Shown piece by piece: positions 1 to 64,000 of a stretch of 64,000 nucleotides of DNA. Both the position numbers and the translations under genes were made by a program. Position 1 is the stretch's first letter; each line of letters begins with the position of its first letter. This DNA is from Gammaproteobacteria bacterium (GTDB taxonomy: Bacteria; Pseudomonadota; Gammaproteobacteria; Arenicellales; UBA868), in NCBI GenBank assembly GCA_022450155.1, contig JAKUQR010000008.1, positions 62,001 through 126,000 on the forward strand. The letters run 5' to 3'. The notes beneath the pieces are model-generated. The model searched no databases. It had not been told where the DNA came from and saw only the letters and a list, made by a program, of their open reading frames with translations.

Positions 1-345
1 CAGAAAGTACTGTCTTCCCATCTTCAGAGCGGCTTCCATGGCTTCAGAGCCTCCGCTGACCACATACACTCTATCAAGTGGACCCGGCGCCCGAGTAGTG
101 AGATGAGCCGCCAGTTGTTCCAGCGGCTCGCTGGTGAAAAATGCCGTGTGGGCAAAGGGAATGGCATCCAGTTGATCTTTTATGGCACGAATGACATCCG
201 GGTGACTGTGGCCCAGGCAGGAAACAGCGGCACCGCCAGATGCATCGAGGTAGCTTTTGCCTGTCTGATCGACGATGTAGGCGCCGTCACCTGAGACCGC
301 AACCGGCAGATCGGCATGCGTATTGCGGTGGAAAACGTGGGTCAT
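1..345 (-). CDS. Class III aminotransferase, N-terminal part (cut by window edge)
   Basis: Reading the minus strand from the ATG at 345 gives 115 codons without a stop up to the window edge. The translation has the N-terminal pattern of fold-type I class III (omega-type) PLP aminotransferases: a cofactor-entry segment with DQTGKSYLDASGGAAVSCLGH near residues 27-46, HP around residue 48, and VSGGSEAMEAALKM near the window edge, which matches the glycine-rich PLP phosphate-binding loop. The PLP lysine lies outside the window, so the substrate cannot be judged. The gene is downstream of the glutaredoxin-DinB gene on the same strand, but a hairpin at 503-529 and a 170-bp gap separate them. Confidence 0.85.
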   Translation of the reverse strand, partial: MTHVFHRNTHADLPVAVSGDGAYIVDQTGKSYLDASGGAAVSCLGHSHPDVIRAIKDQLDAIPFAHTAFFTSEPLEQLAAHLTTRAPGPLDRVYVVSGGSEAMEAALKMGRQYFL

Positions 346-502
346 CGTTTCGTTCGATTGCAGTTGGTATAAGTCAGGTTAGCATCCCGCGGCAGCATAT
401 TGTCTGGGTTGCTAGAGGATGTTGGACACTGGACACAGTGGGCAGAGCCCACAGCGGTCAACGCGTTGCCGTTGAAATTTCTGGAGTCGGCCAGTGCTAA
501 AT

Positions 503-529
503 AAACGTTAGGGCGCTAGCGCCACGTTT
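503..529 (-). terminator. Hairpin overlapping the stop codon of the glutaredoxin-DinB gene
   Basis: AAACGT (503-508) can pair with ACGTTT (524-529) around the palindrome GGCGCTAGCGCC (512-523). On the minus strand the stop codon TAG lies inside the stem and a T-rich stretch follows. On the plus strand the stem is followed by six Ts, but no plus-strand gene upstream needs it. It is a plausible intrinsic terminator, not proven. Confidence 0.4.
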
Positions 530-1310
530 TTTCGTTGTCCCAGATATTCTTGGGCATAGGTAATCCACTGAAATCAGCTGAACCAAGTGGTTGATCCGGC
601 TCTATGCCGATAGATTCCAGGGTCAGCATCAGTTGGCGGGTATGTTGACCTGAATGCCAGGCCGTTCGCTCGAGTACTTCATGCAGCGTGACCTCACCAT
701 AATAGACCTTACCCGGTTGAGCGAAATCGATTGTCTGTCCTGCTTGTGTCCACCACAAATTTATCCGATCAGTCACAGCGTGTGCGAACTCCAGAAGGTC
801 CTGACGCGATACCAAATCCGTCGGCAAGTTACTGACCAGTGCTTCGTAAGTGTACGGCGTGTCATGTTCGACCCGATCCAGAAACACTTTGGGAATCTGG
901 AAAATGTGGTAAGCAAGCTGCCGGTAAGAACGTGGCCGATCTGGCAGCATCGAATCCAGCTGATTCTCTGGGATCTGGCTCAGAAAACGCTGAGCCGCAG
1001 TCAGGATTGTGTTGAGGCGGTCGATCAGGATGTCGGGGTCTAACAGGGCGTGCGGTTGCCAGTCGAATCCTGCGACCCGAGCCACATCTCGGAAGACAGC
1101 ACCATTGGCCCAGTCTGAGCCGCGTGCGACTATGGGTACGAGTCTCAGGCCCAGGATTTCAAGTTCTTTAAAACCATCGGGGTCTTCAAGTACGTTGATG
1201 GACTCAAACGTTACACCGTGGTCAAGCAGAAATTCCTTGGTCTTGAGGCAGCTGGAACAGCCTGGCTGCCAGTAGACTTTAAGCGGTAATGCGTTTTGGG
1301 TGCGGGTCAT
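516..1310 (-). CDS. Glutaredoxin-like / DinB-like fusion protein
   Basis: The protein has 264 aa and two domains. Residues about 9-85 resemble a glutaredoxin/NrdH thioredoxin fold, with a CSSC redox motif at residues 18-21 and a cis-proline region (LVPIV near 57-61). Residues about 105-245 resemble the DinB/YfiT four-helix fold, with histidines in AYHIF, TLHEVL and WHSGQHTRQ that could bind a metal. DinB-fold proteins include thiol S-transferases in other bacteria, so a role in low-molecular-weight thiol chemistry or repair of thiol adducts is a reasonable inference; the substrate is unknown. It is transcribed alone, divergently from the TPR-sulfotransferase gene. The fusion itself is clear from the sequence. 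Confidence 0.75.
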   Translation of the reverse strand: MTRTQNALPLKVYWQPGCSSCLKTKEFLLDHGVTFESINVLEDPDGFKELEILGLRLVPIVARGSDWANGAVFRDVARVAGFDWQPHALLDPDILIDRLNTILTAAQRFLSQIPENQLDSMLPDRPRSYRQLAYHIFQIPKVFLDRVEHDTPYTYEALVSNLPTDLVSRQDLLEFAHAVTDRINLWWTQAGQTIDFAQPGKVYYGEVTLHEVLERTAWHSGQHTRQLMLTLESIGIEPDQPLGSADFSGLPMPKNIWDNEKTWR

Positions 1311-1496
1311 GAGCGGGTCTCGACTGGGTTCAATTGACGATATGATGTTTATATCAAACTATTATAGTGTCAGGGTGCTGTGGGCGGTGTGCAAGCTACA
1401 TCCATAATGTTCGGTGACCAGGCGTCTCTTGGATACAATGTCGGCGAGCCGGATCGTGTCGGCTTCTGATGAACAAGACACAGGTAACCTGAATCA

Positions 1497-3134
1497 ATGG
1501 CAAGGAAAGGGAAAAATTCGCGAACGCGTCGCCCATCCGTGCGTGCCCTGATGAGCAGGAACGCAAAGAAAGAGCGGAACATCCCGTATTTGGAGGAGCT
1601 TCAACAGGCCTTAAGTCACCAGGCTGCGGGTCATCTTGGTCAAGCTGAAGAAATCCTGCAGCGTGTTTTAGCACATAAGCCTAATCATGCAATGGCCCTT
1701 AGATTACTGGGCCGCTTGTATTGTGACAGTGGGCGGGTGGAGCAGGGCGTCGACTGTCTTGAACGGTGTGTCCAGTGTGAACCGGGCGAGGTGTCGAACT
1801 ACACTGAACTCGGTCACGTATTGCGAGTCACAGGCCGGCGCGACGAAGCCGAGCAGGTTCTGCTCAAGGGGATTGGTCTCAAATCGAATGATCCGCATGG
1901 GCACTATGAACTGGGGTGTCTTTACCATGACCAGACAAAACTCGAACTGGCGAGTGCTGAACTGAATCTGGCGCTCAAACTGAACCCGGATCACATTGCT
2001 GCCCGGCAAAGATTGGGAGAGGTTCACCAGGCTCTGGGGCAGAGCGGCGAAGCGGAAGCGTGTTTTCGTCGAGTGATTACAAAATCACCGCATGATCCCG
2101 AGGCGCACCGCGGGTTGGCCTATCTGAAAAGGTTCGATGAATACTCGTCTGACATTGAGTCGATGGAAGCAAGTTACGAAAAATCCTCCGCACAGGGAAT
2201 GGATCGCATTGTGCTGGCATTTTCCCTGGGTAAGGTGTTTGAGGATCTTGAGCGTTACGATGAGTCGTTTACCTACTATGAAGAAGCCAATCGGCTTCAC
2301 CGCAGCCTTTATCAGTTTTCGATAGACCAGGAAGCGGCCTACTTTGAGACCTACCGCGAAGCTTTTACGCCCGACTGGCTGAAGGATACAGCCAAGCACG
2401 CTATTGAGGATGAAACTCCGATTTTCGTGATCGGTATGCCGCGTTCCGGTACCAGTCTGGTCGAACAGATTCTGGCGTCTCACTCGAGTGTTTTCGGTGC
2501 AGGTGAGGTATATCATTCGTCGGTGTTTGACAGCCAGGTCGCACAGACAACCGGTCGACCGTTCCCACAGTCGATTAGTAGCGTTCCAGCCGAGGTCCTT
2601 ATCCAATCTGCGCAGGTGTATGTCGAGAATTTACGCACAGATGCCGACCAGAGCGCGCGGATTACCGACAAACTGCCACACAATTTTCTGCGCGTGGGTC
2701 TGCTGGCCGCAGTGATGCCTCAGGCAAGAATCATCCACTGTGTCCGTGATCCGATGGATACGTGTCTGTCGATCTTTACGCATTTTTTCTCATCGGCCCA
2801 CGGTTATGCATCAGATCTTAGGGAGCTGGGTCAGTACTACCGGCTTTATGAGCGACTCATGCAGGATTGGGAAGCGAGGTTTCCGGGCTGTATGCATCGC
2901 ATTTCCTATGAGGACCTTGTTGCTGATCATGAGCGTGAGATCAACCGGCTGCTCGAGTATTGTGGGTTGCCATTCGAGCCGGGGTGTTTGCGGTTCCACG
3001 AAACGATTCGGGCAGTCAACACACCCAGTGCGGTCCAGGTGAGACAACCCTTGTACCAAAGCGCGGTTTCGCGCTGGAAGCGGTACGAAACACACCTCCG
3101 ACCTCTGCATACAGTGCTGGCCGAGCGAGATTGA
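1497..3134 (+). CDS. TPR-repeat sulfotransferase family protein
   Basis: The protein has 545 aa. After a very basic N-terminus, residues about 30-215 are tetratricopeptide repeats (helix pairs with A-G-L-A/AEE-type spacing). The C-terminal half is a P-loop sulfotransferase domain: GMPRSGTSLVEQIL near residue 310 is the 5'-phosphosulfate-binding loop of PAPS-dependent sulfotransferases, and CVRDPMDTCLS near 415 is the 3'-phosphate-binding region. It probably transfers sulfate from PAPS to an unidentified acceptor, with the TPRs as the docking surface. ATG 1497 or ATG 1551 could be the start; neither has a strong ribosome site. The AT-rich stretch at about 1330-1370 between the divergent genes is the likely promoter region. 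It ends at the bidirectional terminator shared with the porin. Confidence 0.85.
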   Translation: MARKGKNSRTRRPSVRALMSRNAKKERNIPYLEELQQALSHQAAGHLGQAEEILQRVLAHKPNHAMALRLLGRLYCDSGRVEQGVDCLERCVQCEPGEVSNYTELGHVLRVTGRRDEAEQVLLKGIGLKSNDPHGHYELGCLYHDQTKLELASAELNLALKLNPDHIAARQRLGEVHQALGQSGEAEACFRRVITKSPHDPEAHRGLAYLKRFDEYSSDIESMEASYEKSSAQGMDRIVLAFSLGKVFEDLERYDESFTYYEEANRLHRSLYQFSIDQEAAYFETYREAFTPDWLKDTAKHAIEDETPIFVIGMPRSGTSLVEQILASHSSVFGAGEVYHSSVFDSQVAQTTGRPFPQSISSVPAEVLIQSAQVYVENLRTDADQSARITDKLPHNFLRVGLLAAVMPQARIIHCVRDPMDTCLSIFTHFFSSAHGYASDLRELGQYYRLYERLMQDWEARFPGCMHRISYEDLVADHEREINRLLEYCGLPFEPGCLRFHETIRAVNTPSAVQVRQPLYQSAVSRWKRYETHLRPLHTVLAERD

Positions 3135-3187
3135 GGTGCTCGTCATACTGGATGAGTCCAGATGGGAACTGGTCCGAAAAGAGCAAA

Positions 3188-3215
3188 AGAAAAGGGCGCC
3201 GACTGGCGCCCTTTT
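3188..3215. terminator. Bidirectional intrinsic terminator
   Basis: GGGCGCC (3194-3200), loop GACT, GGCGCCC (3205-3211) and TTTT (3212-3215), with As on the upstream side. It works in both orientations and sits between the convergent sulfotransferase and porin genes. Confidence 0.8.
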
Positions 3216-3258
3216 CCGACCGGATAAACCGGGATCCTGTTACAGGATCAACTCCTGT

Positions 3259-4080
3259 TTACAGGCTGTACATCCACTGGACAAAGATCGCTGTATCTGA
3301 GCCTTCGTTGTCGATGACACCCACTCGCATGGTTGCGCCACCAAGGTCGACGTCGTAGTTGGCTGACAGGTCAGCATCACCAGCAGTTTCGTCGTACTGG
3401 AGCTTCAGACCCTGGATATTGGCAAAGATCGAGTTGCCACTATCGCCAACGTCTTGGCTACTAAAACCAGCAGCTAAGGTCATACCCGCAATGGTGGTTG
3501 ATGCAGCAACTTCAGTGGCGGCGTTGGAGTCTGTGTTACGGTACGCAGCCTGGATGTTGATGGTACCCAGGTCTATGCCGGTGCCAACGCCCCAAGCGGC
3601 GAGGTCAGAGCCATCGGCTTCCATCTGTATAGACAGGGCCAGCGGGCCAATGGCCGGACCTTTAATGACCAGAGAATCAGCAACACGGCCCTGGTAGCCA
3701 ACGTGACCGGCACAGGACGAACCTGAGTTCACGCAGGTGACCCAGTCAGGGCCCGTCATGATGGACCACTGAGAACCCATGGAGACCGAACCCCAGTCAC
3801 CGCTAAATGCAACGGTGGTGACACGCGAGGTGTTGCCTGTATTGATGTGGCCGTCTGACATGTCGAGACCCAACTCAACTTTGCCGGATACGCTGTTGCC
3901 GTTGCCCATGTCCTTACTGGACTTCCAACCGATGCGCGACGCACCGTCTTTAAAGGTAATGTTGGAGTCTTGAACTTGGATACGGGGCTTAAGTGCGCCG
4001 TAAAAGCTTGCGTCAGCAGCAACGACGCCGGGGATGGCGAAGGTACTGGCGACTGCAGCGGCTAGTAATTTCTTGTTCAT
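3259..4080 (-). CDS. Outer-membrane porin
   Basis: The protein has 273 aa. Residues 1-22 are a signal peptide (MNKKLLAAAVASTFAIPGVVA, cleavage after AxA-like VVA). The mature part starts ADASFYGALKPRIQVQ and continues as alternating beta-strand segments with many G, S, T and D, as in proteobacterial trimeric general porins (OmpC / porin_4 type). Such proteins form diffusion channels for small solutes. It is shorter than the 330-380 aa usual for 16-strand porins, and its last residue is Leu instead of the usual Phe. A sequence AGAGGA lies just upstream of the ATG on the minus strand. It is monocistronic, with a long AT-rich leader (4081-4260). Confidence 0.85.
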   Translation of the reverse strand: MNKKLLAAAVASTFAIPGVVAADASFYGALKPRIQVQDSNITFKDGASRIGWKSSKDMGNGNSVSGKVELGLDMSDGHINTGNTSRVTTVAFSGDWGSVSMGSQWSIMTGPDWVTCVNSGSSCAGHVGYQGRVADSLVIKGPAIGPLALSIQMEADGSDLAAWGVGTGIDLGTINIQAAYRNTDSNAATEVAASTTIAGMTLAAGFSSQDVGDSGNSIFANIQGLKLQYDETAGDADLSANYDVDLGGATMRVGVIDNEGSDTAIFVQWMYSL

Positions 4081-4696
4081 AAAATGTGTTCCTCTATACG
4101 TATAAGGTTAAACAACGTTTGCTCGTACAAGCGATGCTAGTGTGTGGCAAATTTGGTGAAAACACAAGGCTTGTTGACTAAAAACGACAAGTAGGTGTTG
4201 TAATTACACAACAATTGAATCTAGACCATTCAGTGGACTCATTGTAGCGAGTGTGGTGGCGTCTCCCGTACCAGAGAATCTTAAACAAAAACAATGCTGT
4301 TTTGCACTTTGCTGACTTTCTGGCGCCCTAAACTCTTTTTTTATCTGTCATCGGCCGTTGGATGGTGGGCTCGGGCTCAAAGACTGTCAGCACTTCCCGC
4401 CTCAGCCAATATCCCCAGACTTCTTCGATGCCTCTTTGCTACTCCGGTATATACGCGAGACTTAAAGTACAGAATCCGAAAGGGTTGCCGTCGGTGTTTT
4501 GTGTGGCAGGGCCATTGTGACATCCGGCTGTAGGGCTGAAGGCTCGATGCGCTGCCGCAAAGGCTGCGATACAATTGATTGCAACTAGTTGCTGCTAGGC
4601 AGTCGGCCACCGAGGACTTGTCTGGGCAAACTGCGACAGCAACCCCAAGGCGGCCTTCGCACAACTGATGAGTTGTTTTCCACATGAGTTCCTAAG
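4081..4696. other. Non-coding gap between porin and small lipoprotein
   Basis: About 616 bases. The first 180 bases are AT-rich and must contain the porin promoter on the minus strand; I could not pick a convincing -35/-10 pair. Small ORFs here (for example 4294-4533) have no recognisable protein features. The end must hold the promoter of the lipoprotein at 4697. No repeats or RNA genes were recognised. Confidence 0.5.
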
Positions 4697-5026
4697 ATGA
4701 CTAAGTGTTTCCATATTATTGTTGCTTTAGCTTTTATGCTGACCGGGTGTGCGTCGGTCCTGCCAGGAAAGGATAAAGCGCATACCCAGGCGATAAAAAA
4801 CAAGGTGCCCCCAGGTTATGTTAAGGCGCCACGGGGCGAGCCACCCTATCGCTTGCGATCGATTCGGTTGTTTGGTTCGGGTGACTCAAGTGACTCTAGC
4901 AAACCGTCCGGTCCTCAGGTGTATGACCCGGATTATGCCGCGTACCTCGAATGGAAGCGCTGGCAGGAATTCAAGGCCTACCAGAAGTGGAAGGCAAAAA
5001 AGGAATCTCAGGCTCAGGGCTCCTGA
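4697..5026 (+). CDS. Small lipoprotein with aromatic/basic C-terminus
   Basis: The protein has 109 aa with an N-terminal lipoprotein signal: hydrophobic IIVALAFML followed by the lipobox LTGC, lipidated Cys at residue 18. The middle is low complexity (G, S, P). The C-terminal third, YDPDYAAYLEWKRW followed by QEFKAYQKWKAKK, is an aromatic and charged helix. A similar pattern occurs in the N-terminal third of the convergent BamC-like protein. It probably sits in the periplasm or outer membrane; its function is unknown. Confidence 0.75.
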   Translation: MTKCFHIIVALAFMLTGCASVLPGKDKAHTQAIKNKVPPGYVKAPRGEPPYRLRSIRLFGSGDSSDSSKPSGPQVYDPDYAAYLEWKRWQEFKAYQKWKAKKESQAQGS

Positions 5027-5055
5027 ACGCTACGATTGCCAGGGTGTCAAGGTCA

Positions 5056-6225
5056 TTATTTGAGGCGATCAAACAGTAGCGTGAGAATGTGATCGCTATT
5101 TTCCGTAGGATCTCCTTCCAAGGTTAGGACTTCAATTACTGTGTTTCCACCTGCGGTGACTAAGCGAACCTGTACTGTTTCGGTCCGTTGCTGCTTGTCC
5201 TTTTTCCAGAAACGCAGTTTTTGTAGCACGTTTTTCTTTTTCGGTTCTTCAATTGCGTCATAGCGTACCTGAAACGTGTGATTCTCGATTGACTTATCGG
5301 TGATAGTAAATCCTGCGTCACTCAGTGCGCGGTCAACGCTTGACCAGAGACCTTGAGCTGTGCCAGCAACCATCAATTGAAGTCGACCGTCGGCAGCTTG
5401 CTGCAGCGACAGCGCTCCCGAGTTTGAATCACTTTCTTTGAGGAGTTGGTACTTGCTTGCGAAAGTGAGCAACTGAACCCCCAGCCGTTCCATAACAGCA
5501 TTTGCGGCATCTGAGGCGACCGGCAGTTGGTCGTCGTCAAATAGTGTCGCCCTCACCGTGTCGTCTTCAGCGGTCACCCACAGGGTATAGATCAACGGAT
5601 CATTAATCCACAACAGCCGTTTAAGGAAACTGGCGGGGTTCTTCGTTTGTGGCTCGATGTCGTGGAACACTCTGAAATAACCAGTATTGCGGTTACCTTC
5701 GATAATTCGAAGACCGATGTTTTTGACGGCTGTATCCACACGATTCCAGCTGTTATCGAAAGTGTCGGCAATCAGTACAATGCGCTCCCCGGTATCGCCG
5801 GTAACAACCAAGACGCCCTTATCTGCAAGGCGAGCTTTCAGAAGAACGGACTGCGCAGCGCGAAAGTCAGTGATACTGAGTTCTTCACCGCCTCCGTGTT
5901 CTTTTCGCCATTGCAGAAACTCCTCATACTCCGCCATCCGCTGGAACTGCTGGTACTGTTGATACTGGGCTTTTTCTTCCTTGCTCGCCTTTTGAAGGGT
6001 GGCTGCAAATAACGAGGTGTCAGTCGTCTGTTGCGGTGCTGTCAGGTCCGGCGGCACCTCCAGTGACTGGACAGAACTCGATGGAGTTGATCGAGAAACT
6101 ATGTTCTCAGTGACGCTGCAACCCGTGACCACAACGACGCAGGACAACCAGATCAGGGTGTTTTTAAGAATTCCCCAGGTCTGGGTTAGAACGATGGGTT
6201 GTTGAGGGCTGATGGGTCTTATCAT
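5056..6225 (-). CDS. bamC: BamC-like outer-membrane assembly lipoprotein
   Basis: The protein has 389 aa from the ATG at 6225, chosen because it gives a normal-length lipoprotein signal; the frame stays open to an ATG at 6294. The lipobox VTGC is followed by SVTENIV and the BamC-typical SLEVPPDLT segment, which in E. coli is part of the unstructured stretch that contacts BamD. Two repeated alpha/beta domains follow (about residues 130-240 and 275-385), as in the two helix-grip domains of BamC. It should act in the BAM complex that inserts beta-barrels such as the porin above. In E. coli bamC follows dapA; here it stands alone and converges on the lipoprotein at 4697. A helix-forming Q/Y/E stretch (YQQYQQFQRMAEYEEFLQW) precedes the first domain. 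Confidence 0.85.
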   Translation of the reverse strand: MIRPISPQQPIVLTQTWGILKNTLIWLSCVVVVTGCSVTENIVSRSTPSSSVQSLEVPPDLTAPQQTTDTSLFAATLQKASKEEKAQYQQYQQFQRMAEYEEFLQWRKEHGGGEELSITDFRAAQSVLLKARLADKGVLVVTGDTGERIVLIADTFDNSWNRVDTAVKNIGLRIIEGNRNTGYFRVFHDIEPQTKNPASFLKRLLWINDPLIYTLWVTAEDDTVRATLFDDDQLPVASDAANAVMERLGVQLLTFASKYQLLKESDSNSGALSLQQAADGRLQLMVAGTAQGLWSSVDRALSDAGFTITDKSIENHTFQVRYDAIEEPKKKNVLQKLRFWKKDKQQRTETVQVRLVTAGGNTVIEVLTLEGDPTENSDHILTLLFDRLK

Positions 6226-6306
6226 CACAACGGGCTTGGTCAAAATTATTTTCGGCGATAATAGGGATTGTACCCCACAGAACATCGGTAGCATCTACCA
6301 CTGGCA

Positions 6307-6906
6307 ATGATACTGCGCAACGAAAAGGTCACTGGATTGGTGCTCGCTGGCGGGCGGGCCCGTCGGATGGCGGGCCGAGACAAGGGCCTGATCGAGCTTG
6401 CCGGACAACCCATGGCGCACTGGGTGGTTGAGCGGCTGGTCCAGCAGACCGCGTCGGTACTGATCAGTGCTAATCGGAATATCGAGCGCTATGCCGAACT
6501 GGGATTTGAGGTAATCCGGGATGCCGATGATGGTTTTCTCGGGCCTCTGGCAGGCATCTCCGCAGGTTTGACCCAGACTGCAACGCCCTGGCTGGTTACG
6601 GTACCGTGTGACTCACCTTTGCTTGCAGACGATCTGGTTGTCCGCTTGTCTGGCGCAGTACCGGTCGAAGACAGCGGTATTGCAGTCGCTCATGACGGCA
6701 ATCGTCTGCAGCCGGTGTTCAGCCTGATTCACCGGAATCTGGCCCCAGACCTGGTGGATTTTCTGCACTCTGGCGGTCGGAAGATCGACCTTTGGCTGGA
6801 TCGGCATGCCTGGGTGCCGGTCGATTTCTCAGACCACCCGGACATGTTCCTGAATGTCAATACACCCGAGGAACTGGCAGAACTTGAAAAACGACTACAG
6901 CTTTAG
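6307..6906 (+). CDS. mobA: Molybdenum cofactor guanylyltransferase MobA
   Basis: The protein has 199 aa. The N-terminal signature LVLAGGRARRMAGRDKGLIEL is the nucleotide-binding loop of MobA, which transfers GMP from GTP to Mo-molybdopterin to give the MGD cofactor. PCDSPLL near residue 101 is the Mg/GTP-binding DSP motif, and NVNTPEEL close to the end is also typical. The length matches the family (about 195-200 aa). It is divergent from bamC, with about 80 bp between the chosen starts. No molybdoenzyme lies in the window. Confidence 0.93.
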   Translation: MILRNEKVTGLVLAGGRARRMAGRDKGLIELAGQPMAHWVVERLVQQTASVLISANRNIERYAELGFEVIRDADDGFLGPLAGISAGLTQTATPWLVTVPCDSPLLADDLVVRLSGAVPVEDSGIAVAHDGNRLQPVFSLIHRNLAPDLVDFLHSGGRKIDLWLDRHAWVPVDFSDHPDMFLNVNTPEELAELEKRLQL

Positions 6907-7099
6907 TTTGTTATTGCTGGAATAAGCTGTCTGATTTTGCCTCGCTCGGAGATTTGCGGTTTAATGGCCTCACGGTTGTAGTGCTGAATCTAGCGTTGAA
7001 CCCTGTGATTCGGCAACGCAGCACAGCGCCAGTTCCCCCTGATGTGCGGGCGCTGGTTCCTGTCGCTTAACCCTACTGTCGAAATGACCCGAGATCGTT

Positions 7100-9085
7100 T
7101 TGTTTAAGAAAGTATTAATCGCCAATCGTGGTGAAATCGCCTGCCGCATCATCAGGTCACTGCGCCAGCTGGGTGTCGTTAGCGTAGCGGTGTTTTCTGA
7201 TGCCGACCGGGATGCGATGCATACGGCTTATGCCGACGAGGCAGTTGCCATTGGTCCAGCGCTATCTGCGCAGAGTTACCTTTCAATTGATCGACTGGTC
7301 GACGCCTGCCTTCAAACCAGGGCCGACGCTGTGCACCCGGGATACGGATTTCTATCCGAAAACAGCAATTTCTTGAAAGCCCTAGACGCTGCGGGTATCG
7401 CATTTATCGGGCCGGGCCAGCGGGCGATCGAGGTGATGGGCGACAAGATTGCTGCGAAGGCTCTCGCCAGAAAGGCGGGCGTCAGTGTCATACCCGGTTA
7501 TGACGAAGTGCTGGAAGATGTTGACGATGTACTCGAAAAAGCGGACACAATTGGTTATCCCGTTATGCTGAAGGCGAGCGCCGGCGGTGGCGGTAAAGGG
7601 ATGCGCGTAGCATTCAATTCGTCCGAATGCCGCGAGGGCTTCAAACGCGCACAGAACGAGGCACAGTCCAGCTTCGGCGACGATCGTGTCTTTATAGAAA
7701 AGTTTATAGACAAGCCCCGTCACATCGAAATACAGGTTGTAGGAGATCATCACGGCAACTGTGTATACCTCCACGAACGGGAATGTTCGATCCAGCGTCG
7801 GCATCAGAAGGTTATAGAAGAAGCGCCCTCGACCTTCATTGATTCTGCTACGCGGGCAGCGATGGGCCAACAGGCAGTCGAGCTGGCAAAGGCGGTTGAT
7901 TATTATTCTGTGGGTACCGTTGAATTTATTGTTGATCAGTCCCGAAACTTCTATTTTCTGGAGATGAATACACGCCTGCAGGTCGAACATCCGGTCACTG
8001 AAATGATCACCGGCCTGGACCTGGTGGAGTTGATGTTGCGCATAGCCGCAGGTGAAGTATTGCCGTTCACCCAGTCAGATGTTCAGATGAACGGCTGGGC
8101 CATTGAGTCAAGGATCTATGCCGAGAACCCCGCACGAGGCTTTATGCCCTCTACGGGGCGGTTAATCCACTATCGTCAGCCGTCACAAAGTGGCAGCGTT
8201 CGAGTCGATAGTGGCGTCAGCGAAGGTAGTGAGATCAGTATTCACTATGACCCGATGGTGGCAAAACTGGTTTGTCATGGATCAGATCGGGATGCTGCCA
8301 TAGCGCTGATGCGTGAGAGCCTGGATCAATTCCATATCCGGGGGGTGGTGACCAATGTGCAATTCCTGGCATCACTTCTGGGACACAAGCGATTTGTGAC
8401 AGGGGAGACCACCACTGCATTTATTGATGAGGAGTATCCCGAGGGATTTGTATCCCAGACGCCCCCAGAACCCCTATTGTCGCGAATCATTGCACTCATA
8501 GCGGTTGTGCATCAGCGCAGCCTAGTACTCCAGAAGCGTGACAGCCCACCGTCATCGAACCCCAGACACACCCACGTGGTGCGCACTGCAGGAGTTGCGT
8601 ATTGGTGCAGTGTTGAACCTGAGGACGAAGGCTATTCGGTTAGGGTTGACGGTCGTTTGCTGAAGTTGACTACGGCATGGACAAGCGCGGAAAAGGTGAC
8701 TGAGTTCCGTATCGATGGTGAGCGTTACTATGCCCAAGTTGAGCCTACTGACATCGGCTATAGCGTAGTACACGCTGGTTCCTTGGTTTCGGCACTGGTT
8801 CTGGAACCGCGCACGAGTGAACTCTATGACTTCATGCTCCTCAGGACCCCAAAGGACCAGAGTCACCTACTGCTGTCACCCATGCCCGGTTTGCTGATTT
8901 CGATTGACGTCGAGGCAGGCGACGCCGTGCATGCGGGGCAGACGCTGGCCGTCATCGAGGCGATGAAAATGGAAAACGTCCTGAAGGCGGAACGTGATTG
9001 TGTTATCGAAACGATCCATGCTGCCGTCGGTGATACGCTCGAACTTGATCAGCCGGTTATTGAGTTTCAGGCCCAGACGCGATGA
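7100..9085 (+). CDS. pccA: Biotin-dependent acyl-CoA carboxylase alpha subunit (propionyl-CoA carboxylase type)
   Basis: The protein has 661 aa. The start is a TTG at 7100; the resulting MFKKVLIANRGEIACRI is exactly the family N-terminus, which fixes the start. Order: biotin carboxylase N-domain, ATP-grasp (GGGGKGMR near residue 164, the MNTRLQVEHPVTE signature near 290), biotin carboxylase C-domain, a linker, and a C-terminal biotinyl domain with EAMKM, biotinylated Lys about 623. It carboxylates biotin with ATP and bicarbonate; the partner carboxyltransferase is not in the window. Overlap (ATGA) with meaB, followed by methylmalonyl-CoA epimerase, argues for propionyl-CoA, but 3-methylcrotonyl-CoA cannot be excluded from this subunit alone. 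Confidence 0.88.
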   Translation: MFKKVLIANRGEIACRIIRSLRQLGVVSVAVFSDADRDAMHTAYADEAVAIGPALSAQSYLSIDRLVDACLQTRADAVHPGYGFLSENSNFLKALDAAGIAFIGPGQRAIEVMGDKIAAKALARKAGVSVIPGYDEVLEDVDDVLEKADTIGYPVMLKASAGGGGKGMRVAFNSSECREGFKRAQNEAQSSFGDDRVFIEKFIDKPRHIEIQVVGDHHGNCVYLHERECSIQRRHQKVIEEAPSTFIDSATRAAMGQQAVELAKAVDYYSVGTVEFIVDQSRNFYFLEMNTRLQVEHPVTEMITGLDLVELMLRIAAGEVLPFTQSDVQMNGWAIESRIYAENPARGFMPSTGRLIHYRQPSQSGSVRVDSGVSEGSEISIHYDPMVAKLVCHGSDRDAAIALMRESLDQFHIRGVVTNVQFLASLLGHKRFVTGETTTAFIDEEYPEGFVSQTPPEPLLSRIIALIAVVHQRSLVLQKRDSPPSSNPRHTHVVRTAGVAYWCSVEPEDEGYSVRVDGRLLKLTTAWTSAEKVTEFRIDGERYYAQVEPTDIGYSVVHAGSLVSALVLEPRTSELYDFMLLRTPKDQSHLLLSPMPGLLISIDVEAGDAVHAGQTLAVIEAMKMENVLKAERDCVIETIHAAVGDTLELDQPVIEFQAQTR

Positions 9086-10083
9086 CTGACGCCGAGTTAG
9101 ATGAATTAAAAGACGGAATACGCACGCGTGATCGCCGTGCACTGGCCCGTTCGATCACGCTGCTGGAATCAACCCGCCCGTCCCACCGCGACCAGGCTGA
9201 ATCGCTGCTGACAGCCCTGTTACCCGATGTCGGAATGTCGTTTCGAATCGGCATCACCGGCGTACCGGGAGTTGGAAAGTCGACATTTATCGAAGCGCTT
9301 GGGCTTAAGGCGATTAAAGCGGGGCATCGGGTTGCCGTTCTGACCGTAGATCCCACATCAGTGGTGAGCGGCGGGTCCATATTGGGCGATAAAACTCGAA
9401 TGGAGAAACTGTCAAGTCACCCCGAGGCTTTTGTCCGTCCATCGCCCTCCGGCGGCAGTCCAGGCGGCGTTGCCCGCCGTACTCGAGAGAGTATCTATTT
9501 GTGTGAGGCTGCGGGGTATGACTATGTCATTGTTGAAACCGTGGGTGTTGGTCAGTCCGAACTTCGTGTTGCTCAGATGACAGATTTCTTCCTGCTACTC
9601 ATCCTGCCGGCTTCCGGTGATGAACTACAGGGTATAAAGCGTGGCGTGATGGAGTTGGTGGATCTCATACTGGTCAATAAGGCGGATGATGATCTGCAGA
9701 ACGCGGCCCGGCGCACCGTCAGCAGTTACACTCACGCGGTCCGACTGATGCAGCCACGTATTAGCGGTTGGCAAGTGCCCGTGCTGGCTGTGTCTGCATT
9801 AAGGGATAAGGGGATTTCCGAGACACTGGATATTCTGGACAAATTTCAGGTCCAATACATGGAACCCGGGTTGACTGAAGAACATCGTACCGAGCAGTCG
9901 GGGGACTGGTTACGCCAGGAGCTTCGCGACGGGCTGATCGATCTATGTCGCCAGGATCCGGTGATAGCGACCCGATTGAAGATTTTGGAAAAAGACGTGA
10001 AAGCCGGCAGAGTGGTGGCAACAGTCGCCGCCAGACAACTCGTAGATGAAATTGCCCAGCGCAGGGCAGGTACTCAGTCATGA
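9082..10083 (+). CDS. meaB: Methylmalonyl-CoA mutase-associated GTPase MeaB
   Basis: The protein has 333 aa of the ArgK/MeaB G3E GTPase family. The P-loop GVPGVGKST is at residues 60-68; VDPTS, the TVGVGQSE switch region and NKAD (base specificity) follow in order. MeaB protects methylmalonyl-CoA mutase and gates loading of adenosylcobalamin. It overlaps its neighbours on both sides by ATGA, so all three genes should be translationally coupled. The mutase itself is not in the window. Confidence 0.93.
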   Translation: MTDAELDELKDGIRTRDRRALARSITLLESTRPSHRDQAESLLTALLPDVGMSFRIGITGVPGVGKSTFIEALGLKAIKAGHRVAVLTVDPTSVVSGGSILGDKTRMEKLSSHPEAFVRPSPSGGSPGGVARRTRESIYLCEAAGYDYVIVETVGVGQSELRVAQMTDFFLLLILPASGDELQGIKRGVMELVDLILVNKADDDLQNAARRTVSSYTHAVRLMQPRISGWQVPVLAVSALRDKGISETLDILDKFQVQYMEPGLTEEHRTEQSGDWLRQELRDGLIDLCRQDPVIATRLKILEKDVKAGRVVATVAARQLVDEIAQRRAGTQS

Positions 10084-10484
10084 TCGGCAAGCTCAATCAT
10101 GTTGCCATCGTGGTGCCGGATCTTCAAAAAGGAGTCGAGCTCTACCGGGATGTGCTCGGCGCCCAAGTATCTGAGCCGATGCCATTGCCCGAGCACGGGG
10201 TCACCACGGTTTTTGTAGAGCTAGAAAACACCAAGATTGAACTCCTGCATCCGTTGGGGGAAGCGTCGCCCGTAAGCCGATATCTAGAGCGCCATCCCCA
10301 AGGGGGCGTACATCATATCTGTTACGAGGTTGCGGATATCACGGTTGCCCGGGATCAACTGTGCCGCAGTGGTGCACGGGTGCTGGGCGAGGGTGAACCG
10401 AGCATCGGTGCACACGGAAAGCCAGTACTGTTTTTACACCCGGCCGACTTCTGTGGAACGTTGATCGAACTCGAACAAGCCTGA
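10080..10484 (+). CDS. mce: Methylmalonyl-CoA epimerase
   Basis: The protein has 134 aa, a vicinal-oxygen-chelate (glyoxalase-fold) protein. Likely metal ligands are His7 (KLNHVAIVV), a His in GVHHICYEV and the Glu near the C-terminus (TLIELEQA). It interconverts the (2S) and (2R) forms of methylmalonyl-CoA between propionyl-CoA carboxylase and the mutase. Length and position in the operon support the assignment over other glyoxalase-fold proteins. Confidence 0.92.
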   Translation: MIGKLNHVAIVVPDLQKGVELYRDVLGAQVSEPMPLPEHGVTTVFVELENTKIELLHPLGEASPVSRYLERHPQGGVHHICYEVADITVARDQLCRSGARVLGEGEPSIGAHGKPVLFLHPADFCGTLIELEQA

Positions 10485-10487
10485 ACT

Positions 10488-10510
10488 GTGGCAGCCGCTT
10501 GCGCTGTCAC
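10488..10510. terminator. Possible hairpin between convergent mce and lpd
   Basis: GTGGCAGC (10488-10495) and GCTGTCAC (10503-10510) form an 8-bp stem with one G-U pair and a 7-base loop. No T-run follows on either strand, so if it ends transcription it is not a classical intrinsic terminator. Confidence 0.3.
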
Positions 10511-10527
10511 CTGATGCAAGTGCCTGT

Positions 10528-12294
10528 TCAGTTTTTCCGAGGCAGATAGAGATCGGTGATGGTGCCTTCAAATACCTCTGCCGCAAAAGCCAGCGTCTCA
10601 GACAGAGTAGGATGTGGGTGGATGGTCAGAGCGATATCCTGTGCTTCACACTGCATCTCGATGGCAAGACAAGCTTCGGCGATCAGGTCACCGGCATTAA
10701 CACCCACAATACCGGCGCCCAGAAGTCTTCGAGTACGAGGCTCAAAAAGAAGTTTGGTCAGCCCTTCGGGTCGACCCAATCCGAGTGCCCGGCCGCTGGC
10801 CGCCCAGGGGAAGATACTTGTCTTGTATTCGATTCCTTGAGAGTTAGCATCGGTTTCGGTCAATCCAACCCAGGCGATTTCGGGATCAGTATAGGCAACA
10901 GAAGGAATCAGTCTGGCATCGAACGCACTGGGCAGGCCGGCGGCCACTTCTGCTGCTACTTTGCCTTCATGTGTTGCCTTATGGGCCAGCATCGGCGGGC
11001 CGACGATATCGCCACAGGCAAAGATATGATCGACATTTGTTTTCTGTCTTCGGTCGACCGCGATGAAACCCGAGTCATCGACGGTTATGCCGGCATTTTC
11101 TGCACCGATTAGGTGGCCGTTGGGCTGACGGCCAACCGCGACTAGCACCTGGTCGAACTGTTCTGCATGGGTGGTGTCTTCGCGTTCAAAAGTGACGTCA
11201 AGCCCAACGCCTGCTGCGCTGATATGGCTAACCCGGGTATTCACAAACAGATTCTGGCAGCGTTTTTTGAGTCGCAGGTTGAGTGGCCGCACAAGATCAG
11301 GATCGACGCCGGGCATCAACTGATCCGCCATCTCGGCAACCGTGACAAGACTACCCAATGCCTGATAAACGGTCGCCATCTCCAGCCCAATGATGCCACC
11401 ACCGATGATCAGCAGGCGGTTGGGTATATTCTCCAGTGCCAGTGCACCCGTTGAGTCGATGATCCGGGGGTCGTCCGGCAGGTCCGGCAGTCGTATAGGT
11501 TCGGAGCCGGCGGCGATGATTGCCTGTTCGAATGCGATGTCGGTTTTACCGTTTTCGCAGGTAACACAGATATGGTCGGCTGCTGTGAAACCACCGTGCC
11601 CGTTTATTACGGTCACTTTTCGTTTCTGAGAAAGTGTGTTGAGGCCATCGGTCAGTTTTTCTACAACGCTGTTTTTCCAGGCAACTAGTTTTTCGCGGTG
11701 AATGGTTGGTGAACCGAAATCGAGGCCGGCCGTCGCCATCTCTGTCGTTTCTTCGATCACGCGTGCGGCGTGCAGCAGGGCTTTGGATGGTATGCAGCCC
11801 ACGTTGAGGCAAACGCCTCCGAGTGTGGGTGAGGAGTCGACCAGAACAGTGTCGAGTCCTAGATCAGCGGCACGAAATGCGGCGGTATAACCCCCGGGAC
11901 CGGCACCCAGAACCACCAACTGTGTTCGAATTTCAGCTTCGCTGGAAGAGACGCGCACGGTAGCGGGTTCAGAATCCTGCGCGACTGAACGATCCTCGTC
12001 AACGGCCGCGGTTGGTGGGCTGTCGGCAGGTCGTGTGGATTTTTCCGGGCCGCGTACACGCACGATCGGCGAATCCGTAGAGACGCTCTCTCCCACGGCA
12101 ACCAGCACTTCGGTCACGGTGCCGGCAATTGGAGAGGGAACATCCATCGTTGCTTTGTCACTCTCCAGCGTCAGCAGCGGTGTTTCTATATCCAGTTGAT
12201 CACCAGGGACAACCAGAATTTCGATCACCTGGATATCGGTGATATCTCCGACATCGGGCACCTTCACAACTTGATCTTGCTGCATGCCACTCAT
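10528..12294 (-). CDS. lpdA: Dihydrolipoyl dehydrogenase with N-terminal lipoyl domain (PDH E3)
   Basis: The protein has about 588 aa from the ATG at 12294, 13 bases after the aceF stop; the frame is open up to 12399 but that part overlaps aceF and lacks homology. Residues about 5-80 are a lipoyl domain with [10 protein letters not shown] (lipoylated Lys). Then comes the FAD/NAD disulfide oxidoreductase: GAGPGGYTAAFRAADLG, redox pair in GGVCLNVGCIPSK, NAD-binding GGGIIGLEMA, and the C-terminal HPHPTLSE with the catalytic His. It reoxidises dihydrolipoamide on the E2 subunit. An extra lipoyl domain on E3 is known from Neisseria and several other proteobacteria. It is the last gene of aceE-aceF-lpd. 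Confidence 0.93.
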   Translation of the reverse strand: MSGMQQDQVVKVPDVGDITDIQVIEILVVPGDQLDIETPLLTLESDKATMDVPSPIAGTVTEVLVAVGESVSTDSPIVRVRGPEKSTRPADSPPTAAVDEDRSVAQDSEPATVRVSSSEAEIRTQLVVLGAGPGGYTAAFRAADLGLDTVLVDSSPTLGGVCLNVGCIPSKALLHAARVIEETTEMATAGLDFGSPTIHREKLVAWKNSVVEKLTDGLNTLSQKRKVTVINGHGGFTAADHICVTCENGKTDIAFEQAIIAAGSEPIRLPDLPDDPRIIDSTGALALENIPNRLLIIGGGIIGLEMATVYQALGSLVTVAEMADQLMPGVDPDLVRPLNLRLKKRCQNLFVNTRVSHISAAGVGLDVTFEREDTTHAEQFDQVLVAVGRQPNGHLIGAENAGITVDDSGFIAVDRRQKTNVDHIFACGDIVGPPMLAHKATHEGKVAAEVAAGLPSAFDARLIPSVAYTDPEIAWVGLTETDANSQGIEYKTSIFPWAASGRALGLGRPEGLTKLLFEPRTRRLLGAGIVGVNAGDLIAEACLAIEMQCEAQDIALTIHPHPTLSETLAFAAEVFEGTITDLYLPRKN

Positions 12295-12307
12295 ACTTGG
12301 AGTCTGC

Positions 12308-13627
12308 TTAAAGGAGCAGTCGCCGGGTGTCTTCCAGCAGTTCGCGGATAAACACTGTGAAGCGTGCGGCTTCGGCACCGTCGATAACCCGGTGGTCATA
12401 CGACAACGACAAGGGCAGCATCAGACGGGGCCTGAATTCCTGTCCATCCCAGACAGGGGTCATCCGGGCCCGCGCAACCCCTAAAATTGCGACTTCTGGT
12501 GCATTGATGATGGGGGTAAAAGCGACACCACCGATACCGCCGAGATTTGAAATGGTGATACATCCAGCCTGCAAGTCTTCGGGCTTCAATGCGCCCGACC
12601 GTGCCTTCCTACTCAGTTCGTTCATCTCGGTCGCCAGCTGAATCAGTCCCTTGAGTGGGATGTCCCGAATCACCGGAACTATCAGACCGTCGGGTGTGTC
12701 TACGGCAATACCGATATTGCAGTACTTGCGGAAGACCAGGTGCTCACCATCGTCAGCCAGTGATGAATTGAACTTTGGAAACCGCCGGACCGCCCCGGCC
12801 AGCGCTTTCAGCGTAAACGCCAGCCAAGTAATAGATGCCGCCGATTCTTGTGTGTCCGCATTGAGTGATTGACGAAACGCCTCAAGTTCTGTGATATCGG
12901 CCTCATCAAAGTGTGTGACATGTGGAATATTCAGCCAGGCCCGATGCAGGTGCGGACCGGAGCGTTTCTGGATCCTGGACAACGGTTGCACATCGATCTC
13001 ACCCCAACGACTGTAGTCGATCCGCGGGATGGCCGGGATACTGGACGTTGACTCGTCACGTGCGGTCTGAGCGGGGGCGCCCGACAGGGCGTTTTTAACA
13101 TGGTTTTGAATATCTTGTCTGAGAATTCGACCCTTGGGTCCTGAGCCCCGCACCGCATGCAGGTCTGCACCCAGTTCACGTGCAAATCGACGGGCAGCAG
13201 GACTTGCGTGGGGTAAGGCATCGCCGCTGCGTTCTACCGGTGGCGGCAGGGTCGCTGGGGATCTATGGACAACTTGTTCAGCGACAGCTTGTGCGGTCTG
13301 GGGATCCGTCGAATCAGTGGCGCCCGGATCTGGGCCTGGTGTTTGTGCGGATATCGATTGTTCCGGTGTGGATGCCGCGGTACCGGATTCGGCATCTACC
13401 AGTGCGATAACAGCGCCTTGGGCAATTTTATCGCCGACCTTGACTGTGACTTCTCTGATGATGCCACCGAACGGGGCGGGTAAATCCATGGTCGCTTTGT
13501 CGCTTTCGAGCGTGATTAGAGGATCTTCCGTTTTGATCTCATCACCAGGGGCGACCAGAATTTCTATGACATCGACAGACTCGAAATCGCCGATGTCAGG
13601 GAGGCCAATTTCTTTTAGATCGGTCAT
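12308..13627 (-). CDS. aceF: Dihydrolipoamide acetyltransferase (PDH E2)
   Basis: The protein has 439 aa: one lipoyl domain (residues about 1-78, [10 protein letters not shown]), a Pro/Thr/Ala-rich linker, a peripheral subunit-binding domain ([13 protein letters not shown] near 143-155), and the catalytic acetyltransferase domain with [12 protein letters not shown] near the end (catalytic His and Asp). E. coli AceF has three lipoyl domains; here there is one on E2 and another on E3. It forms the core of the pyruvate dehydrogenase complex. It lies 28 bp downstream of aceE. Confidence 0.94.
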
Positions 13628-13655
13628 GTGTTGCTGTAACGGTTTCGAGGCGGTG

Positions 13656-16328
13656 TCATGAATGGACGGGGTTGGGTTTGTTGCTGTTTATGCCATATCG
13701 TGACAGGGCGTCGGATACCGTGGAAGAGGGGACTGTGTTGTCATCAGCGAGCGCCTTAATCGCAGCAACAGCGATGTAGTAACGATCGACTTCAAAAAAT
13801 TCACGCAACTGGGCTCGTGTGCCGCTTCGACCAAAACCATCTGTACCCAGGACCACATAGTGTTGAGGGACAAATGCTCGGATCTGATCAGCATAGTTGG
13901 CGACATAGTCTGTGGCAGCGATAACCGGGCCTTTTTCTTCCTTCAGGCACTGCGTTACGTAGTTGGTTTTCTGTTCTTCCTCCGGATGGAGCGTGTTCCA
14001 GCGTGCCGTGGTTCGACCTTCTCGGCTGAGTTCATTGAAACTGGTCACACTCCACACATCGGCTTGTATGTCGAAGTCCTCCTCCAAAAGATCTGCCGCG
14101 GCCAGCGATTCCCCCAGAATGGCACCACTGCCCAACAGCTGAACTCTAGGCGCTGCCTTACGGCTGCGTCGTGCACTACGTAAGCGGTACATGCCTTTCA
14201 ATATCCCAGCCTGCGCTTCATTGGGCAGCGCGGGTTGGGGGTAGTTTTCGTTCATGACAGTGATGTAATAGTAGATATTCTCCCGGTTGACGAACATGCG
14301 TTGCAGGCCGTCCTGAATTATGACGGCAAGTTCATAAGCGTATGCCGGATCGTAAGCGATACAGTTAGGGATGGTAGAGGCGTGCAGCAGGCTGTGACCG
14401 TCCTGGTGTTGTAGACCTTCGCCGGCCAAGGTCGTACGCCCGGCAGTGCCACCAATCAGAAAGCCACGGGCCTGAATGTCTCCTGCAGCCCAGGCCAGAT
14501 CGCCGATTCGCTGCATTCCGAACATGGAATAGAAAATATAAAAGGGAATAAGGGCCGTGCCGTGATTGGCGTAAGCTGTTGCCGCGGCAATCCATGATGA
14601 CATCGCTCCTGCTTCGGTGATCCCTTCCTGTAGTACCTGGCCTTGCTGGTCTTCACGATAGTACATCAATTGATCGACGTCTTCGGGCTCATACAGTTGA
14701 CCTTTGACTGAATAAATACCCAGCTGGCGACACATACCCTCCATGCCAAAGGTTCGGGACTCGTCAGGCACGATGGGCACCACTTTGTCGCCAATGCCAG
14801 GATCGCGTACCAGCGTCGACAGGATGCGTACAAATGCCATTGTGGTCGAAATTTCACGATCGCCCGTACCGTCTAGTTGGTTCTGGAATGCTGTCAATTG
14901 CGGAATTGGGAGTGGGTCCGACTGGTCCTGTCGGGCCGGTAGGTAGCCGCCCAGTGCTTCCCGGCGTGCTTTCAGATACTGGATCTCCGGGCTGTCATCA
15001 CCCGGGTGATAGAAAGGTGCCTGAATTACTTCTTCATCCGTCAGTGGTATCCGAAACCGGTCACGGAAGGCGATCAGCGATGCATCGGCCATTTTCTTTT
15101 GCTGGTGGGTCGTATTCTGACCTTCGCCGGATTCGCCCATGCCATAGCCCTTCACCGTTTTCGCGAGAATCACAGTAGGCTGGCCCTTGTGCGCGACGGC
15201 AGCAGCGTATGCGGCGTATACCTTGTGTGGATCGTGGCCACCTCGATTGAGTCGCCATATGTCTTCGTCGGTCATGTTGGCAACCATCTCAGCCAGTTCG
15301 GGGTACTTACCGAAGAATCGTTCGCGCACAAATGCACCGTCTTTCGACTTAAATGCCTGATATTCACCATCAATCGCTTCTTCCATTCGCTGTTTCAGTA
15401 ATCCTTTTGTATCCCGCATCAAAAGCGGGTCCCAGTACGAACCCCAGATCAGCTTGATGACATTCCAGCCGGCGCCGCGAAATTCTCCTTCAAGTTCCTG
15501 GATGATCTTGGAATTGCCCCGCACCGGTCCGTCGAGTCTTTGCAGGTTGCAGTTGACCACAAAAATTAGGTTGTCCAGTTGGTCACGACCTGCGACACCG
15601 ATGGCGCCCATTGATTCGGGCTCATCCATCTCGCCATCACCAATAAATGCCCATACCTTGCGGTCCTGTGTCGGTATGGCTTTGCGGTGCTGCAGGTACC
15701 GCATGAATCGTGCCTGATAGATTGCCTGGATTGGTCCCAGGCCCATGGACACTGTCGGGAACTGCCAGAAGTCGGGCATCAACCATGGATGCGGATAGGA
15801 GGACAGCCCCTGCCCGTCGACCTCCTGCCGGAAGTGTTTGATCTGCGTCTCGGTGATGCGACCTTCCAGAAATGCCCGCGCATAGATCCCGGGTGCCGAA
15901 TGACCCTGAAAGAAGATGAGATCCCCGCCATGTTGTTCAGTGGGGGCCCGCCAGAAGTGGTTGAAGCCCACATCGTATAGCGTGGCTGATGACGCGAAAG
16001 TTGCGATATGACCGCCGAGTTCAGAACTTTCACGATTGGCGTTTACGACCATGGCCAACGCATTCCAACGGATCAGCGATCTAACCCGCCATTCAATCGA
16101 AGCATCTCCAGGGCTGCGTTCTTCGTGGGCGGCAGAGATCGTGTTGAGATAGGCTGTAGTCGATCTATAGGGTATGTACACGCCCGACCGGCGGGCCAGG
16201 TCGATCAGTTCTTCGAGCAGATAGTGCGCACGGACATCCCCTTCGCGCTCTAGAACTGAGGTCAGGGCATCACGCCATTCTTGGGTTTCTTCGGCGTCGA
16301 TGTCTTCGTGGCGCGTGTTGTCTACCAT
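13656..16328 (-). CDS. aceE: Pyruvate dehydrogenase E1, homodimeric type
   Basis: The protein has 890 aa, the normal length for AceE. The ThDP motif [10 protein letters not shown] followed by [14 protein letters not shown] is clear, and [13 protein letters not shown] and WIAAATAY are family-typical. It decarboxylates pyruvate and reductively acetylates the lipoyl groups of E2. No ribosome site is visible directly before the ATG; a strong AAGGAG lies 100 bp upstream in front of a small leader ORF. A probable extended -10 is at 16447-16455. No pdhR-like regulator gene adjoins it. Confidence 0.96.
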
Positions 16329-16361
16329 GAGAAAAGGTGGTGCGTCAGGCGTGGTAAGAGA

Positions 16362-16418
16362 TCAGAGGGTTGTTCTCCTGGCCCTGTGATAAGTGGATTT
16401 GGTAGGTCGAAGCACCAC
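16362..16418 (-). other. Candidate leader ORF upstream of aceE
   Basis: A GTG-initiated ORF of 18 codons plus TGA (MVLRPTKSTYHRARRTTL) preceded by AAGGAG with 6-base spacing (AAGGAG at 16425-16430, plus-strand coordinates). It is in frame with aceE, with 11 codons between its stop and the aceE ATG. There is no evidence of translation beyond the ribosome site. Confidence 0.25.
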
Positions 16419-16446
16419 GGAAATCTCCTTATCATCAATTATTTAG

Positions 16447-16455
16447 ATCATAGCA
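16447..16455 (-). promoter_or_regulatory. Extended -10 promoter element for aceE operon
   Basis: Minus-strand TGCTATGAT (16455-16447) matches the extended -10 consensus TGnTATAAT at 8 of 9 counted positions. No good -35 is present. It would give a leader of roughly 110 bases before aceE. Confidence 0.4.
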
Positions 16456-16599
16456 CATCCGAAATCCTGATCATTTTCTGCGCTGAAACTGGTATGACCC
16501 ATCGTTTTGGCATGCGTGACAGTCTGCGCGGTGAATCGGCCTGTAATTGGCCTTTTGCCAGTGGGCCCCTTTGAAAAAACTGTCGCGGGGATCAGGCGA

Positions 16600-19455
16600 T
16601 CAGCTTTTTTTTGATGCAGCAGGTTGCAGAATCTTGGCCAGAAAACACCCGGTATAGGACTCCTTTACCCCGGCCACTGTTTCCGGTGTGCCACAGGCCA
16701 CCAATTGACCGCCCCGATGACCCCCTTCAGGACCCAGGTCAATTATCCAGTCGGCCGTCTTAACAACGTCCAGATTGTGTTCAATTACGATCACGGTATT
16801 CCCGCCATCCCGAAGTCGGTGCAGTACCTGTAGCAACTGGCGAATATCGTGAAAGTGGAGTCCAGTTGTGGGCTCATCCAGTATATAAAGTGTGCGACCG
16901 GTATCCCGTTTTGAGAGTTCACGAGCGAGCTTGATGCGCTGGGCTTCACCGCCTGAAAGAGTGGTCGCACTCTGGCCCAGGGAGAGATAGCTCAGACCAA
17001 CGTCCATCAGCGTGTCGAGTTTGCGCTTGATGATGGGTACAGCCGAGAAAAAATCGCAGGCCTCGGCGACAGTCATTGCCAGTACTTCACTGATGGTTTT
17101 GCCTTTGTATCGAATGTCGAGTGTTTCCCGGTTGTACCGTCCCCCTTTACACAGATCACAAGACACATAGATGTCGGGTAGAAAATGCATCTCCACCTTG
17201 ATCAGTCCGTCGCCCTGGCAGGCTTCACAACGCCCACCGCGGACATTGAACGAGAAGCGTCCAGGCTTGTAGCCCCGCGCACGTGACTCTGGCACCGCAG
17301 CATAAAGTTCCCGGATTGGCGTAAACAGCCCAGTGTAGGTCGCAGGATTAGAACGTGGTGTCCTACCTATAGGGCTCTGGTCGATGTCGATGACTTTATC
17401 GAAATTTTCAAGACCTTTGATGCTGCGGTGCGGTGCTGCCTGATGGCGCCCGTGGTGAAGTTTGCTGGCCAGCGCTGGATAAAGCGTGTTATTGATCAGT
17501 GTGGATTTCCCGGATCCTGAGACACCCGTAACACAGGTGAAAAGGCCAACGGGTATTTCCACATCAATGGCCTGCAGGTTATTTCCTTGGGCCCCATTGA
17601 TTACCAGTATTTTTTGGGGATCTGTTTTAACACGCTTTTTCGGTATTTCGATCTGCAGGTCACCTGAGAGGTAGCGTCCGGTTAGGGAAGCCGTGCTGGC
17701 GATGATCTCGTCAGGTTTTCCTTGAACGACAATTTCTCCACCGTGAATGCCGGCACCGGGGCCCAGGTCGACGACATAGTCCGCACTGCGAATGGCTTCT
17801 TCGTCATGCTCGACAACAATAATGGTGTTCCCCAGGTCACGCAGCCGGTAAAGGGTTTCGAGAAGCCGCGCATTGTCGCGCTGATGCAGGCCGATCGAGG
17901 GTTCATCCAGGATGTAGGTCACACCGACAAGCCCAGATCCGATCTGAGACGCTAGCCGAATCCGCTGGGCTTCTCCGCCGGACAGTGTTTCAGCTGTTCG
18001 GTCAAGCGTTAAATACTCAAGACCGACATTAAAAAGGAAGCGCAGCCGCTCCAAGATCTCTCGGATAATGCGTGCCGCGATGTCTCCGTGGCGTCCCGGC
18101 AGTTTGAGGAGTTGAAACAATTCCAGCGACTGTTCAACCGTTAGAGCTGTAATCTGATGAATCGCATGGTCGCCAACGAAAACATGCCGGGCGCTTTCTC
18201 GCAATCTGCTGCCGTCGCAGGTCTTGCAAGACTGGGTATTGATGTAGCGGCTGAGTTCTTCCCGAATCAGACTGGATTCTGAATCTTTGTAGCGTCGCTC
18301 CATGTTCGGCAGGACACCTTCGAATGCATGATTACGTCGCCTTGGCCGGCGGCCGTGAGCACGAAGATAGGTGAATGGAATTTTTTCAGAACCACTGCCA
18401 TACAAAAGGACGTCGCGTGTTCTTTTGGGTAGCTTTGAATACGGTGTTTCAGTATTAAAACCGTAGTGGTCTGCCAGGCAGTTGATCAGGTTGAAATAAA
18501 ACGCATTACGCCGGTCCCAACCAGCAATTGCTCCTGCCGCAAGACTGAGGGACTTGTCGTGCACTACCCGGTCAGGGTCGAAGAACTGGCGGACACCCAG
18601 GCCGTCACAATCGGGACAGGCACCGGCTGGATTGTTGAAAGAAAATAATCGCGGTTCGAGTTCACTCAGACTGTAGCCACAATGAGGACAGGCAAAAAGG
18701 GCAGAGAACAAATGCGACTCCCCCTCGGTATATTCGTCATCGGGCAGAACCTGTACCAGAGCCAGCCCATCGGTCAGGGCAAGAGCGGTTTCGAATGATT
18801 CCGCAAGACGCTGTGCCGACTGCGGTCCCACAACAACGCGGTCGACCACAACCTCAATGGTGTGTTTCCGTTTCTTATCCAGTGATGGAATCTCATCCAT
18901 TTCATACACAACACCATCAATCCTGACGCGTACAAATCCCTGACTCTGGAGCGTGTTGAACAGTTGCTGGTTTTCTCCCTTGCGATCCTGTATGACCGGG
19001 GCCATCAGCAGGAGTCGTGAACCGGCTTTTAAAGACATCACACGGTCAACCATTTCACTGACCGTACTCGCGTTGAGTACGGTGTCATGTTCCGGGCAGT
19101 AAGGTATCCCGACCCGGGCAAAAAGCAGGCGTAGATAGTCGTAGATCTCGGTGACAGTACCTACCGTAGAGCGTGGGTTGTGGGAAGAGGATTTCTGTTC
19201 AATACTGATTGTCGGTGACAGCCCCTCAATCAGATCGACATCAGGTTTTTCCATCCGTGACAGGAACTGCCGGGCATAGGTCGACAGTGACTCTACATAG
19301 CGCCGCTGCCCTTCGGCATACAGCGTATCGAATGCAAGAGAGGATTTTCCCGACCCGGACAGTCCGGTGATTACGATCAGCTGGTCTCTCGGTAGATCCA
19401 GATCGATATTCCTGAGATTGTGTGTTCGGGCACCCCGAATCTGGATTGCTCGCAT
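16600..19455 (-). CDS. uvrA: Excinuclease ABC subunit A
   Basis: The protein has 951 aa, full length. The first ABC P-loop GLSGSGKSS is at residues 31-39, with the second [10 protein letters not shown] near 640. Two ABC signatures ([10 protein letters not shown]) are present, and zinc-finger cysteine pairs occur as CPHC...CPDC and CEAC...CDLC. UvrA recognises bulky DNA lesions and loads UvrB. No LexA-type CTGT-N8-ACAG site was found upstream. The neighbourhood with an MFS gene and ssb is the one seen in pseudomonads. Confidence 0.97.
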
Positions 19456-19686
19456 GCCTCGGACCGGTGAAAAGCCAAACTGTTAATATTACGACTCGTA
19501 CGCCTTGGCTTTCAAAGCTTTTTCCAGTATTTCTGTTTTCTACTCAGTTGATCGGAGTAAATCGAAAAAAAAGGTTGGCAATTTGGGCCATGGGTGCAGT
19601 GTTTGTGGCAGCTAAACGGTGGTCCTGGGCCTAAACGGCTTAAAAAATTGGGAGATTGATCTCTGAAGCGAGATAAAAGTACCGCG

Positions 19687-21051
19687 ATGAATGCGTTGGA
19701 AAGGCGCTCGGTGGTGGCGCTTTCGTCGCTTATGGGATTGAGGATGTTTGGGTTATTCCTGATCCTGCCGGTATTTGTGCTTTACGCCCCGGGACTTGAG
19801 GGCGCGACGCCGTTAACGGTGGGTATTGCATTGGGCGCCTATGGACTGACGCAGGCTGTGCTGCAGGTGCCATTCGGGATGCTGTCGGATCGCTATGGGC
19901 GAAAGCGGATGCTGAGTATAGGGTTGTTGCTGTTTGTATTCGGCAGTGTCGTCGCGGCGCTGTCCAGCAGTATCGAGGGCATTATTTTGGGTCGCGCGAT
20001 TCAGGGCACCGGCGCTATATCGGCAGTTGTGTTGGCCACGTTGTCGGATCTGACCAGAGAGCAAACGCGAACCAAAGCGATGGCCGTGGTCGGTGTGAGT
20101 ATCGGCTTCTCATTTCTACTTGCGCTGATGTTGGGTTCCTCGCTGGTTCAGTGGCACGGTCTTTCCGGATTATTCTGGATCACCGCCTGTCTTGCGGCTG
20201 CAGCCGTGTTAGTCGTATGGCTGACGGTACCGACTGCGACTCGTGTTTCGGCATCTGTCGAGATCCAACCCGTTCGCAGCCAGATCAGTGCTGTGTTGTT
20301 TAACCGCCAGTTGCAGGGTTTGAATCTGGGGATATTTGTTTTGCACATGACACTGATGGCACTTTTCATTGCTGTGCCTGTCGGCTTGCGTGACATCCTA
20401 GATCTGGTTTCAGCGAGTCACTGGCAGTTTTATGTGCCAGTCTTGGTGTGTTCAGTGTTCGGCATGGTGCCGTTGCTGATTTATGGGATGCGACGGCACA
20501 GAACATTTGCTGTGTTCCGTCTCGCAATAGCACTGCTGCTCGCTGCACAACTGATCCTGATCATCGGGACGGATCAGGTTGCGTTTCTCATCGCCGGCGT
20601 CTGGTTGTTCTTTGTGGGTTTTAACCTACTCGAGGCCATGTTGCCGTCGCTGATGTCACGGCTCGCCCCGGCGGCAAGCAAAGGGACCGCACTGGGTATC
20701 TACAATACGTTCCAGTTTTTGGGGGTGTTTGCAGGCGGCGTTGTTGGTGGACTTATGTATGGTACGTGGGGTGTGGCCGGTGTCTATGGGTTTGCTGCGT
20801 GTGCTGTGTTCGTATGGCTGGTGTTGGCTTTAAGTACTTCGGCCCCGGTGTTGCTGGAAAGTTTGACGCTGCGTCTGGCAGATACCGCTGATCAGGAACA
20901 GAGCGATGTCCTGCAGCGATTGAGTCAGGCGCCAGGGGTACGCGAAGCCGTAATCCTTCCGGGACGAGATCTGGTCTATCTGAAGGTCGACCCAGCAGAG
21001 GTTGACGAGGATGCCCTACGAGAAATAGATGGCGTAGTAGCTGTTGACTAG
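19687..21051 (+). CDS. MFS transporter, YajR type, with C-terminal YAM-like domain
   Basis: The protein has 454 aa, the same length as E. coli YajR. It has twelve hydrophobic segments and the MFS motif A sequence DRYGRKRML near residue 67. After the last helix come residues about 385-454, a soluble domain with DVLQRLSQAPGVREAV and RDLVYLKVDPAEVDEDAL. This is the pattern of the YAM (ferredoxin-like) domain of YajR. Substrate unknown; probably a proton-driven exporter in the inner membrane. It is divergent from uvrA, and ssb follows after the pseudogene region. Confidence 0.85.
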   Translation: MNALERRSVVALSSLMGLRMFGLFLILPVFVLYAPGLEGATPLTVGIALGAYGLTQAVLQVPFGMLSDRYGRKRMLSIGLLLFVFGSVVAALSSSIEGIILGRAIQGTGAISAVVLATLSDLTREQTRTKAMAVVGVSIGFSFLLALMLGSSLVQWHGLSGLFWITACLAAAAVLVVWLTVPTATRVSASVEIQPVRSQISAVLFNRQLQGLNLGIFVLHMTLMALFIAVPVGLRDILDLVSASHWQFYVPVLVCSVFGMVPLLIYGMRRHRTFAVFRLAIALLLAAQLILIIGTDQVAFLIAGVWLFFVGFNLLEAMLPSLMSRLAPAASKGTALGIYNTFQFLGVFAGGVVGGLMYGTWGVAGVYGFAACAVFVWLVLALSTSAPVLLESLTLRLADTADQEQSDVLQRLSQAPGVREAVILPGRDLVYLKVDPAEVDEDALREIDGVVAVD

Positions 21052-21068
21052 TTAGCCTGTTAACGCAG

Positions 21069-21690
21069 CTAAAGAGGTGGCCGTTTGGCTGAAATTTCAA
21101 ACCATCGCCCGGCTGCCTCCTCAAATGCCACAGCAGCCCTGAACACGTCCTTGTCACAGTAGGTTCTGCCGACCACCTGAATGCTCGTGGGTATACCGTT
21201 TGAGGCTCTACCGCTCGGCAAGGTCAGAACTGGACAGCGGCTCATGGTGTTAAATGGTGAAGTCATAACCCACCCAAGCATGGGGTTAACTTGCTTACCA
21301 TTTATGCATACTGAATCCTATGACTGGTCAAAATCGGCGGGTACTGCAGGCAAGGCAGTGGTCGGACAAATAAGTACGTTGTGTTTTTCCAGGATAGGTC
21401 CCAGGGTGGCATACATACTGTTTGCAACTTCCAGTGTGGGTACAAAATCTACCGCTTCAGAGTCTCGTCCCTTTTCGGCAAATGTCCGAGCATAGGTGGT
21501 TAACTGATCGCCGTGAGTCTCTAGTAGTACCGACAGTGATGCACCAAATAGGTGTTCCAGATAGGTGAGACCGGTATCGAGTGCATCGTGAGTCCAGCCG
21601 AGATCCACTTCTTCTATGGTTGCACCCAGGCTGCGGAAGATAGCCAGTGCAGCGCATAGTTTTTAAAAACTGTATTTACAGGTCGCTGAT
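21069..21690 (-). pseudogene. Amidase-family C-terminal remnant, interrupted by an amber stop
   Basis: The minus strand encodes the C-terminal half of an amidase-signature-family protein: [49 protein letters not shown] and, further down, GIPTSIQVVGRTYCDKDVFRAA, which is the typical GatA/amidase end. An in-frame TAG at 21318-21320 breaks the frame; coding similarity continues in the same frame on the other side to the normal end at 21069. The N-terminal half with the Ser-Ser-Lys catalytic residues is missing. The upstream end fuses to a fragment of an ABC ATPase gene. It is a decayed gene between the YajR-like gene and ssb. Confidence 0.8.
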
Positions 21691-21958
21691 GTGGAGGAAG
21701 CGGGCTGATGTCATCACCATCGAGCAGGATTGCGGCCCTCAGTGGGGTGGTCGAAACCGGCTACTAGCCGCAATAGCGTTGTCTTACCACAACCAGATGG
21801 TCCAAGGAGTGTAAAAACTCGTTCTGGTTGATCGAGACTGAAACCTGATCTAATGCTGTGACAGGTTGGTCGGTTTGGGCGCCAAAAACCTTTTTGACGG
21901 CTCTAACGTCAACTGCTACTTCAGTACTCAATTCGACGGTCCTCCTCAGTGCCAACAT
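21690..21958 (-). pseudogene. ABC transporter ATPase (PotA-like) N-terminal remnant with frameshifts
   Basis: An ORF starting at 21958 gives [23 protein letters not shown] and then loses frame. In the next frame the Walker A region reads [20 protein letters not shown], a stop follows, and a third frame gives [22 protein letters not shown]. This is the order found in spermidine/putrescine-type (PotA) ATPases, so at least two frameshifts have broken the gene before it is cut at about 21690 and joined to the amidase remnant. No intact transporter partner is nearby. Confidence 0.8.
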
Positions 21959-22074
21959 TCACGACTCAAGTAGCCCGGTTTAAAAAGGATCCAGTTGTTT
22001 GAGCAGATTCTAGGGCAGCGGGCGTAATTTCCATGGACTCAACACTGTACTCGAATATATGGTGACTGTAATCT

Positions 22075-22088
22075 GTGCGTTAACGCAC
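22075..22088. promoter_or_regulatory. Perfect 14-bp palindrome upstream of ssb
   Basis: GTGCGTTAACGCAC reads the same on both strands. It ends 22 bases before a TATACT (22111-22116) that is a possible ssb -10 element, so it could be an operator in the promoter region. No known regulator consensus was recognised. Confidence 0.35.
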
Positions 22089-22212
22089 TTTAATCGATTG
22101 GAATCAGCGTTATACTCAGATTTGGAGGTTTGCAATAGGTTCAGTGGTTTTGGGCTGGCAAAATGACCAGGAAGCACTGAGATCAACCAAAAAGACGAAG
22201 CTGGAGAGCGCT

Positions 22213-22665
22213 ATGGCCAGAGGAGTAAATAAAGCAATCATCGTGGGTAATCTGGGACGGGATCCAGAAGTCCGTTATTCAGCCAGTGGCAGCGCGATCG
22301 CCAATGTAACTGTTGCAACAACCGACAGCTGGAAAGACCGGCAGTCGGGTGAGCGCCAGGAGCGAACCGAATGGCATCGCGTGGTGTTTTTTAATCGCCT
22401 GGCAGAAATTGCCGGTGAATATCTTAAAAAGGGTTCACAGGTGTTCATTGAGGGACGAATCCAGACCCGAAAGTGGGAGGATAAAGACGGCAACGAGCGC
22501 TGGACGACCGAAATCGTGGCGAACGAGATGCAGATGCTGGGTTCACGCGGTGGCGGCAGTATGTCTGACGGACCGCCGGACGATTCGGGTACTGCGCCGG
22601 CGCCTGGCAGCAGCGGTTCATCGGGCTTCAGTGACTCGGAATTTGATGACGATATCCCGTTTTAG
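22213..22665 (+). CDS. ssb: Single-stranded DNA-binding protein
   Basis: The protein has 150 aa from ATG 22213, which gives the canonical [20 protein letters not shown]; an upstream in-frame start at 22144 adds 23 unrelated residues. The OB-fold covers about residues 5-110 ([21 protein letters not shown]). A Gly/Ser/Pro-rich tail follows, and the acidic tip EFDDDIPF is the site that binds SSB partner proteins. It acts in replication, recombination and repair. GGAG lies 7 bases before the chosen start. Confidence 0.96.
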
Positions 22666-22995
22666 GGAACCAAAACAGTTTCAAACTGAAATTAATTGGG
22701 CGTTTTGAGATTTAAATTCCAGAATTTCTAGATATATCTGAATACTTGATTTGTAGTTCAGTAGGGTCAAGGGTGCCACTGGTAAATTTTCATATGATTA
22801 ATGCTGGGTCGCGTTGCAAAATTCTTAGCACAGTGTTTATAGTTCGCCCCGAGATGGATTAAGTGTCGAGCAGTTTGTATCGCTGGAATCTGTCGAAAAG
22901 AAAGTTAAAACCGGAGGAGATCAAGTCGACGACTGTGATAGAGCCAGTCGCTGTACGCTGTGTTAAAAACTTCCTCATGAAACCCATTGAACGAC
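22666..22995 (+). other. Non-coding gap between ssb and acyl-CoA ligase
   Basis: About 330 bases, AT-rich in the first half. It should contain the promoter for the ligase-transporter cluster. A GGAGGAG near 22913-22919 is too far from the ligase start to serve as its ribosome site and precedes no convincing ORF. No repeats or RNA genes recognised. Confidence 0.4.
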
Positions 22996-24942
22996 ATGGT
23001 TAATACCACCTATTCGTCTGCCGAGACGTTTCCACGCTGCCTGCTTGACCAGGCTCAGCGTAATGGTGAAAAGCCAGCGATACGCGAGAAGTACCTTGGC
23101 ATCTGGCAGACATGGACCTGGCGCGAGGTCAGTGAACAGGTGCGGGTACTCGCGTGTGGACTGGCAGCGGTGGGTTTTAAGCGAGGTGACAAGCTTGCAC
23201 TGATCGGTGACAACCGACCACGGCTTTACTGGTCAATGAGCGCAGCCCAGTGTCTGGGTGGCATCCCTGTGCCCATGTACCAGGATTCGGTAGCGGATGA
23301 ACTTCAGTTCGTGGTTGAACACGCTGAGGTACGTTTTGCAGTTGTAGAAGACCAGGAACAGGTCGACAAGCTGCTCGAAATCATGGACCGATGCCCGAAA
23401 CTGGAGTTCATCATTTACTGTAATCCACGAGGTATGCGGAACTATTCGCAGGATTTTCTGATTGATCTTGAAACGGTTCAGCAAAAGGGTAAAGATTTCG
23501 AAAGCAAGAATACGGCGTTCTTTTCGGATGAAATAGACAAAGGCAAGAGCGGTGATGTTGCCTGCATTCTCTATACCTCGGGTACAACGGGAGATCCCAA
23601 AGGGGTTGTTCTGAGTCACGAGAGCCTGATCAAGACTGCGACCAATGCTGCGAACTGGGATCAGCTCACAGCAGACGGAAACGTACTGGCCTATCTGCCA
23701 ATGGCTTGGGTCGGTGACAATCTCTTCTCTTATAGTGAGTCGTACATTGTTGGGTATTGTGTCAACTGTCCTGAAAGTGGTGAAACGGTGCTGAACGATA
23801 TGCGCGAGATCGGCCCGAGTTATTTTTTTGCACCACCGCGAATCTTTGAGAACTTGCTCACCAGCGTCATGATTCGGATGGAGGATGCCGGTGCTATTAA
23901 GCGCAGGATGTTCCACTACTTTATGGCGGTGGCGAAACGTACAGGCACACGAATTCTGGATGGTGAAAGCGTATCGGCAAGCGATAGATTGCTCTACATG
24001 CTGGGCCGATTGCTGGTCTATGGTCCACTGAAGGACATGTTAGGATTTACCCGTATCCGGATGGCTTATACCGCCGGGGAATCTATCAGCCCAGAGTTGT
24101 TTGATTTCTATCGGTCACTCGGTATTAATCTGAAGCAGCTATACGGTCAGACCGAGGCATCCGTCCTCGTAACAATCCAGCCGGATGGTGAAGTGCGTTC
24201 AGATTCGGTTGGTGTACCAGCACCTGATGTCGAGATTGAAATCAGCGACGGTGGGGAAGTCTTATACCGTAGCCCGGGTGTTTTCTTGGAGTACTACAAG
24301 AATCCTGAAGCAACTGCAGAGACCAAGACCGCAGATGGTTGGGTACGCACCGGTGATGCTGGTTACTTCGACAAGGAAGGGTATCTGAAGATCATTGATC
24401 GAGCTGCGGATGTGGGTAAGCTCAATGATGGTTCTATGTACGCACCAAAATATCTGGAGAACAAGCTCAAGTTTTTCCCCCAGATAAAAGAAGCAGTGAC
24501 CTTCGGTCACCAGCAAGACTTTGTGTCTGCTTTTATCAATATTGACCTTGAGGCCATCAGCAACTGGGCGGAGAAGAACGATGTGACCTACGCGAGTTAC
24601 CACGAACTGGCCACAAATGATCGGGTGTCTAGTTTGATTCAGGATTGTGTCGCGTCGGTCAATCAGGAACTGGCCAACGAAGATCAATTCAACACTTCCC
24701 AGATACAGCGTTTTGTCTTGCTCCACAAAGAACTGGATGCGGATGATGGTGAGTTGACCCGAACTCGAAAGGTTCGGCGAAAATTCGTGGCTGAAAAATA
24801 TTCAACGCTGGTCGATGCGTTGTATTCAAATCGAAACAATGTGCATGTCGAAACCGAAGTCACGTTTGAAGATGGCCAAAAAGGCTCGATTGAAGCAGAT
24901 ATAAAAATCTACGACATGCCTACTGCAGAGGCACCAGCCTGA
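22996..24942 (+). CDS. AMP-forming acyl-CoA synthetase (long-chain type)
   Basis: The protein has 648 aa from ATG 22996; an in-frame TTG at 22987 would add three residues. It carries the ANL-family P-loop LYTSGTTGDPKGVVLSH near residue 195, YGQTEASVLVT near 380 and the hinge region TGDAGYFDKEGYLKIIDRA. It activates a carboxylic acid as acyl-AMP and then acyl-CoA. It overlaps the following ABC ATPase gene by one base. Such ligases often travel with branched-chain-type importers; the substrate could be a fatty or aromatic acid and cannot be read from the sequence. Confidence 0.88.
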   Translation: MVNTTYSSAETFPRCLLDQAQRNGEKPAIREKYLGIWQTWTWREVSEQVRVLACGLAAVGFKRGDKLALIGDNRPRLYWSMSAAQCLGGIPVPMYQDSVADELQFVVEHAEVRFAVVEDQEQVDKLLEIMDRCPKLEFIIYCNPRGMRNYSQDFLIDLETVQQKGKDFESKNTAFFSDEIDKGKSGDVACILYTSGTTGDPKGVVLSHESLIKTATNAANWDQLTADGNVLAYLPMAWVGDNLFSYSESYIVGYCVNCPESGETVLNDMREIGPSYFFAPPRIFENLLTSVMIRMEDAGAIKRRMFHYFMAVAKRTGTRILDGESVSASDRLLYMLGRLLVYGPLKDMLGFTRIRMAYTAGESISPELFDFYRSLGINLKQLYGQTEASVLVTIQPDGEVRSDSVGVPAPDVEIEISDGGEVLYRSPGVFLEYYKNPEATAETKTADGWVRTGDAGYFDKEGYLKIIDRAADVGKLNDGSMYAPKYLENKLKFFPQIKEAVTFGHQQDFVSAFINIDLEAISNWAEKNDVTYASYHELATNDRVSSLIQDCVASVNQELANEDQFNTSQIQRFVLLHKELDADDGELTRTRKVRRKFVAEKYSTLVDALYSNRNNVHVETEVTFEDGQKGSIEADIKIYDMPTAEAPA

Positions 24943-25751
24943 TGGCCGCAGTCATGGAAACACGTACGGTTGGCGATGTTGTTCTGAAAGCCGACGAGGT
25001 CACCGTGACCTTTGGTGCGGTGGAGGCGTTAACTGGTGTCAGTTTTGAGGTTAAAGAGCGGGAGATCTTGGCTATCATTGGACCGAACGGCGCAGGCAAA
25101 ACGACGATGCTCAACGTGGTCAACGGGTTTTACCACCCGGATTCGGGCTCAATCACGTTTAAGGGCGAAACCCGGAGTCGTATGCGACCCCATGTGGCTG
25201 CAGCGCAAGGTATCGCACGTACCTTTCAGAATGTGGCCTTGTTCAAGGGTATGAGCACGCTGGACAACATCATGACGGGTCGTAATCTCAAGATGAGTCG
25301 CTGGGCGACGAACATCCTCTCGGCGGCGATCTACTACGGGCCGACGCAAAAGGAAGAGATTGCCCATCGTGAGCATGCCGAACACGTCATCGATTTTCTG
25401 GAGATCCAGTCGATTCGCAAAACACCGGTGGGTAGATTGCCTTATGGGCTTCAAAAGCGTGTGGAATTGGGTCGGGCACTCGCAGCAGAGCCCGATCTGT
25501 TGTTATTGGACGAACCCATGGCCGGGATGAATCTTGAAGAAAAACAGGACATGTGCCGCTTTGTCCTTGACGTGAACGATGAATTCGGCACCACAATAAC
25601 GCTGATTGAGCATGACATGGGTGTGGTTATGGATATCTCCGACCGGGTGGTGGTACTGGACTACGGTAAGAAGATTGCTGAAGGCACCCCGGATGAGATC
25701 AAGAGTAACCAGACAGTCATTGATGCCTACTTGGGCGTTTCGACTGATTAA
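24942..25751 (+). CDS. Branched-chain-type ABC transporter ATPase, LivG-like
   Basis: The protein has 269 aa. Walker A is GPNGAGKTT near residue 47; GIARTFQNVALF is the Q-loop; the signature is LPYGLQKRVELGRAL, and Walker B is LLLLDEPMAGM. The C-terminal LGVSTD-type end follows AYL as in LivG proteins. It powers the importer made of the next four genes. Start ATG overlaps the ligase stop (TGATG). Confidence 0.93.
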   Translation: MAAVMETRTVGDVVLKADEVTVTFGAVEALTGVSFEVKEREILAIIGPNGAGKTTMLNVVNGFYHPDSGSITFKGETRSRMRPHVAAAQGIARTFQNVALFKGMSTLDNIMTGRNLKMSRWATNILSAAIYYGPTQKEEIAHREHAEHVIDFLEIQSIRKTPVGRLPYGLQKRVELGRALAAEPDLLLLDEPMAGMNLEEKQDMCRFVLDVNDEFGTTITLIEHDMGVVMDISDRVVVLDYGKKIAEGTPDEIKSNQTVIDAYLGVSTD

Positions 25752-25787
25752 GTATCATACAAGTGCAGCGGATTAAGGAATAAAGAA

Positions 25788-26756
25788 ATGAACGTTTTGA
25801 ATGCCGTCTTCGTTGCGCCGTTTCTTGATATGGCAGACTCTCCCGCTTTCTTTTTTGAAGTGGTGATTGGCGGGATGATGACAGGGGTCATGTATTCCCT
25901 CGTGGCATTGGGATTTGTGCTGATCTTTAAAGCGTCTTCGGTGTTTAATTTTGCACAAGGCGTATTTGCGCTGTTTGCTGCAATGACACTCGTTGGCCTT
26001 ATGACAGGGACAGTGCCTTTCGCTCTGGATAAGGCTTTGCCCGGAATGCCGGCCTTCGTCGCCATTGTCCTAACGGGTGTGGTCATGGTGGGCCTGGCTT
26101 TTCTGGTTGAGCGGGTCGTGCTTCGGCCAATGGTCAATCAGGATCACATCATTATGTTCATGTCGACCATAGGCATTGCTTTTGTTTTGGAAGGGTTCGG
26201 CGATCTGATGTGGGGCAGTGACGTCAAGCTGCTGGATATCGGCATACCGACAGGAAGTTTCTTTTTTCTCGATATGATGATCCAGATATTTGATCTGTGG
26301 GCCGCTGGTATTGCTGGCGTGCTGGTCCTCAGTTTGGCTGTGTTTTTCCAGAAAACAAGAACAGGCCGAGCACTGAGAGCGGTCGCTGATGATCACCAGG
26401 CAGCACTGTCGGTGGGTATTCCCTTAAAATCGATTTGGGTCATTGTCTGGTCGGTTGCCGGCATTGTCGCCCTAGTGGCGGGAATCATGTGGGGATCGAA
26501 GTCCGGTGTGCAGTTCAGCCTGTCTCTGATTGCTTTGCGCGCGTTACCGGTATTGATCCTGGGTGGCTTCACATCTGTGCCGGGTGCAATTGTTGGTGGA
26601 TTGATCATTGGCGTCGGTGAAAAAGTTGCTGAAGTGTATTGGGGGCCGCTCGTCAATGGCGCGATCGAAACCTGGTTCGCTTATGTGCTTGCGTTGGTAT
26701 TCCTGCTCTTCAGACCACAGGGGCTATTTGGTGAGAAGATCATTGAACGGGTGTAG
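25788..26756 (+). CDS. Branched-chain-type ABC permease, LivH-like
   Basis: The protein has 322 aa with about eight hydrophobic segments. GGMMTGVMYSLVALGFVLIFKASSVFNFAQG near residues 32-62 is the LivH family N-terminal pattern, and RALRAVADDHQAALSVGI is the cytoplasmic coupling loop that contacts the ATPases. It forms half of the membrane channel with the LivM-like protein three bases downstream. Confidence 0.93.
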   Translation: MNVLNAVFVAPFLDMADSPAFFFEVVIGGMMTGVMYSLVALGFVLIFKASSVFNFAQGVFALFAAMTLVGLMTGTVPFALDKALPGMPAFVAIVLTGVVMVGLAFLVERVVLRPMVNQDHIIMFMSTIGIAFVLEGFGDLMWGSDVKLLDIGIPTGSFFFLDMMIQIFDLWAAGIAGVLVLSLAVFFQKTRTGRALRAVADDHQAALSVGIPLKSIWVIVWSVAGIVALVAGIMWGSKSGVQFSLSLIALRALPVLILGGFTSVPGAIVGGLIIGVGEKVAEVYWGPLVNGAIETWFAYVLALVFLLFRPQGLFGEKIIERV

Positions 26757-26759
26757 ACC

Positions 26760-27836
26760 ATGATTTATCGAGAAACAGGACAGTTCAAACCGACATACCA
26801 ATCAGATTCGGCTGTGTTTCCGATTGCCCAGGATCGCTGGGTTGTCATTGCCTTTGTGGCGTTTCTGGCTATAGTGGTGCCATTTTTTGGTAGCGAGTAT
26901 TTGTTCCAGGCGATTTTGGTGCCGGTGTTAATTTATTCGATTGCGGCAATTGGTCTGAATCTGCTCACGGGTTACTGCGGTCAGCTGTCCCTGGGTACTG
27001 GAGGATTTATGGCCGTGGGTGCCGTCGCCTGTTATAAGTTCTCGACAGCTTTTCCTGAAATGAACCTAGTTGTGGTACTACTGCTTTCTGGTGTGGTCAC
27101 AGCCGGTGTCGGCCTGATTTTCGGTGTGCCGTCTTTGCGTATCAAGGGGTTCTATCTGGCGGTCGCAACGCTTGCGGCACAGTTTTTCCTCAACTGGCTG
27201 TTCAACAAGATCGCCTGGTTTCAGAACTACACGCCTTCAGGCACACTCACGATGCCGCCGCGAGAGGTTTTTGGCGTATTGGTAACTAGTGCAGCGGCAC
27301 AGCCGCATCATCGTTACCTATTCTGTCTTGCTGTGGTTGTCATATTGGCGCTTGCGGCAACGAACATAGTGCGTGGCCCGGTAGGCCGAGCCTGGATGGC
27401 CATTCGGGATATGGATATTGCCGCCGAACTGATTGGCTTTCGGCCGTTCCAGACCAAACTGCTCGCGTTCTCTGTCAGTTCGTTTTATGTGGGCATCGCG
27501 GGGGCGTTGGCATTGGCCTTATGGCTGGGTAGCGTTGAAACCGCCGAAGCATTTGATATTAATCAATCATTTCAGGTACTGTTTATGGTCATCATTGGTG
27601 GCTTGGGCAGTATGCTAGGGTCGTTCATCGGCGCAGCATTTATCGTGCTGATGCCAATCGTCCTGACCAACGTGATGGTCTATGGGCTCGGATTTGAGGC
27701 CGTGACCGCCAAGCATTTTGAGTTTATATTCTTTGGTGGACTGATTATTTTCTTTTTGATTGTTGAGCCTCATGGTATAGCGCGGCTTTGGCAGATTGCG
27801 AAAGAAAAGCTGCGCTTATGGCCGTTTCCACATTGA
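26760..27836 (+). CDS. Branched-chain-type ABC permease, LivM-like
   Basis: The protein has 358 aa. The LivM signatures are NLLTGYCGQLSLGTGGFMAVGA near residue 68 and GRAWMAIRDMDIAAELIG near 205, which is the coupling loop. About ten hydrophobic segments are visible. It is the second channel subunit of the importer. Confidence 0.93.
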   Translation: MIYRETGQFKPTYQSDSAVFPIAQDRWVVIAFVAFLAIVVPFFGSEYLFQAILVPVLIYSIAAIGLNLLTGYCGQLSLGTGGFMAVGAVACYKFSTAFPEMNLVVVLLLSGVVTAGVGLIFGVPSLRIKGFYLAVATLAAQFFLNWLFNKIAWFQNYTPSGTLTMPPREVFGVLVTSAAAQPHHRYLFCLAVVVILALAATNIVRGPVGRAWMAIRDMDIAAELIGFRPFQTKLLAFSVSSFYVGIAGALALALWLGSVETAEAFDINQSFQVLFMVIIGGLGSMLGSFIGAAFIVLMPIVLTNVMVYGLGFEAVTAKHFEFIFFGGLIIFFLIVEPHGIARLWQIAKEKLRLWPFPH

Positions 27837-27863
27837 GGCCGATGATGTTTCGAGATGGTGTTC

Positions 27864-27930
27864 TGGAGTAATTAGTGATAGGTAGAAGTGATTGGTATAA
27901 GTAGAGTTAATGGGTAATAGTAGAAGTTAT
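27864..27930 (+). other. Cytosine-free leader before the substrate-binding protein gene
   Basis: There is no C in these 67 bases; the stretch is made of variations on TAGTGAT, GTAGAAGT and GGTAAT. It lies between the LivM-like stop and the binding-protein start, in a genome stretch where C is otherwise about a quarter of bases. The transcript would be almost unstructured. Confidence 0.6.
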
Positions 27931-27957
27931 CAGTTGTTAAACATGATGGAGGTTGAT

Positions 27958-29271
27958 ATGCGTATCAAAAATCTGATGGTTAGTGGGCTCTTAGTAGCAC
28001 TCATCACGAGCCCGTTTGTTGTGAATACGGCGTCGGCAGCAGAACAGATTTACCAAATGGGACTGACGTACCGAACAGGTCCCTATGCACCGAATGGCGT
28101 GCCGTTCGCCAATGGTTTTGCCGACTATCTCACATTGCTGAATGAGCGCGATGGCGGGATTGGTGGCGTACCGATTGTGTACGAAGAGTGTGAGATGGGC
28201 TACAACACCAAGGTGGCTGTCGAGTGCTACGAGAAACTAAAAAGCAATCGACCGGCGGTTGTGATTCCAAACTCGACCGGTGTGACCTACCAGCTGATCC
28301 CCAAAACTGCGGTCGACAAGCTGCCACTGTTGTCAATGGGATACGGGCGTACTTCAGGTGCTGTGGGTACTGTATTTCCCTGGTACTTCAACTTTCCGAC
28401 CACTTACTGGTCACAGGCCACAGCAGTGATCAGCTATATTGGTGCGGAAATGGGTGGGATGGACAAGTTAAAGGGCAAGACAATCGCCCATGTTTTTCAT
28501 AACTCGGCCTATGGTAAGGAAGCCAATCCGACGTTGAAGGTGCTGGCTGAAAAATATGGATATGAGTTGATGTTGCTGGCGGTTGACCACCCGGGTCAGG
28601 AGCAGAAAGCCACGTGGCTGCAGATCCGTAAAAAGCAACCGGATTATGTGTTTATGTCGGGTTGGGGCATTATGAATTCGACCGCGATCAAGGAAGCCGC
28701 GGCCATCAACTATCCCATGGATCGGTTTATTGGCAACTGGTGGTCGGGTTCCGAAAACGATGTACTGCCGGCTGGCGCCGCAGCAAATGGCTATCGATCA
28801 GCGACGTTTCATGCATCCGGTGCCGAAACACCTCTGCACGAAGATATCAAGAAGTACGTGTATGACAAAGGCAAAGGTGCAGGAGATGTAGGTCGGATTT
28901 ACGAGGTTCTCTATATCCGCGGATTGCTGAATCACATTTTTGCCATGGAAGCTGTCAGTAATGCACAGAAACACTTTGGTGTGAAAGTGCCGAGTGGCGA
29001 ACAGGTCCGCTGGGGACTTGAAAACATGCACGTGACAGCGGCTGATTGGGAGCGTTTGGGTTTGCCCGGTTTTGCTGAGATCAAGGTGACTTGTGAAGAC
29101 CATGAAGGCGGTCATCCGGTCTTGTTTCAGCGCTGGGATGCAAGTGCTAAATCGTGGACGGTCATCAGTGACTGGATACCTGTCATGCGGGATGTTGTCC
29201 GGCCGATGATGGAAGCTGACGCAGCGAAGTACGCAGCGGAAAACAACATCACACCACGTGACTGCGGTTGA
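27958..29271 (+). CDS. Periplasmic substrate-binding protein of branched-chain-type ABC importer
   Basis: The protein has 437 aa from ATG 27958, chosen because GGAGG (27948-27952) precedes it with ideal spacing and because it gives a clean signal peptide (MRIKNLMVSGLLVALITSPF, cleavage after ASA). The mature part has the type I periplasmic-binding fold: YEECEMGYNTKVAVECYEKL, GKTIAHVFHNSAYGKEANPTL and a second lobe near MSGWGIMNSTAIKEAAAI. It belongs to the larger LivJ/LivK-like proteins found with acyl or aromatic CoA ligases, so the ligand is probably an organic acid rather than leucine; that is inference from context. Confidence 0.9.
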   Translation: MRIKNLMVSGLLVALITSPFVVNTASAAEQIYQMGLTYRTGPYAPNGVPFANGFADYLTLLNERDGGIGGVPIVYEECEMGYNTKVAVECYEKLKSNRPAVVIPNSTGVTYQLIPKTAVDKLPLLSMGYGRTSGAVGTVFPWYFNFPTTYWSQATAVISYIGAEMGGMDKLKGKTIAHVFHNSAYGKEANPTLKVLAEKYGYELMLLAVDHPGQEQKATWLQIRKKQPDYVFMSGWGIMNSTAIKEAAAINYPMDRFIGNWWSGSENDVLPAGAAANGYRSATFHASGAETPLHEDIKKYVYDKGKGAGDVGRIYEVLYIRGLLNHIFAMEAVSNAQKHFGVKVPSGEQVRWGLENMHVTAADWERLGLPGFAEIKVTCEDHEGGHPVLFQRWDASAKSWTVISDWIPVMRDVVRPMMEADAAKYAAENNITPRDCG

Positions 29272-29313
29272 TAGCTGTTTATAGCGGTATTTGTTGCAGA
29301 TAAGGTAACTGTT

Positions 29314-30126
29314 GTGAGTAGCAATGAACATTTTTTGAGTGTCAACAATGTTGAGGTGATCTACGATCACGTCATACTGGTACTCAAAGGTGTTTCACTC
29401 GAAGTCCCCGAGGAGGGCATTGTCGCCCTCCTCGGGGCCAACGGCGCCGGTAAGACAACCACACTGAAGTCCATTTCAAACCTGCTGGGCAGTGAACGCG
29501 GTGTCGTCACCAAAGGAGCTATTGATTATCAAGGGGCCCGGATAGATGGGCTCACGCCCAGTGAACTGGTGAAACGCGGCGTTATCCAGGTGATGGAAGG
29601 CCGGCACTGTTTTGAGCATCTGACCGTAGAAGAAAATTTGTTGACCGGCGCTTATACCCGTGGTGGTGACCGTAAAGGCGTGGCAGATGACTTGGAGCTC
29701 GTTTACAATTATTTTCCACGCTTGAAAGATCGCCTTAAATCACTTGCCGGTTACATATCCGGCGGCGAACAACAGATGGTCGCGATTGGTCGTGCGCTCA
29801 TGGCAAGACCTAAACTGATGTTACTGGATGAGCCGTCAATGGGATTGGCGCCGCAACTGGTCGAAGAAATCTTTGAGATCGTTAAGCGGTTGAACGAGGA
29901 CGAAAAGGTCACATTCCTATTGGCGGAACAGAACACCAACATGGCTCTGCGCTACAGCCGCTATGGCTATATTCTGGAGAACGGTCGGGTGGTGATGGAT
30001 GGCGACGCACAGACATTGTTGGGTAATGAGGATATCAAAGAGTTCTATCTTGGAGCCAGTGGTCGTGACCAGCATAATTTCAGAAACATGAAACAATATC
30101 GCCGGCGCAAGCGTTGGTTGAGTTGA
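29314..30126 (+). CDS. Branched-chain-type ABC transporter ATPase, LivF-like
   Basis: The protein has 270 aa; start GTG 29314. Walker A GANGAGKTTTLK, VIQVMEGRHCFEHLTVEENLL (Q-loop region), signature SGGEQQMVAIGRALMARP and Walker B MLLLDEPSMGLAP are all in order. The C-terminal QHNFRNMKQYRRRKRWLS tail is basic. It pairs with the LivG-like ATPase. Confidence 0.93.
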   Translation: MSSNEHFLSVNNVEVIYDHVILVLKGVSLEVPEEGIVALLGANGAGKTTTLKSISNLLGSERGVVTKGAIDYQGARIDGLTPSELVKRGVIQVMEGRHCFEHLTVEENLLTGAYTRGGDRKGVADDLELVYNYFPRLKDRLKSLAGYISGGEQQMVAIGRALMARPKLMLLDEPSMGLAPQLVEEIFEIVKRLNEDEKVTFLLAEQNTNMALRYSRYGYILENGRVVMDGDAQTLLGNEDIKEFYLGASGRDQHNFRNMKQYRRRKRWLS

Positions 30127-30265
30127 TCGGCGATACCAAATTATTTGTTGAATAACTAATGTGTCACAAAGGCCCAATTGAAGGTGCCTATCCAGCCTGT
30201 ACTTGCTTGACTCGACCGAATCTCGGCGGGTGTTACGATTGCAACGATCTAGTAAGGTGACCTCA

Positions 30266-31501
30266 ATGCCTGATTTTTACGATGCCCTAGAGACCCGTGA
30301 TTCGGTACTTCGCGAGAAACAGCAGTTTGATGAGCTGAAAAAGCAGTTGCACAACGCGCGGGATCATGCGCCGGCCTATGCTGCGATATTGGCTGACGTT
30401 GATATTGCGGATATCAATGATAGAGATACCCTGTCGATGATTCCCCTCACTCGGAAGTCAGACATCGCCGAACGTCAGGGCGAATTGCCGCCGCTGGGTG
30501 GGTACGCCACAGTCAGGATGGACAGCTTTTATAATGTGTTTGCCTCACCGGGTGGAATATTCGAACCCGGTGCTGCCCGAGACGATTACTGGAATTTTGC
30601 CCGCGGGTTACACGCTGCCGGCATACGGACTGGTGACCTGATTCACAACACATTCTCGTATCACTTTACCCCGGCGGGTCTGATGGTCGACAGTGCGGCA
30701 CGAGCGCTTGGCTGTCCTGTGTTTCCGGGAGGAATCGGTCAGACTGAACTGCAGGTTCAGGTGATGGCACGACTACAACCCCGGGCTTATTGCGGGACAC
30801 CGTCTTTCTTGAAAATCATCCTGGACAAAGCTGCGGAGATGAAAATCCGGGTGGACACGTTGTCGTTGGGACTCGTGGGTGGGGAGGCACTGCCGGGCAG
30901 CCTACGCACTGAACTCAGTGATTCTGGCGTCGATGTGGTCCAGTTTTATGGCACCGCAGATCTTGGGATGGTCGCATACGAATCCTCGGCAAAAGAGGGT
31001 ATGATCCTTGAGGAAAAAGTGATTGTGGAAATCGTACGGCCGGGTACTGGAGAACCGGTAACAGAAGGTGAAGTGGGCGAAATTGTCGTGACCACACTGT
31101 CTCCAGAATATCCACTGATCCGGTTTGCCACGGGCGACCTGTCTGCCTTTATGTCGGGCAACAGTCCGTGCGGACGAACAAACCGGCGGATTAAGGGCTG
31201 GATGGGCCGAGCAGACCAGACCGCCAAGGTTCGAGGAATGTTTGTCCACCCGTCTCAGGTGGCATCGGTGGTCTCGCGTCATGACGAATTGCTTCGGGCT
31301 CGTTTGGTAATCGGTCGCGTCGATAACCAGGATGTGATGACCCTAAAGTGTGAAGTCGAGAACGATCCGGAATCGATAGAACAGTCGATCGCACAGAGTG
31401 TTCGGGAGGTCTGTAAGTTACGCGCAGACATCGAGTTATGCCCGGTTGGGGCGTTGCCAAATGACGGTGTTGTGATTGAGGACTCCAGGCCTCTGGACTG
31501 A
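30266..31501 (+). CDS. Phenylacetate-CoA ligase family protein (PaaK-like)
   Basis: The protein has 411 aa from ATG 30266, preceded by AAGGTGA; an open frame reaches 30203 without homology. PaaK-like features are LRNARDHAPAY-like N-terminus (LHNARDHAPAY), TRKSDIAERQ, the region VFASPGGIFEPG in place of the usual Ser/Gly/Thr phosphate loop, FYGTADLGMVAYES, and a C-terminal small domain. It probably makes an aryl- or acyl-CoA. The loop starting with ASPGG rather than SSGTTG is seen in a PaaK subfamily that accompanies this type of ABC cluster; the substrate is unknown. Confidence 0.85.
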   Translation: MPDFYDALETRDSVLREKQQFDELKKQLHNARDHAPAYAAILADVDIADINDRDTLSMIPLTRKSDIAERQGELPPLGGYATVRMDSFYNVFASPGGIFEPGAARDDYWNFARGLHAAGIRTGDLIHNTFSYHFTPAGLMVDSAARALGCPVFPGGIGQTELQVQVMARLQPRAYCGTPSFLKIILDKAAEMKIRVDTLSLGLVGGEALPGSLRTELSDSGVDVVQFYGTADLGMVAYESSAKEGMILEEKVIVEIVRPGTGEPVTEGEVGEIVVTTLSPEYPLIRFATGDLSAFMSGNSPCGRTNRRIKGWMGRADQTAKVRGMFVHPSQVASVVSRHDELLRARLVIGRVDNQDVMTLKCEVENDPESIEQSIAQSVREVCKLRADIELCPVGALPNDGVVIEDSRPLD

Positions 31502-31557
31502 GTGATCTTCGGTCCGTCGGCTGAATTACAGTATTCACTGACCCATTCCATCATACG

Positions 31558-32496
31558 GTGTCGCTGTTTCCGCTTAATCAGAGTGCCGGTCCTTCCGGAT
31601 TCGGCTATCGCTCAACTGCCGAGGAGGTGACCGACGGACTCGATCTCTCCGGTAAAACCTATCTTGTGACGGGGTGTTCTACGGGACTGGGCAGGGAGAC
31701 GCTCCGCGTGTTGACTTTAAGAGGTGCCCGCGTGATTGCGTTGGCGCGAACGCTTGAGAATGCCCGCGAGGTCTGTGCGCAGGTGGCGGGAGACACCGTT
31801 CCACTGGCCTGTGAATTGTCGGATCCAGGTAGCATCAATCGTGCAGTCGATGAGATCAGGTCGAGTGATCACAGGCTCGATGGCATTATCGCCAATGCTG
31901 GAATCATGGCACTGCCGAAACTGCAGCAGAAATTCGACCTGGAACTTCAGTTTTTGACCAATCATGTCGGACACTTCATTCTGGTTACAGGTCTGATTGC
32001 TCTGCTGACGGATCATGGCCGCGTTGTGATGCTGTCCAGTGTTGCCCATAAACGGACTTACCACGATGGCATTCAGTTCAACAATCTCTCCGGAGAGAAT
32101 ATCTACGTGCCATGGAACGCTTATGGTCAGTCGAAGTTGTGCAATCTGTTATTTGCACGACACCTATCAACCCGGTTACCTGGGCCGCGGCAGACCGCAA
32201 ATGCCGTACATCCGGGTGTCATTGCGACACGGTTGACGCGTCATATGAATCCGCTACTGCGCGTTAGTGCACGTGTGGCCTCCCCGTTGTGTCTGAAGAA
32301 CGTGGCTCAGGGCGCCGCGACCCAGTGCTATGTTGCCACCCATCCGGCGGTCGCAGGTATGACTGGCCGTTATTTTGCCGACAGCAATGAAGCCATCCCC
32401 AGCCGTTTCGGTCAGGATGATGCGCTCGCGTCGGCGCTGTGGACGCGTAGCGAGGACATTGTCAGTCAGCTCGATGAGATGTGTGTGAATCCGTAA
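31558..32496 (+). CDS. Short-chain dehydrogenase/reductase
   Basis: The protein has 312 aa; start GTG 31558. The Rossmann motif TGCSTGLG is near residue 39, NAG (IIANAGIM) near 120, a catalytic Ser in MLSSVAHK and YGQSK gives the Tyr-Lys pair. The layout is that of the retinol-dehydrogenase / protochlorophyllide-reductase-like SDRs. It should be an NAD(P)H-dependent oxidoreductase of an unknown small molecule. It lies 56 bp after the ligase gene and may share its transcript. Confidence 0.88.
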   Translation: MSLFPLNQSAGPSGFGYRSTAEEVTDGLDLSGKTYLVTGCSTGLGRETLRVLTLRGARVIALARTLENAREVCAQVAGDTVPLACELSDPGSINRAVDEIRSSDHRLDGIIANAGIMALPKLQQKFDLELQFLTNHVGHFILVTGLIALLTDHGRVVMLSSVAHKRTYHDGIQFNNLSGENIYVPWNAYGQSKLCNLLFARHLSTRLPGPRQTANAVHPGVIATRLTRHMNPLLRVSARVASPLCLKNVAQGAATQCYVATHPAVAGMTGRYFADSNEAIPSRFGQDDALASALWTRSEDIVSQLDEMCVNP

Positions 32497-32631
32497 CTGC
32501 GAACCCAAAAATCGTTTAAGTTAATGATATTAGGTCACTATTAGGATGATTTCGTCCACTGACCAGGCCCGTAGGCATGTTTTGTATTTTATGCTGTTAA
32601 TAAGAAATACTTATGCTTTGAATAACCTTAT

Positions 32632-32658
32632 TTGACTGCTTAAGTACATTAGTATATT
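32632..32658 (+). promoter_or_regulatory. Promoter of the 76-aa membrane protein gene
   Basis: TTGACT (32632-32637) and TATATT (32653-32658) with a 15-base spacer, which is short. AGAGGGG at 32679-32685 is a good ribosome site 8 bases before the ATG. Confidence 0.45.
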
Positions 32659-32693
32659 CTGGACATCCTTTCCTACCTAGAGGGGTTTAGTAA

Positions 32694-32924
32694 ATGCATT
32701 GGATTAATTCTGTTCGCGGTTGGGTCACGTCATTAGCGGAACTTGGTATTTCCATAATCGCCCTCGGCGTGGTACTCGGCATTTTGTTTGACAATATTCC
32801 GTTCCTTCCCGTCGATGTAACGGCCAATGTAATTGAATTTGTTAACCAGCTTGGTGGTCAGGGCCTCGTCGGTCTTGTGGCCTTGGGTATAATCTGGTGG
32901 GCCTTTGGTAGACGGGCAACCTGA
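32694..32924 (+). CDS. Small membrane protein, unknown function
   Basis: The protein has 76 aa with two hydrophobic segments (about residues 14-32 and 56-70) separated by VDVTANVIEFVNQLGGQG. The end WWAFGRRAT is basic. It is clearly a real gene: own promoter-like sequence, good ribosome site, a strong intrinsic terminator 25 bases after the stop, and no overlap with other genes. I do not recognise the family. A single-gene unit with such strong signals suggests high expression. Confidence 0.75.
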   Translation: MHWINSVRGWVTSLAELGISIIALGVVLGILFDNIPFLPVDVTANVIEFVNQLGGQGLVGLVALGIIWWAFGRRAT

Positions 32925-32949
32925 CATCCAATAAATTGTTGTTGATAAA

Positions 32950-32972
32950 GGGGGCTTTCGAGCCCCCTTTTT
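32950..32972 (+). terminator. Intrinsic terminator
   Basis: GGGGGCT (32950-32956), TTCG loop, AGCCCCC (32961-32967), then TTTTT. It follows the 76-aa protein gene. Confidence 0.9.
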
Positions 32973-33121
32973 CATTGGTGCACTCAGTTTAATGACAGAA
33001 ATTGCCGAGCGGCATGCTAAAAACTGTCTCCTGAAGGCAATTCGCCTTAAACTTCTAACATGCCAAACTTTTTTTTCCCACGGCAGGCGGTGCCGGGGTT
33101 TCGATATTCCGGGCATTAGTT

Positions 33122-34141
33122 ATGAATCTTGCACGTTTCCCCCGACTCCGGTTCGGACATTTGCCGACACCGCTTGAACTGCTGGAAAACCTAAGTCGCG
33201 AACTCGGCGGACCGGAAATCTGGATCAAGCGTGACGACTGTACCGGGATGTCCACGGGCGGCAATAAAACACGAAAGCTTGAGTTTCTGATGGCACAGGC
33301 ACAAGAAGAAGGTGCAGACATCGTTCTGACCCAGGGCGCGACCCAGTCAAATCACGCCCGGCAAACTGCTGCATTTGCTGCTCGCATGGGGGTCGACTGT
33401 CACATTCTCCTGGAGGATAGAACCGGTATTCAGGACCCGAACTATCAGCACAACGGCAATGTCTTTCTGGATTTGCTTCATGGCGCGAGCCTGGAACACC
33501 ATCCAGGTGGTACCGATATGGAAGCGGCCATGGCAGCTTCAGCTGAGAACTTTCGAGCCCAGGGGAGGCGTCCCTATACCATTCCTGGAGGCGGTTCCAA
33601 TCCAACAGGTGCTCTGGGCTACGTCAATGCTGCGCTTGAACTGGTGACCCAGGCAAATGACCAGAACCTCAGAATTGACGAGGTGATACACGCAACGGGC
33701 AGTACGGGTACACAGGCAGGGCTGGTGGCAGGATTGGCTGGAATAAATAGCGGTGTTCCTGTTCTGGGTATCAGCGTTCGTGCTGACCGAAAGAACCAGG
33801 AAGAGAATGTTTTTCGACTTGCGGCAGCGACAGCTGAACTGGCCGGCTGTTCGAGTGCCGTTACCCGCAAGCATGTTGTTGCGAACGCTGACTATGTGGG
33901 AGAGGGCTACGGTATACCGACGCTGGGTACGATCGAAGCCATCCGGATGCTGGCCCGGCTCGAGGGTATCCTCCTGGATCCCGTCTATTCCGGGAAGGGC
34001 ATGGCGGGGTTGATCGATCTGGTTCGAAAAGGTGTATACCGGCGCGGCCAGAATGTAGTGTTTGTGCATACGGGCGGGTCAGCTGGCCTTTTCGGCTACA
34101 TCACACGTTTCCAAACCGTTGCAGGTGACGCCGCAGCCTGA
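33122..34141 (+). CDS. cuyA: L-cysteate sulfo-lyase / D-cysteine desulfhydrase family protein
   Basis: The protein has 339 aa of the fold-type II PLP family that includes ACC deaminase, D-cysteine desulfhydrase and CuyA. Residues 46-53 GGNKTRKL contain the PLP Lys49; [31 protein letters not shown] and GSTGTQAG form the phosphate- and carboxylate-binding loops. The sequence as a whole is closest in my memory to CuyA, which converts L-cysteate to pyruvate, ammonia and sulfite in marine bacteria; D-cysteine desulfhydrase remains possible. The stop overlaps the start of the racemase gene by one base, so the two are coupled. Confidence 0.8.
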
Positions 34142-34905
34142 TGCCGGGTCCGATGTCAGCTAACGATCATCCGGTTGTGGGGGTTATCGGCGGCATGGGC
34201 CCTGATGCAACTGTCGATCTGATGAAACGCGTTATCTGTGCGACACCGGCAAAAGATGATGCCGACCATATCCATCTTCTGGTGGACAATAACCCCAAGG
34301 TGCCGTCCCGAATTGCTGTGCTGGTCGAGGGCCATGGTGAGAGTCCGGCGCCGGTGCTCGTGCAAATGGCCCAAAATCTAGAACGCGCTGGCGCAGATCT
34401 GCTGGCCATTCCCTGTAACACGGCCCATGCCTACCTTGATCACATTCGAGGTGCTGTTGCGATACCGGTTTTAGATATGATTCAGATGACGGCTCACCGG
34501 CTGACTGAACTGCCGTCAGAACCAAAAACAGTGGGCGTTATCGCATCGAGTGCCGTACTGAAAACGGAGTTGTACGGGCAGGCACTCGAGGCATGTGGGC
34601 TCGATGTTGTATTACCGGTGGCGGCAGACCAGGATGCCGTGATGGTTTTGATCAAAAAAGTAAAAAGTGGACAGGTGTCAACGGCAGATCATCAACGGTT
34701 CAGCGATATCGCAAACGGGCTGGTTGAAAGCGGTGCACAGGGGATCGCAGTGGCCTGTACTGACCTTTCGGTAATGGGCCAGGATCACCTGATCATCGAC
34801 GTGCCGCTGGTTGATGCACTGGATGTGCTGACAGAAGCAATCGTAGCGTGCGTAGGACAGTTAGCACAATCACCCGCGCGCGAATCAGTTCAGGTTATTC
34901 AGTGA
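34141..34905 (+). CDS. Aspartate/glutamate racemase family protein
   Basis: The protein has 254 aa. GVIGGMGPDATVDLMKR is the family N-terminus; the two catalytic cysteines are in IPCNTAHAY and VACTDLSVM. The enzymes are PLP-independent two-base racemases, most often for Asp. Coupling to a cysteate lyase-like gene suggests racemisation of an acidic or sulfonated amino acid such as cysteate, which resembles aspartate; that is inference. The first Met at 34141 or the one at 34153 could be used. Confidence 0.88.
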   Translation: MPGPMSANDHPVVGVIGGMGPDATVDLMKRVICATPAKDDADHIHLLVDNNPKVPSRIAVLVEGHGESPAPVLVQMAQNLERAGADLLAIPCNTAHAYLDHIRGAVAIPVLDMIQMTAHRLTELPSEPKTVGVIASSAVLKTELYGQALEACGLDVVLPVAADQDAVMVLIKKVKSGQVSTADHQRFSDIANGLVESGAQGIAVACTDLSVMGQDHLIIDVPLVDALDVLTEAIVACVGQLAQSPARESVQVIQ

Positions 34906-34906
34906 A

Positions 34907-36100
34907 TCAGGTGGCGACCGTTTCAACATAAGCAAGAATTTTCTGCGCAGCAGTGCGCAGGGTGCTTTCATCCAGACACAGGCTGATACGGAGTAGACCC
35001 TGACCGCTGCTGCCGAATCCATCACAGGGCAGCAGACTAACTTTCTGCTCGTTCAACAGGCCCCAGGCAAAGTCAGAGGAAGACTGGCCCAGCGGGCGGA
35101 CGTCCAGGACGGCAAACATTCCGCCACCTTCCGCATACAGGCTGGTACCGTGAATGTGCGACAAGGTTTCTTTGATAACATCCCGATTCCGCATCAGTTT
35201 ATCGCGAACGACGATGGCGGTATGTTCATCCTGTTCCAGTGCGTACGCCGCAGCGTCCTGAATAAAAGCGGGCAGGCCGTACGCCATACAGATGTTCAGA
35301 TTGTAGAACTGATCGTTCAGGGTTTTGGGAGACACTGTCCAACCGCATCGCCAGCCTGTCATACGGTGCGATTTCGAAACACTGGAAATGGTCACTGTGA
35401 TGTCGTCAGCGTCCTCTAGGCTGCTGATACTGACGAAATCTTGTGGAGCGATCTCAGCGTACACTTCATCGCTGATGATCCAGATACTGTTTTTTCGGCA
35501 CAATTCGACAATCCGCATAAGCAGTTTTCGACTATAGACAGCACCTGTTGGATTATTGGGAGAATTGAGGAGTATGGCTCGGGTTCTCGGTGTGATGGCT
35601 TTTTCCAGGGCATCAATATCAATCTGAAACCCATTGGACACATCTGTGGGAAGAGGGATCATTGTTGCGCCACCGAGTTTTACTGAAGCGGGATAGGTCG
35701 CGTAATACAGTTCTGGAACGATGACTTCAGTGCCGTGTTCCAGCAGGCATAAAGACGTGGCAAAAAGGGCATTCTGAGCACCCGAGAATACGCAGACATT
35801 ATCGGCACTGACCCGCTGGCCGGTGCGTAACTGGTGTCTTTCTGCAATGCTGTGCCTGAGGCGCTCGTCACCCAGCGCCGAGGTGTAATGGTGGCGACCC
35901 GACTCAATTGACTCAATAGCAGCTTGCTGGATCTCACCGGGGGTGTATTCGTCTGATTCTTCACCTACGCTGAGGATAATGACGTCATGATCATGCTGTT
36001 GCCTTGTCTTGGCTTCGTAATGAATTGCCCAGACATCAGCACTTTTGCCACCAACCCGGTGGATAAGAGAAGAAAACGGCAGGTCTTGATCTACGGGCAC
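34907..36100 (-). CDS. Class I PLP aminotransferase, AruH (arginine:pyruvate transaminase)-like
   Basis: The protein has 397 aa. NSPNNPTGAVYSR, ISDEVYAEI and the PLP-lysine segment SSVSKSHRMTGWRCGW are clear. The N-terminus (RVGGKSADVWAIHYEAKTR, SVGEESD) resembles Pseudomonas AruH, which starts the arginine transaminase pathway. It lies convergent to the racemase gene, separated by one base. Other class I aminotransferases cannot be excluded. Confidence 0.8.
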   Translation of the reverse strand: MPVDQDLPFSSLIHRVGGKSADVWAIHYEAKTRQQHDHDVIILSVGEESDEYTPGEIQQAAIESIESGRHHYTSALGDERLRHSIAERHQLRTGQRVSADNVCVFSGAQNALFATSLCLLEHGTEVIVPELYYATYPASVKLGGATMIPLPTDVSNGFQIDIDALEKAITPRTRAILLNSPNNPTGAVYSRKLLMRIVELCRKNSIWIISDEVYAEIAPQDFVSISSLEDADDITVTISSVSKSHRMTGWRCGWTVSPKTLNDQFYNLNICMAYGLPAFIQDAAAYALEQDEHTAIVVRDKLMRNRDVIKETLSHIHGTSLYAEGGGMFAVLDVRPLGQSSSDFAWGLLNEQKVSLLPCDGFGSSGQGLLRISLCLDESTLRTAAQKILAYVETVAT

Positions 36101-36376
36101 TGTTGATACCTGAATTATTGGGTCTAGGTCAAAAGAATGATCAGTGACCGGAATCGTACTTCGGTTATCCGCATCCTTGCAAGACAGCCTGACAGGGAAT
36201 TTTCGTCATCACTTCAGGTGCGGTCTGGTCGTCGTGCGGTGCAGAATCTTCAGATAGGTTGGGCATTTATCTATGTTTACTGACGTCGTAACATACCAGT
36301 TCTGTGATGGATCGTGTGTTACCGGGCCGCCACATTATTATTTTTCATTCAGTGATCAAAATCAGGAGTTGATGCA
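36101..36376. other. Divergent promoter region
   Basis: 276 bases between the minus-strand aminotransferase and the plus-strand DUF1285 gene. AAAATCAGGAG (ribosome site for the latter) is at its end. No clear operator or riboswitch was seen. Confidence 0.4.
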
Positions 36377-36940
36377 GTGACAGATGAATCGGCAGAGAGA
36401 TCGCTGCGGAGTTTAGCGGACAAATTAGATCAAGGGGCCCGTCGGGTTCATGATTGGCATCCTTCACACGTTGCAGACATCGATTTGCGAATTTCGCGAG
36501 ATGGTATATGGTACTACCAGGGTTCGCCGATCCATCGAGCGCGTTTGGTCAAGCTGTTCTCGTCTGTAATGCGTCGCGATGGCGATGAGTTTTTCCTGGT
36601 GACACCGGTCGAAAAACTCAAAATTCAGGTGGATGATGCGCCATTTGTAGCAGTTGAGATGGATCGGGAAGGCGAAGGTGAATCACAGCGTCTGCTGTTT
36701 CGTACCAATGTCGACGATGTGGTCGCAGCGGGTCCTCGGCACCCCATACGGGTCGTGATTGATCCATTGACTGAGGAGCCGTCGCCTTACATCCGGGTCA
36801 GGGATCAGCTCGAGGCACTGATCTCACGACCAGTGTTTTATCAGATGGCCGACCTTGCACTGATGGAGAACGACGCCAGTTCCACCGAGTTCGGCGTCTG
36901 GAGCTGTGGGCACTTCTTTGCTCTAGCTGAAGCGACCTGA
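36377..36940 (+). CDS. DUF1285 family protein
   Basis: The protein has 187 aa; start GTG 36377, preceded by AGGAG. The ADIDLRISRDGIWYYQGSPIHR segment and VTPVEKLKIQVDDAPF are typical of the proteobacterial DUF1285 family. No enzymatic motif is visible. It converges on the cystathionine gene. Confidence 0.85.
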   Translation: MTDESAERSLRSLADKLDQGARRVHDWHPSHVADIDLRISRDGIWYYQGSPIHRARLVKLFSSVMRRDGDEFFLVTPVEKLKIQVDDAPFVAVEMDREGEGESQRLLFRTNVDDVVAAGPRHPIRVVIDPLTEEPSPYIRVRDQLEALISRPVFYQMADLALMENDASSTEFGVWSCGHFFALAEAT

Positions 36941-36995
36941 TTAAAGAGCAGGTACTGGGACCATGAGACAGCGGAGTCTCGATCAGTGCCCGGTG

Positions 36996-38138
36996 TCAGG
37001 TCTGCGCCAGTCCCTGCTCGAGGTCCTCTATGATGTCGTCAACGTCTTCGATTCCGACCGAAAGTCGGACGAGGCCGTCAGTCAAGCCCCGTTTCCGTCG
37101 ATCCTCAGCAGGAACGTCGGCGTGGGTCATCGTCGCCGGGTGTGTGATCATGGTTTCTACACTGCCCAGACTTTCAGCGAGTCCGCACAGCTTCACAGTA
37201 TTCATCAATTGCCGCCCGGCTTCAGCACCATCCTTGAGTTCGAAAGCAATCATCCCACTGAATCCGGACATCTGGGCCTTGGCAATATCATGCTGGGGGT
37301 GGGACGGCAACCCGGGATATAAAACCCAGTCGATTTTATTATGAGATTCGAGGAAGCCGGCAACACGCATAGCCGACTCCTCATGGCGCTTCATGCGCAG
37401 GTGCAGTGTCTTGAGCCCACTTAGATTCAACCAGCAGTCGAAAGGACTCGATACAGCACCGATGGTCTTCTGAATATATTTCATCTCATCAAAGATATCT
37501 TTTCGATTTGTAGCCAGTACACCACCGATAATCTGGTTGTGACCAGAGAGATACTTGGTTGTACTGTGCATCACGATATCGACGCCGAACTCAAGAGGGC
37601 GCAGAAACACCGGCGTTGCAAAAGTTGAATCAACAGCCAGGAGAATCTCGTGTTCCTTTGCAATTCTCACCATGGCTTCCAGGTCAGTAATGCGCAACAG
37701 GGGGTTCGTCGGTGTTTCAATCCAGATCATCCTGGTTGCTGGTTGGATAGCACTGCTGACGGCATCCGCATCAACTGAATTGACATAGGTCGTTGACAGG
37801 CCGTACCGGTTAAGGACGTTGTCCAGGTGCCGCGTTACACCACCGTACACGTCATCCCCACAGATGACATGCTCACCTGAGCTGAGCAGCTTGAACGCAG
37901 CATCCACGGCAGACATTCCGCTGGCAAAACTGATTGCGTATTGTCCGTTTTCTATAGCCGCAAGGTTTGCTTCCAGTACCTGTCGAGTAGGATTTGAAGA
38001 GCGGGTGTAGTCGAAGCCTTTGTCTCTACCAACTTCTTCGAGCACGTAGGTGGCGGTTTCATATATTGGCGGCAGGATAGAACCTGTTGTGGGGTCAGGT
38101 GTGATGCCAGCGCGAACAACTTTAGTATCAAATTTCAA
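36996..38138 (-). CDS. Cystathionine gamma-lyase / gamma-synthase
   Basis: The protein has 380 aa of the Cys/Met-metabolism PLP family: YTRSSNPTRQVLE, SGMSAVDAAFKL, ETPTNPLLRITD, the PLP-lysine segment HSTTKYLSGH, and a C-terminal HPATMTHADVP. It lies 36 bp downstream of cystathionine beta-synthase, so reverse transsulfuration (cystathionine to cysteine) is the most likely role, though the same fold makes cystathionine from O-acylhomoserine (MetB). Confidence 0.88.
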   Translation of the reverse strand: MKFDTKVVRAGITPDPTTGSILPPIYETATYVLEEVGRDKGFDYTRSSNPTRQVLEANLAAIENGQYAISFASGMSAVDAAFKLLSSGEHVICGDDVYGGVTRHLDNVLNRYGLSTTYVNSVDADAVSSAIQPATRMIWIETPTNPLLRITDLEAMVRIAKEHEILLAVDSTFATPVFLRPLEFGVDIVMHSTTKYLSGHNQIIGGVLATNRKDIFDEMKYIQKTIGAVSSPFDCWLNLSGLKTLHLRMKRHEESAMRVAGFLESHNKIDWVLYPGLPSHPQHDIAKAQMSGFSGMIAFELKDGAEAGRQLMNTVKLCGLAESLGSVETMITHPATMTHADVPAEDRRKRGLTDGLVRLSVGIEDVDDIIEDLEQGLAQT

Positions 38139-38174
38139 CAGTGCATCTCCGGTTGGTGGTGAGTTGCGTGTGCC

Positions 38175-39563
38175 TCAGGCGGCTTCTCTGTTTTTCTGGG
38201 TATAGTATTCAAGCAGGTCGATTTTATTGACCACACCGACGACCTGGCCATCCTCAACGACGATCGCGACGTTGTTTTCTTCAAATATCTGTTGGATCTG
38301 GTCCAGGGTCTGTGAAGGCTCAACCTGACCTTCTAGAGGTCGGGCGATATCGCGTGCAACATCCTCTAACGAGTGCTCACCGCCCGCTACTGCCCGAAGA
38401 ATGTCCAGTTCTTCGATCATTCTGAGGCCCCCCTGGCCAACGGTCATGGGCATCTGAGAAATTCCAAGCGTAGCCATCTGACTTATGATTGACTGGAGGG
38501 AATCGTTTGGGTCAGCCAGAACCACCTGCTGCTTTTTGAATTCGAGGATATCTTGTACCGTACCGAGCTTTCTCTGTGGCGCAAAATACCCCATATCCCG
38601 CATCCACTCGTCGTTAAATGTTTTGCTGATGTAGCGGTCACCTGAATCGCAGACAACAGCAACGACAATTTTTCCAGGGCCAAGATTGCGTGCTTCCTGA
38701 AGCGCACCATGAAATACGGTGCCTGTAGAGCCGCCAGCAAATATACCTTCGTGCCTGGCCAGGTTGCGTGCCATAAAGAAAGAGTCTCGGTCAGTGACGT
38801 TCACCACCTCGTCGATGACAGAAAAATCCAGTGTGCTGACCATGAAATCGTGGCCGATCCCTTCAACGCGGTACATCCCTGGGTCTTCCCATTCCCCTTT
38901 GTAGAAAGCATCATGGTAGATACTGCCATAGGGATCTGGTCCAACTACCCGGACTTCCCGTCCGGCTGCCATGGCTTTTTCCTTGAGGTACCTGCCGGCA
39001 CCTGAGATCGTACCGCCGGTACCCAGGCCCGTGACGAAACAATCGATCAGCCCGTCTGTCGCCTCCCAGATTTCTGGCCCCGTGGTCAAATAATGGGCTT
39101 CCGGGTTCGACATATTGTTGTACTGATCTATGTAAAGGGCATTCGGTGTTTGCTCCGCGATTCGTTTGGCAACTTCCACGTAACTGTCAGGATGATGGTG
39201 GTCCAGTTCTGTGGGTGTGACAATGACTTCTGCGCCATAGGCCTTGAGCATGTCGATCTTTTCCTGACTCATTTTGTCCGGTATCGTAACAATGCAGCGA
39301 TAGCCTTTCGCGGCGGCCGCCATCGCAAGACCTAAGCCAGTATTGCCCGATGTACTTTCTACGAGCGTAGCGCCGGGTTTCAGCAAACCTTCCTGTTCGG
39401 CTCGTTCGACCATATGAATGGCCATTCGATCCTTGACCGAACCCGTTGGGTTCAGGTTTTCCATCTTGGCAAGGACGGTTGCCATACCGGGTTCAACGAT
39501 ATTGTTGAGCTTGACCAGCGGTGTGTCACCAACCAGATCGAGAACGCTATCACAGTAATTCAT
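38175..39563 (-). CDS. cbs: Cystathionine beta-synthase
   Basis: The protein has 462 aa from ATG 39563; the frame is open further upstream but that part overlaps the next gene and has no homology. The catalytic domain has NPTGSVKDR with PLP Lys44 and ESTSGNTGLGLAMAAAAKG; GTGGTISGAGRYL binds the phosphate. Residues about 335-455 are a tandem CBS-domain (Bateman) module. It condenses homocysteine with serine. No heme-binding N-terminus is present. AAAGGTC lies upstream of the start. Confidence 0.93.
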   Translation of the reverse strand: MNYCDSVLDLVGDTPLVKLNNIVEPGMATVLAKMENLNPTGSVKDRMAIHMVERAEQEGLLKPGATLVESTSGNTGLGLAMAAAAKGYRCIVTIPDKMSQEKIDMLKAYGAEVIVTPTELDHHHPDSYVEVAKRIAEQTPNALYIDQYNNMSNPEAHYLTTGPEIWEATDGLIDCFVTGLGTGGTISGAGRYLKEKAMAAGREVRVVGPDPYGSIYHDAFYKGEWEDPGMYRVEGIGHDFMVSTLDFSVIDEVVNVTDRDSFFMARNLARHEGIFAGGSTGTVFHGALQEARNLGPGKIVVAVVCDSGDRYISKTFNDEWMRDMGYFAPQRKLGTVQDILEFKKQQVVLADPNDSLQSIISQMATLGISQMPMTVGQGGLRMIEELDILRAVAGGEHSLEDVARDIARPLEGQVEPSQTLDQIQQIFEENNVAIVVEDGQVVGVVNKIDLLEYYTQKNREAA

Positions 39564-39636
39564 GTGGCTGACCTTTACCTGTATTTTCAGGATACTTCGG
39601 CGTAAGCAGTTTCCATTGCCATGCTTTAGGTCGATT

Positions 39637-40854
39637 TTATAGTGTCGCCAGTTCCGAGACAGCTTTGATCGCCTGTTCAATGTCCTCATCGTCGGTGAAA
39701 TAACCAGGTGCGATACGCACAGTGCCGTTACGCTCCAGTGTGCCCTGATCCCGGTGAACCACAGGGGCACAATGAAGTCCTGCACGCACGCAAAGTCTAT
39801 AATCAGCGTCTAGCATTGTCCCGACCTGTTCTGCCGGTAGATCACCAATATTGATCGAAAGTGTTGCGACCCTGGGCTGCTTCCCGGTGGGTCCGTAAAC
39901 GACAACACCCGGAGTGTCTTGGAAGGCCTCAATCAGTCGATGGGTCATCCGATTCTCCAGCGTATGGATATGATCCTGCGCAGCATGGCAGGCTGCTTTG
40001 TGTGAAGTCAGGTCGGCGCCGTTTCCCGTACTGCTTCGGCCCAGTTCAGCAAACCATTTCTGTGCTGCATTAAGCCCCGCAATACCAGGGATCGGGGGTG
40101 TGCCTGCCTCGACTCGATGGGGGTATTCGTCCGGATGGAAATCCGAGATGGAATTGACTCCTGTGCCGCCGGTTTTGACGGGTCGAATTTCAACACCCTC
40201 GCGTACGATCATCCCACCAATGCCCATGGGACCAAAGAGCCCCTTGTGACCCGTAAAAACCAGTATGTCGATTTCCCAGGCGTCCATGTCAATAGCGACA
40301 ACGCCGGCTGTCTGGCAGGTGTCTACGATGAATATGGCCTGAGTGTCTTTGACTGCTTTACCGATAGCATCGATGTTCTGCAAAGACCCGATGACGTTGG
40401 ACGCATGATTAGCGACCACGACGCGGGTCTTAGGCGTAATTGCCTTGCGGACGTCCTCCGGATCGATATAGCCTTGTCCGTCGGCAGAGATGCGGCTAAC
40501 GCTCACACCTCCGTCGCGTTCGAGGTGATTGGCGGGTCGCAGTACAGCGTTATGCTCGATCCGTGTGATGATCATGTGATCCCCAGGATTGAGGAGTCCG
40601 AGCAACGCAAGGTTCATTGAGTCTGTGGCGTTGAGAGAAAAAGTCACTCGGTTCGAATCACCACCAAAGCTGAAGAATTCGCCCAGCATACGCCGAGTCT
40701 GAATGATCATGGTTTCTGCTTCGATGGCAAGTTCATGGCCGGACCGACCAGGATTGACCCCATGGCTTCTGAAAAACTTGTCCATGAACTGGTAAACAGG
40801 TTCTGGCTTGGGCAGTGTTGTTGCCGCGTTGTCAAAATAATAGTTGTCTTTCAT
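39637..40854 (-). CDS. Cysteine desulfurase family protein (class V aminotransferase fold)
   Basis: The protein has 405 aa from ATG 40854, which gives MKDNYYFDNAATTLPKPEPV, the family start. PLP-lysine segment FTGHKGLFGPMGIGG; the cysteine in RAGLHCAP corresponds to the catalytic Cys of group II (SufS/CsdA-like) desulfurases. It releases sulfur from cysteine as a persulfide. As first gene of a desulfurase-CBS-gamma-lyase operon it would use cysteine made by the next two enzymes. No suf or isc genes adjoin, so a general sulfur-release role is as likely as Fe-S assembly. Confidence 0.87.
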   Translation of the reverse strand: MKDNYYFDNAATTLPKPEPVYQFMDKFFRSHGVNPGRSGHELAIEAETMIIQTRRMLGEFFSFGGDSNRVTFSLNATDSMNLALLGLLNPGDHMIITRIEHNAVLRPANHLERDGGVSVSRISADGQGYIDPEDVRKAITPKTRVVVANHASNVIGSLQNIDAIGKAVKDTQAIFIVDTCQTAGVVAIDMDAWEIDILVFTGHKGLFGPMGIGGMIVREGVEIRPVKTGGTGVNSISDFHPDEYPHRVEAGTPPIPGIAGLNAAQKWFAELGRSSTGNGADLTSHKAACHAAQDHIHTLENRMTHRLIEAFQDTPGVVVYGPTGKQPRVATLSINIGDLPAEQVGTMLDADYRLCVRAGLHCAPVVHRDQGTLERNGTVRIAPGYFTDDEDIEQAIKAVSELATL

Positions 40855-41684
40855 CAGTGAACCCGTAGTGTTTTTTGGGTTGGCTTGTACCCCCAGGGGC
40901 ATTCACGGCCGAAGTCGCTAAAGCACTGACCCCCTGCTGTACCCGCTAGCCGTTTTAGCTGCCAGCCAGACGTGTTGAGGGACCTAATCCGCGCCGTCTT
41001 AAGTGTGTGCAACGAAATAGCTTAATTTTTCTATTGACCGTCGAAGCGACATATTTTGCCTAAAATGCTGCGCCAAAACTAGAAAATAAATCTCTAAATT
41101 ACCGACTAAAATGAAATAAATTTCTATATTCAGATTCGGGATCTGCGGCACTCAACGGCCTTGTGCTGTAACACTTGCTGGCTGGGTACGTGCCCTGAAC
41201 ACGGTTGCCCAGTCGGAGAACTGACCCGCCAGGTGGGTCGCGCTGTTGCCTGGCCCAGCACTCAGACTCAAGTTGGTTTTCAGGGTGGCGAACTATCGAT
41301 GTTGGGTGTGGTAATTCTGTGGACGTGGTATTTGAGAGTGTCGGCGAATCGCTTACTGGTCATTACAGCCTATCCCCGCACTGTATTGACCATGTTTGGC
41401 GCTGAATTGTGCCTGATTCTGGCGGCACTTTTCTGATGAGCCAAGTGACGGGCGCAGTGCTTGTCGCCACGGGTGCAGTTCTGGCCCAGATCCCAGCACC
41501 ACGGTCAGGAGCAAGGTCAACCTGAAGGTGCTATTTCACTGCGTCTGGCCGATACAAATTGGCCAGACTGAGTTAAGATGATCGCTCTGATTCCACAAGC
41601 CACCTGCGTGCCGAAGCTTGCGAAAAAATGTGTATGTTGCGGTAATTCGCGCTCGCAGTTGCTGTGTTCCAGTAAGGAGAAGCC
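40855..41684. other. Long divergent intergenic region with AT-rich repeats
   Basis: 830 bases between the cysteine operon (minus) and the nitrile hydratase operon (plus). The part at 41000-41135 is AT-rich and contains two similar 18-base copies, 41083-41100 and 41113-41130, 30 bases apart. The rest (41140-41680) is GC-normal; an open frame at 41161-41436 has no recognisable protein features. AAGGAG before the nitrile hydratase start lies at 41673-41678. Confidence 0.5.
41083..41130. repeat. Two direct AT-rich 18-bp repeats, 30-bp periodicity
   Basis: 41083-41100 (AAAATAAATCTCTAAATT) and 41113-41130 (GAAATAAATTTCTATATT) agree at 15 of 18 positions and start exactly 30 bases apart, about three helical turns, so bound proteins would face the same side. 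A looser relative (GAAATAG and CTATT flanking a T-rich core) lies at 41014-41034. Possible regulator sites for the divergent promoters. Confidence 0.45.
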
Positions 41685-42296
41685 ATGAGTGACCATAACC
41701 ACCATACCGAACCGCCATCTGAATTCGAACTGAAAGTCAAAGCCCTTGAATCCCTGTTGGTAGAGAAAGGTTTGGTTGACCCTGCCGCCCTGGATGCTCT
41801 AATTGACACCTACGAAAACCGGGTTGGACCCAAAAACGGCGCCCAGGTCGTGGCCCGGGCCTGGACTGAACCGGAGTTCAGAGACTGGTTGCTTAAGGAT
41901 GCCACAGCGGCGATCGGGTCTATTGGATTTACTGGTCGGCAGGGGGAGCACATGAAAGTGATTGAGAACACACCCACGGTTCACAACCTGGTGGTGTGTA
42001 CCCTGTGCTCCTGTTATCCCTGGACGGTGCTGGGACTCCCACCGGTCTGGTACAAGTCGGCGCCTTACCGTGCCCGTGCGGTGATAGATCCCCGAGGCGT
42101 ATTGGCGGAATTCGGTACCGAGATCGGGCCTGATGTCGAGGTTAAGGTTTGGGATTCGACATCCGAGATGCGGTATATGGTCCTGCCGGAACGGCCTGCC
42201 GGAACGGCCGACTGGACCCAGGATGCACTGATGTCTCTGGTCAGCCGTAATTCCATGATCGGTGTGGAAACAGTCCACCCACCAAAGGACACCTGA
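41685..42296 (+). CDS. nthA: Nitrile hydratase alpha subunit, cobalt type
   Basis: The protein has 203 aa. The metal-binding claw is [10 protein letters not shown], with Cys105, Cys108 and Cys110; Thr between the first two cysteines is the pattern of cobalt-type enzymes (iron-type has Ser). In active enzymes the second and third cysteines are oxidised to sulfinic and sulfenic acid. [23 protein letters not shown] is the family N-terminal region. It hydrates nitriles to amides with the beta subunit encoded 3 bp downstream. AAGGAG lies 6 bases before the start. Confidence 0.95.
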
Positions 42297-42299
42297 ACG

Positions 42300-42965
42300 A
42301 TGAACGGCGGACATGACCTGGGGGGTATGCACGGACTCGGACCCATAGATCCAGAGCCCGAGCAGGGTGAACCCGTATTTCACGGTGAGTGGGAGCGGCG
42401 GGTATTTGCCCTGAACTTGGCTACCGGGTTTCTGCGTCACTGGAACCTTGATGAGTCGCGCCATTCCAGAGAACGTCAGCATCCGGCGGACTATATGCGG
42501 AACAGTTATTACAAGAACTGGTTCAATGGCCTTATTACCTTGCTCGTGGAAAAAGGTCTGGTCACTCAGTCGGAGTTGGACAGTGGAACCGTAAATCTCT
42601 CAGAGTCTTTCTCAACAGCTGCAGTTTTACAGGCTGCCGATGTCGAAACAGCGATGCTTAAAGGGGGACCGGTGAACATGGAGGTCGACCAGGCACCACG
42701 GTTTCTGATTGGCGATTCCGTGCAGGTCCTGAACATTAATCCCGAGGGGCATACCCGTTTACCGCGATATGCACGGGGTAAGCAGGGTGTCGTGGACGAT
42801 CACCATGGCGCGCATGTGTACCCGGATAGTCAGGCGTTGGGGGTGCGTGAAGGACAGCACCTCTACAGCGTGAGTTTTTCGGCAGCAGAGTTGTGGGGTC
42901 AAGGTGACAAGAACGGGTTTCGGGTGAGCATCGATTTGTGGGAACCTTACCTCAACTCAGTATGA
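42300..42965 (+). CDS. nthB: Nitrile hydratase beta subunit
   Basis: The protein has 221 aa. MNGGHDLGGMHGLGPI is the hallmark N-terminus; the C-terminal SH3-like barrel has HTRLPRYARGKQGVV and the HLYSVSFSAAELWG end. The arginines that contact the oxidised cysteines are in the expected regions. No amidase follows, although in many nitrile-degrading operons one does. It overlaps the accessory gene by ATGA. Confidence 0.95.
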   Translation: MNGGHDLGGMHGLGPIDPEPEQGEPVFHGEWERRVFALNLATGFLRHWNLDESRHSRERQHPADYMRNSYYKNWFNGLITLLVEKGLVTQSELDSGTVNLSESFSTAAVLQAADVETAMLKGGPVNMEVDQAPRFLIGDSVQVLNINPEGHTRLPRYARGKQGVVDDHHGAHVYPDSQALGVREGQHLYSVSFSAAELWGQGDKNGFRVSIDLWEPYLNSV

Positions 42966-43336
42966 ATACTTCGGTTGCCATGGGGCCAGAAGATCCTAGG
43001 GGCGGTGATCAGGCGCCGGTATTTGCAGAACCGTGGGAAGCGCAGGCGTTTGCTCTTGTGCTACGGTTGTCAGAACAAGGCTTGTTCCAATGGTCAGAAT
43101 GGACCGCGGCGCTGGCTGCCCAGATCAGTCAGGCCAGGGAAAGCGGCGATCAGGATCTGGGAGATACCTATTATCACTACTGGCTCGCTGCACTCGAGAA
43201 GCTACTGCTTGAGAAATCCGTGTTGGATAGTAAAGCTGTAAGGTCGCGAGTGGAGCAGTGGCGTCGTGCTTACCTCAATACGCCACATGGCCAGCCGATC
43301 GAACTCTCGGCGGGTCGAGAGCCAGCAGATATTTGA
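42962..43336 (+). CDS. Nitrile hydratase accessory (activator) protein
   Basis: The protein has 124 aa from ATG 42962, which overlaps the beta stop (ATGA). It resembles the N-terminal half of the beta subunit (EPWEAQAFALVLRLSEQGLFQWSEW; DTYYHYWLAALEKLLLEK), as do the P14K-type self-subunit-swapping chaperones of cobalt nitrile hydratases. Its probable job is to deliver cobalt-loaded, oxidised alpha subunit to beta. Confidence 0.88.
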   Translation: MNTSVAMGPEDPRGGDQAPVFAEPWEAQAFALVLRLSEQGLFQWSEWTAALAAQISQARESGDQDLGDTYYHYWLAALEKLLLEKSVLDSKAVRSRVEQWRRAYLNTPHGQPIELSAGREPADI

Positions 43337-43375
43337 ACGTGATTGAGAGATGCTGGTACTCGCGGGAGTTCCACG

Positions 43376-44023
43376 GTGGCTGCTGATGATATTGATCTCA
43401 CATTTGACGCACGGCTGCGTGAGCACTGTCAGCAGAATCTGAATGCATTCGATCGACTGGGGGTTGATGACCAGACGCTGCGCCTAGCAGCTGTTGCTGT
43501 GGTCGTGGTCAAGCATCCATCTACTGACGATGCTTGTTTCTTGTTGACCCGCCGGGCGAGCGGCTTAGCTCGACATAGCGGTCAGTACGCACTGCCCGGT
43601 GGTCGGCTGGATGAGGGTGAGGACGTCCAGACTGCTGCACTCAGAGAACTCGAAGAGGAACTGGGGTTAACTGCTCGTGAGGAAAACGTTATCGGGCAGT
43701 TGGATGATTTTGCGACCCGGTCAGGCTTTAGAATCACGCCTGTTGTGATCTGGCTCGAGCACTCAGAAGAGATCAGGTCGGACCCTCAAGAGGTCGAAGC
43801 GGTTTTTTACGTACCAGCCAGCGACCTTTTGCAGCCCGGTGTACCGCGGTTGCATCATATTCCCGAAAGTGAAAGCCCGGTTCTGTCCATCCTGTTTAAG
43901 TCACTGCGAGATGAAGTATTCACACCGACCGCGGCAATTGCCTTTCAGTTTGGAGAAGTTGCACTTCGCGGACGAACGACCCGGGTATCACACTACGAAC
44001 AGCCAATCTTTGCCTGGCGTTGA
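43376..44023 (+). CDS. Nudix hydrolase, CoA pyrophosphatase-like
   Basis: The protein has 215 aa from GTG 43376, preceded by GGGAG at good spacing; a TTG at 43343 would be the alternative. The Nudix box is GGRLDEGEDVQTAALRELEEELGL (positions follow GX5EX7REXXEEXG). LLTRRASGLARHSGQYALPGG before it is the UPF0035/NudL pattern of CoA pyrophosphatases. It likely hydrolyses CoA or acyl-CoA derivatives. It lies 39 bp after the nitrile hydratase accessory gene. Confidence 0.88.
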   Translation: MAADDIDLTFDARLREHCQQNLNAFDRLGVDDQTLRLAAVAVVVVKHPSTDDACFLLTRRASGLARHSGQYALPGGRLDEGEDVQTAALRELEEELGLTAREENVIGQLDDFATRSGFRITPVVIWLEHSEEIRSDPQEVEAVFYVPASDLLQPGVPRLHHIPESESPVLSILFKSLRDEVFTPTAAIAFQFGEVALRGRTTRVSHYEQPIFAWR

Positions 44024-44084
44024 AGAAGTCGGCCTGTTCTACGCTGGATTTGTTGCGCAGGTGTATCCACAGTTGTCAGAAAAG

Positions 44085-45353
44085 TCAGTGGCACTGCCGG
44101 TAGTGTCTGGGGGCGGCCACGATAAATGAGATACCAGCGACCGTAAAACTGGCAATGGCGAAGAAGAACGCATAGCGATAGCTGCCAAAAATGTCATGCA
44201 GATAACCACCGAGTGATGGCCCAAAGGCGCCGCCAAAGCCCAGGCCCGCGAGAATAATTCCGTTTAGGGTGCCGAAATGGCGTCCATGAAAAATATCGGC
44301 GGCCCCGACAAATATTGTTGGAGAGTAAAGGCCCGCACCGAATCCAAAAGTAATGGCATAAACGTACAGTTTCCAGGCGCTCTCATCGTCGGACACACTG
44401 CTTAACAGTAAGATCGCCAAGACCACGAGTATTGTTGCAACCAACACGGTCAGTTCGCGTCCCACAATGTCCGAGACGGCGGAACTGACCTGCCCAACCA
44501 CCATAAAAATGCCAAACATCGCAAAAACCGAAGTCGCAAGAATTCCGGTGTAGCCCATGTCCAGAGCGAATTTAATCTGATGCGCTATCACCAGGTAGCA
44601 GCCGCTGCCCCAGAAACACATGTTCGAGATAACCAGTAGCCAGAGCCGGTAGCTGGCTAAGGCTTGTCGCAGATTCCACTCAGGTCTTTCGCTTTGACCA
44701 TGTCTTGGCCGGTTCGGTGAGCGTTCTCGGTTGGATCTTGAGCGGAAGGCAGACACACCTTTTTGTGACGGATGGAAATGATAAAAGGCCGCAATGAGTG
44801 GTATCAGAATACAAACAACGGCAGCGCCCATCAGTACATAAGCAAACCGCCAGTTGAATAGCTCTATGGTGTATTCGACTGCGATCACATAAACAAAGCT
44901 CAGGCCGCCACCCATCTGTGCCAGCCCCAATGCCAGACCTCTGTGGTCTGAAAACCAATTAGCGATGGTCGGGTTCATGACGGGAGACCCGCAGCAGGCC
45001 AGTCCGATCGGGGTGAGTACCCCAAACAGTAGGTAGAAATGCCAGAGTGCGGATCCCAGACTGCAAAGTGCCGCAGTGGCACCCACAATGATCACGCCAG
45101 CCAGCATAACCCGTTTGGGATTCCAGCGGTCTGTCAGGGCGCCAACAATGGGCGCAAACACGCCATAACTGAACAGATGCAGTGAGAGCATCATTGCGGT
45201 GTCGCCGCGCCCCCAGCCAAACTCATTCAGAATTGAATGAAAAAACGCTGAAAATGAATGACGGACACCGTAGCACAGGATACCGACGGCACAACAGACA
45301 ACAACTATTAGCCAACCTGGATGTATTGATCGGGTAGCGCTGGCTTGGTTCAG
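44085..45353 (-). CDS. MFS transporter (monocarboxylate-type) without canonical start codon
   Basis: An ATG-initiated frame begins only at 45194 and would lack the first transmembrane helix. The same frame continues upstream through a good first helix (HPGWLIVVVCCAVGILCYGV) and the family motif FHSILNEFGWGRGD up to about 45353, where a CTG (minus strand) is the last near-cognate start before a TAG. No ATG, GTG or TTG is present in that stretch. With it the protein is about 422 aa, 12 helices, the usual size. Conserved DRWNPKRVML is the loop 2-3 motif. Substrate unknown. It may start at CTG, or the start was lost by mutation. Confidence 0.7.
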   Translation of the reverse strand: MNQASATRSIHPGWLIVVVCCAVGILCYGVRHSFSAFFHSILNEFGWGRGDTAMMLSLHLFSYGVFAPIVGALTDRWNPKRVMLAGVIIVGATAALCSLGSALWHFYLLFGVLTPIGLACCGSPVMNPTIANWFSDHRGLALGLAQMGGGLSFVYVIAVEYTIELFNWRFAYVLMGAAVVCILIPLIAAFYHFHPSQKGVSAFRSRSNRERSPNRPRHGQSERPEWNLRQALASYRLWLLVISNMCFWGSGCYLVIAHQIKFALDMGYTGILATSVFAMFGIFMVVGQVSSAVSDIVGRELTVLVATILVVLAILLLSSVSDDESAWKLYVYAITFGFGAGLYSPTIFVGAADIFHGRHFGTLNGIILAGLGFGGAFGPSLGGYLHDIFGSYRYAFFFAIASFTVAGISFIVAAPRHYRQCH

Positions 45354-45657
45354 AGTATTTACTCGCTTAAGAAGGAAAGCGCCGGCATTCTATCGGAGAT
45401 AGATGGCAGATGGTGTAATTATCTCTGATAAGTAAAAGTGACGATCTGAATGCTCTAGGTTCACTTGTTCTGACCGAACTGTTGAAGGATGGCAGTCAAT
45501 GATCAGCAATCGGGTTGAGGCTTGCTGGCAGCTTTGTCCAATGGTCAAAAAATTAGCCCGAACCGGGGAATATAATTCCGGGTAAAATCCTCGACTAAGA
45601 ATACCGTCTTCTACCCTGATGGCCGGGGAGTGCCGGTAACGTGACTGGTGAAACATA
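45354..45657. other. Divergent gap between MFS gene and CoA-binding protein gene
   Basis: 304 bases. TATAAT at 45571-45576 lies inside an inverted repeat (GGAAT-ATA-ATTCC) and could be a -10 element for the plus-strand pair, but no -35 fits. Nothing else recognised. Confidence 0.4.
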
Positions 45658-46128
45658 ATGACGGATATCAGCGATCTTCGAAGAATTCTCAATCAGAACA
45701 CGGCGATTGCCGTGGTCGGTCTGTCAGCAAACTGGTGGAGACCGAGTTTTTTTGCTGCCAAGTATCTGCAGGATCATGGTTACCGGATCATACCGGTTAA
45801 TCCGAACTATAAAGAGATACTGGGACAAAAATGCTACCCAGCACTCGAGGATATACCGGACCCCGTCGATGTTGTCGACGTTTTCCAGCGGTCCGACGTT
45901 ACCCCACCACTGGCCACAAGTGCTGTCGCGATTGGCGCCAAGGTTTTCTGGCTTCAGTTAGGTGTTGTGAACGAAGAAGCTGCATCTATTGCGAGAGACA
46001 GCGGTCTGGAAGTGGTCATGGATCGGTGCATGAAGATAGAGCATGCCCGCCTGATGGGCGGGCTGAATCTTTTTGGTATCACGACTGGCATTATTTCAAG
46101 CAAGCGCCCGCGTTGGTTGGTGTACTGA
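45658..46128 (+). CDS. CoA-binding domain protein (YccU-like)
   Basis: The protein has 156 aa. IAVVGLSANWWRPSFFAAKYLQDHGYRIIPVNPNY is the Rossmann-like CoA-binding fold found in YccU and in the alpha subunit of succinyl-CoA synthetase. No catalytic residues are visible. It lies 9 bp upstream of metY, an arrangement common in proteobacteria, but its function is unknown. Confidence 0.88.
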   Translation: MTDISDLRRILNQNTAIAVVGLSANWWRPSFFAAKYLQDHGYRIIPVNPNYKEILGQKCYPALEDIPDPVDVVDVFQRSDVTPPLATSAVAIGAKVFWLQLGVVNEEAASIARDSGLEVVMDRCMKIEHARLMGGLNLFGITTGIISSKRPRWLVY

Positions 46129-47424
<1,296 letters not shown>

Positions 47425-47532
47425 AGTCACTCGCTTAGATGTTCCTGCGCTTGGTTTGACTGCGGGATTGCAGTCCGTCGAGCAAACTAGGGTTGTTCTG
47501 AAGCTTAAGTTGCAGGGTATTCTGTTTGTGGG

Positions 47533-47901
47533 CTACGTCGGATTGCGGGTTCGCTGTGACAGCATGCGACCCAGTGGGGCACCACCCACCAGGTGCATGT
47601 GCAGATGCAGAACCTCCTGGTTGGCATGGTCACCACAGTTCACCAGCAAGCGGTAGCCATCGTCGGCGACACCTTCGCTCCGGGCGAGATCTCTGGCAAC
47701 GACAAACATATGTCCCAGCGTCGCTTCATCAGATTCGGTGACGTCGTTAACGGTCGGTATGATCTTGTTTGGAATGATCAGAATGTGTGTGGGTGCCTGC
47801 GGATGGATGTCCCGAAAAGCCGTTACACGGTCATCCTGGAAAACGATGTCAGCAGGTAGTTCCCCTTTCGCAATTCGGCTGAAAAGAGTGTCTTTGGTCA
47901 T
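47533..47901 (-). CDS. hinT: HIT family purine nucleoside phosphoramidase-like protein
   Basis: The protein has 122 aa from ATG 47901, with GAGGAA upstream; an ATG at 47937 is also in frame. [21 protein letters not shown] is the HinT start and the histidine triad is [10 protein letters not shown] near the C-terminus. It hydrolyses nucleoside phosphoramidates or aminoacyl-adenylates. Confidence 0.93.
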
Positions 47902-48052
47902 GTTCTGTAGATTCCTCGACGCGGTTGATGTGGTCAAAATAGAATGAATGCTGGTTTATGGTCTGAACTTATATGGCCGGCCCATGTTCGAAAACGTATT
48001 CGATCCCAGTTAAACTTCGATCCAGGTAAATCAACAAACAGCGGAGAATACT

Positions 48053-49042
48053 ATGTCCTTTAAGGCGTTCAGGATACACCAGGAGGGGAAAGATGTTCGG
48101 GTCGGGTTCGAACAACTCGAGATAGATGACCTGACTGAAGGTAATGTGGTCATTAAGGTTCACTATTCAGACATCAATTATAAAGATGCGCTCGCAGCCA
48201 CCGGAACAGCTCGAATACTGCGGGCAGACGCTCTCAACGGGGGCATCGATCTAGCCGGCGTCGTGACGAGTTCTGAAAGCGATCGCTTCAGCGTAGGCGA
48301 CCAGGTGCTGGTGTGTGGTGCCCTGTTGTCGGAGACAGTCGATGGAGGTTATTCAGAGTACGCCCGTATACCCTCAGACAGTATCGTCCCGCTTCCAGAC
48401 GGGCTGACACTCCATGAATCGATGGCCCTGGGGACAGCGGGTTTTACGGCGGCGCTGGCCATAATTCGTCTTGAAGAAAACGGACAGGATCCCGCTAATG
48501 GGGCCATGATTGTGACCGGTGCTACCGGAGGTGTGGGCAGTATTGCCATTGAAATGCTGGCCAGCAAGGGATATGACGTGGTCGCCCTGACCGGTAAATC
48601 CGACCAGCACGACTATTTGCGCGAGCTGGGTGCCAGTGATTTTGTTGACCGTGGTTCACTGGAGATGGGGAGCCGACCTCTGGAAAAAGCTTTGTGGGGA
48701 GGTGCTGTAGATAATGTTGGAGGAGAAGTCCTGGGCTGGCTGACGCGGACCGTGAAGCCGTGGGGGAGCATTGCTTCAATCGGTAATGTCGGAGGAATCA
48801 AACTGGAGACAACTGTGCTTCCTATGATATTGCGAGGTGTTTCCCTACTGGGTATAAACTCGATCGAAATGTCGAACGAATTGCGCAATCGGGCGTGGAG
48901 TCGGTTAGCTACCGACCTCAAGCCGGCACACCTTGACATGATCTCGGGCCGGACTATCGATTTTGACATGCTGCCAGAGGCGTTCAGCCCCTATATCGAT
49001 GGTCGCGTTACGGGTAGAACAGTGGTGCGAATCAGCGACTAG
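48053..49042 (+). CDS. acuI: Acrylyl-CoA reductase family protein (AcuI/YhdH)
   Basis: The protein has 329 aa, a zinc-free MDR oxidoreductase. IKVHYSDINYKDALAATG near residue 37 and ATGGVGSIAIEMLASKGYDVVALTGK (NADPH Rossmann) are characteristic of YhdH/AcuI. AcuI reduces toxic acryloyl-CoA to propionyl-CoA during DMSP and acrylate use in marine bacteria. Propionyl-CoA could enter the carboxylase-epimerase route encoded at 7-10 kb. A general detoxification role is the cautious reading. Confidence 0.88.
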   Translation: MSFKAFRIHQEGKDVRVGFEQLEIDDLTEGNVVIKVHYSDINYKDALAATGTARILRADALNGGIDLAGVVTSSESDRFSVGDQVLVCGALLSETVDGGYSEYARIPSDSIVPLPDGLTLHESMALGTAGFTAALAIIRLEENGQDPANGAMIVTGATGGVGSIAIEMLASKGYDVVALTGKSDQHDYLRELGASDFVDRGSLEMGSRPLEKALWGGAVDNVGGEVLGWLTRTVKPWGSIASIGNVGGIKLETTVLPMILRGVSLLGINSIEMSNELRNRAWSRLATDLKPAHLDMISGRTIDFDMLPEAFSPYIDGRVTGRTVVRISD

Positions 49043-49160
49043 ACGGTCCTGAACTGTTCACCCGTGGGCAGACAAGGACATTGACAGTACTTCAAAGGCG
49101 GTCCTGCTCCCATCGGGCTGTGGGTTCGTGGGATAAATGGTTTCAGTAAGGAGATAGAGT

Positions 49161-50012
49161 GTGGTACAGATCAAACGGCACATGAGCGCAACGGCGTTTA
49201 AGGCATGGCCTTCCAAGGCCATCACATTGTTGGGGATGTCGGGGTCGGGTAAAACCACACTCGCGAGTAAGCTGCCTCGAGATACCTGGTTCCATTATTC
49301 AGGAGATTACCGAATCGGCACCCGTTATCTGGATGAGCCTATTTTGGACAACATCAAGCGGGAGGCGATGAAAGTGCCGTTTCTGGCAGACTTGCTGCGT
49401 TCGGATTCAATTTATATCTGCCACAACATTACGATCAATAACCTCACGCCGGTCGCCAGCTTTCTCGGTATGATCGGTGATCCAGAATTGGGCGGATTGT
49501 CTGTGACCGAGTTTAAGCGACGTCAGGTACTCCACCGGTCAGCCGAAATTGCAGCGATGTACGATGTACGTGACTTCATCCAAAAGTCATCTCAGACCTA
49601 TGGCTATCCGCATTTCATCAATGATGCCGGTGGCAGTCTGTGTGAACTCGATGAGCCTGATGTGATCCGCCAGTTGGCTGAAGAGACGTTGATCTTGTAT
49701 CTAAAGCCCTCTGTGGCATTACTCAATCAGATTGTTGAGCGGTCACTGATGGCCCCGAAGCCGATGTATTACCAGGAAAGATTTTTGGATCATGTCCTGC
49801 CGTTGTACCTGGCTGAAAACAGTCTCGATGGACCGGAACAGATTGACCCTGGAAATTATTTCCGCTGGATGTTCCCACTGCTAGTAGAGCATCGACTGCC
49901 GTTGTACGAGGCTATTGCGCAAGAATACGGCGTAGTGGTCGAGGCGGATCGGGTTGATGATATCAAGGGTGAGGATGACTTTCTCGAACTCGTTGCCAAT
50001 GGCCGTGGTTGA
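49161..50012 (+). CDS. P-loop protein of unknown function, linked to metA
   Basis: The protein has 283 aa; start GTG 49161 with AAGGAG 7 bases upstream. Walker A is LLGMSGSGKTTLASK near residue 26, the shape of small-molecule kinases. FHYSGDYRIGTRYLDEP and INDAGGSLCELDE are conserved-looking acidic segments. It lies 3 bp before metA and must be cotranscribed. I do not know a described function; an ATPase annotated next to homoserine acyltransferase occurs in other proteobacteria. Confidence 0.75.
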   Translation: MVQIKRHMSATAFKAWPSKAITLLGMSGSGKTTLASKLPRDTWFHYSGDYRIGTRYLDEPILDNIKREAMKVPFLADLLRSDSIYICHNITINNLTPVASFLGMIGDPELGGLSVTEFKRRQVLHRSAEIAAMYDVRDFIQKSSQTYGYPHFINDAGGSLCELDEPDVIRQLAEETLILYLKPSVALLNQIVERSLMAPKPMYYQERFLDHVLPLYLAENSLDGPEQIDPGNYFRWMFPLLVEHRLPLYEAIAQEYGVVVEADRVDDIKGEDDFLELVANGRG

Positions 50013-50015
50013 ATA

Positions 50016-51086
50016 ATGCCATTAGTTGCGAATACACAACTGCCCAGTTTCAGTCGGTACCGCGCCGAAGGCGGAGAGGTACTGACGCCGCGTCGAGCTC
50101 AGGAACAGTCGATACGCGAACTGCATATCGGTCTTTTCAACATGATGCCGGACGCTGCCCTGGAGCCTACGGAACGGCAGTTTCTTCGGCTTGTAGGCGG
50201 CTGTAACCGCATCGCCCAGTTTTATATTTATCCGTTTACCGCCCGCACAATCCCCCGTGGAGACAAGGCCAGACGACACATCGATCAGTACTATTTTCAG
50301 ACAGAAGATATCGAAGCGTCAGGTCTGGATGCGCTGATTCTCAGTGGTGCAAATCCAGTCTATCCCAGGCTGGTTGACGAGGCATTTTGGGAGCCACTGT
50401 GTAGTCTGCTCGACTGGGCCAGAATAAATGTCACGTCCACACTGTGTGCCTGCCTGGCGACCCATGCAGCACTATTGCATTTTCATGGCATTGAGCGTCA
50501 GCCGCTGCCGGCAAAACGCTGGGGTGTATTCAGTCACCAGACAAAACCTGGTCATCCACTGGTACAGGGGGCCAATACCCGCTTCGATGTACCCCACTCG
50601 CGCTGGAACGAAATTTATCCGGAGCAGATGAACTCGGCCAACCTCAAAATCCTGATGGAAAGTGGCGAGGCCGGTGTCCATCTGGCAACCAGCGAAGATG
50701 GTTTCAGGTTTGTCTATTTCCAGGGGCATCCAGAATATGACCATAACAGCCTGCTCAAGGAGTATAAACGCGAAGTCGTCCGTTATCTGATTGGTGAAAT
50801 CAAAGATTACCCGTCTTACCCGGACAGCTATTTTCTGGAAGACGCAAAAAAAGTTCTACAACGTTTTCAGGACAAAGCAATGAAGTCCTCCGACAAACCG
50901 AGTTTAGTAGATCAGTTTCCTGAGACAGATATCCAGGTTCATAACACTTGGGGAGACACGGGGAAGGTGGTTGTCAATAACTGGCTGGGAACTGTTTACC
51001 AGATCACTCATCAGGAGCGCAGGAAACCTTTTATGGATGGCGTTGATCCGGCCAATCCGCTGGCTTACCTGACCGGCTACAGATAA
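50016..51086 (+). CDS. metA: Homoserine O-acyltransferase, MetA (HTS) family
   Basis: The protein has 356 aa. LHIGLFNMMPDAALEPTERQFLRL is the MetA N-terminal motif, the active-site cysteine is in TSTLCACLATHAALLHFHGI, and QGHPEYDHNSLLKEYKRE holds the catalytic His and Glu. The segment around the nucleophile differs from E. coli (GICWGAQA). The residues that decide acetyl versus succinyl transfer could not be assigned safely; the only sulfhydrylase in the window is of MetY type, which uses O-acetylhomoserine. Confidence 0.88.
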   Translation: MPLVANTQLPSFSRYRAEGGEVLTPRRAQEQSIRELHIGLFNMMPDAALEPTERQFLRLVGGCNRIAQFYIYPFTARTIPRGDKARRHIDQYYFQTEDIEASGLDALILSGANPVYPRLVDEAFWEPLCSLLDWARINVTSTLCACLATHAALLHFHGIERQPLPAKRWGVFSHQTKPGHPLVQGANTRFDVPHSRWNEIYPEQMNSANLKILMESGEAGVHLATSEDGFRFVYFQGHPEYDHNSLLKEYKREVVRYLIGEIKDYPSYPDSYFLEDAKKVLQRFQDKAMKSSDKPSLVDQFPETDIQVHNTWGDTGKVVVNNWLGTVYQITHQERRKPFMDGVDPANPLAYLTGYR

Positions 51087-51096
51087 CCTGAAGGAA

Positions 51097-51125
51097 TTGA
51101 CACACCGGGCTGAGGGCGTTAGCCT
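51097..51125 (+). promoter_or_regulatory. Promoter of the homocysteine methyltransferase gene
   Basis: Perfect -35 TTGACA (51097-51102), 17-base spacer, -10 TAGCCT (51120-51125, three of six consensus bases). The predicted start of transcription, about 51132, lies five bases before the riboswitch stem P1. Confidence 0.65.
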
Positions 51126-51136
51126 AGTTGATCTAA

Positions 51137-51189
51137 GGCGCCGATTTGATGGTCAGCTTGCGGGCGCTCAATAAATTTGCTAAAGCGAG
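51137..51189 (+). ncRNA. SAM-II riboswitch
   Basis: P1 is GGCGCC (51137-51142) with GGCGCT (51163-51168), six pairs with one G-U. The loop begins GATTT (51143-51147) directly after P1, and after the 3' strand come AATAAAT (51170-51176) and GCTAAA (51179-51184). These blocks occur in the same order and spacing as in the SAM-II aptamer (the Sargasso Sea metX RNA reads GAUUU, AUAAAU, GCUAAA). SAM-II binds S-adenosylmethionine in an H-type pseudoknot and lowers expression of methionine genes. It precedes the homocysteine S-methyltransferase gene. Confidence 0.85.
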
Positions 51190-51203
51190 AGTGTTGTCAC
51201 AAA

Positions 51204-51236
51204 CCCGCTCTAGCAACAGCCGGCGCGGGCTTTTTT
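51204..51236 (+). terminator. Attenuator terminator downstream of the SAM-II aptamer
   Basis: CCCGC (51204-51208) pairs with GCGGG (51225-51229), followed by C and six Ts (51231-51236). The 5' arm CCCGCTCTAGC (51204-51214) can also pair with GCTAAAGCGAG (51179-51189) of the aptamer, nine of eleven positions, giving an antiterminator that the folded pseudoknot would prevent. Confidence 0.7.
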
Positions 51237-51274
51237 ATGTCTGCTGCGCGCTTTAACGACAAAGGTATTAATCC

Positions 51275-52306
51275 GTGACCCAGATCCAACAGCTTCTTCA
51301 GCAGCAAGACTGGTTGCTCGCCGACGGTGCAACCGGAACCAATTATTTTGATATGGGACTTGAGTCCGGTGATGCACCGGAGTTGTGGAACACAGATCAT
51401 GTTGACCGAGTTGCAGATCTGCACCGAAGGTTTATCAGCGCCGGGGCTGACATTGTTCTAACAAACAGTTTTGGCGCTACTCGTTATCGTCTCCAGTTGC
51501 ACGGCGCACAAGATCGTGTCACTGAACTGAATGATGCCGCTGCAGCGATTGCACGCGAGGAAGCGGACCGGGCAGACCATCCGGTTGTGGTCGCTGGCTC
51601 GATCGGACCCACCGGCGAAATTCTCCAGCCGGTTGGCAATCTTTCACTCGAAGATGCCACCGAAGCATTTACAGAGCAGGCACAAGCACTGGCATCTGGA
51701 GGTGTCGATGTGCTCTGGCTCGAGACGCTGTCCTCCAAAGAGGAAATGCGTGCCGCAGGGCAGGGAGCAGCAACGACCGGACTGCCGGTTGTAGCAACCA
51801 TGACATTCGATACCAATGGCAGCACCATGATGGGGGTTTCGCCGATGGAACTTGTTGGTCTTTATCGCGAAATGGTACCCCGACTGGTGGCGTTTGGCGC
51901 AAACTGCGGTATCGGGGCTGCTGATCTATTGGGTGCATTACTGGCAATGGTCAAACAGCTCGATGAAAGAGACATCCTGGTGGCGAAGTCAAACTGTGGA
52001 ATACCGGCATACGTTGATGGTCGAATCCAGTACAGTGGAACTCCCGAGTTGATGGCTGAATATGCACGCCTGTCGTTGAACGCAGGCGCGCGAATTATTG
52101 GCGGCTGTTGTGGTACAACACCGGATCACCTGAAGGCCATGCGACTCGCGCTTGAAAGCCACCAGAAAAGCGATGTGCCGGATATCGATACTGTGGTGGG
52201 GGAGCTCGGGCCTATAACCGAGGGCACACGGGCGCGTTGTTTAGATATGCACGACAGGCCCGAAACGGGGCGGGTACGTAAGGGAAGACGCCGCCGGGAC
52301 CGCTAG
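51275..52306 (+). CDS. Homocysteine S-methyltransferase (betaine-homocysteine methyltransferase-like)
   Basis: The protein has 343 aa; start GTG 51275 with AAAGG upstream. It is a single homocysteine-binding TIM barrel: DGATGTNYFDMGL at the start, NSFGATRYRL, GSIGPTGE, ANCGIGAADLL with the first zinc Cys and GGCCGTTPDHLKAM with the second pair. There are no cobalamin or folate domains, so it is not full-length MetH. Similar proteins in marine bacteria are called Bmt or use S-methylmethionine (MmuM). The dimethylglycine dehydrogenase-like gene 3 kb downstream would fit betaine as the methyl donor, with dimethylglycine as the product; that is inference. It is under the SAM-II switch. Confidence 0.87.
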   Translation: MTQIQQLLQQQDWLLADGATGTNYFDMGLESGDAPELWNTDHVDRVADLHRRFISAGADIVLTNSFGATRYRLQLHGAQDRVTELNDAAAAIAREEADRADHPVVVAGSIGPTGEILQPVGNLSLEDATEAFTEQAQALASGGVDVLWLETLSSKEEMRAAGQGAATTGLPVVATMTFDTNGSTMMGVSPMELVGLYREMVPRLVAFGANCGIGAADLLGALLAMVKQLDERDILVAKSNCGIPAYVDGRIQYSGTPELMAEYARLSLNAGARIIGGCCGTTPDHLKAMRLALESHQKSDVPDIDTVVGELGPITEGTRARCLDMHDRPETGRVRKGRRRRDR

Positions 52307-52339
52307 CCGATCGACAGTTAAAGCGGTTATGCTTGTCTT

Positions 52340-53263
52340 ATGAAGCATGCTTTTATCATGGATCCGCTGGAGAGGGTCAAGGCCTACAAGGACACCAGTT
52401 ACTTCTTGATGCTCGCAGCGTGCGAGCGGGGACATCAGGTCTACTATCTTGATGCCGGTGACTTGTACGTAAAAGATTCGTCAGTTATCGCGACAGCGCA
52501 GCGGGTTAATGTGCAGGATGACCCACAGGTTCCTTTCCAACCTGAATCAGCAGAACCCGTCCTGCTGGCAGACATGGATGCTGTGTGGATCCGCACCGAT
52601 CCCCCGGTAGACCGCGCCTATTTTTATATGACAATGCTGCTGGACCTGTTGCCAGCACATGTCAAGGTGGTCAATCGACCGTCGACCATACGTGACTGGA
52701 ACGAAAAACTTGCCGCACTGCAATATCCGCAGTTCACACCGGCAACCATGGTTGCCAGGCACTCGGCGCAGATCATTGACTTTGTACACCAGCACGGTCG
52801 CACCACTTTAAAACCAATTGATGGTCATGGAGGTGCGGGCATCATTTTTGTGGATGCCGAACAGGCTGATCTCGAGTCTCAGATCAGACTCGTAACCCAT
52901 GGTGATTCTCACTGGGTGATTGTTCAGCAGTATCTTGATGCAGCGAAGGAGGGGGATAAGCGAATTCTGCTGCTGAACGGTGAGCCCCTGGGTGCAATTC
53001 TTCGCCTGCACGCTGAGGGGGTGGAACTGAATAATCTGGATCAGGGTGGCGAGGCACTGGCCAGCAAACTCCTTGACCGTGACCGGGAGATTTGTGCCGG
53101 GTTAAAGGCAGATCTTGTTTCGCGGGGTGTGGTTTTTGCAGGAATTGATGTGATCGGCGGCATGCTGATCGAAATCAACATCACCAGTCCGACCGGACTT
53201 CAGGAGATGAGTCGACACGACAATCGAAGTTACCACAAAGAAATTATGGCAAGTCTGGAATAA
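52340..53263 (+). CDS. gshB: Glutathione synthetase
   Basis: The protein has 307 aa. IMDPLERVKAYKDTSYFLMLAA is the GshB start; the ATP-grasp part has LKPIDGHGGAGIIFV and EINITSPTGLQEMSR near the end. It joins gamma-glutamylcysteine and glycine. The gshA partner is not in the window. It lies 33 bp after the methyltransferase gene and may share the SAM-controlled transcript. Confidence 0.95.
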   Translation: MKHAFIMDPLERVKAYKDTSYFLMLAACERGHQVYYLDAGDLYVKDSSVIATAQRVNVQDDPQVPFQPESAEPVLLADMDAVWIRTDPPVDRAYFYMTMLLDLLPAHVKVVNRPSTIRDWNEKLAALQYPQFTPATMVARHSAQIIDFVHQHGRTTLKPIDGHGGAGIIFVDAEQADLESQIRLVTHGDSHWVIVQQYLDAAKEGDKRILLLNGEPLGAILRLHAEGVELNNLDQGGEALASKLLDRDREICAGLKADLVSRGVVFAGIDVIGGMLIEINITSPTGLQEMSRHDNRSYHKEIMASLE

Positions 53264-53324
53264 ACCCGCGGTCAGATTGAATCGTATTTAAAAACTGCCG
53301 GTAGTTACAGCTGTCTGGTACCAA

Positions 53325-53759
53325 TCAGGAACGCCGTGGGAGTACAACCACGACACTCTTGGATAGCCGATCATGCCAGGCTCGATTTTGTGGGTCGATG
53401 GCAACCCAGAAAAACCCAAGTCCCAGTGCCAGCCAGGACAACAGTGCGCTCAAGAAGCGGACAACTGCAGTTGACCATGTCAGGTTTTGACCGTCGATAC
53501 GATACAGTTGAAGTCGCCAGGCCCGCATGCCGAGTGTCTGGCCACCATGCGTCCAGAACCAGCCGAAAAATAGGAAACAGACCACGACCAGGTAAATCTG
53601 AATGAGAGCCCGTACCCCGGCAGATGCATCTGCCGCGGACTGAAAAAAAGGCAGTGGAATAGCAGCAACAATCATAACGCCTGCAAGCAGGAACCCGTCG
53701 TACAGCATGGCACCGAGACGCCTGAGCAGACCGGCATGACGCCTACAATCAGAATTCAC
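53325..53759 (-). CDS. RDD family membrane protein
   Basis: The protein has 144 aa. It begins CRRHAGLLRRLGAMLYDGFLLAG, which holds the Arg and Asp (R..D) of the RDD domain, and has three or four hydrophobic helices. GGQTLGMRAWRLQL is the other family motif. It may be a small inner-membrane transporter or accessory protein; RDD proteins have been tied to ion/proton exchange. It lies just downstream of the split tRNA gene on the same strand. Confidence 0.88.
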   Translation of the reverse strand: MNSDCRRHAGLLRRLGAMLYDGFLLAGVMIVAAIPLPFFQSAADASAGVRALIQIYLVVVCFLFFGWFWTHGGQTLGMRAWRLQLYRIDGQNLTWSTAVVRFLSALLSWLALGLGFFWVAIDPQNRAWHDRLSKSVVVVLPRRS

Positions 53760-53812
53760 AGGCTGCTCACAGACTTATACACAGGTTTCCCACAGGCAGA
53801 AACAGGCTTGAT

Positions 53813-54112
53813 TGGCGCCCCCGGCAAGATTCGAACTTGCGACCTATCGCTTCTTACCACTGCAATTTTCATTGCCAGTCACTCACTGTTTGTGGTCTGG
53901 ACTTTATCTTCACCGCTAGGCTATAGGCCCTTAGGTGCTGCCCGTCAAGTCTCTACACCTTCCCACCCAGTGTGGGCTTGGCTCGGTATTGCCACCACCC
54001 GGAGTGCTGAGGGTTCACCGAGTTTGAGCAGATTCACGCAGGGCGTTTCCGACCCTGGTGCCCAGGTTTGACTCAGGAGGCGATTGCTCTATCCTAGCTG
54101 AGCTACGGGGGC
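53813..54112 (-). tRNA. tRNA-Arg (CCU), split by a group I intron
   Basis: The 5' exon is 54112-54075 on the minus strand: acceptor GCCCCCG, D-arm GCTC...GAGC, anticodon stem ATCGC, then CTCCT ending with the anticodon CCT. The 3' exon is 53852-53813: AA, stem GCGAT, variable AGGTC, T-arm GCAAG-TTCGAAT-CTTGC, acceptor CGGGGGC, G and an encoded CCA. Joined, the loop is CTCCTAA, which is the loop of E. coli tRNA-Arg(CCU). All stems pair perfectly and the mature RNA has 78 bases. Without removing the insert no tRNA forms. An extended -10 lies just upstream. Confidence 0.93.
53853..54074 (-). ncRNA. Group I self-splicing intron (IC3-like, 222 nt) in tRNA-Arg
   Basis: The insert starts after anticodon base U36 and ends with G (53853), as required for group I introns (5' exon ends with U, intron ends with G). 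Conserved cores on the minus strand: GGCAATACCGAGCCAAGCC (53993-53975), AGAGACTTGACGGGC (53954-53940) and GAAGATAAAGTCC (53911-53899), which resemble the Q, R and S elements of the cyanobacterial trnL and Azoarcus introns. P2 (54057-54039) and P9 (53875-53862) are hairpins capped with GAAA tetraloops, as in the Azoarcus ribozyme. No homing endonuclease is encoded. The size is close to the 205-249 nt of the bacterial tRNA introns known in Azoarcus and Agrobacterium. Confidence 0.92.
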
Positions 54113-54125
54113 GCATGGTCACCAA

Positions 54126-54154
54126 ATTATACCAAGTCTCTGGAACCTGATCAT
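54126..54154 (-). promoter_or_regulatory. Promoter of the split tRNA-Arg gene
   Basis: Minus-strand TATAAT (54131-54126) preceded by TGG (extended -10), and ATGATC (54154-54149) as a weak -35 with a 17-base spacer. It is 14 bases from the tRNA 5' end. Confidence 0.55.
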
Positions 54155-54198
54155 GCGAATGAGCCAAGGCAAGAAAGGTTTGAAGATGGAACGAATAA

Positions 54199-54232
54199 TA
54201 GGGGTGTCCCGATCGATACCGGGACACCCCTA
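54199..54232 (-). terminator. Long hairpin, probable terminator
   Basis: TAGGGGTGTCCCG (54199-54211) and its exact complement (54220-54232) form a 13-bp stem with an 8-base loop. On the minus strand TTATT follows. It probably ended the permease gene whose 3' end remains next to it. Confidence 0.55.
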
Positions 54233-54256
54233 GTTCAAAGAAACGTCACCGCGGGT

Positions 54257-54415
54257 TCAAGATTCCTGTTCGTCGGGAAGAACTAGATTAAGAACTGCCG
54301 CAATCACGGCGGCCGGTAATAGGCCGGACGTCATCAATATTGGCAAAGTGGTCCCTCCGATGTGTTGCAGAGACTCGGGCACCATTTTTAACCCCATTCC
54401 GCTCTCAACAGAGCA
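54257..54415 (-). pseudogene. C-terminal remnant of a nucleobase permease-like protein
   Basis: The minus strand encodes MGLKMVPESLQHIGG and, further on, LPAAVIAAVLNLVLPDE before a stop. This resembles the last two helices of xanthine/uracil permeases (NCS2 family). The rest of the gene is missing: the adjacent upstream sequence belongs to the oxygenase-like gene. The remaining part is too short to work. A hairpin that could be its old terminator lies at 54199-54232. Confidence 0.5.
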
Positions 54416-54447
54416 GAAGTGAGAAGCACGCAACGTTTTGACGCCAC

Positions 54448-55089
54448 TCACTGGGGCGGTAGATGAGATTCGGATTGACGCAATACAACATTGAAGGATA
54501 TAGAGATGCGAACATCCTCTGCCAGATTCGGGTGTACCATGTGGTGGAGAAAAGCCGGCCAGATAATGAGCTGACCCGGCTCCGGCTGCACACGAAATTC
54601 CGGGTCGACCTGTCCATCGCCCTGTATGGCATTCATATTCGCCTGTGGTCTGGGATCATAGAACGATATTTCACTTGGATTTCTGTCCTGGCGGCCGGGT
54701 AGAGTGACCTTTGCGTTGGGGACTTTGATGGAATAAGTCCCGGGGAGCCATGCATGCGGGTGGTTATGCAGATTATGGTAGTCGCCAAAGCGATTAATAC
54801 TTGGCCAGCCCTGCAGCTGCCAGTCGAGCTGATAATCAATGGACAGATGGCCGATGTAACCCCTGACTGCTTTATTGATGCACTCTCGTAACCAGCTCAC
54901 AGCGGGATGGGTCGATGCCAGCAGATTCTCTGTCAGGTAGTCTGTGGTGATATTGGGACGTTCCGATTCCAGCCGCATAATCTCTAATTCAAGTGCGTTG
55001 TTTGCGGGTTCTGCAGCCGGCAGCTAATCGCGCATGATCAGCGTAGGCCAGAGTTCGAGAAATTCAGGTTTGGATAGCGTTGTAGACAC
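54448..55089 (-). pseudogene. 2OG-Fe(II) oxygenase-like protein interrupted by an in-frame TAG
   Basis: From ATG 54978 the minus strand gives 176 aa with HNHPHAWLPGTYSI, a likely Fe-binding His region, and HHMVHPNLAEDVRISISFN with the second His and the Arg that binds 2-oxoglutarate. This is the pattern of the small putative 2OG-Fe(II) oxygenase family (TIGR02466-like). The same frame extends upstream across a TAG (55024-55026) into FLELWPTLIMRD, which looks like the family's normal N-terminus, back to a GTG at 55089. So the gene either lost about 37 N-terminal codons or now starts internally at 54978. Confidence 0.6.
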
Positions 55090-55243
55090 GGCGCAACGTT
55101 AACCCGGCAGGGCACCAAATGTCAGCCAGTGTTTCACTGTTATCGAAGCACCCACTAATTAGGTACACTCCAGTTCAGAATTAAAACAGAAATTTTGATC
55201 AGCCCCTGCTATCGCAGGTCCTTTTTGGCGAGAGGTAAATACG

Positions 55244-57703
55244 ATGACAGATAATCTGCCTGAGCAGGCGCAGGTCGTAATTGTCGGTGGTGGCGCAGTT
55301 GGTTGCTCCGTCGCCTATCACCTGACCAAGATCGGCATCACTGATGTACTTCTGCTGGAGCGGAAACAACTGACTTGCGGGACCACGTGGCATGCTGCAG
55401 GTTTGGTCGGTCAACTTCGGGCAACCGCAAACATGACCAAACTCGCCCAGTACAGTGCAGAACTTTTCCTCGAGCTGGAGGAAGAAACGGGCCAGGCCAC
55501 AGGAATTAAACAGAATGGATCAATTTCTGTCGCCACCGATAGCGAACGGTTAGAAGAGCTTCAGCGGGGCGCATCGATGGCGCGGGTATTCGGGCTTGAG
55601 GTCGAAGAAGTTTCAGCCGGGTGGATCTCGGAGAAGTATCCAGTCATGTACACCGCTGACATCGTCGGGGGTGTTTTCCTGCCCTGTGATGGACAGATCA
55701 ACCCCATCGACGTGACTCAGGCTATGGCCAAGGGGGCACGCAATGGCGGTGCAACGATTCTAGAAAACACGCTTGTTACCGGAGCGACGATCAACAATGG
55801 TCGAATCAGCGCCGTACGGACGGCCTCTGGAGAGATCGCCTGTGAGTACCTGGTGATTGCCGGCGGAATGTGGTCACGCGATTTCGGTCGGCAGATCGGG
55901 GTCAATATCCCACTCCATGCAGCCGAGCACTTTTATATTGTGACCGAGCCGATCGATCAACTACCCAGTGAACTGCCGGTACTGCGCGAGCCATCGGCCT
56001 GTTTTTATGCCAAGGAAGACGCCGGCAAGTTGCTTGTGGGCGCTTTCGAACCGGTAGCCAAGCCCTGGGGCAGTGCTGGAATTCCCCCTGATTTCAGTTT
56101 TGATCAACTGCCTGAAGACTTTGATCACTTCGAACCGATGCTTGAAAAAGCGATGCACCGCATTCCGGTACTTAAGACAGCCGGGATTCAGACGATTTTC
56201 AACGGCCCGGAGAGCTTTACACCGGACAATCGTTACTATCTGGGCGAGGCGCCTGAAGTTCGGGGTGTGTTTGTGGCTACGGGATTTAACTCGACCGGAA
56301 TTCAGTCATCCGGCGGCGCCGGCAAGGTCCTGGCCGAATGGATCAGGGACGGACATCCTTCAGTTGACCTGTGGGACGTGGATATCCGCAGGACTCTGTC
56401 ATTTCAGTCCAACATGCGTTACCTGCACGACCGGACAACTGAATCCCTTGGCCTGTTATACGCGATGCACTGGCCATTTCGACAGCCTGAGACCGCACGT
56501 GGTATCCGGCGCTCACCGTTGCATGAGCACTTGGTCAAGGCGAATGCCTGTTTCGGGGAAGCCGGTGGCTGGGAGCGACCCAACTGGTTTGCGCCAGAAG
56601 GATTCAAACCTGAGTACGATCATACATATGGCAAACCCGATTGGCTAAATTACTCCGGTAATGAACATCAGGTTGTTCGAGAAAATGTCGGACTGTTGGA
56701 CATCTCTACGTTCTCCAAGTTTCTCCTTAAGGGGCGAGATGCCGAAAAAATTATCAATTACATCTCTACAAACAACATGGCTGTTGCGCCTGGGCGAATT
56801 GTCTATACCCAATGGCTAAATGAACAAGGCGGAATATCAGCTGACCTCACCGTGACCCGATTGGCCGAAGATGCCTACCTCGTAATGACGGCATTCTCCA
56901 GCCATACCCGGGACTATAACTGGCTGCAGCGACATATCCCGTCAGATGCACATGCTGTGCTGACCGATGTAACATCGGCCTACGCAGGAATTAACGTCCA
57001 GGGGCCGAATTCACGGGCGCTGCTGAAACAGGTGAGTCCGGATGATTTTTCAAATAGCGTATTTCCGTTTGGAAGTTCGAAAGAAATCCAACTGGGTTAC
57101 GCGACCATTCGGGCGTCGCGCATCTCTTATGTTGGTGAGCTGGGCTGGGAGCTGCTGATTCCGAGTGATATGGCTGCACATGTCTATGAAACGTTGGTTG
57201 AGGCTGGCCGGGATCTGGAACTTGCCAACGTCGGCATGCATGCGATGAATTCTCTTCGCATCGAAAAGGCCTACCGCCACTGGGGTCATGATATCGCTGA
57301 TGAGGATACGCCCATAGAGGCCGGACTGGAATTTGCTGTCCGCTTTGACAAACCAGGCGGATTTATAGGCCGCGAAGCTTTACTTAAACAAAAAAAGAGC
57401 GGTTGTGTTGCAAAACGTATGGTGCAGTTCTTGATGGAAGATCCCGAGGTGATGCTGTACCACAACGAGCCCATCATCCGTGACGGCACAATCTCCGGCT
57501 ACATTACCAGTGGTATGTACGGACATACGCTTGGAGGGAGTGTGGGTATGGGTTACGTCAACAATCCAATAGACCAAGGTGGTGTTGACTCGGAATTTGT
57601 GAACAGCGGCAGCTATGAGGTTGAAGTGGCATGTAAGCGTTACCCCGCTCAAGCGTCACTGGAGCCGCTATACGACCCCGGCAACGAGCGCATCAAGTCG
57701 TAG
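55244..57703 (+). CDS. Dimethylglycine/sarcosine dehydrogenase-like FAD protein with GcvT domain
   Basis: The protein has 819 aa. Residues about 8-390 are a DAO-type FAD domain: [17 protein letters not shown], then [15 protein letters not shown], where the His matches the residue that binds FAD covalently in dimethylglycine dehydrogenase. A linker and a C-terminal folate-binding GcvT/aminomethyltransferase part follow ([46 protein letters not shown]). It oxidatively demethylates an N-methylated amino acid and passes the one-carbon unit to tetrahydrofolate. The exact substrate is not certain. AGAGG lies 10 bases upstream of the start. Confidence 0.9.
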
Positions 57704-57771
57704 CGCTACCGACTTCCAAGATCTGTTTTGTCATGTAAGGGTTTGACTCGTATGAGGCTGAGGAAGTATCT

Positions 57772-59304
57772 ATGAAGAAGGTTGCCATCTGTGGTTTTAA
57801 CCTTGAGTCAAACCGGTTTGCACCCTCGTGTAAGCGCAAAGACTTTGAAGAGCATATGTACTTCCGCGGCGAGGAAATCAGTCGTCAGGCGCGGATCGAC
57901 CGACCCAGTATTCACCTTGGGGTGTGCGGTTTTTACAAGGTTATGGACGACGCCTTCGGTGGTTCCAGTGGCTGGGAGGCCTGTCCAGCAGTGCTGATCG
58001 GTTCTACACCGGCCGGTCCAGTGGAAAAGAGTTTCTTTGACGAATTTTTGAGTGAGTTGCACCGCGACCTTAAAGCGATCGGTCCTGTGGATGGGGTCTA
58101 TATCTGCCAGCATGGAGGCGCTATCGCCACTCATTCTCATGATCCCGATGGAGAGGTATTCAGCACGGTCCGTGATATCGTTGGTCCGTCGGTGCCCGTT
58201 ATTGCAACACTCGACCTGCATGCCAATGTCTCTGAGGAGATGATGCAGGCGACGGATATCCTGATCGGCTACAGAACCAACCCGCACGTTGATCTCTACC
58301 AGCGTGGTGAAGAGGCGGCGCGCTCAATGCTCGAGATGTTCGACGGAGTCCAACCGACAAGTTACCGGATTCGCCTGCCACTGGTCGCTCCATCGGTAAC
58401 GCAACTCACAGCACCTGGTTACCCTTACGGTGAACTGATCCAACGCGGCCAGACCCACGTTGACGACATCGTTATGAATGTCACCATTCTCGCAGGATTC
58501 GCTTTTGCAGACACGCCTAAAAATGGAATGACCATTATCGTAACCACACGAGATGATCTTAAACACGCCAAGGAGTTGGCGACTGAACTGGCGGAGGCAG
58601 GGTGGTTGGATCGAGCCCGCTACCGACCATCCATGATTTCGCTGGACGAAGCAATCAGGCTAGCTTGTGACACAATTCAGACCCCTGCGTTGCCGGCGAT
58701 TCTGTTTGCCGATCCGGCGGATAATCCGGGCGGTGGTGGGCGAGGCAATACGACTACTATTCTGAGCGCATTCCTGGAGGCCGGGATAGATGATTGTGTG
58801 CTGGCCGTGTTCTATGATTCCATCGCAGTCAATGCCGCGTTTGTCGCGGGTGAGGGTGCATATTTATCATTAACACTGAACTCGGCCGAGGATAGTCAGT
58901 TTTCGGAACCACTCGATGTAACAGCTCGTGTAGAACGTTTGTCCAATGGTCAGTTTGTTGGTGAGTACGGTATGGTTGCCGGCAAGACCGTGGAAACCGG
59001 CTGCACGGCCGTACTGGATGTTGGCGGTGTGCGCATCGTCGCTGTTTCACAGCGTCAGCAATGCTTGTCGACGGATTATCTGACTGCTTTCGGCATTGAT
59101 CCAGCCAGCTGCCGTGTGATTGTGGTCAAGAGTCGGGGCCATTTTCGTGCCGGGTTTGAACATCTGTTTAACCCGGACCAGATTTATGAGGTGGATGTTG
59201 CCGGTCTGACGTCACCAAACCTAGCTACGTTCGGCTGGCAATATTTGCCGCGCCCAGTCTTCCCTCTGGACGAACATGCAGCGTGGTCTGTAGATCAAGC
59301 TTAA
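57772..59304 (+). CDS. M81 family metallopeptidase (MlrC-like)
   Basis: The protein has 510 aa. ICGFNLESNRFAP, CQHGGAIATHSHDPDGE, TLDLHANVSEEM and GYRTNPHVDLYQRGEEAA hold the conserved Asp/His zinc ligands of the M81/MlrC family, and DPADNPGGGGRGNTT is the second hallmark. MlrC of Sphingomonas cleaves linearised microcystin; most family members have unknown substrates and may act on small amides or modified amino acids. It lies between the dehydrogenase and a dipeptide-type importer, so its substrate is probably what the importer brings in. Confidence 0.9.
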   Translation: MKKVAICGFNLESNRFAPSCKRKDFEEHMYFRGEEISRQARIDRPSIHLGVCGFYKVMDDAFGGSSGWEACPAVLIGSTPAGPVEKSFFDEFLSELHRDLKAIGPVDGVYICQHGGAIATHSHDPDGEVFSTVRDIVGPSVPVIATLDLHANVSEEMMQATDILIGYRTNPHVDLYQRGEEAARSMLEMFDGVQPTSYRIRLPLVAPSVTQLTAPGYPYGELIQRGQTHVDDIVMNVTILAGFAFADTPKNGMTIIVTTRDDLKHAKELATELAEAGWLDRARYRPSMISLDEAIRLACDTIQTPALPAILFADPADNPGGGGRGNTTTILSAFLEAGIDDCVLAVFYDSIAVNAAFVAGEGAYLSLTLNSAEDSQFSEPLDVTARVERLSNGQFVGEYGMVAGKTVETGCTAVLDVGGVRIVAVSQRQQCLSTDYLTAFGIDPASCRVIVVKSRGHFRAGFEHLFNPDQIYEVDVAGLTSPNLATFGWQYLPRPVFPLDEHAAWSVDQA

Positions 59305-59427
59305 TCTTTCCGAAAGTCAGCGGTTTAGGGTAAAACTTTGTTTTCAAGATTGTCTCTAAATCGTGATACATTGATAGCGTTGTTTGATTAACGATAAATC
59401 CCCGTTGAGGGTTAAAGGAGGAGAATT

Positions 59428-61044
59428 ATGCGTAAGATCACTCATGTCGGAATTGCAGCACTCACGGCATTCGTTGTTTCAACCAGTGCCATGGCGGAAA
59501 CGGTAACCATCGGTCTCCGTTCAGAACCATCGTCGATGGATCCCTATTTCCACAACTTAGGCCCCAACAACGCGATGCTAGCGCAGATTTTCGGTAAATT
59601 GATTGACTGGGGGCCGGCAATGGACAAGTTAATCCCGCGGCTCGCGACTTCGTGGAAAGCGATCAACGACACGACTTGGGAGTTTAAGTTGCGCCAGGAT
59701 GTGAAATTCCACGATGGCAGTGACTTTACTGCCGATGACTTCATCTTCTCGTTTAATCGAGCTGATGGCTACACTGGTGGCAACTCGTCATTCCGCACCT
59801 ACACCAAGGGCAAAACTGTCAAGAAGATCGACGATTACACCATCCACATTGTGACTGACGGGCCGTATCCGTTGATGCCGAACGAGATGACGTCGATCCT
59901 CGTCATGTCTAGTGAGGCAAAGGGCTCTGGCGGTGACGAGAATTTTGGCCTCAAGGCCAAGGACTTCAACAAGGGAATAGCCACGATCGGGACTGGCCCA
60001 TACAAGTTCGTCGAGTGGAAAAAGGGCGACCGGCTGATACTCGAGAAATATGACGGTTACAAGGGTCCGCTGGGGCGGCCTTGGGATAAAATGGTATTCA
60101 GGTTCATCAAGTCTGAGCCTGCACGTACCGCGGCACTGCTCGCTGGTGACGTCGATATGATTGACAACGTACCGCTCACCGATATCGCTACCCTTAAGAG
60201 TAATCCCAATGTATCTCTGAGTCAGGGAGTGTCGAATCGTGTGATCTACATTCACATGGACCAGTTCAGGGATCAGTCGCCGTTCGTCACAGATAAAAAT
60301 GGCAATCCAATTGATAAAAATCCGCTGAAAGATGCCCGCGTACGCAAGGCGCTTTCCATGATGATCGATCGTGATGAAATGGTCGACAAGGTGATGGAAG
60401 GAGTCGCGTTGAAGGCGGGGCAGTTGCTGCCGGAGGGATTCTTCGCTCGCTCACCGAATTTGAAGCCGGAGCCGTACGATCCTGAAGGGGCCAAGAAACT
60501 CCTTGCCGAGGCGGGCTGGGGCGATGGTTTCGGGCTGACCATTCATGGTCCGAACGACCGTTACATCAATGATGCCAAGATCTGTGAGGCGGTAGCCCAG
60601 ATGTTGACGCGGAACGGCATACCGACCAAGGTCGAGACTATGCCTAAGAACATCTACTTCAAACGGGCCTCCAAGGGTGGTCCAGACAAGACGCCTGAAT
60701 TCAGCTTTTTCCTGGTCGGATGGGGTTCTGGTACCGGTGAGCCTTCGTCACCGCTGAAATCGCTGCTCACGACTTACGATAAGTCCAAAGGTCACGGGGC
60801 GTCGAACCGTGGTCGTCATTCCAACCTAAAGATGGATGCATTGCTGGTCAAGGCGCTATCTACAGTTGACGATGCCGCTCGGGCTAAACTTCTGGCCAAG
60901 GCGACCGAAATCGGGATCGGAGAAGACCAGGGGATCATTCCACTGCATTACCAGGTCAACACTTGGGCGACCCGCAAGGGTCTGAAGTACAACGCCCGGG
61001 CCGACGAAAGCACTCGTGGTCTCGACCTGGTCAAGTCAAACTGA
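59428..61044 (+). CDS. Peptide/nickel-type ABC substrate-binding protein (DppA-like)
   Basis: The protein has 538 aa. Signal peptide residues 1-23 (cleavage after AMA), then SBP family 5 features: RSEPSSMDPYFHN, LRQDVKFHDGSDFTADDFIFSFNR, and KDARVRKALSMMIDRDEMV. It binds the solute in the periplasm for the DppBCD-like importer. AAAGGAGGAGAA before the ATG is an exceptionally strong ribosome site, and a hairpin after the gene separates it from the permeases, both consistent with high expression. Confidence 0.93.
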   Translation: MRKITHVGIAALTAFVVSTSAMAETVTIGLRSEPSSMDPYFHNLGPNNAMLAQIFGKLIDWGPAMDKLIPRLATSWKAINDTTWEFKLRQDVKFHDGSDFTADDFIFSFNRADGYTGGNSSFRTYTKGKTVKKIDDYTIHIVTDGPYPLMPNEMTSILVMSSEAKGSGGDENFGLKAKDFNKGIATIGTGPYKFVEWKKGDRLILEKYDGYKGPLGRPWDKMVFRFIKSEPARTAALLAGDVDMIDNVPLTDIATLKSNPNVSLSQGVSNRVIYIHMDQFRDQSPFVTDKNGNPIDKNPLKDARVRKALSMMIDRDEMVDKVMEGVALKAGQLLPEGFFARSPNLKPEPYDPEGAKKLLAEAGWGDGFGLTIHGPNDRYINDAKICEAVAQMLTRNGIPTKVETMPKNIYFKRASKGGPDKTPEFSFFLVGWGSGTGEPSSPLKSLLTTYDKSKGHGASNRGRHSNLKMDALLVKALSTVDDAARAKLLAKATEIGIGEDQGIIPLHYQVNTWATRKGLKYNARADESTRGLDLVKSN

Positions 61045-61060
61045 CCAGTTCATAAGATAA

Positions 61061-61087
61061 AGCGGCCCGCTACGGCGGGCCGCTATT
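61061..61087 (+). terminator. Intercistronic hairpin after the binding-protein gene
   Basis: AGCGGCCCGC (61061-61070), loop TACG, GCGGGCCGCT (61075-61084), then ATTT. A 10-bp perfect stem with a short T stretch; it could reduce readthrough into the permease genes or protect the mRNA 3' end. Confidence 0.65.
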
Positions 61088-61118
61088 TGCCTATCGCCTT
61101 ACGACATCGGAGCGGCCG

Positions 61119-62096
61119 ATGACGGCTTTCATTATTCGACGACTGATGCAGGCGGGGGTCGTTGTCGTCCTGATGTCGTTTATCGTCTTTTCAGGTGTTT
61201 TCCTTGTTGGTGATCCGGTCGATATCTTAATCAGCGATGAAGCTGACGAGGAAGACCGGGAGCGGGCGATTGCGGCGCTCGGTCTGGATAAACCGTTTCA
61301 CATCCAGTATCTGCTGTTTCTCCGCAACGCAGCACAGGGAAACCTCGGCGATTCCTTTATCTTTGAAGAACCGGCGTTGCTGCTGATTTTGGAGCGCATG
61401 CCGGCGACGTTTGAGCTTGCGCTTTTTGCGCTCCTGCTCGCGGTGGTTGTTGGAATTCCACTCGGGATGCTGGCAGGCCTACGGCCAAACTCGATTACCT
61501 CAAAAGCCATCATGACCGGCTCAATTTTGGGTTTCAGTCTGCCCACCTTCTGGGTAGGGATTATGATGATGATGCTTTTTGCGGTCATTTTGGGCTGGTT
61601 GCCATCGACCGGCAGAGGGCCGACGACGACCTTTCTTGGTATGGAGGTCAGCTTTACATCCTGGAAGGGCATTCGTCACTTGTTGATGCCCGCAATCAAT
61701 CTGTCTCTTTTTAAACTGGCTCTGGTCATCCGCCTGACTCGTGCGGGCACCCGTGAAGTGATACATCAGGATTACATCAAGTTCGCCCGGGCTAAGGGCA
61801 TCAGTAGTTCACGCATCATCCTGGTTCACTTACTGAAAAATATCCTTATCCCGATAGTGACGGTGCTCGGCCTGGAGTTTGGAGGACTGGTGGCGTTCTC
61901 GATTGTGACTGAAACAGTGTTTGCGTGGCCGGGAATGGGCAAACTGCTGATCGATTCGATCGGCATGCTGGATCGGCCTGTCATCGTGGCCTATCTGATG
62001 ATGATTGTATTCTTGTTTGTTGTGATTAACCTCGTGGTGGATATTCTCTATTCGATTCTAGACCCGCGGGTCCGTTTGCAGGAAATGAAAGCATGA
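61119..62096 (+). CDS. Peptide-type ABC permease, DppB-like
   Basis: The protein has 325 aa, six hydrophobic segments. It begins MTAFIIRRLMQAGVVVVLMSFIVF; the coupling loop is EVIHQDYIKFARAKGISSSRIIL near residue 206. ETVFAWPGMGKLLIDSI near the end is the DppB signature. It overlaps the DppC-like gene by 4 bases (ATGA). Confidence 0.94.
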   Translation: MTAFIIRRLMQAGVVVVLMSFIVFSGVFLVGDPVDILISDEADEEDRERAIAALGLDKPFHIQYLLFLRNAAQGNLGDSFIFEEPALLLILERMPATFELALFALLLAVVVGIPLGMLAGLRPNSITSKAIMTGSILGFSLPTFWVGIMMMMLFAVILGWLPSTGRGPTTTFLGMEVSFTSWKGIRHLLMPAINLSLFKLALVIRLTRAGTREVIHQDYIKFARAKGISSSRIILVHLLKNILIPIVTVLGLEFGGLVAFSIVTETVFAWPGMGKLLIDSIGMLDRPVIVAYLMMIVFLFVVINLVVDILYSILDPRVRLQEMKA

Positions 62097-63025
62097 TCAG
62101 TGGTGGGATAACCGATACGGCGCTGGTCGACGCCGAGTCTGTTGGCGACGGCATACAGACGCCGTTTCGAAGTTTTCTGTCTGATTTCTGCGAAAATAAA
62201 ATCGCAGTGATCAGTTTCGTCGTTGTGGTCGTTGTCATCATGATCGCACTGTTTGCGCCATTCATTTCACCGACCGATCCATACGACCTGGCGATAGTGA
62301 CTGTTGCGGACAAGGCCCTGTCTCCGGGTATGACTATGTTGTCCGGTCAGGTGGCCTATCTCGGTACCGATGGTTCAGGCCGGGACCTTCTCAGCAGTAT
62401 CTTTTATGGGCTGCGCATTAGCCTGACTGTTGGTATTGGCAGCGGTGTTATCGCCCTGGCGATTGGCGTTGTGATCGGTCTGAGTGCTGCCTACTTCGGC
62501 GGTCGCACTGATGCACTGATCATGCGACTGGTCGACATGCAGCTCAGCTTCCCGGCGATCCTGATTGCGTTAGTACTGCTGGTTACCCTGGGCAAGGGCG
62601 TGGACAAGACCCTTATTGCCTTGATCGTGGTCCAGTGGGCCTATTACGCGAGGACCGTGCGCGCCTCAGCGTTGGTTGAGCGAAACAAGGAGTACATAGA
62701 ATCCGCCCAGTGTCTGGCCTTGTCTAAGTCCCGGATCCTGTTCCGTCACCTGCTTCCAAACGTGGTTGCTCCAATTATTGTGGTCGGGACGATGCAGACC
62801 GCACACGCGATCGCGCTTGAAGCAACTCTCTCTTTCCTAGGGCTCGGTATGGAACAGACTGAGCCATCGCTTGGCAGTCTGATTGCCAATGGGTTCGATT
62901 ACATCCATTCAGGCCATTACTGGATAACCATGTACCCGGGCGTGGCGCTACTTGTCACTATCGTCTCGATAAACTTGGTCGGTGACCAACTCCGCGACGT
63001 ACTCAACCCACGCCTGCAACGATAG
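62093..63025 (+). CDS. Peptide-type ABC permease, DppC-like
   Basis: The protein has 310 aa. LGTDGSGRDLLSSIFYGLRISL and EYIESAQCLALSKSRILFRHLLPNVVAPI (coupling loop) are DppC features, as is SFLGLGMEQTEPSLG near the end. It is the second channel subunit. Confidence 0.94.
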   Translation: MISGGITDTALVDAESVGDGIQTPFRSFLSDFCENKIAVISFVVVVVVIMIALFAPFISPTDPYDLAIVTVADKALSPGMTMLSGQVAYLGTDGSGRDLLSSIFYGLRISLTVGIGSGVIALAIGVVIGLSAAYFGGRTDALIMRLVDMQLSFPAILIALVLLVTLGKGVDKTLIALIVVQWAYYARTVRASALVERNKEYIESAQCLALSKSRILFRHLLPNVVAPIIVVGTMQTAHAIALEATLSFLGLGMEQTEPSLGSLIANGFDYIHSGHYWITMYPGVALLVTIVSINLVGDQLRDVLNPRLQR

Positions 63026-63037
63026 GCTGGTAAGCGT

Positions 63038-64000
63038 ATGAACGCTGACGGTTCCAGACCAACACTTCAGGTCAGCCACCTGCAAACGTCTTTCATGACT
63101 AAGGCGGGCGAAGTCAAGGCGGTCGATGACGTCAGCTTTTCGGTGCACCCTGGCCGAGTTTTGGGTCTAGTCGGCGAGTCGGGTTCCGGCAAGACTGTGA
63201 CAGGGTTTTCAATCATGGGCCTGGTGGATCACCCAGGCCGTATTATCGGTGGCGAAGTCCGCTTTCGGGGAGAAAATGTAGTCGGCGCAACCGAGCAGCG
63301 CTGGCAGCAGTTGCGCGGCAACCAGATCGCAATGGTCTTTCAGGACCCGATGATGACGCTCAATCCGGTGCTGCGCATCGACACCCAGATGATCGAAGCG
63401 ATCCGGGCACACGAGTCACTCAATCGCAATGAGGCGCGCCAGCGTGCACGCGATGCCCTCGGCCAGGTCGGGATTCCATCGCCGGACGAGCGGCTGAAGG
63501 CTTACCCGCACCAGTTCTCTGGTGGCATGCGCCAGCGCGTGTCCATCGCTATCGCTCTTTTGAACAAACCGGACCTGATCATTGCGGACGAGCCAACGAC
63601 AGCGCTAGACGTCACGATCCAGGCCCAGATCCTGCACGAAGTACAAAAGCTCTGCCAGGAAACCGGGACGGCGCTGATTTGGATTACGCACGACCTCTCG
63701 GTTATTGCGGGTCTTGCAGATGATGTAGCCGTGATGTATGCCGGCCGGATCGTCGAATACGGTGAGGTAGACAATGTGCTGGATCGCCCGATGCATCCTT
63801 ACACCTTCGGGCTGATTGGTTCAGTGCCATCCCGCAACCGGCGAGGTGCGCCGCTTCATCAGATTCCGGGAATGACACCATCTCTGCTGAACTTGCCGCG
63901 GGGTTGTGCCTTTAGGACTCGCTGCCCGCAGGCAGTCGACCTTTGTGGTACAGCACCCGAAGTCTCCGAACCGCGAGGTAGTGGCAGGCTGATACGATGT
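63038..64000 (+). CDS. Peptide-type ABC transporter ATPase, DppD-like (cut by window end)
   Basis: From ATG 63038, 321 codons are open to the window end. Walker A is VGESGSGKTVTG, Q-loop FQDPMMTLNP, signature FSGGMRQRVSIAIAL, Walker B LIIADEPTTALD and the H-loop ITHDLSV. The C-terminal CAFRTRCPQAVDLC with PRG before it is the oligopeptide-ATPase extension (Fe-S-like Cys pattern). A DppF-like partner is expected beyond the edge. Confidence 0.93.
   Translation, partial: MNADGSRPTLQVSHLQTSFMTKAGEVKAVDDVSFSVHPGRVLGLVGESGSGKTVTGFSIMGLVDHPGRIIGGEVRFRGENVVGATEQRWQQLRGNQIAMVFQDPMMTLNPVLRIDTQMIEAIRAHESLNRNEARQRARDALGQVGIPSPDERLKAYPHQFSGGMRQRVSIAIALLNKPDLIIADEPTTALDVTIQAQILHEVQKLCQETGTALIWITHDLSVIAGLADDVAVMYAGRIVEYGEVDNVLDRPMHPYTFGLIGSVPSRNRRGAPLHQIPGMTPSLLNLPRGCAFRTRCPQAVDLCGTAPEVSEPRGSGRLIRC

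Follow-up and report, generated by a model that had tools for sequence, protein, structure and literature searches.

A small group I intron without an endonuclease in the tRNA-Arg(CCU) gene of a gammaproteobacterium, and its relatives in the probable order Arenicellales

Introduction

Small group I introns interrupt the anticodon loop of several bacterial tRNA genes. One of them was reportedly found in the tRNA-Arg(CCU) of Agrobacterium by Reinhold-Hurek and Shub in 1992, and the intron in tRNA-Ile(CAU) of Azoarcus belongs to subgroup IC3. A review names cyanobacteria, alphaproteobacteria and betaproteobacteria as hosts of tRNA group I introns (PMC4033280). A report on Thiomargarita nelsonii adds gammaproteobacterial tRNA genes with such introns, missed by annotation (PMC4853749). 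The detection of group I introns lies outside the design of tRNAscan-SE 2.0 (PMC8450103).

The intron described here was found in a 64-kb stretch of DNA (the window) that belongs to a marine gammaproteobacterium, probably of the order Arenicellales, in agreement with the gammaproteobacterial host proposed by an earlier, sequence-only reading. Contigs with the same sequence as those of relatives in its genus carry the deposited names Acidiferrobacteraceae bacterium NP122 and Ca. Thioglobus MED-G25, and a genome of the order is named Arenicellales bacterium MO_035.B17; these names disagree with one another, and Arenicellales is preferred here. It shares with the Azoarcus intron a compact architecture, GAAA in L2, insertion in the anticodon loop and the lack of an endonuclease. 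The Azoarcus intron differs in its tRNA and its guide, and the two-branched P9 is that of the window intron. The Agrobacterium intron occupies the same tRNA as the window intron; compared with this alphaproteobacterial type, however, the window intron falls in a separate, gammaproteobacterial CCU clade, in trees that represent this type by CCU introns of Pseudomonadota genomes of another class. The introns of T. nelsonii, like the present one, lie in gammaproteobacterial tRNA genes but in other ones, and neither their fold nor their subgroup was determined (PMC4853749).

The interrupted tRNA gene

A tRNA-Arg(CCU) gene was located at 53813-54112 on the minus strand of the window, interrupted by a 222-nt group I intron at 53853-54074, by means of ARAGORN and the Rfam model RF00028 (Intron_gpI). 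When introns were allowed, ARAGORN called the gene at c[53813,54112] as tRNA-Arg(cct) and placed the 222-nt intron behind gene base 38; in default mode it returned no tRNA anywhere in the 64 kb. The covariance search that the sequence-only reading had suggested gave, under an E-value threshold, a significant match at 53882-54080 on the minus strand (41.3 bits, E = 6.4e-9) over the full model (1-253), the sole RF00028 match in the assembly (3.2 Mb, 77 contigs). The gathering score of this model is 50 bits and, therefore, standard Rfam scans overlook the intron; at gathering thresholds zero matches were obtained in the window. It had been predicted that ordinary tRNA finders might miss the gene, and this proved correct for default ARAGORN and also for Rfam. 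A custom core model (R1), whose training set includes the window sequence, scored the intron at 145.4 bits.

The 5' exon (54075-54112, minus strand) contains the 5' strand of the acceptor stem, the D arm, the 5' strand of the anticodon stem and loop positions 32-36, ending in CCU. The 3' exon (53813-53852, minus strand) contains A37-A38, the 3' strand of the anticodon stem, the variable loop, the T arm, the 3' strand of the acceptor stem and an encoded CCA. Both exons were defined by ARAGORN with introns, by a stem check and by comparison with intronless homologues. The acceptor, D, anticodon and T stems pair perfectly, and the coordinates, the 222-base insert and the matched stems given by the earlier reading turned out to be exact. 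Its view that the intron lacks an endonuclease ORF was also borne out: only one ORF of at least 80 aa overlaps the intron (53853-54074, minus strand), crossing it on the opposite strand, and no homing endonuclease ORF was found within the 222 nt, which are almost wholly taken up by the fold.

Joining 54112-54075 to 53852-53813 generates a 78-nt tRNA with a normal cloverleaf and the anticodon CCU. The resulting anticodon loop, CTCCTAAG, is also found in tRNA-Arg(CCU) genes of the order that naturally lack an intron (e.g. L268, L270 and L278), whose loop GCCTCCTAAGCG is identical to that of the joined exons. None of the shifted boundaries yields the same product. This places the intron between positions 36 and 37 of the tRNA, with G as its last base, which agrees with the start after anticodon base 36 and the terminal G noted before. 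This G, at gene position 260, is invariant across 20 aligned homologous genes.

Fold and covariation of the intron

A group I fold was drawn by hand from the window sequence, comprising P1 to P9 with the P3/P7 pseudoknot, and 85 pairs, tRNA helices included, were tested in an alignment of 20 homologous genes. With the pseudoknot included, 97.6% of the cells were paired, compared with 92.2% in shuffles and with 30-40% for slid partners, a control somewhat biased toward the fold because the fold was derived from the window itself. Both sides had changed in 30 of the 85 pairs, against 12.1 +/- 2.1 in shuffles, and most of the doubly changed pairs were supplied by intron helices. These values exclude chance as the origin of the fold.

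The helices, all on the minus strand, are arranged as follows. In P1 (54061-54077) the exon CCU (54075-54077) pairs with the internal guide GGG (54061-54063), with a U.G pair at the splice site; the helix is invariant in 20/20 genes. Its core has only three pairs, the extension is in part mismatched, and P10 is weak. P2 (54035-54060) is a hairpin with a GAAA tetraloop, with both sides changed in 6/10 pairs. P3 (spanning 53938-54031) joins 54026-54031 to 53938-53943 as one half of the core pseudoknot and is 100% paired in the 20 genes, with one double-changed pair. The P4-P5-P6 domain (53958-54022) contributes two double-changed pairs in P4 and two in P6a. P7, the guanosine-binding site, with the enclosed P8 and J8/7, occupies 53899-53953; P7 is invariant in 20/20 genes and P8 has two double-changed pairs. 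P9 (53856-53896) has two branches, the second of which, P9b (53862-53875), has a GAAA cap, and P9, P9a and P9b together show eight double-changed pairs. L2 and P9b are thus the two GAAA-capped hairpins that had been noticed from the sequence. P1, P6 and P7 are part of the functional core; being invariant over the 20 genes, they give no covariation evidence. In the minimum-energy fold of the bare intron, computed by a method without pseudoknots, P4 and P7 were not formed (z = -2.0), which is expected for a pseudoknotted RNA, yet gives no support. On anatomy alone, the compact core, the GNRA loops in P2 and P9 and the absence of large P5abc/P7 extensions would agree with a possible membership in subgroup IC3.

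The RF00028 match, the ARAGORN intron call and the covarying fold confirm that tRNA-Arg(CCU) is interrupted by a group I intron, as had been proposed. Since the Rfam score is under the gathering cut-off, it could be argued that the insert is a spacer or another kind of insertion between tRNA-like halves. The E-value of 6.4e-9, the covarying core, the precise junction and the homologues in many tRNA genes leave this explanation next to no chance of being right, and the covariation test refuted it.

Copy number and proposed splicing

The RNA-family tRNA search of the genome gave 43 matches. No other CCU gene was found among the 30 tRNA loci and their neighbours examined, in which Arg UCU, UCG and CCG were present. 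When the spliced tRNA was used as query against the genome, only the two halves of the split gene appeared at high identity. Another intact tRNA-Arg(CCU) serving the cell had been named as evidence that would count against the intron, and the assembly, which at 95.5% completeness could lack one, yielded no second copy. The case for the split gene as the only tRNA-Arg(CCU) of the genome is strong but not final.

Elsewhere in this genome, one contig (C25; L062, ~515-580 and 2515-2580) carries the 3' part of tRNA-Asn(GUU) and the sequence downstream of it twice, at a distance of 2 kb, with agmatinase-like and OsmC-like genes between the copies and the end of an integrase-like ORF beside one of them; the complete tRNA-Asn(GUU) gene is in L005. 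The partial copies look like island attachment sites at tRNA-Asn.

It is very probable that the locus is a single tRNA-Arg(CCU) gene with a small endonuclease-free group I intron that would be spliced to give a normal tRNA. In the transcript, the intron would fold into the P3/P7 pseudoknot core, and a guanosine held in P7 would attack after U36. The freed exon end would then attack after the last intron base, G, joining the exons into the normal 78-nt tRNA-Arg(CCU), which would read AGG. We infer the splicing chemistry, its independence of proteins and the use of the spliced tRNA from the sequence.

Alternatively, the intron may have decayed and lost splicing, leaving a dead tRNA gene and AGG read by wobble. 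A tRNA-Arg(UCU) is present in the genome, on contig C3, and it could in principle read AGG in this way; therefore, the spliced tRNA-Arg(CCU) need not be essential. However, the 20 genes show no variation in P1, P7 or the terminal G, and other helices covary, and within the family the exons are 95-100% identical while the intron goes down to 75%. Conserved exons beside a drifting intron are what selection on the spliced tRNA would produce, and decay is considered highly improbable.

Descent within the family

The intron is present family-wide at one locus, in 25 of 33 genomes, with 75-96% identity among the introns of family members. The core model matched 26 of the 33, one of the matches (G004) being in tRNA-Thr. 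In the family genomes that lack the intron, the spliced-tRNA search found no full-length intronless CCU gene; the full-length matches in them were 77-81% identical and fit other Arg tRNAs. Just downstream of the tRNA and outside the intron lies a gene at 53325-53759 (minus strand), which from its sequence we take to encode an RDD-family membrane protein, and which served as positional marker. Each of the 17 family loci searched (L033-L049) has this gene beside the tRNA, with 37-94% amino-acid identity, and gshB and metH lie further along at many of them. A tRNA-Arg(CCU) of another family (f12, L278) has no intron and is followed, some 400 bases further on, by an RDD homologue (44%); it is probably the same locus without the intron. 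This pattern points to a single gain with vertical inheritance in the family, or to loss among relatives. One genome (G007) has, besides its locus on contig C73 (L036), a second contig (C78, L071) whose start lies within a copy of the intron with 89% identity; a strain mixture or contamination is the likely origin.

The sequence-only reading had left the choice between inheritance and reverse splicing. For this copy, inheritance is supported by the family clade and by synteny with the RDD gene, and recent reverse splicing is not. A recent arrival of the intron, from another lineage or by reverse splicing instead of family descent, would fit the observations that the CCU introns are not one clade (p-AU 0.027), that three other tRNA genes of the order carry introns and that the Leu(UAA) intron of G040 is 77% identical to part of the window intron. 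On the other hand, the window intron clusters with its own family and then with its own order, and the RDD gene adjoins the tRNA in every one of the 17 family loci examined, so that a recent arrival is very improbable. One older gain in the history of the order may have taken place.

Distribution in the order and beyond

The R1 model was trained on CCU, UCU, Thr and Leu introns, after exclusion of the Thr intron L079, which was misplaced by the MAFFT core alignment. It matched 74 of 109 genomes (25/31 genera) in the order, 71 of 369 genomes (63/272 genera) in the class sample and 41 of 398 in the phylum sample. Faint second matches (E ~1e-9 to 1e-6) occurred in class-level genomes. A gammaproteobacterial host had been regarded as an unusual carrier; this does not hold with related tRNA introns in 74/109 genomes of the order and 63/272 genera sampled in the class, and tRNA introns of Beggiatoa and Thiomargarita had already been published (PMC4853749).

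Within the order the hosts are tRNA-Arg(CCU) (36/37), tRNA-Arg(UCU) (34/35), tRNA-Thr(UGU) (36/37) and tRNA-Leu(UAA) (34/35). Up to four introns occur per genome: several genomes of genus g20 have four matches, and locus reading confirmed introns in all four host tRNAs of G087. ARAGORN mislabelled the anticodon in several intron genes (e.g. acg in L037, and Phe or Ser instead of Leu), and these labels were corrected from the exon junctions. A tally of P1 over 171 genes is illustrative only, as the host classifier accepted only genes with G preceding the 3' exon, and chance matches are caught in the search for guides.

Introns of tRNA-Thr(UGU), at 36/37, were observed in L070, L072, L079, L080, L133, L172, L175, L178, L180, L182, L187 and L188. 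They form one clade in the intron tree, with a member (G004) in the window's own family, and no earlier report of a tRNA-Thr(UGU) intron was found in a search of open-licence papers. The tRNA-Arg(UCU) introns at 34/35 (L069, L073-L078, L171, L174, L177, L181, L183 and L186) measure ~210 to 370 nt in the order, and their genes sit in a conserved cluster Pro(UGG)-Arg(UCU)-His(GUG). Other sites were also seen: tRNA-Arg(UCU) introns at 36/37 (L160, L202), a tRNA-Ser(UGA) intron at 34/35 (L134) and a tRNA-Leu(UAA) apparently split at 33/34 (L185).

A pattern scan of named genomes gave 57 records, mostly CCU introns, in marine gammaproteobacteria, Burkholderiales (Variovorax, Cupriavidus, Burkholderia, Herbaspirillum and others), Ferrovum, a Thiobacillaceae MAG and Leptolyngbya; two Nitrospirales matches look like initiator-tRNA introns. 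The CCU-intron pattern had no match in viral contigs. The CCU introns of Pseudomonadota genomes of another class, presumably alphaproteobacteria, have the site and core of the window intron.

Intron trees and possible movement between tRNA genes

Two maximum-likelihood trees were computed from 140 core columns. The bootstrap had not settled and, with few columns and long branches, the deep forks are unreliable. The introns group mainly by host tRNA, and the window intron is placed with its own family, joined next by CCU introns from the order's other families. The hypothesis that all CCU introns form one clade was weakly rejected (p-AU 0.027). The CCU introns of the order occupy at least three places in the tree, L050 being near the CCU introns of the other-class Pseudomonadota. 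Among the latter genomes, Leu(UAA) introns (L149, L152, L158) are found among Arg(CCU) introns (L155, L159, L168, L170), which suggests that an intron may have moved between the two tRNA genes.

A broader reading, to which we give slightly less than an even chance, is that endonuclease-free introns, each with its own guide, colonised four tRNA genes of the order (Arg-CCU, Arg-UCU, Thr-UGU and Leu-UAA) and persisted long in them, with tRNA-Thr(UGU) as a new host and some anticodon-loop sites filled repeatedly, possibly by reverse splicing into new tRNAs. Direct evidence that introns move by reverse splicing is lacking (PMC3984707).

Significance

The window intron is real and its kind of element is already known. 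What the analysis adds is that the intron is one of a widespread set of tRNA introns, under-annotated and unexpectedly common in the order. It accounts for an apparently missing tRNA gene, of a type that routine annotation (plain ARAGORN, Rfam at gathering score) overlooks. Genomes with up to four intron-bearing tRNA genes, their intronless relatives and a likely intronless version of the same locus provide natural material for the long-standing question of how group I introns without an endonuclease persist and move between tRNA genes.
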